Below, piece after piece: positions 1 through 40,558 of a stretch of DNA of 40,558 bases. How positions within the stretch are numbered: the stretch's first letter is position 1; each line of letters begins with the position of its first letter. Under the pieces are notes generated by a model. The model searched no databases. It was not told where the DNA came from and worked only from the letters and a program-made list of their open reading frames with translations. The stretch lies in the NCBI GenBank assembly GCA_030684555.1, contig JAUXVN010000122.1, forward strand, positions 1 to 40,558, in the 5' to 3' direction. Origin of the DNA: Ignavibacteria bacterium (lineage in GTDB: Bacteria > Bacteroidota > Ignavibacteria > Ignavibacteriales > Ignavibacteriaceae). The position numbers were made by a program, and so were the translations under genes.

Positions 1-194
1 ATTCTCATTTTAAAGAAGATTTTTATTGTTTTTAATAATTCACCCGATTGGTGATTTCGTTTTTTTCACGAATTCCCCTTTCTATCATATTAGAAACAAC
101 ATTAATGCCATCTTCTTTTCTTCTATATCGGATTTGAGAAAATTGAAGCAGGTTAGTTTATATTTAATCTTCACTTTTTTAGGAATAATAACCA

Positions 195-551
195 ATGAAA
201 AATTCAGAGATTAAACTTTATATCCAACTCGATGAACAAAACATACCTGGAAAAATAGAATGGGAAGCTGCTGATTCAAACGAACCTGGCATTAAAGAGT
301 GTAAATCGATGCTGTTATCAATATGGGATAAAAAAGATAATGTTACACTCGGTATCGATCTTTGGACAAAGGAGATGTTTGTGGATGATATGAATAAACA
401 TTTTTATCAAACCTTTCTGAAAATGGCTGATACATATAATAGTGCAACAAACAATTTTGAAGTTGCAGAAAAAATAAGAAATTTTGCAGAAGAGTTTTCT
501 ATAAGTACATTGGATTCTAATAACAAAGGGATAAATAATGAAGTCAGTTAA
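195..551 (+). CDS. gldC: GldC-like gliding motility protein
   Basis: The 118-residue protein has no signal peptide and carries the features I associate with GldC: an N-terminal stretch SEIKLYIQLDEQNIPGKI, then MLLSIWD, then LGIDLWTKEMFVDDM, and a helical C-terminal half. The length is close to that of Flavobacterium GldC (about 110 residues). In Flavobacterium, GldC is a cytoplasmic protein that assists gliding motility; its biochemical role is unclear. The start is the ATG at 195, which begins directly at the conserved region. The gene overlaps the next one by 14 bases, so the two are very likely co-transcribed. Gliding is not implied, since GldC homologues occur in non-gliding relatives. 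Family assignment is by motif recall. Confidence 0.82.
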   Translation: MKNSEIKLYIQLDEQNIPGKIEWEAADSNEPGIKECKSMLLSIWDKKDNVTLGIDLWTKEMFVDDMNKHFYQTFLKMADTYNSATNNFEVAEKIRNFAEEFSISTLDSNNKGINNEVS

Positions 552-1080
552 TATTTTGCTTTTAGTATTTATGTCTGCTTTTTGTCTGCTTGCCCAACAG
601 AAAGCGGTTCATTTCAAAAAATTACAGGAGTTTTTACCGGCAAAAGAAATTCAAGGTTGGCAGCGTTCAAAACCAACCGGTTCTACAAATACGATTGCAG
701 GGATGGCTACATCAGTGGCTACCGTTCAATATGAAGAGAAATCCGTTTCTGAGAATCAGTTAACTCCTCTCAAGAGTATGGAAATTTCGATAACTGATGT
801 TTCGTTTACCCCATTTGTTTTAATGGCGTTCAATATGCTGCAAGGTTATGAAAGTGAAACAGAAAACGGTTATGAAAAAGGTCTAACAATTAAAGAACGA
901 TTTAAAGGTAAAGTTGAAGTGAGAACTGAATCCGAGAATAAATCTGTCGATTTGCAGCTTGCAATTGGTGAGTGTTTTCTTTTAACTATCCATTTAGATG
1001 GATCGGATGATTTCACTTTTATTGAGAAGATTTTAGACGAGATGAATCTTTCAGCATTGAGTGAGTTAAAGAGTGAATAG
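538..1080 (+). CDS. Small secreted protein of unknown function
   Basis: The 180-residue protein begins with a clear Sec signal peptide (MKSVNILLLVFMSAFCLLAQQ), probably cleaved after residue 19 or 20 at LLA-QQ. There is no lipobox. The mature part is predicted to be mixed alpha/beta, with a KKLQEFLP segment near the N terminus, a low-complexity Thr/Ala/Ser stretch around residues 47-62, and an acidic C terminus. I do not recognise a named domain. It overlaps gldC by 14 bases and is followed at once by a strong terminator, so it is the last gene of a two-gene unit. That pairing hints at a periplasmic or envelope role but does not establish one. Confidence 0.7.
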   Translation: MKSVNILLLVFMSAFCLLAQQKAVHFKKLQEFLPAKEIQGWQRSKPTGSTNTIAGMATSVATVQYEEKSVSENQLTPLKSMEISITDVSFTPFVLMAFNMLQGYESETENGYEKGLTIKERFKGKVEVRTESENKSVDLQLAIGECFLLTIHLDGSDDFTFIEKILDEMNLSALSELKSE

Positions 1081-1113
1081 AAACGATTAGAAATTATCAG
1101 AATATGTATATAT

Positions 1114-1146
1114 AAAAAGCTCATCAAATGTTGATGAGCTTTTTTA
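1114..1146. terminator. Bidirectional intrinsic terminator
   Basis: Perfect hairpin with arms AAAGCTCATCAA (1116-1127) and TTGATGAGCTTT (1131-1142), a three-base loop, and A and T tracts on both flanks. It lies between the gldC unit (plus strand) and the minus-strand gene ending at 1197, so it can serve both converging transcripts. Confidence 0.85.
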
Positions 1147-1196
1147 ATTTAATTAAAGTCAAATACGATTTATAATCACCATATTAATTCATTTCA

Positions 1197-3197
1197 TTAA
1201 AAAATAAAATCAAACTGAAGATTAATTTTATTGTCAACATTACCTTCAATTTCAGAATTGCCGGAGCTTATTGTTAACTTCCTTGGTTTATAGGTTTCTG
1301 AATATTTAATTCCGAATTTAAGATTTTTCATTACTGAATAGTTAAAAATAAAATACCATCTAACTCCCTCTTCATATAAAGCCACATTTGACATGATCCC
1401 CGGTAAGTCATTTTCATATTCATAAACTGCTGAATTAAATGAATCAGTTTTAAAAAATATAATTCGTGCCGTTAAGTTAATTTTCGAAGTTGCCGTCCAC
1501 CTCATATCTTGAAAAAACAACCAACCTCTCTCATTACTATAATTACTTTCAATGTTATAAAAAACAAAATCCGCACGCGAACGTAATCTAATTTTATTCG
1601 AGGGTTTAACTATCATCTCTGATCGAAAATTCTGTCGTAATTTGTGCTTTATAATTTTGGTTGGATCACTGGAAATCATAATTTCCTTTATTTCTCTCTT
1701 ATAACGCAAATTAACTTCTATCAAACGGGAGAGTGATTCTTTATAATCTATCAATATTTCATTTCCCTTTGATGGGAAATTGTTATCGGAAGTCGCAGTG
1801 GGAAACCGGAATTGATCATAGTAAAAATTAAAAACTCCAATGGGTGAGCGATATCTAAATCCGGTGTATATCCCAAATTCATTTTGTGTTCTACTTCCCT
1901 GTTCGGCAAAACCTGTTCCATGTTGGGAATAGAAATTTCTTGGATAATTTCGGAGCGAAGTTACAAGAATAAAATTATTTGTTAATTTTATTTGAAAATT
2001 ATTTATCGAAGCAACAGAAATTCCATTATAAGAAAATTCACCATTCAAATAGAAATTACCTTTATAATAATTATATGACATCGCACTATATTCAAATGAA
2101 TTTCCAACAGCATCATACTGCGATGAACGCTCAGCTAAATCAGCATTTAACTTATTTCTCATATACATCACATTAAGTTCCAAATTCTGAAATAGTTTAT
2201 AATCCAACCTTGTTCCAAAAATAGTTTCGCGTCCTTTATTTTTTCTATTTAATTCGGTATCCGTTCTGTGGTATCCATCAAGTGGTCTTGAAAGAATTGT
2301 ATTTGTCGTTGAATCAATATTTGCATCAAAGCTATTATTTGAATAATAAATAGTAAATCTTAAATCGGAATATTTCAGAACTACAGCCGTTCCCCGTTTA
2401 AATCTATTTTCATCTGTGCTTTTGTAAACTCTAATATTTTTCTCTTTTCTAAATAAAGGAGAAACAACTTCAGCTCCTTTTGAGAAACCATAAGGCGACC
2501 ACATTGTTAGTCCTTGTCCAAATTCAACTAAATACTCACCTACAATAATTTTTTCAATAATGTTATTGGGAGTATATTCAATATAAAAGTTAGAGAAATC
2601 GTTGAATAATTTTTCTCCGGGATCTTTTTCAATTAAAAAACCTGTAAAAATAATTCTGTCATATCTCAATCCGAAGCGTTGATATGATTTTAACTTCGAA
2701 CCATAATATTTATTTTCTCTAAATCCTTTTCTATCCTGAACATCTGATTGGAAACGACTTCTGTAGTCAATTTTTGTTAAATCAAGAACCTGATCAACCA
2801 AAGAAATCTCTTTTTGTAAATGAATTCCTTTCGTTACTCTAAAAAATGGAATAACTTTTTCAACTAGTTCTGTTGATAATCCTTGAACTAAACGGAGTTC
2901 ATAAGCGGAATAAAAATCACCGAATTTATTTCTGTGTTCGATTATAGCATTGGCTGAGGAAATATCAAAATAAGGAATCGATATTAGTTCATCGATTGTT
3001 GCAGTGTTTAATTCAATCGGATTTTTGAAATACTCTTCGAGATCATCTACGGCACTTGCATCTTCATTTTCATCTGTAAAATCTTCGAGAATATTTTCAA
3101 AAACTTCATCATCAACAATTAAGCTGTCCCTGGTTTGTGCAAATGAAATCTGAATTAATGAAATCGACATTATTAGAAATAAATATTTCATACACAT
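1197..3197 (-). CDS. Secreted helix-hairpin-helix protein with predicted outer-membrane barrel
   Basis: The 666-residue protein has a signal peptide (cleavage near residue 20, SFA-QT) and an acidic linker. Two tandem helix-hairpin-helix units of the ComEA type follow: residues about 60-92 with the signature IELNTATIDELISIPYF, and about 95-120 with AYELRLVQGL. The remaining roughly 540 residues alternate aromatic and polar residues in strand-like blocks and end in F-D-F-I-F, typical of an outer-membrane beta barrel. ComEA-type HhH units bind double-stranded DNA in competence systems; whether these do is inference. The start may be ATG 3197 or ATG 3191 (MKYLF...). The start directly abuts the stop of the PorV-like gene at 3198, so both are in one operon. 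Confidence 0.72.
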   Translation of the reverse strand: MCMKYLFLIMSISLIQISFAQTRDSLIVDDEVFENILEDFTDENEDASAVDDLEEYFKNPIELNTATIDELISIPYFDISSANAIIEHRNKFGDFYSAYELRLVQGLSTELVEKVIPFFRVTKGIHLQKEISLVDQVLDLTKIDYRSRFQSDVQDRKGFRENKYYGSKLKSYQRFGLRYDRIIFTGFLIEKDPGEKLFNDFSNFYIEYTPNNIIEKIIVGEYLVEFGQGLTMWSPYGFSKGAEVVSPLFRKEKNIRVYKSTDENRFKRGTAVVLKYSDLRFTIYYSNNSFDANIDSTTNTILSRPLDGYHRTDTELNRKNKGRETIFGTRLDYKLFQNLELNVMYMRNKLNADLAERSSQYDAVGNSFEYSAMSYNYYKGNFYLNGEFSYNGISVASINNFQIKLTNNFILVTSLRNYPRNFYSQHGTGFAEQGSRTQNEFGIYTGFRYRSPIGVFNFYYDQFRFPTATSDNNFPSKGNEILIDYKESLSRLIEVNLRYKREIKEIMISSDPTKIIKHKLRQNFRSEMIVKPSNKIRLRSRADFVFYNIESNYSNERGWLFFQDMRWTATSKINLTARIIFFKTDSFNSAVYEYENDLPGIMSNVALYEEGVRWYFIFNYSVMKNLKFGIKYSETYKPRKLTISSGNSEIEGNVDNKINLQFDFIF

Positions 3198-4016
3198 CTA
3201 CAAACTATTCAAAGAAATGATGAGACCAAATTGATGTGTAAATCCCAACTCTTGATGATTAGTAACAGCATAATCAAATTGAAAAAGAGAATAATGAATT
3301 CCAACTCCACCACTATACATTGAAGGTTCTGTCGTGATACCGGATCTAATCGAAATATATTCCATAATACGATAGTCAATTCCGGCTTTAAAAGATGCGT
3401 TATAAGTCAGCTCTTTCTCTAACGCTAAATTAAGAGCAATATCATCAATTATATCATAACTGAATCCGGTTTGAAACGTAACCGGAATCTGATCATTCTC
3501 TTCGCCCCAGGTAGCCCGATTTAAATTAGTTGCAGAAAAGCCCCATCTAAGTTTTTCAGTCAAATAAACTAAAGCGCCAGCATTTAGATAGAATGCATTG
3601 TCACTCCCATATTTATCAATTGATACAGAATGGTAATTTATTCCGATTCCGAAATAATACTTACCCAGATAATTATAGGAATAGGTCACTAATAATTTGT
3701 TTTCTCTATACAATTCAAATCCGTAAGTTGTAATACCTAATCCTATTGAACCAAATTGAAATGGTTCGATGTAAGCCAATGATCCATTTGCAAGTTCATT
3801 TATTCCGAAGGGTGCAGGTGAGTAATAAATTCCCGCTTCTCTCCGGGTTAAATGGGAAGAAGCAGCAGGATTTGAGAATATTGAGAATACATCTTTTGCG
3901 TATGCAACATCTGAATTAGCAATTCCAATTTGCATAGTGCCGGGTGAATATTGAGCAAAAGCTAACTCAACAAATAAAAAGTGTATTAGTATTATATAGA
4001 CGATGCGATTTTTCAA
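3198..4016 (-). CDS. PorV/PorQ-like outer-membrane beta-barrel protein
   Basis: 272 residues with a signal peptide (residues 1-21, ending LAFA-Q). The mature start resembles PorV/PorQ-type barrels: a short N-terminal strand, then GIANSDVAYAKDVFSIFSNPAA, the 'NPAA' motif typical of FadL-like PorV/PorQ proteins. Repeated GxGI-type strands follow, down to a C-terminal strand with Leu as the final residue. PorV shuttles T9SS cargo to the attachment complex and PorQ belongs to the same barrel family. This protein is shorter than PorV (about 390 residues), so PorQ-like or generic 'PorV/PorQ family' is the safer label. It is first in an operon with the HhH barrel protein and is transcribed divergently from porD, with 80 bp between. 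Confidence 0.7.
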   Translation of the reverse strand: MKNRIVYIILIHFLFVELAFAQYSPGTMQIGIANSDVAYAKDVFSIFSNPAASSHLTRREAGIYYSPAPFGINELANGSLAYIEPFQFGSIGLGITTYGFELYRENKLLVTYSYNYLGKYYFGIGINYHSVSIDKYGSDNAFYLNAGALVYLTEKLRWGFSATNLNRATWGEENDQIPVTFQTGFSYDIIDDIALNLALEKELTYNASFKAGIDYRIMEYISIRSGITTEPSMYSGGVGIHYSLFQFDYAVTNHQELGFTHQFGLIISLNSL

Positions 4017-4096
4017 ATCATTTATCCAGTTGAATGAATTATAACAATTTCCGATATTAACATAAATAAAATTTACAATAAATCATGGTGTTAAAA

Positions 4097-4978
4097 ATGA
4101 AAAATTTATTAATCATTTTCTTACTTCTTTCAAAAGTAATTTTTTCACAAGAATTACAGGCAACCGTTACTGTAAATTTTGAACAACTTCCTTCAATTAA
4201 CAAAGAAAATCTCTCATCATTTCAAAATACAATTGAAGATTATCTAAATCTTACTCGATTCACCAATGAAACCTGGCAGAATGACAAGATTAAGTGTACT
4301 TTCAATATTTTCTTTTTATCATCACAGGATGACCGTACTTACACAGCACAAGTCTTTATCGGAAGTCAACGACCCATTTATAAATCTTTGCAAAATACCC
4401 AGCTAATTAGTATACTCGACAATTCGTGGAGTTTTCAGTATGAAAAGAATCAAGCTCTATATTTTAATCCGACACTTTTTTCTTCTTTAGAAAGCATCCT
4501 TGATTATTATGCTTTTCTTATTATTGGAATGGATAATGATTCATGGGAAAAAATGAGTGGTACGCCAATATTTACTAAAGCTATGTTTATTGTAAATAAC
4601 AGTGTTGGTGGAAAATTTACTAAAGGATGGGAAAAAGGGAGCGGCAGCTTTAACAGAGGAGATTTGATGGAGGATATTTTAAATGAAAAATACCGCCCAT
4701 TTAGAGAAGCAATTGCTGATTATCATTACGGTTTGGATTTTATAGCTATAAATAAAAAAGTTGGTCAAGAAAAAATGGTAAGTTTAATAAAAACATTAGA
4801 TCAAATAAAATCTAAAATTGATGTAAGAAGTATTTTTGTAAAAAGTTTTTTTGATGCTAAACACGGTGAAATAATTAATCATCTTGCTGATTATGAAGAT
4901 TTAACTATCTTTCGAAAATTAAAAGTAATTGATCCTCCGCATTTATCAAAATATGACGAAGTTCTTAACAAAAAATAG
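4097..4978 (+). CDS. porD: PorD-like T9SS accessory protein (DUF4835)
   Basis: The protein matches the DUF4835/PorD family, required for type IX secretion in Porphyromonas. It has a signal peptide (MKNLLIIFLLLSKVIFSQ), then ELQATVTVNFEQL, a beta-rich N-terminal half with GSQRPIY (about residue 85), and LESILDYYAFLIIGMDNDSW, characteristic of the family. The C-terminal half is helical and ends in the usual segment on progress of the reaction or assembly (MVSLIKTLDQIKSK...VDPPHLSKYDEVL-like). I start it at ATG 4097, giving 293 residues with a compact signal peptide, instead of the in-frame ATG at 4085, which adds MVLK. In Bacteroidetes porD often lies beside coaBC and recN; here it stands alone beside a PorV-like barrel. 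Confidence 0.8.
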   Translation: MKNLLIIFLLLSKVIFSQELQATVTVNFEQLPSINKENLSSFQNTIEDYLNLTRFTNETWQNDKIKCTFNIFFLSSQDDRTYTAQVFIGSQRPIYKSLQNTQLISILDNSWSFQYEKNQALYFNPTLFSSLESILDYYAFLIIGMDNDSWEKMSGTPIFTKAMFIVNNSVGGKFTKGWEKGSGSFNRGDLMEDILNEKYRPFREAIADYHYGLDFIAINKKVGQEKMVSLIKTLDQIKSKIDVRSIFVKSFFDAKHGEIINHLADYEDLTIFRKLKVIDPPHLSKYDEVLNKK

Positions 4979-4996
4979 TTCAACTTGAGTATGCGA

Positions 4997-6964
4997 TTAT
5001 TCAAGAACAATGCTTAAGATTAAATCATTTTGCTCTAAGTTGCTTACAATAGTAATACCTTCAACGACTTCGGCAAATATTGTATACCTTCCATTAAGAT
5101 GTGGGTGTTCTGCCTGCATGATAAAGAACTGAGAACCCTCTGTATCTTTTCCTGCACTCGCCATTCCAACTATACCCTCGTTATAATTTAATGGTGAGAA
5201 TTCTGATATTATATCGTACCCCGGACCTCCCCATCCAGTTTTCGAAGGATCACCACCCTGGATTACAAAACCCGGAACTACTCTATGCCACAAATTATTG
5301 GTAAATGTATTTAATACCGCTAAGTAAATAAAACTCCCGGTAGAAATAGGTGCGATCTCAGGTTTGAATTTTATTTTTATATCACCCTTCTCTGTTTTAA
5401 TAGTTGCATATTTATATTTAAATGCATTATTGAAAATTGTACAGAAATAATCATCATTCTTAAAATTATTATTTATTGAAACATCTTGATTGAATTTCTT
5501 ACGAAGTGCATAGATATTGGATGAAGCTAATAAATCACCACATTCGGCAGCAAAATTTGTCGATATTTTAACAGCAAGTTCATGGAGAGATATTACCGTT
5601 TCTGTAAAATCACAATCAAACATTCTATTATTAATAACTTTTAGGATTACTTCTTCCAAATCAGAAGAATACTTTTCTATGAATGAATTATCCAATCCCG
5701 CTGCAATTGTTCCACTAACTGCGGGAGACCCTTTTTCGATTTGTTCTAAAATAAACTTTGTGAGTTTTAAATCAGTTGATGATTCAGATACCGCCAATAA
5801 TGTTTGAATGATGTGAACTTTATCATTTTCATTTTTATACGGAAAAACCGCAATCAAAGAATCCGTTGAAATATTTAGCTTTTTATGATTGTCTCGAAGA
5901 AATGAATGAACAAATTCCGAAGCCAATTTATCTTTATATTTTATGTAATATTCTATTGCATCGAAAGGGAATAACTTGGTCAGCGTAATTACCAATTCAC
6001 CATAAACTTGATTTGAGATTTTATTACTTTGCAAAGTTTCGATTAATTTCCTACTTACGAATTCCATTAAAATCGAGTCCACAAAACTTATTTCACGTAA
6101 AGAGATAACAAATTGTCGTTGAACATTTTTATTGGAATCAAGCATCAATTTGAGATAATATTCTAATTGAGTGGTGTTCGTAAAATGGAAATAGACTCCC
6201 GATTTACTTATCTCATTTCTAATCAACCAATTTTCAGATTCTGTAAATCTTTTAAATAATTCAATCGAATTAGGAAAAAACTTTAGCTTTTTAAATATGC
6301 TTAGTGAATATTGTTCAAAGAATGTGGAATGTTCATCTGATTCTTCAATAAGTTTAATTAGGATTTCTAAGTGTGATGAATCTGCACTTGTCCTAAACAG
6401 TGCGAATACTGCATCTTCTTTTCTCTTATAATTATAAGAATTATTTGTTAATTCATTTGATAAAACTGAGGAAGTTTTGGGATGTTCTATTCCCCGAGTT
6501 TTAAAATAGTAAATTGCCGATGAGATCCCATCAAAGCCTTCTCCCGATAAACTAAAATATTTATCAATTAGATAACTGTAGATTAAAGAATCACCAGTTT
6601 TACCAATAGTTTCCAAACAACTTCGGCGAATGTCCTGGTCTGTTTCAATCAAAAATTTCTTTAATAAAAAGTCAGTAGAATTTTGGGAAGTACCCAATTG
6701 CCCGAGTGTAAAAGTTATAAACTTAAATTGATTTTTAAAATCTAACTCTTTGATAGAATTGATGAACGAAGTATCTTCTGAATGTGATATTGATAGAAGA
6801 GCTGCGTTTATTTTTTGTTTGTTGTCAGAAGTTAGGTAAGTATTAATAATTTGTTTGTTAAACTCACGTCTAAATGTTGTTTGTAAGAGTAAAGAGTCAT
6901 CAACTGTATACTGTGAGAAAGAAAATGTTGAGAAGAATAAAAAAATTAGAATAATTCGTTGCAA
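4997..6964 (-). CDS. Secreted HEAT-repeat protein fused to cyclophilin-type peptidyl-prolyl isomerase
   Basis: Two modules lie in one secreted polypeptide of 655 residues. Residues about 25-490 are helical HEAT-like repeats. The last about 145 residues are a cyclophilin domain with HRVVPGFVIQGGDP, GMASAGKDTEGSQFFI and a terminal HLNGRYTIFAEVVEG; Arg, Phe and Gln of the active site are visible. The Trp and His of human cyclophilin A in the last motif are His and Tyr here, as in some bacterial members. The open frame extends to a TTG at 6991, but that codon sits in the stem of the upstream gene's terminator. A TTG at 6964 preceded by GGAGAG (6968-6973) gives MQRIILIFLFFSTFSFSQ, an ideal signal peptide, so I use it. 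Likely role: periplasmic protein folding with a scaffold module. Confidence 0.82.
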   Translation of the reverse strand: MQRIILIFLFFSTFSFSQYTVDDSLLLQTTFRREFNKQIINTYLTSDNKQKINAALLSISHSEDTSFINSIKELDFKNQFKFITFTLGQLGTSQNSTDFLLKKFLIETDQDIRRSCLETIGKTGDSLIYSYLIDKYFSLSGEGFDGISSAIYYFKTRGIEHPKTSSVLSNELTNNSYNYKRKEDAVFALFRTSADSSHLEILIKLIEESDEHSTFFEQYSLSIFKKLKFFPNSIELFKRFTESENWLIRNEISKSGVYFHFTNTTQLEYYLKLMLDSNKNVQRQFVISLREISFVDSILMEFVSRKLIETLQSNKISNQVYGELVITLTKLFPFDAIEYYIKYKDKLASEFVHSFLRDNHKKLNISTDSLIAVFPYKNENDKVHIIQTLLAVSESSTDLKLTKFILEQIEKGSPAVSGTIAAGLDNSFIEKYSSDLEEVILKVINNRMFDCDFTETVISLHELAVKISTNFAAECGDLLASSNIYALRKKFNQDVSINNNFKNDDYFCTIFNNAFKYKYATIKTEKGDIKIKFKPEIAPISTGSFIYLAVLNTFTNNLWHRVVPGFVIQGGDPSKTGWGGPGYDIISEFSPLNYNEGIVGMASAGKDTEGSQFFIMQAEHPHLNGRYTIFAEVVEGITIVSNLEQNDLILSIVLE

Positions 6965-6973
6965 AAGCTCTCC

Positions 6974-7009
6974 ATAAAAAAATAAACCCAATCGTTAAAT
7001 CGGGTTTAT
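6974..7009 (-). terminator. Intrinsic terminator after the GNAT gene
   Basis: On the minus strand, ATAAACCC (7009-7002) pairs with GGGTTTAT (6989-6982), followed by a run of seven T residues. It ends the 7038-8159 transcript and overlaps the 5' extension of the next open frame. Confidence 0.75.
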
Positions 7010-7037
7010 ATCAATTTTAGAAATATTATCTCAAAGA

Positions 7038-8159
7038 TTAGATTTTAATTTCGTAAATACGATACTTCTTATAAACTTCACCATTCATTACATGCGCTCC
7101 CCGATTCATCATTTCATTATCTTCAAGAATCCAGCTTGCTTCGCCTAAGAAAATTCCAATATCAGCAGCGCGATTAACAATTTCCCAGTAAAATACAGCA
7201 TCTAATCCCTTTTTCTGATACTCAGGAATTATACCTAAGGTAATAACACGAGCCCACTTGATATTCTTTTTCTGAGTATAGAGTTTAAGGAAGCCAAATG
7301 GAAAGAGTTTTCCATTGAGTTGTTTAAAAATGTAATTATAATCAAGCATCGCTAAAGCAAATCCAACCAACTTGTTATCTACTTCTCCAAATAACACAAG
7401 TGAAGGTTCAACAAGTGGTTTTAAATCCTTAGCCATCGCATCAAGTTCAGCATCTGTCATTGGAACAAAACCCCAATTCGGTGCCCATGCCTTATTATAA
7501 ACATATTTAACTTTTTCAATTTCTTTATCAAAATTCTTCATATTGAGGGCGGAAATTTTTATTCCGGATCTTTTTTGGGCAATTTCAGCCACTCGTTTTA
7601 ATTTATCAGAACCAACCGTTTTATCTCTCTCAAGTTTATAAGCAAACAAATCTTTTGCTTTTGTAAATCCGTAGTTATCACAAAGTTTAAGATAGTACTC
7701 CGGATTAAAAGTCATAAGTAAACGGGGTTCATCATTAAAACCATCTATAAGCATTCCGTATTCATCATTTGAAGAAGGATTTGCAGGACCCAACATTGTT
7801 TCGAGTCCTTTATCCTTTAGCCAGCTCCTTGCAGTATCAAAAAGTTTATTTGCAACTTCTTGATCATCAATACATTCAAAAAAACCGAAGAAACCTGCTT
7901 GATCGTTATGATATTTATTATGAAGATCATTTTTAATTGCAGCAATTCTACCGGAAAGTTTTCCATTTTTATAAGCAAGGAAATAATCAGCTTCGGCATG
8001 TTGAAAGAAAGGATTTTTTTTCTTGTTAAGAATTTTCTTTCTGTCCATAATTAGGGGTGGAACCCAATAGGGATTGTCTTTATAAATCTCCCATTGGAAT
8101 TTTATGAACTTCATCAGTTCAGACGATGTTTCTACTTTTTTAACACTGATATTGTCCAT
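7038..8159 (-). CDS. GNAT-fold N-acyltransferase, candidate bacterial ceramide synthase
   Basis: 373 residues, soluble, without a signal peptide. It has the layout of large GNAT proteins found beside serine palmitoyltransferase genes: an N-terminal half with WEIYKDNPYWVPPL and GPANPSSNDEYGMLIDGF, and a C-terminal acetyltransferase fold with GFALAMLDYNYI, then WARVITLGIIPEYQKKGLD as the acetyl-CoA-binding-like loop (Q-x-x-G-x-D/A). Bacterial ceramide synthase (bCerS), shown in Caulobacter, belongs to this broad GNAT group and sits beside spt and cerR. The gene lies 58 bases after spt on the same strand and ends in its own terminator. Alternative: a general GNAT with a small-molecule substrate. 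Function is inferred from context. Confidence 0.62.
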   Translation of the reverse strand: MDNISVKKVETSSELMKFIKFQWEIYKDNPYWVPPLIMDRKKILNKKKNPFFQHAEADYFLAYKNGKLSGRIAAIKNDLHNKYHNDQAGFFGFFECIDDQEVANKLFDTARSWLKDKGLETMLGPANPSSNDEYGMLIDGFNDEPRLLMTFNPEYYLKLCDNYGFTKAKDLFAYKLERDKTVGSDKLKRVAEIAQKRSGIKISALNMKNFDKEIEKVKYVYNKAWAPNWGFVPMTDAELDAMAKDLKPLVEPSLVLFGEVDNKLVGFALAMLDYNYIFKQLNGKLFPFGFLKLYTQKKNIKWARVITLGIIPEYQKKGLDAVFYWEIVNRAADIGIFLGEASWILEDNEMMNRGAHVMNGEVYKKYRIYEIKI

Positions 8160-8227
8160 TGTAAATCCTATTCGACTTATGTTTATACAGGTTTCTCTTT
8201 TTAAACCAATTTTCTAATCGAAACGAA

Positions 8228-9418
8228 TTAAATTAATCCGAGTTTTTGACCGATTGATTTAAATGTATCAATAATAAAATCGAGATGTTCAATTTCGTGT
8301 GTAGACATATAACTTGTTCTCATCATTTGACGACCTTGTGGCACACCCGGTGAAATGAAAACATTAACGAATAAACCGGCATCATAAAGCATTCGCCACA
8401 TTTGGAAGGCTAATTCATCACTTCCAACAATAACCGGAACGATTGCTGTTCTTCCATCAACCACATTAAATCCTGCATTAACTAATGCAGTGCGAACATA
8501 ATTCGCATTTGAAATTAATTTGGTAACTCTTTCCGGTTCAACTTCGAGAATATCAAGTGCTGCAAGAGCTGCTGCAACCGAGGCTGGGGTCGGTGATGCA
8601 CTAAATATTAATGCAGGTGAATGATGTTTTAAATAATTGATTACTCTTTCAGATCCTGCTACATAACCACCGAGCGATGCAAATGTTTTTGAGAATGTTC
8701 CCATAGTCAAATCTATTTCTGATTCAAGATTAAATTCACTTGCAGTCCCTCTCCCCCCTTTCCCAATTACGCCAACCGAATGTGCATCATCAATTAGAAT
8801 ACGTGCTCCATATTTTTTAGCTGTCGAATTAAGATGAGGTAAATCCACTATTTCACCACCGGTAGAAAATACGCCATCGCTGACGACTAACTTTCCGGCT
8901 GACTGAGGAAGTTTTGAAATTACTCTTTCGAGGTCTTCCATGTCATTATGTTTATATCTTACAAAATCTGCTGTTGCACCTTTTGCAAGCAAATTGCCCG
9001 CTACAATACATGCGTGATTATCTTTATCCGAAACGACATAATCTCCACGATTAACCAAAGTTGGAATTATTCCTTGCGCTGATTGATATCCGGTACTGAA
9101 CAATAATACACTTTCAACATTGAAAAACTTTGCTAGGCGTGATTCAAGTTCAATATGTAAATCCAAAGTGCCGGTTAAATAACGTGAGCCTGAACAACCT
9201 GTTCCATATTTTTCAATGGCTTTAATTGCAGCTTCTTTGACTTTTGGATGTGACGTTAAACCGAGATAATTATTTGACCCCGCCATTACAATTTTTCTAC
9301 CTTCGATTTGCACTACCGGTCCCTCATTCGCTTCAATAGCTCTAAAATATGGGTAGAGACCTAACTTCTTAACATCATCGGCACGGGTAAATTCAAAACA
9401 TTTCGTAAATAGATCCAA
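8228..9418 (-). CDS. spt: Serine palmitoyltransferase (alpha-oxoamine synthase)
   Basis: A PLP enzyme of the alpha-oxoamine synthase family. Counting from the upstream frame start, GSNNYLGL is at 51-58, GTGCSGSR at 77-83, the pyridine-stacking His in DNHACI at 139, IDDAHSVG at 213-220 with Asp and His, and the PLP-lysine motif TMGTFSKTF with Lys248. The N-terminal YPYFR and the [23 protein letters not shown] stretch are nearer serine palmitoyltransferase than KBL or BioF. It makes 3-ketosphinganine from serine and a C16-type acyl thioester. I start it at TTG 9418 ([10 protein letters not shown]..., 396 residues), because GGAGG at 9428-9424 is five bases away; the upstream TTG at 9430 overlaps that site. 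The gene lies divergent from the reductase at 9523. Confidence 0.85.
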
Positions 9419-9423
9419 AAGTT

Positions 9424-9428
9424 CCTCC
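9424..9428 (-). promoter_or_regulatory. Ribosome binding site that fixes the TTG start of spt
   Basis: GGAGG on the minus strand at 9428-9424, followed by five bases and then TTG at 9418. It decides between two in-frame TTG codons, because the distal one overlaps this site. Confidence 0.75.
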
Positions 9429-9522
9429 AAAAAAGATTAGTTTCATTTTTTTAGTGCTCGTAAAATCACTAAATTTAACCGCTAAATTTATAATATAATC
9501 GTATAAAATCAAAAGTATATAA

Positions 9523-10518
9523 ATGATGAACGCTTCTTCAATTGCAGTAGTTACAGGTGCTAATGGTTTTGTAGGCAGCCACCTCGTAGACCTTCTCCTC
9601 GAGAAAAATTTTACAGTTCGTTGTATTGTAAGAAAATCAAGCGACTTAAAATGGTTGAACGAAAAGAATGTAGAAATCATTGACTCCGGTTTACAGAATA
9701 AGGAAGGTTTACGAAAAGCTTTTAAAGATGCTTCTTATATTTTTCATGTTGCCGGTGTTGTAAAATCTAAAAAACCTGAAGGTTACTTTGAAGGTAATGT
9801 TGAGAATACAAAGTTTATTTTAGAGACTGCACTTGAATTTAAAGATTCATTAAAGAGAATATTGATTGTTAGCAGCCAAACTGCAACAGGTCCATCACTA
9901 AATGGAATTCCGGTTGATGAAAAGACAATTTGCAAGCCCATTACTACATATGGCAGGAGCAAATTTCAACAGGAAGAACTTGCCAAAAGATACTTCGATC
10001 AATTACCGATTACGATATGCCGCGCTCCCGCTGTTTATGGTGAAAGAGATACTGAAATTTTTATTTTCTTCAAAACTTTTGCAAGTGGATTAATGACTAC
10101 AATCGGATTAGATATAAAAACAATTAGCTTAATCCATGTTACTGATCTTGTTAACGGTTTCTTACTTGCAGCATTAACCGATAAAGCAACCGGTGAAATT
10201 TATTTTATTAGTTCTGAAGAGTATTATACCTGGGAGCAGATTGGAAAAGTTACTTCAGAAGTGATGAAGATGAAACCTTTTTCTGTAAAAGTTCCACATT
10301 CGGTTGTTTATTTTATTGCTGTTATTGCACAATTCTTTGCTCTATTCAGCAGTAAACCTGCAACATTGAATATTGAAAAAGCAAAAGATATAACTCGTAA
10401 TGCATGGACATGTAGTGCGCAAAAAGCTATAAAAGATTTAGGCTACAAACAAAATATTTCAATTGAAGAAGGTATCCGAAGAACCGTTGAATGGTATAAA
10501 ATGATGAAATGGTTATAA
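9523..10518 (+). CDS. Extended SDR (NAD-dependent epimerase/dehydratase family), candidate ceramide-pathway reductase
   Basis: 331 residues with a Rossmann nucleotide site TGANGFVG at 11-18 and the catalytic pair Y143-x3-K147 in TYGRSK, preceded by VSSQT with Ser117/118. This is the extended short-chain dehydrogenase layout. Near the C terminus, SVVYFIAVIAQFFALFS (about 277-293) is hydrophobic and could be a membrane anchor. The divergent position 104 bases from spt suggests the role of CerR, the epimerase-like reductase reported to act on 3-ketosphinganine or 3-ketoceramide in Caulobacter. Alternatives: a sugar-nucleotide epimerase or 3-beta-HSD-like enzyme. The TGxxGxxG site itself does not define the substrate, so the role rests on context. 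ATG 9523 and ATG 9526 are both possible. Confidence 0.7.
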   Translation: MMNASSIAVVTGANGFVGSHLVDLLLEKNFTVRCIVRKSSDLKWLNEKNVEIIDSGLQNKEGLRKAFKDASYIFHVAGVVKSKKPEGYFEGNVENTKFILETALEFKDSLKRILIVSSQTATGPSLNGIPVDEKTICKPITTYGRSKFQQEELAKRYFDQLPITICRAPAVYGERDTEIFIFFKTFASGLMTTIGLDIKTISLIHVTDLVNGFLLAALTDKATGEIYFISSEEYYTWEQIGKVTSEVMKMKPFSVKVPHSVVYFIAVIAQFFALFSSKPATLNIEKAKDITRNAWTCSAQKAIKDLGYKQNISIEEGIRRTVEWYKMMKWL

Positions 10519-10554
10519 GGTTTTTTGAAAATTTTTCTCTAAAGCGAACTCCAA

Positions 10555-10953
10555 TTAATTATTCAAAGCTCCTTCTTTTATCCACTGCTTAATACCTAAA
10601 ATCTGTTTCGAGGTTAATTTAATTCCGGATGTTAGTGGCGGCATAACTGAAGTTCCACCCTGTCCTTCAATAGCCCAAACTAATCTGCTGTTTTGAGGTT
10701 CTGATGGAAAAACTGTTCCAGGATCTGAAGTTGTACTTACCCAAGTTGTTAAACTTAATCCGCCTGCTCTTGATGCATCATCGTGACACATATTGCATTT
10801 AATCTGAAATATTGGTTGAATGTGTTCCTTAAAACTTACATTCGTTGCAGGTATTTCCCTTTTATCGAGATCATCTGCTGTAATTGTATCATCACATCCT
10901 ATGAGTGATGTTAGCATAAAAATACTTACAAGCAAATAAAATAGTCTATTCAT
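10555..10953 (-). CDS. Mono-heme c-type cytochrome lipoprotein
   Basis: 132 residues. The lipobox LIGC ends at Cys20, so the mature protein should be lipid-anchored. A CxxCH heme site (CNMCH, Cys53 to His57) is preceded by the usual IQPIFQIKC stretch, and a candidate axial Met103 lies in VMPP. The SFKEHIQPIFQ...CH...MPP arrangement resembles Planctomycete-type cytochrome C domains. No oxidase or partner enzyme adjoins it, so the electron partner is unknown. It is the last gene of the minus-strand run from 18122, about 120 bases after the amidase with a hairpin between, and may have its own promoter. Confidence 0.78.
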   Translation of the reverse strand: MNRLFYLLVSIFMLTSLIGCDDTITADDLDKREIPATNVSFKEHIQPIFQIKCNMCHDDASRAGGLSLTTWVSTTSDPGTVFPSEPQNSRLVWAIEGQGGTSVMPPLTSGIKLTSKQILGIKQWIKEGALNN

Positions 10954-11023
10954 AAATCAATTAATTCTTATTTCAGCTTAAAAATCCTTGTGAACAATAA
11001 TCATGATATCATTGGAATCAAAA

Positions 11024-11057
11024 TCAATAACCACTAAAACAACTACGCGGTTATTGA
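11024..11057 (-). terminator. Possible terminator hairpin downstream of the amidase gene
   Basis: TCAATAACC (11024-11032) and GGTTATTGA (11049-11057) form a perfect nine-base stem with a 16-base loop, 15 bases beyond the amidase stop. On the minus strand it is followed by a T-rich but interrupted stretch, so termination strength is uncertain. Confidence 0.45.
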
Positions 11058-11072
11058 AACATTTTAGGAAAC

Positions 11073-13457
11073 TTACTTAAGCAATAACAACTTCTTTGTA
11101 TAAACTTTTCCTTGAGTCGTTAAAGAGTAAAAATATATTCCACTCGAAAGATTAAATTTCGAAGTATTAAATTCTGTGGTGTACTTCCCCGCTGACTTGT
11201 AATCATTAATGAGAGTAGCGACTTCATTACCCAACACATCATAAATTTTCAAAGTCACAAATCCAGCAGATGGGATTTGCCAATCAATTATTGTTGAAGG
11301 ATTAAATGGATTAGGATAATTTTGATTTAATACAAACTCATTTGGAATTTCAACTTGATCTTCTTTAGCATTAACAAGAATATCATTTTGGAAATCATCC
11401 AAATAAATTGTACCGGATACCGAACCGATATTAGTTTGTTTAACTGATAATTCTGTTAGAAATTTTTCACCGGTTAAAAGAATATTTCCAATTGGGAAGT
11501 ATTTGATTTTCCATCCTGTCCAGCTAATTGTATCAACAAATTGAGCTACTGTATTGTTTTGAGCATCTGCAAAAAAGTATTCAAGAATATTCATACTCAA
11601 ATCTCCAAAAACCCACAATCCGACTTTGGAATCCGTATTAGAACCAATCGAAGGTTTTGTTAGATTTGGTACAGCGGCTATTCCATTTGAACCGGTAAAC
11701 TGATAAATCAATCTACCCGAATTTGAACCGGTTACTTTCTTCTCATTAGTGATTGCAAATTTAGAAATGCTGGTATCAATTGCTGCGCTGTTCTCACTAA
11801 TGTTTGGATTTCGCCATCCGCCTATTGTTTCAAAGTTATCAATTACATTCCCAAAAACATAATTCTCTGTTGTTGTCCTAAAATTAATAGAAACAGTATC
11901 AACCATTGGAATACTATCAGTATCTGTAATCTTTCCGTTAAGAATAACAGTATAAATTGCATTGTTATTTAATGGATATCTTGGTTCAAAATAAATAAAT
12001 CCTTTCCCTTCAACTGCAGTTACCTTAACATTTGTTACAGTTTGCTGTATTCCAACATCATCAACTAATTTTACATTTCCTGCAAGCGATCCTTGAAAAA
12101 TCGGAGCATCAAACCGTAATCGAATCTGTACTGTTGTGCTTATTTCAATTGAATTTTCACCAGGATATGAATTTTCAATATTTAATCTGTTTCGAAATTT
12201 AGTGCTAAATGAGAATGAAAAATTTTCACTCAACCCAACATTCCAAATACTCAATGCTAGTGGGGTTAAAGTGACTGTATATATCTGTTTTGGTTGATAA
12301 GGCAAATCAGGTTTGAATGTGAATGACATATTATCAGATGTCCATGTAAAAGTTCCAGTAGTTGAAGGATTCATAGAAAATGAACTCTCAACAGTCGCTC
12401 TATTCATGGGACGGCTGAATTTAATTTTTACAACATCTGAAGTTTTAACACTATCGATTGAAGGATCCGGATAATAGGAGTCAACAATGGGTGCAATTGT
12501 TGTATCGAAATTAATAAACTTATCTGCGAATACGGTTTGGTTTGCTACAACACTCACGGTCGATGAATCTTTAAAGAAACCTTCTCTTTCAAAAATTACT
12601 TTGTATTGACCAGGAAGCAAATCATTAAACAAATAAAACCCGTTGTTCTTATCATCACCGTTGAAAACTAGATCCCCTGGTTGTATAGTTATTTTAATAT
12701 TATTTATAGGAACCTTTTGGTCATTCCCGGGAAAAGCATAATAAGTAACAGTTTTGGAAGGATCACGTACTATCCCTGCAATTGCACCGGTTTGAAGTGT
12801 ACCCCCATTTAAATGTAGTAATAAACCTCTTGTTATTGCTAATGCTTCATGCTTACGATAGTAGGTATTCAATAAACGCCATGATTCAGGTATATAATCA
12901 TGAAATGAACCTTCACTCAAAACTCCTTGCATATTTAATGGATTCAAGACCCCGAGGTTATATCCAAGAAAAGACATATCCCCGCGGTTATACAACGCCG
13001 TTGTTCTATGGGCGGCATATATTTTTGGACCAACACGTTCACCATATAATTTTGAAGCTGGATTAGCGGGAGCATTATCTGTTCCTTTGAATAACATCAA
13101 AGAGTAATTCGAAGTTCCTTGAAATCCATTGCTATGGATAGAATGAAAAATATCTACATTATTATTATTAGCTACTGCGGCTCGAACAGAAAGTCCCGGG
13201 TCATCACTATTTGTATTACCGGATCGTGTCATATAAACAATTGCACCAAGATCAATTAGCATCTGTTTCAGATGAAGCGCTTTATCCCAGTTACCCTCAG
13301 ATTCCCAGAAACCAGTCGCTGCAATAAATCGATCATTTGCGGCATCATACCCGCCATGACCGGGATCAACACAGATTTTTACTCCGAGTAAGGATTGTGA
13401 ATTTACATTTATTGCAATGAAGAAAACCAAGACTAAAATATTTGTTATGAATTTCAT
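11073..13457 (-). CDS. Secreted N-acetylmuramoyl-L-alanine amidase with Ig-like domains and T9SS sorting domain
   Basis: 794 residues. Signal peptide (1-20), then an amidase_3 domain from about 25 to 215: DPGHGG with His34, an acidic residue at Glu52 or Glu54, SIHSN with His108, and a later SEGSFHDY that can supply the catalytic Glu. This family cleaves the lactyl-Ala bond of peptidoglycan using zinc. The middle holds a carboxypeptidase-regulatory-like domain (about 220-310) and two SbsA-like Ig domains (about 325-530), then a beta-sandwich-like region. The last about 80 residues are a type A T9SS sorting domain: NQNYPNPFNPST, LKIYDVLGNEVATL, GIYFYSL and KKLLLLK at the end. ATG 13457 has AGAGGT six bases upstream. 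It is probably exported by the T9SS to which porD belongs, and may be surface-attached. Confidence 0.88.
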   Translation of the reverse strand: MKFITNILVLVFFIAINVNSQSLLGVKICVDPGHGGYDAANDRFIAATGFWESEGNWDKALHLKQMLIDLGAIVYMTRSGNTNSDDPGLSVRAAVANNNNVDIFHSIHSNGFQGTSNYSLMLFKGTDNAPANPASKLYGERVGPKIYAAHRTTALYNRGDMSFLGYNLGVLNPLNMQGVLSEGSFHDYIPESWRLLNTYYRKHEALAITRGLLLHLNGGTLQTGAIAGIVRDPSKTVTYYAFPGNDQKVPINNIKITIQPGDLVFNGDDKNNGFYLFNDLLPGQYKVIFEREGFFKDSSTVSVVANQTVFADKFINFDTTIAPIVDSYYPDPSIDSVKTSDVVKIKFSRPMNRATVESSFSMNPSTTGTFTWTSDNMSFTFKPDLPYQPKQIYTVTLTPLALSIWNVGLSENFSFSFSTKFRNRLNIENSYPGENSIEISTTVQIRLRFDAPIFQGSLAGNVKLVDDVGIQQTVTNVKVTAVEGKGFIYFEPRYPLNNNAIYTVILNGKITDTDSIPMVDTVSINFRTTTENYVFGNVIDNFETIGGWRNPNISENSAAIDTSISKFAITNEKKVTGSNSGRLIYQFTGSNGIAAVPNLTKPSIGSNTDSKVGLWVFGDLSMNILEYFFADAQNNTVAQFVDTISWTGWKIKYFPIGNILLTGEKFLTELSVKQTNIGSVSGTIYLDDFQNDILVNAKEDQVEIPNEFVLNQNYPNPFNPSTIIDWQIPSAGFVTLKIYDVLGNEVATLINDYKSAGKYTTEFNTSKFNLSSGIYFYSLTTQGKVYTKKLLLLK

Positions 13458-13466
13458 TATTTACCT

Positions 13467-14393
13467 CTATTCAAAAATTAAATAAGTAATATAGATTATC
13501 CCATCACTATCGGCGTAAACCAAATTACTATCATTCCAAACTGGATAAATCTCTTTAATCTGATCAGTTGACGTAATTTGATGGGAAATTTTTCCATCAT
13601 GTGAAATTATTTTAATATCTGAACTTAAGACTATTTCTCCATCATCTTCATCAAGCATGTATGAAATCCAGTTACCGTTTGGAGACCATTGTGGTGAACG
13701 AATATCACCTAACTCAACTAATATTTTGCCATTTAAATCTGATATAAACGTACCTTTGCCAACTGCATAAAATAATAACTTAGTTTTGTCAGGTGAAAGT
13801 GAAGTCCAAACATAATAACGCTCACCTTGTGGTTGAACAGTTCTACGAATTCCATTATTATAAATAATAATTTCATTATTAACTGCTTTTACTACAGGTT
13901 CATTTAATAATGTTATATCAACTTTAGACACTCTATCACTTGCTAAGATTTGCAATCTATCATCAATTCCATATACTATTTTACCATCATTTAACACTTG
14001 CGGTACATCCATATGTCTTGATTCTTCTTGTAGAATTCTGACTTCTTTTGTAGTGAGATTTTGTTCTTTAAGAGTAGAATATTTTAATCCATTGATGTAA
14101 CGATCAGATCTATAAATCACATTTTTACCATCTGGAGAAAATGTAAACTCATATCCTGCACCGAGTTCATCATTAATATTGATAATTCTTTTTGTCTCTT
14201 TTTCAAGATAAAATATTCCTTTATATCCTTGAGATGAAAAAAATATTTTCCCATCCGGGGAGATTTTTGGAGACATAAAGTAGCCGTCAGATTTATTTGT
14301 GAGCTGTATTGTTTCACCAATTCTGACGCTTTGCCCGAATAAGTTAACGGTAACAAATCCGAACAGAAAAATGTATATAAAACACTTTTTCAT
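13467..14393 (-). CDS. Secreted TolB-like beta-propeller (PD40) protein
   Basis: 308 residues with a signal peptide cleaved near residue 20 (LFG-QS). At least three WD40-like PD40 blades are visible: SPKISPDGKIFFSS (about 40), FTFSPDGKNVIYRSD (about 85) and SPQWSPNGNWISYM (about 235), plus TSLSPDKTKLLFY. Such propellers are protein or ligand binding modules; TolB itself belongs to the Tol-Pal system, but this protein lacks an N-terminal TolB domain, so calling it tolB would be wrong. It is nine bases upstream of the amidase gene in the same direction and is probably translated with it, suggesting a shared envelope role. Confidence 0.75.
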   Translation of the reverse strand: MKKCFIYIFLFGFVTVNLFGQSVRIGETIQLTNKSDGYFMSPKISPDGKIFFSSQGYKGIFYLEKETKRIININDELGAGYEFTFSPDGKNVIYRSDRYINGLKYSTLKEQNLTTKEVRILQEESRHMDVPQVLNDGKIVYGIDDRLQILASDRVSKVDITLLNEPVVKAVNNEIIIYNNGIRRTVQPQGERYYVWTSLSPDKTKLLFYAVGKGTFISDLNGKILVELGDIRSPQWSPNGNWISYMLDEDDGEIVLSSDIKIISHDGKISHQITSTDQIKEIYPVWNDSNLVYADSDGIIYITYLIFE

Positions 14394-14419
14394 AATTTTC
14401 CTTTTTTGATAATTAAAGG

Positions 14420-15061
14420 TTATTCTTTAAAATTCTTTTTTTCGAGAAGAGTAATTTTGTCTAATCTTTTTTGATGGCGTTCTCCGGCAAAGTTAGTTTC
14501 AAGAAATTTTTGAAGGATTAGTTTATTTGTCTCATCACCAACAGATTTTGCACCAAGCACTAATATATTGGCATCATTATGTTCCCGGGCACTTCTTGCA
14601 CTAAACTCATTATAACAAGTTGCGGCTCTAATTCCCTTAAACTTATTAGCAGTTATTGATGAAGGAATTCCTGTAGCGTCAATCAAAACTCCAAAACTCA
14701 CTTCCAATTTTTTAACCTTCTCTGCGACTAAAATAGCGAAATCCGGATAATCACAAGATTTCTCATCGTTAGTACCCAGATCGATGACCTCAATTCCCAA
14801 ATCAATTAGAAAAGGTTTTAGTAGGGATTTTAATCTGAATCCAGTATGATCTGAAGCGATAGCTATCTTTATCTTATTTTTGAATTGAAATAATTCCGAT
14901 GAAATTGATTTAGATATATTTTCATCAACTACGGTTAGCCCAAGAATTTTTATTCTATCTGCTGCTAATGGAGTGATAATATCATCTTTTGAAATTTGTA
15001 AAACCGAATTTCCGGTCTTTGCAAATTTAAGTATATCAGCTTCTGTGATTAATTTTTTCAT
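14420..15061 (-). CDS. RpiB/LacA/LacB-family sugar-phosphate isomerase homologue with Asp in place of catalytic Cys
   Basis: 213 residues: an N-terminal extension of about 60, then an RpiB domain (65-205) with ASDHTGFRLK, EVIDLGT and REHNDANILVLGA (His161). In RpiB the base is Cys in a CGTG motif; here the equivalent stretch is IDATGIPSS, with Asp128 instead of Cys. I recall a similar IDGAGIGS form in RpiB homologues of bacterial microcompartment loci, but no shell genes are present. The first 45 residues (ITEADILKF, then DDIITPLAADRIKILGL) resemble the start of EutQ/EutT-like proteins. The gene lies six bases downstream of manC. Ribose-5-phosphate isomerase activity cannot be assumed; a different sugar phosphate or a non-catalytic role is possible. 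Confidence 0.8.
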   Translation of the reverse strand: MKKLITEADILKFAKTGNSVLQISKDDIITPLAADRIKILGLTVVDENISKSISSELFQFKNKIKIAIASDHTGFRLKSLLKPFLIDLGIEVIDLGTNDEKSCDYPDFAILVAEKVKKLEVSFGVLIDATGIPSSITANKFKGIRAATCYNEFSARSAREHNDANILVLGAKSVGDETNKLILQKFLETNFAGERHQKRLDKITLLEKKNFKE

Positions 15062-15067
15062 ATCTAC

Positions 15068-16135
15068 TTACAAATATTTATTTGTTTTAGAATGTTTAAT
15101 ATAATCATAAACTTTTTTAACTTCTTGAGATTGATCTCTTCTGCATACCAATAATGCATCATCCGTATTAATTACGATAATATTATCAAGCCCGATTACT
15201 GCTGTAAATTTGTTTGGTGAAAAAATATAAGAATCATTAGTCATCTCTGTAAAAACTTCACCGACAAAAGCATTACCATTTTCATTTTTTTCAGAAAGTT
15301 GATATACTTCTTCCCAGCTCCCAACATCACTCCATGAGAAGTTACCTTTAATCAGATAAACTTGTTTAGATTTTTCCATAATCCCATAGTCTATAGATAT
15401 ACTTCTTAGTTGTCCATACGCTGTATAAAGTGAATCATTAAAAGAATCCTTAAAACAATGCGGTTTTAGGTTTTCCAACTCGAAATAAAGATCGTGCATA
15501 TGGATTTTTATTTCATCAAGGATAACATCTACCCGCCAAATGAACATTCCACTATTCCAAAGAAAATCACCACTTTCTAAAAAACGGACGGCAGTCGAAT
15601 AATTAGGTTTTTCGGCAAAAGTAAAAACTTTGTAAAGACTATTTTCAACTTCCTGATCATCAATTTGAATATAACCGTAGCCTGTTTCAGGTCTCGTAGG
15701 AGGTATTCCTATCGTAACAAGTCCATTAGAATCATTTGCAAATTTGGCAGCTTGTTCAAGTGTATTTCTAAAAATATCCCCTTCTTTTATTATATGATCT
15801 GCAGGTAATACAATAGTAACAGCTTCAGTATCTTTTGATTGAATAAGTAAAGAAGCTACTCCAATACATGCAGCCGTATTTCTACCAAATGGTTCTTCAA
15901 TAATGTTTTCGACCGGGATATTTGGTAATTGTTTTTTTATTTCTTCACTTTGAACTTTATTCGTTATTATAAAAATTCTTTCATTTGGGATTAATGATTC
16001 GAGCCTTTTGACAGTTTCTTGAATCATGGTGCTTTCACCCAATATTTTCAGTAACTGTTTTGGAGAGCTCTCGCGGCTTCTCGGCCAAAAACGTGAACCA
16101 ACTCCACCGGCCATAATTACTGCATATAAATTCAT
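15068..16135 (-). CDS. manC: Mannose-1-phosphate guanylyltransferase
   Basis: 355 residues of nucleotidyltransferase fold. The signature AGGVGSRFWPRSR...PKQLL (9-28) binds GTP and the metal, LPADHII is at about 130, and the FAEKPN motif and a WNSGMF segment follow. KGNFSWSDVGSWEEVY is diagnostic of mannose-1-phosphate guanylyltransferases. It lacks the C-terminal cupin isomerase domain of bifunctional ManC/AlgA, as its length shows. The product GDP-mannose feeds glycan and exopolysaccharide synthesis. Twelve bases separate it from the unknown gene upstream, and six from the RpiB-like gene downstream. Confidence 0.9.
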   Translation of the reverse strand: MNLYAVIMAGGVGSRFWPRSRESSPKQLLKILGESTMIQETVKRLESLIPNERIFIITNKVQSEEIKKQLPNIPVENIIEEPFGRNTAACIGVASLLIQSKDTEAVTIVLPADHIIKEGDIFRNTLEQAAKFANDSNGLVTIGIPPTRPETGYGYIQIDDQEVENSLYKVFTFAEKPNYSTAVRFLESGDFLWNSGMFIWRVDVILDEIKIHMHDLYFELENLKPHCFKDSFNDSLYTAYGQLRSISIDYGIMEKSKQVYLIKGNFSWSDVGSWEEVYQLSEKNENGNAFVGEVFTEMTNDSYIFSPNKFTAVIGLDNIIVINTDDALLVCRRDQSQEVKKVYDYIKHSKTNKYL

Positions 16136-16146
16136 TCTCTATTCCC

Positions 16147-17013
16147 TTAATTATTAAATATTTGAAGTTGTTTTGAAAACTCTTCAGCACGATTTAAATA
16201 AACAGTAATATCAACTTCTTTACTTCGTACTAAAGCAACAATGACTATTAGACAAGCTCTAAGGGCTTCTATTACTTCTTTACCGGGCATTAATTCCTTG
16301 TTCCGAATAACGATCAAAGTTTTTGCGAATATCTTATGCATATTAGCTATAATATCAGTTCCAAATTTTTCTGAAATTTCACTATTCATTGTCATAATCT
16401 TGGCAAAATTATTTAAATCCTCATGAGTATATTTATCGTCAGCTAAATTTTTTAGAAGTTGATCAAGTTGTTTGATCGGTTTCATAATAGTTGTTTCAAA
16501 ATTATGAAATGAAATTGTATCGTCTTCTTTGTCTTCATCAAAAATTAATTTTTCTTTTAACTTTTCGTTTTCCGTTTGTTGTTTTGAATTCGAAATGACA
16601 ATGTCACTAACATGTGTCGTTTTGCTCTTTTCGTCAACCGTTGGTAAAGAGATGGTTGGGACTTCAACCGGATGTAATTTCTCAAGAACTTCTTTAAAAG
16701 TTGTTGGAGTAACTTTATCTAGTAAAAAATTAATTTCTTTAATCAGCGATTGTGAATGCTCTTTAAACTTATCGGTAACATGCAAGAAATCAATTTTACT
16801 TTTTAGTATGTAATCGGATATTTCGTGAAGTCTTATACCTAGTTTAGACAACTCGGTGATTTTCTTCATGTTTGCAATATCCTGTTCTATATTTTTAGAA
16901 CGATTAATTGCCTCCCGAAGAAGTGCAACAACTTCAATTTTTTCAGAACTCAATCGCAAATTATTTGAAGCTAATACGATACATTGGACGATATATTGTT
17001 TTGCAAAATCCAT
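16147..17013 (-). CDS. Helical protein of unknown function between alr and manC
   Basis: 288 residues, no signal peptide or membrane segment, so probably cytoplasmic. Residues 1-105 and about 165-288 are predicted to be almost all helical, separated by a charged, Ser/Thr-rich and probably disordered linker with an acidic patch DEDKEDD near 160-166. Helix-rich patterns such as LLREAINRSKNIEQDI and EALRACLIVIVALVRSKEVD suggest helical bundles, but I recognise no family. ATG 17013 starts at MDFAKQYIVQ. It is five bases after alr and twelve before manC, so it is co-expressed with cell-wall and sugar-nucleotide enzymes and could be a regulator of them; that is only context. Confidence 0.6.
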   Translation of the reverse strand: MDFAKQYIVQCIVLASNNLRLSSEKIEVVALLREAINRSKNIEQDIANMKKITELSKLGIRLHEISDYILKSKIDFLHVTDKFKEHSQSLIKEINFLLDKVTPTTFKEVLEKLHPVEVPTISLPTVDEKSKTTHVSDIVISNSKQQTENEKLKEKLIFDEDKEDDTISFHNFETTIMKPIKQLDQLLKNLADDKYTHEDLNNFAKIMTMNSEISEKFGTDIIANMHKIFAKTLIVIRNKELMPGKEVIEALRACLIVIVALVRSKEVDITVYLNRAEEFSKQLQIFNN

Positions 17014-17018
17014 TTCGT

Positions 17019-18122
17019 TTATCTATATATTCTTGGAACCCGTTTCGAAATTGAACAAGTAATTTCATATGGAATAGTTTTTAATTTTTTACTCCATGTC
17101 CATGCATCTATAAATGCATCTTTTTCATTACCAAGTAAAACTACTTTTGTACCAATTTTAAATTTTGTTTTGTTAAGATTAACACAAATACGATCCATGG
17201 TAACTCTACCGACTTGATTAAAATATTTCCCGCTAATTATCACATTCATCGAATTAGTTAAATTACGATTTAACCCGTCTGCGTAACCAAACGGAATTGT
17301 TGCAATATATGAATCTTCTTTGGCTTTCCACAACTGCCCGTAACTTACACTTTCACCTTTTCTCTTCAGACTTATCGAATCAATTTCTGAATGAAGTGAC
17401 ATAACCGGCTTCAATTCAAAACTCTCCGAGGTTTCTAACGAAGGATAATAACCATATAATGAAATTCCCGGACGAACCATATCGAAATTTGCTTCAGGTA
17501 AATCAAGAATAGCTCCGCTATTTGAAGCGTGAACCAATCCAGTTTTAATTCTCTCATTTTTTAAAGTTGAAATTACACTTTTAAAACGCTCTAACTGGAT
17601 CAAAGCAAATTTTTTATTTTTTTTATCTGAAGATGCAAAGTGAGTATAAGTTCCCGAAATCTCAATATTCTCAATTTTATTAACTCTTCTGATGAATTCA
17701 ACCGCATCTTTATGATGAATTCCTAACCTTCCCATTCCTGTATCAATTTTGATGTGCACTTTTATTTTCTTTGGAAGAAGAAATTTCTGAATCAGTTTAA
17801 GGTGAGATTCTGAAAAGATTGTTACATCTAAATCATTAATTATGGATTGATTGATATTATCAACTGATAAAGGTTCAAAAACCAGTACAGGTTTACTAGG
17901 TGTGATACTTCTAACTTCAATCCCTTCATCTGTTAAGGCAGTGCCATAAAACTCGGGAGAATTCTTTAGATCTTCTAGAGCCAAAACAACTTGCTTAACT
18001 CCGTGCCCGTATGCATCTGCTTTTACAACTGCAAGAACTTTCGAACCTTTTACTTTTTTTCGAATCTGATTGAAGTTAAATTTTAGATTTCTTAAATGAA
18101 TAATCGCAAATGTTGATCGCAT
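17019..18122 (-). CDS. alr: Alanine racemase
   Basis: 367 residues from ATG 18122 (MRSTFAIIHL). PLP-binding Lys34 is in VVKADAYGHG. TGMGRLGI follows, then HASNSGA, the motif RPGISLYGYYPS, and the second catalytic Tyr in SVSYGQLW with PFGYADGL after it. This is the standard fold-type III racemase, making D-alanine for peptidoglycan. The open frame extends nine codons upstream to a TTG (18149), but those residues are hydrophilic and unconserved, so I use the ATG. It is the first gene of a compact minus-strand run. About 260 bases upstream (18123-18383) carry no gene I can support; a weak AT-rich hairpin (18261-18285) is the only structure seen. Confidence 0.92.
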   Translation of the reverse strand: MRSTFAIIHLRNLKFNFNQIRKKVKGSKVLAVVKADAYGHGVKQVVLALEDLKNSPEFYGTALTDEGIEVRSITPSKPVLVFEPLSVDNINQSIINDLDVTIFSESHLKLIQKFLLPKKIKVHIKIDTGMGRLGIHHKDAVEFIRRVNKIENIEISGTYTHFASSDKKNKKFALIQLERFKSVISTLKNERIKTGLVHASNSGAILDLPEANFDMVRPGISLYGYYPSLETSESFELKPVMSLHSEIDSISLKRKGESVSYGQLWKAKEDSYIATIPFGYADGLNRNLTNSMNVIISGKYFNQVGRVTMDRICVNLNKTKFKIGTKVVLLGNEKDAFIDAWTWSKKLKTIPYEITCSISKRVPRIYR

Positions 18123-18383
18123 TAACTGTTCGTTTTTATTATGAATCAAATATAAACTTAATACGATTGATAATCAATGAAAGCTTAGGTTTCTTCAAGT
18201 TTGGTTTAATAATGATTAAGCTACACAACTGCTTCTATACCAGGTCCATTACAGAGACACAGTAAAAAATTTTTCCCTTTTTACTATTTTTGTTTTTAGT
18301 CGAAGTTATCAGTACTAAACCCAAAAGTTAAGGCGATTTGTAGAAAGGAATAATAAGAATGAATATGAAGTGGAAGCATATAT

Positions 18384-19679
18384 TTATGCCTGGTTGGTTA
18401 AATACTTCAATCCCTTTTGACCGATATCTTTTCGATAATAAATATTTTCGAATTTAATTTGATTAATTACTGAGTAAGCTTTATCAATAGCTTCTCCAAG
18501 ATAGTTATTTTTATTCAAAACAGTAATATTTAAAACACGCCCACCATTTGTGACTATCTTCCCATTTTTTTCAGCAGAACCCGCATGGAAAATAATCACA
18601 TCTTCATCCTTAAAATTATTTAGTCCGGATATTTCAAATCCTTTGTCATACTTATCAGGATAACCATTAGAAGCAGCTACAATTGTAACGGCTGAACCTC
18701 CATTATATATAACTGCATTTTCATTTAACTTACCTCTTGCAGATGAAAGTAGTAATTCCAGAAAATCACCATCTAATAATGGAAGTACAACTTGAGTTTC
18801 CGGATCGCCGAATCGACAATTGAACTCAATAACCTTAGGTCCGGTCTTTGTGAAAATTAAACCACAATAAAGACACCCGGAAAAAGGATTCCCTTCATTT
18901 CGCATTTCATTTAATACCGGAGTGATTATTTGATTTTTAATTTGTTCCATTAATTCATCAGTCACTATTGATGTTGGGGCATATGCACCCATGCCTCCTG
19001 TATTTTTACCGGTATCTCCGTCACCAATTCTTTTATGATCTTGTGCAGCCGGCAAACAGATAAATTTCTCTCCATCAGTAATAGCAAAAATGGAAGTCTC
19101 ATCTCCTTCTAAAAATTCTTCGATGATTATTTTATTACCAGATTCACCGAAGATATCTTTTATAAAAATTTCTTCCAATACTGAATTTACTTCAACTTTA
19201 GAAAAGCAAATTGAAACTCCTTTGCCGGCGGCTAATCCATTCGCTTTAACTACAACAGGATATCCAATTGAATCAGAGTAATTCAATGCATCATTATATT
19301 GTGCTCGATTAAATTCATTAAACCTTGCAGTCGGTACATTAGCTCTTTGCATAATTAATTTTGCATAAGCTTTATCCGATTCTATCATCGCAGCATTTTT
19401 TGAGGGACCAAACACAGAAATATTATTCTCTCTCAAGAAATCACTTAAACCATCAACCAATGGAATTTCCGGTCCAATAACAACCAAATCAATTTTAGCT
19501 TCTGAACAAAATTCTAAAACTTCTTCTTTATTTGATGAATTTATGTTAATGTTTTTTGCTATTAACGAAGTTCCACCATTTCCGGGAAGTAGATAAAGAT
19601 TCTGACACTTTTCAGATTTTTTGATAGCCCATGCTAATGCATGTTCTCTTCCTCCTGAACCGATTATTAAAATATTCAT
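18384..19679 (-). CDS. purD: Phosphoribosylamine--glycine ligase
   Basis: 431 residues, full length. N-terminal MNILIIGSGGREHALAW is the family signature. The ATP-grasp domain (about 100-330) has PVVVKANGLAAGKGV, IIEEFLEGDE and QDHKRIGDGDTGKNTGGMGAY-type motifs; LIFTKTGPKVIEFNCRFGDPE is diagnostic. It catalyses the second step of de novo purine synthesis, making GAR. It starts two bases after the glycosyltransferase stop, so it is the last gene of a guaB-pepP-GT-purD run. Confidence 0.95.
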   Translation of the reverse strand: MNILIIGSGGREHALAWAIKKSEKCQNLYLLPGNGGTSLIAKNININSSNKEEVLEFCSEAKIDLVVIGPEIPLVDGLSDFLRENNISVFGPSKNAAMIESDKAYAKLIMQRANVPTARFNEFNRAQYNDALNYSDSIGYPVVVKANGLAAGKGVSICFSKVEVNSVLEEIFIKDIFGESGNKIIIEEFLEGDETSIFAITDGEKFICLPAAQDHKRIGDGDTGKNTGGMGAYAPTSIVTDELMEQIKNQIITPVLNEMRNEGNPFSGCLYCGLIFTKTGPKVIEFNCRFGDPETQVVLPLLDGDFLELLLSSARGKLNENAVIYNGGSAVTIVAASNGYPDKYDKGFEISGLNNFKDEDVIIFHAGSAEKNGKIVTNGGRVLNITVLNKNNYLGEAIDKAYSVINQIKFENIYYRKDIGQKGLKYLTNQA

Positions 19680-19681
19680 TT

Positions 19682-20959
19682 TTAGACTCTCACTAAAAAT
19701 TGAAATTCTTTGGTAATTAATTCAGTCAGGAAATCACGCCGATGTTTTTCTACAAATTCAATATTTGGAATTGGAAATTGATTTAATCTATAAAGAGAAT
19801 ATGCTTTGATAATATTTTGTTTAATTTGTTCAACATCATCCGGATCTGATAAAAGTGACGCGCCGTATTCCGTTGCGGCTGATTTCAAAGCTCCATCTGG
19901 AAGGCATGCAATAATTGGTTTTTTACTTCCAAAATACTCGAATAGTTTTCCGCTTGAGATAGTATCGGCATTTCTTCCATAACCAACCATTAACCATAAA
20001 ACATCACTCATCATAATTTTATTAATGGCTTCTGAATGGTTTAAATAACCGTGTTCTTTTACAAAACTTTGAATACCTAATTTCTTAATGAATTTATAAT
20101 TTTCTTTTCTTAAAAAACCAACAAAATGCAACTCAATGTTTGAAGCTATATCAGGGCGCTCAATAGTTAACTCCTTGAAAGCTTTTAATAAATATTTTGG
20201 GGTGATATATTCATAGAAGATCCCGGAATAAGTAAGTATCATTTTATTATTAGGTTTCTTTTCCGGCTGAGCTTTAGCGAAATCTTCAGGATCATAACCA
20301 TGAGGCAAAATCATCACATCATTGAATGTGATGAATTTATAATAATCCATTAATTTTTCTTTGATACGTCTGTTAGTAACCGTAATGAAATCAGCTGTTT
20401 TTAATGCTGCATATTCCATTCGCTTTATGGCAATTTTATGAAACGGTGTAGCATAAAACGCAAAATGATAACCAAACCATAAATCTCTATAATCAATAGC
20501 CAATGGAATATTAAATTCTTTCTTTAACTGAACCCCAAGATTAAATGCTGAAAATGGTGGACCGCTTACAAAGATTAAGTCAAATTTTTCAGTTTCAATC
20601 AATTCCTTAGCTTTTATATAAGCGGCTTTACACCAGGCGGTTTTATTGTCAGGAATAAAAAAAGTACTACTTAATCGGCTAAGAAATTTTCTTATAATTT
20701 CTGCCGGCATTTTAATTGTACCTTTTTTTGCAAGAAGAGAATTAACTTCTCTCCCTTTTACGCGAACGATTTTTACTGGTTTATCTTTTAAGTCATTTAA
20801 CAATGAATAATCGTGAGCATAATATCCGGTTAACTCAGTTGTGAGAACAGTAGGTTCCCAGTTGTATTGAGGCATGTATTTAACAAACTTAAGTGTTCGT
20901 TGTACACCACTTAAACCGGTTGGCGGGAAATAATAAGCAATAACTAAAATTTTGAACAT
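19682..20959 (-). CDS. GT4-like glycosyltransferase
   Basis: 425 residues. The GT-B fold is suggested by N-terminal ILVIAYYFPPTGLSGVQRTLKF, the usual opening of family 4 glycosyltransferases, and by the C-terminal donor domain with SSGKLFEYFGSKKPIIA (about 345-361), where the Glu and Gly/Ser typical of nucleotide-sugar binding are visible. No signal peptide. Acceptor and donor cannot be read from the sequence. It lies between a peptidase and a purine gene, six bases after pepP, so the operon does not point to a particular polysaccharide. Confidence 0.78.
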   Translation of the reverse strand: MFKILVIAYYFPPTGLSGVQRTLKFVKYMPQYNWEPTVLTTELTGYYAHDYSLLNDLKDKPVKIVRVKGREVNSLLAKKGTIKMPAEIIRKFLSRLSSTFFIPDNKTAWCKAAYIKAKELIETEKFDLIFVSGPPFSAFNLGVQLKKEFNIPLAIDYRDLWFGYHFAFYATPFHKIAIKRMEYAALKTADFITVTNRRIKEKLMDYYKFITFNDVMILPHGYDPEDFAKAQPEKKPNNKMILTYSGIFYEYITPKYLLKAFKELTIERPDIASNIELHFVGFLRKENYKFIKKLGIQSFVKEHGYLNHSEAINKIMMSDVLWLMVGYGRNADTISSGKLFEYFGSKKPIIACLPDGALKSAATEYGASLLSDPDDVEQIKQNIIKAYSLYRLNQFPIPNIEFVEKHRRDFLTELITKEFQFLVRV

Positions 20960-20965
20960 TGATTT

Positions 20966-22018
20966 CTAATAGTTTGTGAGATTGAGCGAACCATTTATCG
21001 TAATTAGATAATTATTTTCTATCCTTATACCAAATTTTCCGGAAAAATATAAAGCAGGTTCTATAGCAACAATTTGGTTTACTTCAAGTACTTCTTTTGA
21101 TTGATTTGATATTCTTGGCTTCTGATGAACATCATATCCAATTCCATGACCTAATGCGTGGATAAATTTATCTTCTAAATTTTTATCCTTAAAAATCTTT
21201 CGAACAGAATTATCTAATTCAGCAACTTTAGCTCCCGGTTTTAGTAATTTTTCTGACTCAGTTATAGCTTCTTTCGTTAATAAATATGAATTATAAATTT
21301 CTTTATTTTCAGAAAGAAGAATTGTTCTTGAAATATCTGTACAAATTCCTTTGTACATAACACCAAAATCTAAAAGAATTACTTTTTCTTTTCCCAACTT
21401 TTTTAGCTTTGGTTCATAATGAGGTAAAGCTGAAGATTTTCCAAATGCGACAATTGGGGAAAATGATTCTCTATCACCACCATGTTTTTTTATTAGATAA
21501 TTGATCTCTTGTGCTAAATCAAATTCGGTGACACCAGGTTTAATCTCGTTCAAAATTTCAGTGTACACTTTATTTGTTATAAGTGAAGCTCTTTTGAACC
21601 TACTTAGAGATTCATCATCATGAGTCCCGGTTAACTTAGTCAGTTTATCGCTTATATTTACAAACTTTACTTTTGGAAAAATTTTTCTTAAAGATTTTGT
21701 AAATGAAACTGTAAGATTATCTTCTTCAATACCAACCTTACCACGTAGAATTTTTTGTTCATTAAAATAAGATAAAATCGGTTTGGAGATGACAACGCAA
21801 TTTAAATTTTTAGCTTCGTTAACACATAATTCTTGAAACATTTGATGATAAATCAGTGTAAATTCTTCATCTCCGTAAACTAAAAATGATCCCTCAATTT
21901 CAATATCTATTGAATATTTCTTTGCAGAAGTGGATGAAAGAAGTAAGGCATCTAAAGATAGTTCATCTTTTAATTTCTTCAGCTTTTGTTGACGTATTTG
22001 TAAAAAAATATTTTTCAT
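20966..22018 (-). CDS. M24-family metallopeptidase, Xaa-Pro aminopeptidase type
   Basis: 350 residues. A creatinase-like N-terminal domain (about 1-125) precedes a pita-bread M24 domain with metal ligands Asp in LLDFGV, Asp in CTDISR, His in HALGHGIG, Glu in AIEPAL and Glu in RIENN. This is the Xaa-Pro dipeptidase/aminopeptidase pattern (pepQ/pepP). The protein is shorter than E. coli PepP (about 440) and close to pepQ types, so the dipeptidase versus aminopeptidase split is unresolved. The frame opens at GTG 22021, but ATG 22018 overlaps the guaB TGA by one base (TGATG) and is the better start through translational coupling. Confidence 0.85.
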   Translation of the reverse strand: MKNIFLQIRQQKLKKLKDELSLDALLLSSTSAKKYSIDIEIEGSFLVYGDEEFTLIYHQMFQELCVNEAKNLNCVVISKPILSYFNEQKILRGKVGIEEDNLTVSFTKSLRKIFPKVKFVNISDKLTKLTGTHDDESLSRFKRASLITNKVYTEILNEIKPGVTEFDLAQEINYLIKKHGGDRESFSPIVAFGKSSALPHYEPKLKKLGKEKVILLDFGVMYKGICTDISRTILLSENKEIYNSYLLTKEAITESEKLLKPGAKVAELDNSVRKIFKDKNLEDKFIHALGHGIGYDVHQKPRISNQSKEVLEVNQIVAIEPALYFSGKFGIRIENNYLITINGSLNLTNY

Positions 22019-23484
22019 CACTTATGATAATTTGGAGCTTCTTTAGTAATTGTAACATCATGCGGATGGCTTTCACGCTGACCGGCTAAAGTTATTTTAA
22101 TGAATTTAGTTTTTTCTTTTAATTCTTTTATCGTCTTCACTCCGCAATAACCCATAGATGCTCTTAGCCCTCCAATAAGTTGATAAACCGTATCCGATAA
22201 TGGTCCCTTATAAGGGACTCTTCCTTCAACTCCCTCCGGAACAAGTTTATTAATATCTTCTTCAACATCTTGAAAATATCTATCCTTGCTCCCAAGTTTC
22301 ATTGCTTCAATAGAACCCATTCCCCGGTAAACTTTAAAACTACGTCCTTCATAAAGTACTTTTTCTCCGGGTGATTCATCTACACCTGCAAACAGACCTC
22401 CTATCATAACTGAATCTGCTCCCGCTGCAATCGCCTTTGGAACATCTCCGGTATGTTTGATGCCACCATCAGCAATAATCGTAATATTCTTCCCTTTTAA
22501 AGCTCTATAAACTTCTGAAACTGCGGTTATCTGAGGGATTCCAATTCCGGTAACAATTCTTGTTGTACATATAGAACCGGGACCAATACCGACTTTAACT
22601 GCATTTACTTTGCACGAATAGAGTTCAAGTGCGGCTTCATAAGTCCCTATATTACCAGCAATTAACTGAATATCCTTAAATGTTTTTCTAATTTTCTTTA
22701 TTGTTCTAATCACACCCATTGAATGCCCATGTGCCGTATCAATCACAATAGCATCAACTCCACTGTTAATCAAACCTGATATTCTATCCATCGTATCAGT
22801 CGTGATCCCAACACCTGCTCCGACTCTTAACCTTCCATGTTCATCTTTTGAGGCATTAGGGTGTTTTTTCTTCTTCTGAATATCCTTGAAAGTTATTAAT
22901 CCTTTTAGAAAACCATTCTTATCAACAACAGGCAATTTTTCAATTTTATATTGCTGCAATATTTTTTCAGCTTTAGCAAAATCTGTTCCGAGTGGAGCAG
23001 TTATAAGATTTTGAGAAGTCATTAAATTTTTGATTTTAAGCTTCTGGTTCGGTTGAAAACGGAGATCTCTATTTGTTAAAATTCCAACTAATTTGCCAGC
23101 TACATCAACTATCGGAATACCACTTATACTGAATTTTTTCATCAATGCCATTGCATCCGCAACTCTATGTTCTTCAGTTAGAGTTACGGGATTTCTAATC
23201 ATTCCGCTTTCTGACCGTTTTACTTTATCTACCTCTTCACACTGTTTTTCAATCGACATATTTTTATGAAGTATTCCGATTCCTCCTTCGCGTGCCATAG
23301 CGATTGCCATTTCAGCTTCTGTTACTGTATCCATAGCCGCTGTTATAAATGGTATATTCAATTTAATATCGGGAGTTAAATGTGTTGAAATGTCTACTTC
23401 ACGAGGTAAGAATTCTGATTTCCTTGGAAGCAAAAGCACATCATCAAATGTTAGTCCTTCAAATATTATTTTTGAGTTTTTCAT
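22018..23484 (-). CDS. guaB: Inosine-5'-monophosphate dehydrogenase
   Basis: 488 residues, full length. TIM-barrel N terminus FDDVLLLP at 13-20, two CBS domains at about 95-205, catalytic Cys306 in [17 protein letters not shown] at about 340, and the flap motif MKLGSKDRY. It converts IMP to XMP, the committed step to GMP. It is first in a run with pepP, the glycosyltransferase and purD, which links IMP use and purine synthesis. The 60 bases upstream contain the terminator of the acyl-CoA dehydrogenase, so the promoter should lie between 23485 and 23517. Confidence 0.96.
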
Positions 23485-23510
23485 AAAAACCTTAATGATT
23501 TAAATACTTT

Positions 23511-23540
23511 ATACAAAAAAGACCACATTAAGTGGTCTTT
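23511..23540 (-). terminator. Intrinsic terminator after the acyl-CoA dehydrogenase
   Basis: AAAGACCAC (23518-23526) pairs with GTGGTCTTT (23532-23540) around a five-base loop; on the minus strand a T-rich run follows. It separates the acyl-CoA dehydrogenase from guaB. Confidence 0.85.
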
Positions 23541-23546
23541 AAATTG

Positions 23547-24716
23547 TTAATCGAAAGCCGCTATTCCGGTAATATCTTCACCTATAATGAGGGTGTGCAT
23601 TTCATGCGTTCCTTCATATGTTTTAACTGATTCTAGATTTGCAGCGTGTCTCATTACCGGATATTCATCTAATATTCCATTTGCCCCAAGAATCTCTCTA
23701 GATTGTCTAGCAATATCTAAAGCTAATTCACAATTATTCCTTTTTGCCATTGAGACTTGTTGAAATCTCAGTTTACCCGAATCTTTCAAACGTCCCAATT
23801 GGAGGTTTAGAAGTTGTGCTTTAGTCGTCTCAGTCAAGAAAAACACTAATTTTTCTTGAGTCATCTGATATCCGGCAATTGGTCTGCTAAACTGTTTTCT
23901 TGATTTAGCATAATTTAAAGCTGAATCATAGCAAGCCATCATAGAACCTACAACTCCCCACGCAATTCCATATCGGGCTTGGTTTAAACACATCAATGGA
24001 CTCTTTAAACCTGAAGTATTTGGGAAAATATTTTTTTCGGGAATAAAGACATCCTCAAAAATCAATTCTGAAGTTACAGATGCGCGTAATGAATGTTTAC
24101 CTTTCATTTCAGGAGCTGAATATCCTTTTGTTCCTTTTTCTACTAAGAAACCGTGTACAACTCCATCCATCTTTGCCCATACAACTGCAACATCTGCAAT
24201 TGTTCCATTAGTGATCCACATTTTTGCGCCATTTATCAGATAACCACCTTCTACTTTTTCAGCTTTGGTTACCATTCCACCTGGATTCGAGCCATAGTCA
24301 GGCTCTGTTAAACCGAAACATCCAATTTTTTCTCCTTTAGCAAGTAACGGAAGCCAATAATCTTTCTGTTCTTCACTTCCAAAAGTGAAAATTGGATACA
24401 TAACAAGTGCACTTTGAACCGAAGCAAATGAACGAACACCACTATCACCGCGCTCAAGCTCTTGCATAATTAAACCGTAAGCAACATTATTCATTTCCGC
24501 ACAACCATATTTTGAAGGCAACGTCGGACCAAATAATCCGAGTTCAGCCATCTTTGGAATTATAAATTTTGGGAATTTAGCTTCACGGTTATATTCTTCA
24601 ATTACAGGAATAATTTCTGCGCTTACGAAATCTCGAACAGTATCTCGAACCATTATTTCATCTTCTGAAAGAAGAGTATCTAAATTAAAATAATCAACAC
24701 CGGAAAATTTATTCAT
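23547..24716 (-). CDS. Acyl-CoA dehydrogenase, glutaryl-CoA dehydrogenase-like
   Basis: 389 residues from ATG 24716, with FAD-binding CFGLTEPDYGSNPGG (about 132-146), KMWITNG and SRKQFSRPIAGYQMTQ. The catalytic base is the Glu in TYEGTHEMHT near the C terminus. The pattern RSFASVQSALVM near residue 95 and the TYEGTHE-ITGI ending resemble glutaryl-CoA dehydrogenases, which oxidise and decarboxylate glutaryl-CoA in lysine and aromatic breakdown. Without a second pathway gene I keep the call general. The frame can open at TTG 24728, but ATG 24716 is preceded by GGTGATAAC and is preferred. It has its own terminator, so it is a single-gene transcript. Confidence 0.85.
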   Translation of the reverse strand: MNKFSGVDYFNLDTLLSEDEIMVRDTVRDFVSAEIIPVIEEYNREAKFPKFIIPKMAELGLFGPTLPSKYGCAEMNNVAYGLIMQELERGDSGVRSFASVQSALVMYPIFTFGSEEQKDYWLPLLAKGEKIGCFGLTEPDYGSNPGGMVTKAEKVEGGYLINGAKMWITNGTIADVAVVWAKMDGVVHGFLVEKGTKGYSAPEMKGKHSLRASVTSELIFEDVFIPEKNIFPNTSGLKSPLMCLNQARYGIAWGVVGSMMACYDSALNYAKSRKQFSRPIAGYQMTQEKLVFFLTETTKAQLLNLQLGRLKDSGKLRFQQVSMAKRNNCELALDIARQSREILGANGILDEYPVMRHAANLESVKTYEGTHEMHTLIIGEDITGIAAFD

Positions 24717-24807
24717 TGTTATCACCAATATTTAATTGTAATAACAAAGTTAATTATTAGCGTTAAGAGAACCAAAATATTTCGAAATGAAATTGTTTGA
24801 CAATTGA

Positions 24808-26190
24808 CTATTTGATAGGTTTTTGCTTTCGAATGATTCCATAAACATGGATAATTGCTGCCGCAAACAAACCAATTAACATAGGTTCAATCTCGTTGCC
24901 CCACTCATCTAACAATTGATTTTTTTGAAGAATGAACCAGATTAAACTTGTTAAACTTCCAACTATTAGTTCTATGATACTTAATTTGTAAGAGATTTTT
25001 AATTTTTGAAAATAAGCACCAAAAACTAGAAGGATTAAACCTGGTATAAATATAGAACCGATTGTATACCAAATTTCGATAACTGATGGAATAAAATAAG
25101 CAATAAGAAATGAGAAAAAAGAAGTTAATATCATCCCGATTCTTGAAAGGGATTTATAATTAGTTTTATCTGAACTATTAAATAAATCATTACCGAGAGT
25201 TGTTCCACTCAGAAATACAAAACTATTTGTTGTGGATAAAATTGTTGCAAATAGTGCTGAATAAAACAATCCCTTAAAACCGGGAGATAAAATTTGTTCT
25301 GCCAATAGTAAGTATGAGAATGATGTCTGTTGCAAATTAGGTAGCGATGCACGGGCATATAATCCGGTTGAAGTTGTTAAAAAATCAAATAATGCCCAAA
25401 GTGGAATTGATAAAATTATTCCCCACTTTGCAACCTTTGCACTTTTGGCGGCTGTTGTTCTTTGATGAAATCCGGGATCAGCGAAAGTCCATAATGCAAT
25501 TGTAAACCAGACAATTAAAAATAATGGTGATACTCCGCCGGTTAAAGTTAAATGATCATTTGGAAGATTCTCTGCGAGAAAAGTAAAATCACCAAGAGCA
25601 TTATAACTGAACAAAAAGATAAGAATGAAGCCGAGAAACATTATTACGAATTCAAAGACATCTGTATATAAATCAGATTTATACCCACCCGAAATCATAT
25701 ATGGAACTGAAATAATGATTGCCAGGATTAAACCCCAAAAATTGGTTATTCCGAAAATCGCTTGAAAGATTACAGATAACATTAAAAAATAAGGAGCGGG
25801 TGAAACAAGAAAAAATACAAATACCGATGCTATTTTACCAGTTAACTCACCGTATTCTAATTTGAGTTTTTCGGGTATTGTGAAGAGCCCTGCTAAATGA
25901 ATTTTTTCGGCAAAAAATATTGCAAAAAGAAAAGCAAAAATATAATATGGAAGCCCCTGTGTCACCCATGAAATGATGCCATATGAATATGTAAACTCAC
26001 CAACACCAAGTATTCCACCATACCAGGTTGAAACATTAGTAATGATAAAAAGCAGCAGCCCTACTTTTCTCCCTCCCAATTGAAAATCATCCGTTTTGTT
26101 TGATTTCCTTCCAAAGTAAAATCCTATGAAGATTACTATTAGAAAAAATATAAGGATAATTGAATAATCAATTCTACTTAGAGTGATCAT
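24808..26190 (-). CDS. Sodium:solute symporter (SSS) family, predicted thiamine transporter
   Basis: 460 residues with about 13 hydrophobic segments of the SSS (sodium/solute symporter) family. The opening DYSIILIFFLIVIFIGFYFGRK, then GGRKVG, and the ALWTFADPGFHQRTTAAK motif about half way are typical of the sodium-glucose/proline transporter superfamily. The gene is the third of a TPP-riboswitch operon, and its ATG overlaps the stop of the thiamine pyrophosphokinase by four bases (ATGA), so thiamine or a precursor is the best substrate guess. An SSS-family thiamine transporter (ThiV) was predicted elsewhere from TPP-riboswitch context; the usual Bacteroidota partner in this position is PnuT. 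Substrate is inference. Confidence 0.78.
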   Translation of the reverse strand: MITLSRIDYSIILIFFLIVIFIGFYFGRKSNKTDDFQLGGRKVGLLLFIITNVSTWYGGILGVGEFTYSYGIISWVTQGLPYYIFAFLFAIFFAEKIHLAGLFTIPEKLKLEYGELTGKIASVFVFFLVSPAPYFLMLSVIFQAIFGITNFWGLILAIIISVPYMISGGYKSDLYTDVFEFVIMFLGFILIFLFSYNALGDFTFLAENLPNDHLTLTGGVSPLFLIVWFTIALWTFADPGFHQRTTAAKSAKVAKWGIILSIPLWALFDFLTTSTGLYARASLPNLQQTSFSYLLLAEQILSPGFKGLFYSALFATILSTTNSFVFLSGTTLGNDLFNSSDKTNYKSLSRIGMILTSFFSFLIAYFIPSVIEIWYTIGSIFIPGLILLVFGAYFQKLKISYKLSIIELIVGSLTSLIWFILQKNQLLDEWGNEIEPMLIGLFAAAIIHVYGIIRKQKPIK

Positions 26191-26852
26191 TTATGAAAAA
26201 AAGTTTTTATTGATCTCACAAGAATAAACTTTCCGGAATCTATTTTTAGTTTTATTTCTGATTTTGTCGCGATATTACTGATACTGTCTTGATTACCGAA
26301 AGTAAGATTTAACACTTCTAATGAGTATTTTAATCCATCCGAAGTTAGGTTTCCTCTCTCACTAAAACCAAACACCGATACAATTTCCCCTTTTTTGGTT
26401 GAGATGTTTTCTGATGATCCTAAAAAACTGAGAGCCGAATCTCCTACTATAATATTGATAATTATTTTATCAAGATATTTAAGTCCAAGACTTAAATTAC
26501 CCAATAGATGATCAAAACGATTACCATCAACACCTAAAAGCATAATATGTGTGAATTTCTTTTTGATTAAATACTTTATCGATTTTTCTACATCAGTATC
26601 ACTTTGTCGACTTATTTTAATTAATTCAGTAACTCCCGGTTTAATCTTTTTTAATGTCGAACTTGATAACGAATCAAAATCGCCGATTATAAAATTTGGA
26701 GTAATCCCCATTTCATGCAGTGAATTTGCACCGCCGTCAGCAGCAACGATTGTTGAATAACCTTGTTTTAATAATTGATTAAAAACTTTTTTAGAAGGTT
26801 TTTTACCATTTGCTACAATTATTGCTTTTTTATCAATCTTTATTTTTTTCAT
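26187..26852 (-). CDS. thiN: Thiamine pyrophosphokinase
   Basis: 221 residues with the four TPK motifs: AADGGAN (37-43), GDFDS (57-61), QSDTD (83-87) and GNRFDH (110-115). These hold Mg-ATP and thiamine for transfer of pyrophosphate, giving TPP directly. The C-terminal half has the beta-sandwich thiamine-binding look (ISTKKGEIVSVFGFS). It follows the TonB receptor stop with no gap (TAA-ATG) and overlaps the symporter by four bases, so the three are one operon under the TPP riboswitch. Confidence 0.9.
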   Translation of the reverse strand: MKKIKIDKKAIIVANGKKPSKKVFNQLLKQGYSTIVAADGGANSLHEMGITPNFIIGDFDSLSSSTLKKIKPGVTELIKISRQSDTDVEKSIKYLIKKKFTHIMLLGVDGNRFDHLLGNLSLGLKYLDKIIINIIVGDSALSFLGSSENISTKKGEIVSVFGFSERGNLTSDGLKYSLEVLNLTFGNQDSISNIATKSEIKLKIDSGKFILVRSIKTFFHK

Positions 26853-29252
26853 TTATATACCAAACTTCAATGTTGCAAAATAATTTCGCTCCGCTGCAGG
26901 GAAAAAATTATCACGTCCAAAGGCATTCATTAAATATTTTTTATTGGTTAGATTATTAATCTCAAACTGTAACGTTACATTTACATTCGAAATCGGGACA
27001 TAAATTGAACCAATAAAATTCAATACTAAATAGGGATCAACTGTTACGCCATCATCAGAAGTGTCACCGGCTTTTTGCGAATTATCAGCATATTGCCTTC
27101 CGGTATATTGAAGAAACAGCGAGAAGAATCCTAAACTATAATTATATGTCAGATTGCTATTTAATATCAATTCAGGAGCATTTGCAATTGCATTGTCGGC
27201 TCTATCAAGTGGAGTACCGGCATCATCATATTCTGTAAACTTAATAAAACGATTTCTACTTAATGTAAGATTTAATCCAGCTTCGAGGCGTGTAAACAGC
27301 TTAATGTGAGTTTCAAATTCAACTCCAAGATGTCGTGTTCTTTCTGCATTCCCTACTCTTGGTTGCCCAAAAACATCCAACCCGCCTGAAGGAACAATTT
27401 CATTCAAAAATTCCATCCAGAAAAAATTTGTGGTCAGCTTAAATCTGGTGTCTGAATATCGAAAACCAACTTCATAGTCAAACAGACTCTCCTCTTTAAC
27501 AAAAGGTTTTGAATAATTAAAGTTTCCATCAGAATTGGTTTCAAATTGTGGCATCACTCCCCACGAAGCTGATTCTGCTTCATATAAATTTTTTAATGGA
27601 GGTTCGCGCTTTGTTAATCCGAAACTTCCATACAAACTATATTTATCGTTCAGATTATAGTTAACGCCTAATTTTGGAAGTACAAAAAAGTATGGTGTTG
27701 TAAAATCTGTTCCAATGAATTTTTCATTATAAATCTTATATTGTTGATAAAGCAATCTGACATCTGTGGATATAAATAAATCATCTCCGAATTTGTGCAA
27801 GTTGTTCAAATAGGCAGAGTAAATATTTTTCCCTCCCGAGTATTCATAAAAATGATAATCAGCATCACCGGTGTAAGTAGTGGGAATTCCGGTTCCGGAT
27901 TGAATTCTACTCCAATGTAAGGAGCGATGTGATCTTATTTCAGCACCAAATATTGTTCGACCAAATTTATGTTTATATTCAATTCGGGGCAGCCATCCGA
28001 TTTGATCATTATTTACATATGCCCGCATAATTAAGTCAGATGGAATTGAGATATCCGAAGGTATTCTGAAATAATCGTTTGTTCCCCATGTTCCATCAAA
28101 GTCAAAGTAACCATCTCCGGATATGTAAAACAATGAATTATGAATTATTAAATTTTCAGTTAAATGATAATCATGTAACAGAGATACCTGCGGTGAATTT
28201 AAATACTCTTTATCTTTAAGAAGTGATCCGTAGTTTTCTTTTCGCAGTTTAGAATCATTATTTGCATTTTTACTTATTCCATAAAAAGCTAATCCATCTT
28301 CCTGTGGACCTCCAAAAAAACTTAATTTCAAGTTTTGATTTTCATCAAAGTAATTAACTCCGACAAAATATCTCCAGAATTTTGTCCAAGCCCAATCTCT
28401 ATACCCCGAAGATGTAACACGCGTCCCTTTAGCTGAAAAAATAAAGTGATCGGATACAATTCCGGAGTTCGCACTCAATGAATATTTCTGTGTATTAAAA
28501 CTACCATAACCGGATTCAAAATTAATTGAAGGAGAATTTGAGAAATTTTTCGTAACTAAATTAATTGAACCACCTATTGACGGTGGTCCATAAAAGGTGC
28601 CACCTGCTCCACGTTGTACTTGAATGTCCTGTAGTGAAGAAGTTAAATCATAAAAATTAATCCAATAAACATTATGATCTTCAGGATCATTTTGCGGAAT
28701 TCCATTTATTAAGACTGAAATTCTTCTCTGGTCAAAACCTCTAATTCTTAAATATGTATAACCTAAACCATTTCCATTCTCTGAATGAATTGTAGTTGAC
28801 GGCAGACTACTAATAACGAAGGGAATATCTTTAATAATAGCTTGCTGCTTTAATTCTTTTTCTGAGATGTTACTGAAAGTAAAAGGAGATTCACGTTCGA
28901 TTCCTCGTGTTGCAGTAACCGATACTTCGTTCATTCGCAAAGATTCAGTTATAAGTGAAACCGTCAATTCAAAACGAACTTCCCCGGAAATTGAAACATT
29001 CTTCTTAACCTCTTTATATCCAATATGTGATACTATTAGATTATATTCGCCAGAGATTAATTCTATTGGTTTAGTTCGTCCGGTTTTATCAGTTAAATAA
29101 TACTCATCAGTTTCAGTAATTTTTACATTCACTCTTTCTATAAATTCACCGGTTTCAGCATTAACAACCTTAACCGTTAAAAAACCTTTATTCTGCGAAA
29201 ATAGCTGAAACGACAAAATGATTACTAATAGTGTCAAAACTTTAATTGACAT
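26853..29252 (-). CDS. TonB-dependent outer-membrane receptor, predicted thiamine importer
   Basis: 799 residues. Signal peptide (to about residue 20), a carboxypeptidase-regulatory-like domain (about 22-110, with GFLTVKVVNAETGEFIERVNV and ISGEYNLIVSHIGYKEV), a TonB box-like stretch MNEVSVTATRG, a plug domain with YTYLRIRGFDQRR, INGIPQNDPEDHNVYWINF and VQRGAGGTFYGPPSIGGSINLVTKNF, and a 22-strand-type barrel ending in a terminal aromatic strand. The receptor lies directly under a TPP riboswitch and its terminator, so it should be switched off when TPP is plentiful. That matches a thiamine (or TPP) uptake receptor of the kind predicted in Bacteroidota. AGGAGA (29264-29259) is its ribosome binding site. 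Confidence 0.88.
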   Translation of the reverse strand: MSIKVLTLLVIILSFQLFSQNKGFLTVKVVNAETGEFIERVNVKITETDEYYLTDKTGRTKPIELISGEYNLIVSHIGYKEVKKNVSISGEVRFELTVSLITESLRMNEVSVTATRGIERESPFTFSNISEKELKQQAIIKDIPFVISSLPSTTIHSENGNGLGYTYLRIRGFDQRRISVLINGIPQNDPEDHNVYWINFYDLTSSLQDIQVQRGAGGTFYGPPSIGGSINLVTKNFSNSPSINFESGYGSFNTQKYSLSANSGIVSDHFIFSAKGTRVTSSGYRDWAWTKFWRYFVGVNYFDENQNLKLSFFGGPQEDGLAFYGISKNANNDSKLRKENYGSLLKDKEYLNSPQVSLLHDYHLTENLIIHNSLFYISGDGYFDFDGTWGTNDYFRIPSDISIPSDLIMRAYVNNDQIGWLPRIEYKHKFGRTIFGAEIRSHRSLHWSRIQSGTGIPTTYTGDADYHFYEYSGGKNIYSAYLNNLHKFGDDLFISTDVRLLYQQYKIYNEKFIGTDFTTPYFFVLPKLGVNYNLNDKYSLYGSFGLTKREPPLKNLYEAESASWGVMPQFETNSDGNFNYSKPFVKEESLFDYEVGFRYSDTRFKLTTNFFWMEFLNEIVPSGGLDVFGQPRVGNAERTRHLGVEFETHIKLFTRLEAGLNLTLSRNRFIKFTEYDDAGTPLDRADNAIANAPELILNSNLTYNYSLGFFSLFLQYTGRQYADNSQKAGDTSDDGVTVDPYLVLNFIGSIYVPISNVNVTLQFEINNLTNKKYLMNAFGRDNFFPAAERNYFATLKFGI

Positions 29253-29263
29253 AAAATTCTCCT

Positions 29264-29306
29264 AAAATAAAAAAGCCGTTTTCACCAAAGAGGTAAAAAC
29301 GGCTTA
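29264..29306 (-). terminator. Leader terminator of the TPP riboswitch
   Basis: On the minus strand, a stem of about 14 base pairs from AAGCCGTTTTTACC to GGTGAAAACGGCTT, with a five-base loop, is followed by a T-run. It sits between the riboswitch and the receptor's ribosome binding site, so TPP control is likely by premature termination. Confidence 0.9.
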
Positions 29307-29309
29307 ACT

Positions 29310-29400
29310 TATCTTCCTACGCCGGCATTATCCGGATCAGGTTCAAAGGGTATAATCTCAGCCATAAATGGCACCCCTAAGGTGTAAACACCTAAAAGAT
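29310..29400 (-). promoter_or_regulatory. TPP riboswitch (THI element)
   Basis: On the minus strand the conserved TPP-aptamer blocks are in order: GGGGTGCC (29378-29371), CTGAGA (29361-29356), ACCC (29350 region), TGAACCTGATC (29346-29336 region), and CCGGATAATGCCGGCGTAGG (29335-29316). The outer P1 helix is short: ATCTT (29400-29396) with AAGAT (29315-29311). Between P1 and P2 there is an extra perfect hairpin AGGTGTTTACACCT (29393-29380), not part of the usual aptamer. The riboswitch begins 15 bases after the stop of the transglycosylase gene, so its promoter must be inside or very near that gene's 3' end, unless it relies on read-through. Confidence 0.95.
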
Positions 29401-29415
29401 TAATAAAATAAGAAC

Positions 29416-32019
29416 TTAGTTTAGAATAATTTTCTGACCGACAAGAATTTTATTACTTGTCAAATTATTCATTTTTTTTAATTCACTTATTGAAACATCA
29501 TATTTTTTTGAGATAGAATCAAGTGACTCACCTCTAACAACTTTGTGACTTTTAACAGAACTTTTTGATTTTACAGTTTTCTCAGTCACTAAATCTGATG
29601 GTGAAGTATTGCTGTAAACTTTTAATTTTTCTCCAATTTTAATAACATTTCCAGAGATGTCATTCCATTTCCGAAGATTAGCAACAGAGACATTGTAGAG
29701 TTCGGCTATACTTCCGAGAGTATTTCCTGATTTCACAATATGAACATTTAATGTAGCCGGTGTCTTGGTTGTGTTATCGCCAAGTGAATTTGTTTGGCTT
29801 GCACCCTGGATTGTTAAATTTGCTCCTGCTTTAATACGATTGGAAGCTAATTTATTCCATTTTCTAATTTGGCTAACTGTCACATCAAATTTTTCTGCAA
29901 TTTCGCCTAATGTTTCACCGGGACGGATTTTGTACTTAAATGATTTTTGAGATTTAGTGCTTCCTTCAACTGAAGAAGATGCAAATTGTGAAGTAACAGA
30001 TTCAGTCCCGATTTTTAATTTTTTCCCTCTTAACAAAACTGTCCCCTCAAGATTATTCCATCCTTGAATGTCACTAATCGTTACATTATAACGATTTGCA
30101 ATCGTAAATAGATTATCCCCTTTTCTGACAGTGTGATAAAACCAACTACTTTTGGTTTTTGGCTCTTGAGAAGTTAAGGTTTTCTTTTCTGAGTTTGATT
30201 GATTGTCATAACTGGCAAAGAAATTTTTCTGCTCTTGTGGAACATAAATACTTAATTCTTGTCCGACATTAATCGGTTGAGTATAAGAAATATCATTCCA
30301 ATTTCTTAAATCACTAACCCGCACATTAAACATATCTGCAATTGAGAGAAGACTTTCGTTCTTTTTAACATGATACTTTACAGGAACTAATCCGGTTGGA
30401 ATAACATTTTTACTTACTTCCGGAATGCTTTTAAGCTGGCTTTCAGCATCAACTTCAATTTCACCTGCTTCAACTACTTCAACGGCATCATTATTCTGGG
30501 ATTCAGTATTTCCACTATTCAGATTTGCATATGGTGAAACATATTCGTCTGAAGGTACTTCAACTGCAGAACTTTCATTTGTGTTATAAGCAAAATCTGA
30601 TTCAGAAGAAGAACCTTTGTAAGGAATTTTTAATTTATTCCCGCTTTTTAATTTCGTTTTTGTTGAGATGTTGTTTGCATCAGCTAATTCAACACTTGAA
30701 ATACCATATTTATTAGCCAATCTTGCTAAGGTTTCTCCTCTTTTAACAGTGTGAAAAACGAAGCTGCGTTTAGCATGATCAGGAATGTTTACTAAACTTG
30801 ATGCAAAAATATTTTGTGAACCAACTGGAATTTTAAGGTCATATCCACCCGGAAAACCTGCAGGCGCAGAGTTTTGAGTTAATTCCGGATTCATCTCCAG
30901 AAGTATCTCTGAATCAACATTTGTAACTGAAGAAAGATAATTCAAATCAACCGGTTCATTTACTTTTATGGTTTCGTACTGATATGGTTTTTCATACTGA
31001 ATGTCCGTAAATCCATATTTTTCAGGATCCATAGCTATCAAACATGCAGCAATATATTGAGGTACATAACTTTTTGTTTCTTTGGGAAGAAATTTTTGAA
31101 TCTCCCAGAAATCTCTTGAGCCTGACCTCTTAATTGCACGGGTAATTCTTCCCTCACCAGCATTATAAGAAGCGAGAGCAAGATACCAATCTCCTAAAGA
31201 ATTATGTAAATCTCTTAAATGTCTTGCAGCAGCTCTTGTAGACTTTTCCGGGTCTCTTCTTTCGTCAAAATAGAAATCAGATTTTAGGTTATACATTCTT
31301 CCGGTAGATTTAATAAACTGCCACAAACCGACTGCCGAAGCCCATGATACAGCACGAGGATTAAGCCCACTCTCAATCATACTCAAATATACCATCTGTT
31401 GTGGAACTTGTTCTTCAGCAAAAATCTTTGTCATCATCGGGAAATATTTTCCTGATCGAGCTAACCAAAGATTCATATGTCTACGACCTTTACCTGTAAA
31501 ATATTCAACCCATTTTTCTACAACAGGATTAATTTCAAGAGGAACATCTGCTGGTACAACTACACGCTGATGAATTGATTGTTTTTCCAGGAGTGTGAAA
31601 TCAACATCAGGAAATGATTTTTGCATCCATTCTTCCAAAGCTGCAAATGAGACATTTTCAGGAAGCTCGGGTAAACTATCAATGTAATATCTATAATCAT
31701 CAATTATTGCTTTGGAAAGATCATTATAAGCTTCATTATCTTCAACACCGGGATAATAGCTTAAATTGTTTATAAGTCTGAGTGCGGCTTCATAATTTGT
31801 AATTGCTTCTGAGACGCTGTTGGATTCCTGTTTGGATAAAGCAATAACATAGAATTGTCTTGCTTGTTCGAGTAGTTCTGAGACTATCTCGCCTTTTTTT
31901 ACGGTTTGTTCTTGTTGTGAAGTTTCAGTTTGGGTCGTTGTTTCTTTATTGGCTCCGCAAGAGAAAAAGATCAGAGCTGATAATGAAACAATGAGTAGCT
32001 GTACTTTTTTTAATCTCAT
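29416..32019 (-). CDS. mltD: Membrane-bound lytic murein transglycosylase D with six LysM domains
   Basis: 867 residues from ATG 32019. Lipobox FFSC with Cys21, so an outer-membrane lipoprotein. The SLT domain (about 200-330) has catalytic Glu216 in SMIESGLNP, then SAVGLWQFI and the NAGEGRI motif. Six LysM modules follow at about 421-466, 548-593, 627-671, 694-738, 757-802 and 823-867, separated by Ser/Asn/Gln-rich linkers. E. coli MltD carries two LysM domains at its C terminus, so six is many. It cleaves glycan strands to 1,6-anhydro ends. The frame opens at TTG 32055, but AGGAGTTAC before ATG 32019 and the signal peptide support the ATG. Confidence 0.93.
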
Positions 32020-32145
32020 TGTAACTCCTTTTTTTTGGGATTCGAAAACGAACAAAAATAAGACGTAATGAGTTCTAAATCAAGAACTTTTTTAACAAAT
32101 TCCTATAAAATATTTATCTGTAAGGAATTAAGTAAAAAATCTTTT

Positions 32146-33690
32146 TTACAAAGGAATATTTCCATGTTTCTTTTTAGGGTTTTTATCAACCTTATTTTTC
32201 AGCAATTGAAATGATTGAATCAATTTTTTACGAGTCTCAGCAGGTTCAATCACATCATCAATATAACCCCTCTCTGCTGCGATGAATGGATTTGCAAATT
32301 TCTCTACATACTCATTCAATTTTTCGGTTAATTTTTCATCCGGATTTTCTGCTGAATTAATCTCCTTTTTGAAAATAATCTCGACAGCTCCTTTTGGTCC
32401 CATTACTGCAATTTCTGCAGAGGGCCAAGCGAAATTAAAATCACCTCGAATATGCTTTGAGTTCATTACATCGTAAGCACCACCATATGCTTTTCTGGTT
32501 ATTACTGTTACCTTCGGAACAGTTGCTTCACAAAATGCGTAAAGGAGTTTTGCGCCATGTCGAATTATTCCGTTCCATTCCTGTTCTGTTCCGGGGAGAA
32601 ATCCGGGGACATCTTCCAACACTAAAATCGGGATATTAAAGGCATCACAGAAACGGACGAAACGTGCCCCCTTCACAGATGCATTGATATCTAAAACTCC
32701 GGCTAAAACTGCAGGTTGATTTGCAATAATTCCAATTGAAATTCCACCTAAGTGAGCAAAACCGGTCAAAATATTTTCGGCATAATGTTCATGAATTTCC
32801 AAAAACTCACCATCATCAACAAGTTGTGAAATAATCTCACGCATATCATAAGGTTTGTTTGAATTGTCCGGTATGATTTCGTTTAGTTTGATTCTCTCAT
32901 CAGATTTGGTCTGATCAAACGGGAAATCTTCAGGCTTGTCCATGAAATTTTGAGGTAAGTAATCAAGTAGTTTTCGTACTTGCATTAGAGTTTCGACTTC
33001 ATTCTCGCAAATAAAATGGGCAACTCCGCTTTTTGATGCATGAGTTTCTGCACCGCCAAGATCTTCGAATGTTACATCCTCATGTGTAACTGTTTTTACT
33101 ACATTCGGACCTGTAACAAACATGTAACTAGTATTCTTTACCATAAAAACAAAATCAGTTATTGCCGGTGAATAAACTGCACCACCTGCACATGGACCAA
33201 GAATTACTGAGATTTGGGGAATCACTCCCGAGGCAAGAGTATTCAATAAAAATATGTCTGCATAACCACCAAGACTTACTACACCCTCTTGAATTCTCGC
33301 TCCGCCTGAATCATTTAATCCAATAACGGGAACTCCAATTTTCATAGCGGTACGCATTATCTTACAAATCTTTTCTGCATTAGCTTCTGAAAGTGAGCCT
33401 CCGAGGATTGTAAAATCCTGGCTAAATATTGCGATCGGTTTACCATTGATTTTTGCAAATCCGGTAATTACACCGTCGCCGGGATAATGAACTTTATCTA
33501 ATCCAAAATCTTTCGAACGATGTTTTACAAAAACATCTATCTCTTCAAAACTTCCTTCATCAACCAATAACTCAATTCTTTCGCGTGCAAATAACTTTCC
33601 TTTATCATGTTGAGTTTTTATTTTATCTTCACCGCCGCCTTTAATAGCTGCTTTACGTCTTTCATGTAGAAGTTCGATTTTTTTTTGCAT
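32146..33690 (-). CDS. Acyl-CoA carboxylase carboxyltransferase (beta) subunit
   Basis: 514 residues, the standard length for PccB/MmdA/AccD-type carboxyltransferases. N-terminal [17 protein letters not shown], an acyl-CoA loop [32 protein letters not shown], then a second half with [13 protein letters not shown] and [12 protein letters not shown]. This is typical of propionyl-CoA carboxylase beta or methylmalonyl-CoA decarboxylase alpha. The substrate cannot be settled from sequence alone. No biotin carboxylase or biotin carrier gene is adjacent, so partners must be elsewhere. It runs in the same direction as mltD with a gap of about 125 bases. Confidence 0.9.
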
Positions 33691-33711
33691 AGTGAGATTT
33701 TTGTTTTTTGA

Positions 33712-34440
33712 TTATGAATTTATTAATGACTCTGCTACAACATTAAATTTTTCTTTTTCTGAACCGGCAGTCAAGTTGAATTTCTTATTTATTGATAACG
33801 GATTTGATGACATAAGATAAATTGAATCGGCTATCTTAATAACGTCATTTATATTTGATGTTGCATAAACAATAGTAATCCCTTGATGTTTAATCTTCAC
33901 CAATAGCTCTTGCAACTCTGATTTTGTTTCATCATTAATATCACGAAATGGTTCATCCATAAAAATAATTTCAGGTGATTGAGTTAAACATCGCGCTAAA
34001 CTAATTCGAAAACGAAACCCCTTACTTTTCTGATGAGGGAAATGTTCTTCGTAACCTTCAAGTCCACAAAGTGAAATAACTTCTGAAATTTTGAATTTAT
34101 CAGATTTTAGTTTTTTAAGTTTATAAGGAAGTTCAACGTTTTGGTAAACATTGTACCAGGGTAGTGATGAAGGATTTTTTGGAATGTAAACAAATTTTGA
34201 TAATTCAGTAGAAAAAGATTTCTCTTTATAAGAAATTGTTCCGGAATCATACTTCTCAATACCAGAAAGGATTTTCAATAATGTTGACTTACCCGAACCG
34301 AATGTTGCAACAATACCAATTATTGTTCCCTTTTCTTCATCGGAGATTTCAAAAGTAAAATTGTCAAGTATTCTTTTGGTAATTCCTAATTCCGAAATAA
34401 AACTTTTCGAAATATTTTCAGCGAGAAAGTACTTTTTCAT
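33712..34440 (-). CDS. ABC transporter ATPase with degenerate motifs (SsuB/TauB-like)
   Basis: 242 residues of ABC ATPase fold. Walker A VATFGSGKST (44-53) and Walker B EIIFMDEPF (157-165) are good. Other motifs differ from active ABC proteins: the Q-loop Gln is Lys88 in IPKNPSSLPW, the LSGGQ signature is replaced by KSKGFRFRI (138-146), the D-loop reads RDIND, and the H-loop His is Ser195 in ATSN. The remaining layout, including the PxxLPW-type segment, is that of nitrate/sulfonate/taurine ATPases. It overlaps the permease by four bases (ATGA). The lost signature and H-loop suggest altered ATP hydrolysis. No substrate-binding protein is adjacent. Confidence 0.8.
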   Translation of the reverse strand: MKKYFLAENISKSFISELGITKRILDNFTFEISDEEKGTIIGIVATFGSGKSTLLKILSGIEKYDSGTISYKEKSFSTELSKFVYIPKNPSSLPWYNVYQNVELPYKLKKLKSDKFKISEVISLCGLEGYEEHFPHQKSKGFRFRISLARCLTQSPEIIFMDEPFRDINDETKSELQELLVKIKHQGITIVYATSNINDVIKIADSIYLMSSNPLSINKKFNLTAGSEKEKFNVVAESLINS

Positions 34441-35195
34441 TTAACTTCGCCCCACGGAAAAAGTCTGTTAAATATAGCTCGAAGCAGATAGTCACCGAGA
34501 AAAACTACAATTATAACCAAACTCAATACGGTTAATAAATAAGAGGTATTCCAATAATCAAGTGATAATTTGACAAGAGAACCAAATCCACCATGTAGTG
34601 CATTCGCAAATTCAAAAAAGATTAATAACGTCCAAATGTATTTATGATTCTTTATTAGTGACCCTAAAAGATTACTTTTTAAGCCATTCGAATAAATCTC
34701 ATGTTTAACAACTTTGTCGTTATGAATTTGAGATTGTAGTGAATCATAATATTCGACAGGAACTTTTTCAATAGATAATATGATATCAGAATTGACTTGA
34801 ATAATTAGTACTGTGAGAAGGAATATAAAACTTGATAATGAAAAACCGGGCATCCAAATAATTATTAAAAATCCAATTATAATTGATGGGACACTGTTGG
34901 CGAGCATCTTAGATATATATGAATAACTCTTCCCAACTTGTTTGACAGCATGGATTGACAATAAAATCTTTCCAACAAAAAAAACAATAAACATTGATGC
35001 ATAAACTGTAGAAATCGAGATTAATATATTTTCTGTTAGAGAATAATTGTTATAAAAAAAATCAAGACTTTGAATGAATGTAGATAATTTTGGGATGTAT
35101 GGATTTACCGGAAGAAGAAATTCAACTGCTGAAATAATAATTACGAAACCAATGAATATTTTCGAAGTAGATTTTAGATTCAATTTATTCTTCAC
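34437..35195 (-). CDS. Divergent ABC permease (SsuC/TauC-like)
   Basis: 252 residues with six predicted membrane segments. The middle cytoplasmic loop (about 140-180) should hold the EAA motif, but here reads VPVEYYDSLQSQ and KSNLLGSLIKN, a weak match. The later WTLLIFFEFANALHGGFGSL resembles the nitrate/sulfonate permease signature. The C-terminal DYLLRAIFNRLFPW also fits. The start is GTG 35195, there being no better ATG. It shares a four-base overlap with the degenerate ATPase, so they form a unit. Substrate unknown; its divergence matches that of its ATPase, as if the pair evolved together away from the parent family. Confidence 0.68.
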   Translation of the reverse strand: MKNKLNLKSTSKIFIGFVIIISAVEFLLPVNPYIPKLSTFIQSLDFFYNNYSLTENILISISTVYASMFIVFFVGKILLSIHAVKQVGKSYSYISKMLANSVPSIIIGFLIIIWMPGFSLSSFIFLLTVLIIQVNSDIILSIEKVPVEYYDSLQSQIHNDKVVKHEIYSNGLKSNLLGSLIKNHKYIWTLLIFFEFANALHGGFGSLVKLSLDYWNTSYLLTVLSLVIIVVFLGDYLLRAIFNRLFPWGEVK

Positions 35196-35278
35196 TTTGT
35201 TGAGTCTGAAAATGATTTATTTATTCAATTGGAGAATATATACAAAGAGCAATTCTTAAACAAAATCATTTTGATAAT

Positions 35279-35719
35279 TCAATACCGGCCAAATATTTTG
35301 TTTATAGTCCTATGAAATTTATGTATTGAATTTACCGGTTCTAAATACATTAGAATACATTTTCCGGTTACCATTTCAATGTCCATTTTTTTTGCTTCTT
35401 CAAGAATCTCTTTGGTTTCAGCTCCCTGCTGTAACCAGATATTCTTTATACTCAAATCACTAGCTTGTTTTAGTACATCCTTTACGGAGCTTGATTTAGT
35501 GCTAATGAAGACTGCATCAATCTTATCTTTAAGAGGAAGTAAATCCGGAAAACATTTTTCCCCGTCAGCTTCAATTTTGTTTTTATTAACAGGATAAACT
35601 TCATACCCTCGAGATTTGAGCTCTCGATAAACTGCATTCCCAAATTTGTTTTTATTACTGGAATAACCGACAATTGCAATTCTTTTTGATTTAATAAAAT
35701 CTGCTACAATCTGTTCCAT
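35279..35719 (-). CDS. CoA-binding domain protein (YccU-like)
   Basis: 146 residues, a single CoA-binding Rossmann fold: IAIVGYSSNKNKFGNAVYRELKSRGYEVYPVN is the nucleotide-binding half, and QGAETKEIL with MVTGKCILMYLEP close the domain. This resembles E. coli YccU, a small protein with a CoA-binding fold and no firmly known role. The succinyl-CoA synthetase-like remainder is absent. ATG 35719 is preceded by GGGAAG. It is about 85 bases from the permease, same direction; the link is not obvious. 35720-35859 is a divergent intergenic region with no other gene. Confidence 0.85.
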   Translation of the reverse strand: MEQIVADFIKSKRIAIVGYSSNKNKFGNAVYRELKSRGYEVYPVNKNKIEADGEKCFPDLLPLKDKIDAVFISTKSSSVKDVLKQASDLSIKNIWLQQGAETKEILEEAKKMDIEMVTGKCILMYLEPVNSIHKFHRTINKIFGRY

Positions 35720-35859
35720 TTACTTCCCTGCCTTGAATTAATTAAAATTGTTGTTTAAAAATAGTCAAAATTGTTTACTAATTCATCTGATGCTTTTTGG
35801 TGGTGTGTCATTATTGAGTACCTTGACCCAAATATCTAAGTTTCATAAATTAGTGCCCC

Positions 35860-36216
35860 ATGAAAAAAGTGTGTTATAAATATAAACGTTTTGCCGCTGC
35901 AATATTTCTCACAGCATATCTGCTGTTAAATGTTGTAAACATAGTCCATTACCATAGCTATGATTTTCAAAACGGAACTGCTTCGTTTGACGTTCATTCA
36001 ACCGAGAGTAACCATAATACATTTGTTTCATTTGAAAATACTTTTTGTATTATTCATTACTTTATTTCATACTCTCAAAATATTGCAGATGCTGAAATAA
36101 ATTATTCAATAAACTTTAAGCCATCTAAAATATTGCTTCCAGTTTCTTCGGGAATTTTAATTAACTCCGATTATCTTAAATTACCTCTTCTCCGGGCACC
36201 TCCAACGTTATCTTAA
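35860..36216 (+). CDS. Small membrane-anchored His-containing protein with C-terminal RAPP motif
   Basis: 118 residues. One hydrophobic segment (about 11-28) acts as signal anchor or uncleaved signal peptide. Outside it are His30, His32, His46, His52, Cys63 and His66, which could bind metal, and the C terminus ends in LLRAPPTLS (110-118). The Arg-(Gly/Ala)-Pro-Pro tail is a recurrent feature of small proteins encoded next to metal-related transporters, but I cannot assign a named family. It is the first of three plus-strand genes with the lipoprotein and ZnuD-like receptor. The 118 bases that follow hold a palindrome, so it may be a separate transcript. Possibly a metal sensor or periplasmic metal-handling protein; inference only. 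Confidence 0.6.
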   Translation: MKKVCYKYKRFAAAIFLTAYLLLNVVNIVHYHSYDFQNGTASFDVHSTESNHNTFVSFENTFCIIHYFISYSQNIADAEINYSINFKPSKILLPVSSGILINSDYLKLPLLRAPPTLS

Positions 36217-36294
36217 TCACTGACTGATTTTTTGTAACACAACGTCTCAATTTTCTAAGAGTGATTGAGTCATAATTTAATTTTAAACTGAATA

Positions 36295-36318
36295 TTCGTT
36301 CATAATTATATGTACGAA
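36295..36318 (+). promoter_or_regulatory. 24-bp palindrome, candidate operator of the metal-uptake genes
   Basis: TTCGTTCATA (36295-36304), ATTA, then TATGTACGAA (36309-36318): nine of ten positions in the arms are complementary. It lies 28 bases upstream of ATG 36347 in an AT-rich stretch of the type where a promoter would be. It does not match the classical 19-bp Fur box. Symmetry and place suggest a dimeric repressor site; the protein is unknown. Confidence 0.55.
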
Positions 36319-36346
36319 ATTCACATAATATTTTTTGGAGAAGAAT

Positions 36347-37207
36347 ATGAAAAACAAAATATTTTCGAGTCTGATGTTATTATTTTTACTTTCACAAATA
36401 ATAATTTTTAACGGTTGTAAAGAGGAAACTAACCCAGTAACACCTCCGTCCGAACATGTTGAACCTGAAGGATGGATTATTCGTGATGCAACTGCAAAAC
36501 CAATTCTTGTTGTTTGGCAAGGTGTAATTCAAACACAATGGAATTCATCGGCAATAAGTGATACTTTAATTGCTCCACTAAACGCTTTATCCGATCATTA
36601 TTCAATTAAGTTTTTAGATCAAAATAAAAATTTATTTAATCCTCCGACTAACACTGATTATAGTCTTGGCTGGGTTATCGGTGATACTTCCGCATTATCG
36701 ATTGTACAAGATTCTCCAACCGATTACGCCTTTCATTTAAAAGGTAAAAAAGAAGGAAAAACTACATTAGTACTTCAACTTAGACATCTTGGACATACCG
36801 ATGCTCGTACACCTGAAATACCTGTGATTATTCAAGAAGATACTACCGCACATGGTGAACCTATTGGAATAAGAATTTCTTTCGAAGAGGATGGAACCGT
36901 TCTTGCAAATGCTACTTCAACCAATTCAACAGGTGTTATTGAAATCAATAAAGATTCCACATCAGATCATATTATGGTTGAGTTTTATGATGAACATGGT
37001 CACTATTTTCAACCTGAATACCCTTTACACGCATTAGGCTATGAAATGAATCCAACAGGAATATTTCAATTTTTACCCGAAGCAGCAGAACCCTGGGTAT
37101 TCAGAATTAAAGGGATAAATGTTGGAACTGCAAATCTGTCAATCAGATTAATGGTCGGCAGTACGGCTGAGTTCATTTCGTTTCCTATTTCAGTTAATGT
37201 GAGATAA
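36347..37207 (+). CDS. Lipoprotein of two tandem homologous domains, probably metal-related
   Basis: 286 residues from ATG 36347, chosen over an in-frame TTG at 36335 because GGAG (36337-36340) is six bases before the ATG. Lipobox FNGC gives Cys24. The mature protein is a tandem repeat: about 39-163 and about 171-285 align through EPxG at the start, DHYSIKFLDQN with DHIMVEFYDEH, FNPPTNTDYSLGW with FQPEYPLHALGYE, FHLKGKKEGKTTL with FRIKGINVGTANL, and PEIPVII with SFPISVN at the end. His-containing patches (SEH, RHLGHTD, AHGEP, DEHGHY) are compatible with metal binding. No named family recognised. It is 11 bases upstream of the ZnuD-like receptor. Confidence 0.72.
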   Translation: MKNKIFSSLMLLFLLSQIIIFNGCKEETNPVTPPSEHVEPEGWIIRDATAKPILVVWQGVIQTQWNSSAISDTLIAPLNALSDHYSIKFLDQNKNLFNPPTNTDYSLGWVIGDTSALSIVQDSPTDYAFHLKGKKEGKTTLVLQLRHLGHTDARTPEIPVIIQEDTTAHGEPIGIRISFEEDGTVLANATSTNSTGVIEINKDSTSDHIMVEFYDEHGHYFQPEYPLHALGYEMNPTGIFQFLPEAAEPWVFRIKGINVGTANLSIRLMVGSTAEFISFPISVNVR

Positions 37208-37218
37208 TTAAGACTTAA

Positions 37219-39432
37219 ATGAATTATTATCTGTTAATCTTTTTGTATTCCTTTAACCTACTTCTTTTTACTCAAAATATTGTTGGGAGTGAAGTTAAAC
37301 AAGTAATTAAAGGAGTTGTAATCAATGGGGAATCGCATGAACCGATTCCCCTTGCCGTTGTAAGAGTTACTGCTACTGATATCTATGCAGTAACGAATGA
37401 AAAAGGCTTATTTCAATTTGAAATATTTGAACATCCATCTATATCTCTTGAAGTAACTTCATTAGGCTATAAAAAAGAAATTGTTCATCTAAAAAATCAA
37501 CAATCAAATTCACAATTAATTATTCATCTCTACCCTATGCCCGTTCAAATGCCTACAGTCATTGTAACCGGTACCCACACAAATTCTAAATTTGACGAGT
37601 TACACGAACTCACCAATGTTTTAAAGGGAAAAGATTTGCAGCGCGATTTGGGAATGACTCTCGCATCAACTCTAAAAAATGAGACAGGCTTAGCAATGCG
37701 TTCGATGGGACCTGCGCCGGCTCGTCCGGTTATTAGAGGACTCGGTGGAGATAGGATTCATATAAGTGAAGATGGCATGAAAACAAATGACCTCTCTTCA
37801 ACGTCACCCGATCATGCTGTTTCAATAGAACCATTTACAATTGACAGAATAGAAGTAGTGAGAGGTCCAAAAGTACTTCTTCAAAATTCTTCTACATTAG
37901 GCGGCGTGGTGAATATTATTAGGGAAGAAATTCCTGTGCAGTCTGAGGGAAAGTTATCCGGTGTTGCGGGCATCTTTGGTGAAACTGCAAATAATGGATT
38001 TCTTGGTGCAGTAGTTTTGAGAGCACCCATTTCGGTATTAAATACAAGATTTGAATTTAGTAAAAGAAAAGCCGATGATTTGAAAACACCATTTAAGTTA
38101 TTAAAGAATTCAGATATTCAATCGACTAATTATAGCACTGGTGTAAGCTACATTAAAGATTGGGGACATTTTGGTATTTCACTTAGAGAATATGAATTAG
38201 AATATGGTGTTCCGGGTGGATTTGTAGGAGCGCATCCATTTGGAGTAAATATTTCAATGTTCAAAAGAAGTATGAGCAGTGATTTCAATTATAAATTGAA
38301 TTTCTATTCAATCTCTGAAATGTCACTAAAACTCAACCGCACTTATTATCGCCATGTAGAACTTGAATATGATAATCGTGTCGGAGCTGAATTCGGAATT
38401 TATTCTTATGACGGGCTTCTTCAATTTGAAACAAATTCTTTACTCTTTTTTAATGAAGGTAAATTTGGATTTTCTTTTGAGAATAGAGATTTCAATATCG
38501 GCGGATTGGTATTCACACCTCCGACTAAAATGAATAATTACTCTGCATTCATTTATCAAACTCGCTCAATCAATAAGTTCAGTTTAGAATTTTCCGGAAG
38601 ACTCTCATACTCAAATTTTACCCCGCGAAGAGTAACTAATTCAATCAAAGAAGAATATTTGATTAAACGAGATTTTTTTATTTATTCAACTTCACTCTCA
38701 TTTTTGTATGAATTTGGATCCTCTTCATCTATCGGTGCAAATATTAGTCGTTCATCACGCATCCCGACTATAGAAGAATTATATTCTGAAGGACCACATC
38801 TTGCCGCCTACTCGTATGAGATCGGAAATCCGAATCTTAAATCTGAAAAAGGAATCGGAACTGAATTATTTTATTACTACAAACGAAGTCAAGTCTTTTT
38901 TAGCTTGAATGTTTTTTATAATTCGATTAACTCATACATCATCCCTCGTAATAACGGAAAAATAAATTTTGCAACATTACTTCCTATCTATCAATCCACA
39001 ACAGTAGATGCAACTATTTATGGATTCGAAAATCAAATTGACTTAAATCTTTTTTCCCCATTTTCTATTTCTTTGGGGACAAGTTATACAAGAGGAAAGA
39101 TTCGTGAAACTGACACTCCCCTTCCTGCAATCCCTCCTTTTAAAAGTGTTCTGACTTTAAAATATGCAACCGATATTTTCAGTTTGGGAATAATGATTGA
39201 AGCTGCATCATCACAACAGCAAGTCGATTTTTTTGAAGAGCCGACAACAGGTTACACTGTTGTTAGTCTATTCACTCAATTTACATTCATGTATGGAGGG
39301 ACTGTCAGTAATTTTTCATTGAACATCGACAATCTTTTTAATAAAGAGTATAGAAATCATTTATCAAGAGTAAAATCGATTATGCCTGAAGCCAAAAGAA
39401 ATTTTAGGTTTACCTACAGAGTTTATTTTTAA
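37219..39432 (+). CDS. TonB-dependent receptor, ZnuD-like (metal uptake)
   Basis: 737 residues: signal peptide (about 1-24), carboxypeptidase-regulatory-like domain (about 28-105), TonB box-like VIVTGTH (114-120), plug and barrel. In the plug, ARPVIRGLGGDRI (168-180), DLSSTSPDHAV (191-201) and RIEVVRGPKVLLQNSSTLGGVVNII are the pattern of the ZnuD zinc/heme-type receptors, as in Neisseria. A YGVPGG segment is also shared. The His-rich loop typical of ZnuD is absent, though the neighbours contain His clusters. It directly follows the two-domain lipoprotein. Zinc uptake is the best guess; copper or another ligand cannot be excluded. The barrel ends in a terminal aromatic residue. Confidence 0.8.
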   Translation: MNYYLLIFLYSFNLLLFTQNIVGSEVKQVIKGVVINGESHEPIPLAVVRVTATDIYAVTNEKGLFQFEIFEHPSISLEVTSLGYKKEIVHLKNQQSNSQLIIHLYPMPVQMPTVIVTGTHTNSKFDELHELTNVLKGKDLQRDLGMTLASTLKNETGLAMRSMGPAPARPVIRGLGGDRIHISEDGMKTNDLSSTSPDHAVSIEPFTIDRIEVVRGPKVLLQNSSTLGGVVNIIREEIPVQSEGKLSGVAGIFGETANNGFLGAVVLRAPISVLNTRFEFSKRKADDLKTPFKLLKNSDIQSTNYSTGVSYIKDWGHFGISLREYELEYGVPGGFVGAHPFGVNISMFKRSMSSDFNYKLNFYSISEMSLKLNRTYYRHVELEYDNRVGAEFGIYSYDGLLQFETNSLLFFNEGKFGFSFENRDFNIGGLVFTPPTKMNNYSAFIYQTRSINKFSLEFSGRLSYSNFTPRRVTNSIKEEYLIKRDFFIYSTSLSFLYEFGSSSSIGANISRSSRIPTIEELYSEGPHLAAYSYEIGNPNLKSEKGIGTELFYYYKRSQVFFSLNVFYNSINSYIIPRNNGKINFATLLPIYQSTTVDATIYGFENQIDLNLFSPFSISLGTSYTRGKIRETDTPLPAIPPFKSVLTLKYATDIFSLGIMIEAASSQQQVDFFEEPTTGYTVVSLFTQFTFMYGGTVSNFSLNIDNLFNKEYRNHLSRVKSIMPEAKRNFRFTYRVYF

Positions 39433-39477
39433 TATTGAAGTAAAGTATTATATTTGTGCTCAAATTTTTTCAGCTAA

Positions 39478-39566
39478 GGAGAGATGGGTGAGTGGCTGAA
39501 ACCAACGGTTTGCTAAACCGTCGTAGGGGTTATACCTTACCCCGGGTTCGAATCCCGGTCTCTCCG
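39478..39566 (+). tRNA. tRNA-Ser (anticodon GCU)
   Basis: Acceptor stem GGAGAGA (39478-39484) pairs with TCTCTCC (39559-39565). The anticodon arm CGGTTTGCTAAACCG carries GCT, reading AGC/AGT serine codons. A long variable arm typical of tRNA-Ser follows, then T-arm CCGGG-TTCGAAT-CCCGG. Discriminator base G at 39566; CCA is not encoded. Two altered copies of its 3' portion occur downstream. Confidence 0.96.
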
Positions 39567-39578
39567 CAACTAAAGAAG

Positions 39579-39621
39579 AAGCCTCATAAACATCGGAAAT
39601 ACGCTGTTTTGAGGCTTTTTT
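39579..39621 (+). terminator. Intrinsic terminator after tRNA-Ser (T1)
   Basis: AAGCCTCA (39579-39586) pairs with TGAGGCTT (39610-39617), extended by AAACA with TGTTT inside, and followed by a T-run. The same outer arms recur at 40067-40105 after the second tail copy. Confidence 0.85.
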
Positions 39622-39680
39622 ATATCTTACGAACGGGTGCCCCATAGGGGCTGCTGCGCAGGATTCCCGGTCTCTCCGCA
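39620..39680 (+). repeat. Altered copy A of the tRNA-Ser 3' end
   Basis: It matches the tRNA from its variable arm to its 3' end (39528-39568), but the T-loop is replaced by about 22 bases that can form two hairpins, GCCCC/GGGGC and CTGC/GCAG. The final 20 bases (39661-39680, GGATTCCCGG then TCTCTCCGCA) are nearly the same as the tRNA's T-arm 3' side and acceptor. It differs from copy B mainly at the 5' side and in a few bases around 39631-39640. Confidence 0.85.
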
Positions 39681-39687
39681 ACTATTT

Positions 39688-39711
39688 AAGCCCGATTTTT
39701 CGGGCTTTTTT
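39688..39711 (+). terminator. Intrinsic terminator (T2) after tail copy A
   Basis: AAGCCCGA (39688-39695) pairs with TCGGGCTT (39700-39707) with a four-base loop, followed by a T-run. It lies between copy A and the GIY-YIG gene. Confidence 0.85.
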
Positions 39712-39736
39712 ATTATACAAAAATTATTTCCATTTT

Positions 39737-39979
39737 ATGTATTTCACTTACATCTTAAAAAGTAAAAAAACTAATACTTATTATTATGGCTTCACCTCTG
39801 ACTTACAAAAACGATTGGAGCTACACAATTCCGGGAAGTCTAAATATACCAAAAACCGCAGACCATGGATTTTACATTATTTTGAAGAATTTAATACAAA
39901 GGATGAAGCTATCAGTAGAGAAATTTTCTTTAAAAGTATTGACGGATACCGTTGGTTAAAACTCTTTAACATTATTTAA
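39737..39979 (+). CDS. GIY-YIG nuclease domain protein (UPF0213-like)
   Basis: 80 residues, the whole of a single GIY-YIG domain: TYILKSKKTNTYYYGFT (4-20) carries the two namesake motifs as YIL and YYG, the catalytic Arg is in DLQKRLELHNSGKSKYT (Arg26), and the metal-binding Glu in DEAISREIFF (about 57 or 62). The C terminus FKSIDGYRWLK is common in small GIY-YIG proteins of Bacteroidota. Such genes are known to recur near tRNA and rRNA genes. No clear ribosome binding site. It lies between two copies of a tRNA end, so it is best read as the nuclease of a small mobile unit, though not proven. Confidence 0.85.
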   Translation: MYFTYILKSKKTNTYYYGFTSDLQKRLELHNSGKSKYTKNRRPWILHYFEEFNTKDEAISREIFFKSIDGYRWLKLFNII

Positions 39980-39992
39980 TTCATTATTCCCC

Positions 39993-40056
39993 GGTTATAC
40001 CTTACGCACGGGTTCCCCCATAGGGGCTGCTGCGCAGGATTCCCGGTCTCTCCGCA
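39993..40056 (+). repeat. Altered copy B of the tRNA-Ser 3' end
   Basis: It begins with GGTTATACCTTAC exactly as the tRNA variable arm (39528-39540), then has the same insertion in the T-loop as copy A (GGGTTC then CCCC-ATA-GGGG and CTGC-TGC-GCAG hairpins) and ends GATTCCCGGTCTCTCCGCA. It is the better-preserved of the two and shows that the tail copies descend from a tRNA-Ser sequence. Confidence 0.88.
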
Positions 40057-40066
40057 CAATAAAAAT

Positions 40067-40109
40067 AAGCCTCATTAACGATTAAAATATGCGTTTTTGA
40101 GGCTTTTTT
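40067..40109 (+). terminator. Intrinsic terminator (T3) after tail copy B
   Basis: AAGCCTCATTAACG (40067-40080) pairs with CGTTTTTGAGGCTT (40092-40105), followed by a T-run. Its outer arms are the same as those of T1 after the tRNA, but the loop differs. Confidence 0.85.
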
Positions 40110-40148
40110 AATGGGTAACATTCCACCAGATACTAATAAATAAAATTT

Positions 40149-40429
40149 TTATATGCAAGTAGCAACTATAGCTCCCCGAAAGACTTCCCTCGGATGGACG
40201 AGTGAGGAGTTTAGCGATCCTTCAGAGATAACTTCGAATCCGGTTACAATGTTTGCACTGTTTAACCAGAAGACAACAAAGCGTTCTCTTACTTCTCCTT
40301 CAAACAAAAATTGAAGTTGTCGAATATGTCACCGGGGTGAGTTATCTTAATTTTCCGGTTCTTCAGTTGCGGGTATGTTTCTGCGGAGTCTTTGAACTTC
40401 CACGATATGTTGCGGATGTAATGTTTCAT
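40149..40429 (-). pseudogene. Frameshifted and truncated RadC-family (JAB/MPN domain) gene
   Basis: On the minus strand, ATG 40429 after AAAAGGAAC begins MKHYIRNISWKFKDSAET, a 46-codon frame that stops at 40289. If one base is added in the A-run at 40306-40310 (T-run on the coding strand), the reading continues as FLFEGEVRERFVVFWLN, FEVISEGSLNSSLVHPREVF and GAIVATC, which is the pattern of RadC-like JAB proteins. The frame stops at 40149, before the family's HNHPSG metal-binding motif, which is absent. It is thus broken twice and unlikely to be active. The single-base slip could be a sequencing error; the missing metal site is not. Confidence 0.75.
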
Positions 40430-40525
40430 GATTGGTTCCTTTTAGATTTATTAAGAAATAGTTAAGGGCATCTCTAAAAACTCACCCAAGAGTTAATAAA
40501 AAGTAAAAGAAAGAAAGGAATAGAA

Positions 40526-40549
40526 ATCGTAAAGTTGTATTTTTACGAT
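40526..40549. other. Short hairpin at the window edge
   Basis: ATCGTAAA (40526-40533) and TTTACGAT (40542-40549) are perfect eight-base inverted arms with an eight-base loop. Upstream (minus strand) of the RadC remnant; role unknown. Apart from the RadC remnant and this hairpin, 40110-40558 holds nothing I can support. Confidence 0.35.
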
Positions 40550-40558
40550 AGTAATAAA

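Follow-up and report, generated by a model that had tools for sequence, protein, structure and literature searches.

Small GIY-YIG nuclease genes and hairpin-bearing partial tRNA copies: a probable homing-type unit at bacterial tRNA genes

At the end of the window, i.e. the whole 40,558-nucleotide stretch of an Ignavibacteria bacterium that was analysed, the gene of a small GIY-YIG nuclease lies between two altered copies of the 3' end of a tRNA-Ser gene. As the sequence-only reading of this DNA had suspected, the association recurs: related genes are found beside tRNA genes of many isotypes, together with partial copies of the adjoining tRNA. The arrangement is probably a minimal homing-type selfish unit at tRNA genes, composed of one GIY-YIG gene and a duplicated, disabled piece of tRNA, for which we infer cleavage and homing. 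Such an origin would account for the tRNA adjacency, the co-orientation, the tracking of tRNA isotypes, the empty sites, the tandem arrays and the selection on the protein.

The tRNA-Ser locus and its nuclease

All features of the window locus lie on the forward strand, in the order tRNA-Ser(GCT), terminator, copy A, terminator, GIY-YIG gene, copy B and terminator. The intact tRNA-Ser(GCT), the presumed target gene, occupies 39478..39567 (ARAGORN; Rfam tRNA, 58.4 bits). The three versions of its 3' end described by the sequence-only reading were borne out by alignment: copy A (39620..39680) corresponds to nt 53-90 of the tRNA and copy B (39993..40056) to nt 51-90, and both belong to repeat D2. 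The terminators that had been placed after each version were also found on reading the sequence, as terminator-like stems with T runs following the tRNA (39579..39622, repeat family D1), copy A (39688..39712) and copy B (40067..40110, also D1, resembling the stem after the tRNA). Copies A and B have 46 nt in common at 96% identity, and the 3' flank of copy B matches that of the true tRNA at 78% over 73 nt, tail included. The T loop of both copies holds CCCCATAGGGG and CTGCTGCGCAG, which read as a 22-nt double hairpin (CCCC-ATA-GGGG CTGC-TGC-GCAG in copy A). In copy B, the double hairpin (40016..40037) is inserted between TTC and GA without loss of any tRNA base; in copy A (39640..39661, aligned as 21 nt), GTG precedes the insert, which is one base fewer than in copy B.

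Between the copies, the gene of an 80-residue single-domain GIY-YIG nuclease (39737..39979; Pfam PF01541, E 9e-17) was confirmed as an open reading frame. It is the sole gene there, in agreement with the earlier remark that an integrase is missing: none lies between the tRNA and its 3' copies in the window, and the integrase reading of the window was rejected. An intron reading was likewise rejected, since in Rfam only the tRNA passes the threshold at the locus, and the three matches below it include no intron.

In the AlphaFold model of the window protein (pLDDT 97), all 80 residues form one confident GIY-YIG domain, with no separate DNA-binding domain or linker. No NCBIfam model matched the protein. 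In the structure search, UPF0213 BH0048 was the only match under E 0.001; SLX1 came next, and the I-TevI domain was weaker. As in a homing endonuclease gene, the nuclease domain keeps the conserved catalytic residues: among 197 sequences, Y16, G18 and R26 are each present in 196, H30 is present in all 197, and E62 is present in 187, the remaining 10 being gaps. The median dN/dS of the gene is 0.085 over 85 non-independent pairs and, as judged by this sequence comparison, the GIY-YIG gene is under purifying selection.

Within its own genome, the tail sequence of copies A and B occurs once per copy, at the window locus only. The genome contains two more such loci. At tRNA-Lys (L007), stop codons interrupt what is left of a GIY-YIG gene, which is accompanied by an altered tail; at tRNA-Asn (L010), an altered head copy accompanies a GIY-YIG gene that runs off the end of the contig. 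A GIY-YIG frame with an internal TAG was also seen amid other repeats at L004 (G000:C109), where no tRNA was called nearby. The sequence-only reading had proposed that the tail be searched for in relatives as a flank of GIY-YIG genes next to different tRNAs. This was borne out in part: partial tRNA copies do flank GIY-YIG genes elsewhere, but the exact A/B tail was found only here, being absent from 58 relatives apart from 23 nt of tail B matched in G003 (L012); this match lies inside a 529-aa ORF, which we take to encode an aconitase-like protein, and is regarded as chance. Thus, the units do not share one spreading tail; each carries a copy of its own tRNA.

Recurrence, partial copies and hairpin inserts

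Scanning genome contigs yielded 23 relatives, of which 16, mostly encoded by tRNA-adjacent genes, were combined with the window protein in profile A1. With this profile, 249 of the 395 genomes drawn from the phylum have a relative (E 1e-8), tRNA adjacency being checked there for the best-scoring loci only; in a single other genus, 49 of 61 genomes have one (1e-10). After four loci without a good GIY-YIG match and six repeats were dropped, 153 distinct GIY-YIG sequences were counted in the loci examined, which include ones titled CPR and Verrucomicrobiota. A tRNA lies within 300 bp on the same strand for 126 of them and on the opposite strand for one; the 27 without a same-strand tRNA nearby include seven with less than 400 nt of flank on one side. 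By source, the tRNA-adjacent sequences number 91/104 in the phylum draw (including the window), 18/28 in the second genus, where profile scores are lower, 17/20 in the genome contigs and 0/1 in viral contigs. Because A1 was built mainly from tRNA-adjacent genes and the phylum loci read were the best-scoring ones, these fractions describe the subfamily and not GIY-YIG genes in general.

The single relative obtained by scanning viral contigs with A1 (L175) shows tRNA-like repeats by eye, with no tRNA called. At L086:536-1155, a GIY-YIG gene lies beside a tmRNA gene and is followed by a copy of the tmRNA 3' end in which a double hairpin interrupts the T loop, the tail being read by eye. Related GIY-YIG genes with no tRNA called nearby were also seen at L081 and L082; at L081, the GIY-YIG gene looks, by eye, as if inserted into the gene of a small protein, with 12-bp inverted repeats on both sides.

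Two layouts occur among the 126 tRNA-adjacent cases. In the 3' layout (87/126), the gene lies 3' of the tRNA, starting at a median of 55.5 nt after it, and a tail copy lies beyond the gene; in the 5' layout (39/126), the gene lies 5' of the tRNA and a head copy precedes the gene. Both may meet at one tRNA: at L043:1320-1836, a single tRNA-Ser has a hairpin-bearing head copy upstream, and the gene and a hairpin-bearing tail downstream. At least two GIY-YIG copies are present per locus in 35 of 153 cases. Tandem arrays comprise five units of 450 bp at L065, three of 306 bp at L067 and three of 323 bp at L069, all in one-contig genomes, and arrays of five or six units, with one copy broken, occur in the second genus. 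Judged by this spacing of approximately 300-450 bp, the arrays outside the window hold no integrase, as there is room for the GIY-YIG gene alone. The 5'-end half-copies with the gene upstream, the arrays and the resemblance of the T-loop double hairpin to a dispersed family go beyond what the sequence-only reading had described.

Partial copies were sought in 134 loci that have a tRNA no more than 400 bp away. The neighbouring tRNA is partly duplicated in 121 of them (115 of 128 distinct loci), compared with 1/134 when the tRNA was shuffled and 3/134 when a tRNA of another isotype was used; in the other 13 no copy was detected. The copies begin at many different tRNA positions. An insert of at least 16 nt is present in a copy in 74 of the 134 loci, and four loci gave only alignments spanning the gene. 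The remaining 43 loci have a copy without a long insert; in 31 of these, but not in the other 12, there is a GC-rich perfect hairpin with no counterpart in the tRNA, against a background of 11.6% of 4020 random windows. This GC-filtered test was used in place of a looser hairpin test that 51% of random windows passed.

The 127 inserts of 16-70 nt fall in the T loop (34), the D-loop region (39), the anticodon loop (16) and elsewhere (38, some of which are alignment gaps reaching into the gene). Arm-placed inserts lie mostly in the T loop of tail copies and mostly in the D loop of head copies. The T-loop inserts all lie at the same distance from the tRNA 3' end, 18 nt, and 33 of the 34 fall at TTC^GA. 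Compared with 100 shuffles each, 64 of the 127 inserts fold better than 99 or all of them; the same holds for 5 of 127 control segments. Double 4-3-4 hairpins (4-bp stems and 3-nt loops) make up 26 of the 31 inserts of 22 nt, compared with 1032 of 200000 random 22-mers; 18- and 30-nt versions, with stems of 3 and 6 bp, were also found. In 140 of 141 aligned inserts in tRNA copies, no tRNA base is lost at the gap. Like known double-hairpin elements, the double-hairpin inserts consist of two adjacent short hairpins without a flanking duplication. Head or tail copies with hairpins were also observed where the stretch contains no GIY-YIG gene (L150, L155, L239 and L240), some of them in tandem; L240 has eight double hairpins at 92 bp spacing after a tRNA-Cys.

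Isotype tracking and site occupancy

A tree was built of 126 GIY-YIG proteins from 78 columns, with 71 of its 123 inner branches left open. On this tree, the target isotype changes at least 36 times, compared with 73-85 changes for shuffled labels and 69-82 for labels shuffled within host families, and the host family changes 66 times, compared with 82-97 in shuffles. These counts imply that the GIY-YIG protein tracks both host family and tRNA, the tRNA more strongly. The insertion side follows the tree weakly (25 changes; shuffle minimum 27, within-isotype minimum 25). No link of the disabled arm (D, A or T) with the GIY-YIG clade was found beyond isotype and side (24 changes; shuffle mean 28.7, minimum 23).

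Occupancy was followed, with one genome per species, at one syntenic tRNA-Pro site in one genus, in the best 30 of 150 matching genomes; the gene preceding the site is, judged by its motifs, presumably thioredoxin-reductase-like. The GIY-YIG gene is present in 4/30, downstream of the tRNA in three and upstream in one, and a tail only is present in 1/30; two loci span less than 450 nt downstream, one being the tail-only locus. In the other 25/30, the site is empty, gene and copy both being absent over 600 nt upstream and up to 900 nt downstream. Similarly, the congener G001 has a tRNA-Ser(GCT) identical to that of the window, with no copy and no GIY-YIG gene, at a site matched by an upstream gene that reads as the same receptor gene as in the window. 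The clean empty sites for which the sequence-only reading had asked are present at both the tRNA-Pro site and G001, and most of the checks proposed in that reading turned out in its favour. Among 29 tRNA-Ser(GCT) loci of other genomes of the family, some with short flanks, 5 have a GIY-YIG match and 24 have none. As in a homing gene, the nuclease gene adjoins its presumed target, its occupancy is patchy, and empty alleles are present.

Proposed mechanism, alternatives and related systems

On the homing reading, the nuclease would cut a unit-free tRNA gene of one isotype, and recombinational repair would place the gene 3' or 5' of the tRNA, leaving an intact tRNA and a partial copy; this architecture and the empty sites are directly observed. 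The duplication of the tRNA end would let the host retain a working tRNA. Hairpins, which are themselves directly observed in the D, anticodon or T loops or in place of an arm, would disable the partial copy, so that it would be neither a target any more nor usable as a tRNA. The observed tandem arrays may have come from further rounds or from unequal crossing-over. The idea of the sequence-only reading, cutting at a tRNA tail and copying during repair, is compatible with these data. The T loop may mark the cut, as is suggested by comparing the 18 nt between its insert and the tRNA 3' end with the 23-25 nt between the I-TevI cut and its insertion site (PMC2988022). In T4 homing genes, hairpins control translation (PMC2988022); a similar role of the hairpins is possible in the 5' layout and would not account for the 3' layout.

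Several observations count against the homing reading: 27/153 sequences lack a nearby same-strand tRNA, 13/134 loci lack a copy, 12/43 copies without a long insert lack an added GC-rich hairpin, and 38/127 inserts fall outside the loop classes. The homing reading also gives no account of how the intact, unchanged tRNA is spared, and isotype specificity is puzzling in a protein without a separate DNA-binding domain. A lock model was rejected too: the disabled copy would render loss of the unit lethal, but several copies keep long undamaged outer stretches (L013, L021 and L028).

The strongest alternative concerns the hairpins. Similar double hairpins are also present where neither a tRNA nor a GIY-YIG gene is near, so the hairpins could be passive insertions: independent double-hairpin elements collecting in neutral tRNA remnants, with the nuclease unit still selfish and the hairpins without a role. 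We take this as a serious, if doubtful, possibility. When up to 3 mismatches to the consensus TCCCGAAGGGATCCCTTCGGGA are allowed, dispersed double hairpins are found in 14 of 42 genomes of the family (reversed pattern, 0). A T-loop-like TC^GA junction is seen in 12 of the 51 distinct contexts that were read and is missing from 39, many of which lie away from any tRNA or GIY-YIG gene. The presence of several inserts within one copy (L013, L062 and L136) and of hairpin-bearing tails with no GIY-YIG gene in the stretch (L150 and L155) also fits such elements. On the other hand, 140/141 inserts cost no tRNA base, 34/127 sit at one exact T-loop position, and many copies have an added single hairpin and not a 22-nt insert. 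Nor do the dispersed hairpins show a clear preference for hairpin loops: a stem of at least 5 bp is present in 11 of 51 contexts, several of these being tRNA tails, compared with 11.2% of random positions. Dispersed double-hairpin loci were recorded as L210-L241 in G028, G010, G003, G002 and G000; in G028, consensus-like double hairpins lie several times within a larger repeat (CTCTCTC[..]TAATCTCTCTC).

It is unlikely that the nuclease is instead a structure-selective, SLX1-like enzyme acting on the hairpins or cruciforms as recognition structures that drive duplication, and not as a disabling lesion. UPF0213 and SLX1 are indeed its closest solved structures, and the double-hairpin form is kept while the stem sequence varies (stems of 3, 4 or 6 bp); however, the clades track tRNA isotype, and the hairpins sit in the copy in 5' and 3' layouts alike, in differing forms. 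A host gene that prefers tRNA neighbourhoods, for example for co-transcription, with tRNA remnants nearby by chance, would agree with the purifying selection and the co-orientation with tRNAs. We consider it very unlikely in view of the patchy occupancy, the isotype tracking across host families, the tandem arrays and the copies of the same tRNA in 121/134 loci. Least credible of all is an origin as relics of ordinary integrative elements that used tRNA genes as att sites: the tRNA 3' end is duplicated in the manner of attL/attR, but the GIY-YIG gene stands alone between the window copies, the array spacing of approximately 300-450 bp leaves no room for more, 5'-side units are common (39/126), and the copy starts are spread over many tRNA positions.

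Among known systems that resemble the proposed homing unit, the Allomyces atp6/ORF360 insertion has a nuclease gene that comes with a substitute gene end, which displaces the original one; it concerns a mitochondrial protein gene and not a tRNA, and has no hairpin-disabled copy. The closest system in action is SegB of the T-even phages, a freestanding GIY-YIG homing endonuclease whose gene lies among tRNA genes; it has been reported to cut tRNA-containing DNA and, through recombination, to give rise to tandem [tRNA+segB] repeats (PMC13096335, PMC2988022). SegB is a phage gene, whereas the units described here lie in bacterial genomes, the window protein is a single domain of 80 aa, the units have a partial copy of the adjoining tRNA that mostly bears hairpins, and the clades track isotype. 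GIY-YIG catalysis and the comparable distance of 23-25 nt are shared with I-TevI (PMC2988022), but no intron was found at the window locus, and the window protein has neither linker nor DNA-binding domain. The hairpins resemble the double-hairpin elements of Allomyces mitochondria and related repetitive hairpin-forming elements, which are short, lack flanking duplications and are suspected of mobility (PMC2800124); those elements are mitochondrial and dispersed, whereas the present hairpins are bacterial and include a site-exact subset in the loops of tRNA copies beside a nuclease gene. Finally, the window protein shares the minimal GIY-YIG fold and sequence similarity with the stand-alone UPF0213 and prokaryotic Slx1-like proteins, called minimal GIY-YIG variants in a superfamily survey whose available excerpt mentions no association with tRNA genes (PMC1564403). 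Among open-licence PMC papers, none was found to describe bacterial GIY-YIG units that adjoin tRNA genes and contain tRNA copies.

We regard the unit as a variant of the freestanding homing gene that has a real chance of meriting a separate class. We tentatively suggest that the units might form a class of autonomous selfish elements of approximately 300-450 bp each, in which the nuclease adapts to one isotype, the unit inserts at either end, the host keeps its tRNA, and the leftover piece is a non-cleavable hairpin decoy that seeds arrays. If this were true, they would be among the smallest homing-type elements and would target genes that belong to the best conserved in the cell, and the tRNA genes of the phylum would be host to a minimal parasite that repairs its own damage. 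Tandem repeats and tRNA fragments beside tRNA genes would be explained, and bacterial double-hairpin repeats would be tied to a nuclease. The units would also offer compact isotype-specific nucleases for study, and, through isotype tracking, every GIY-YIG clade would predict its own substrate.
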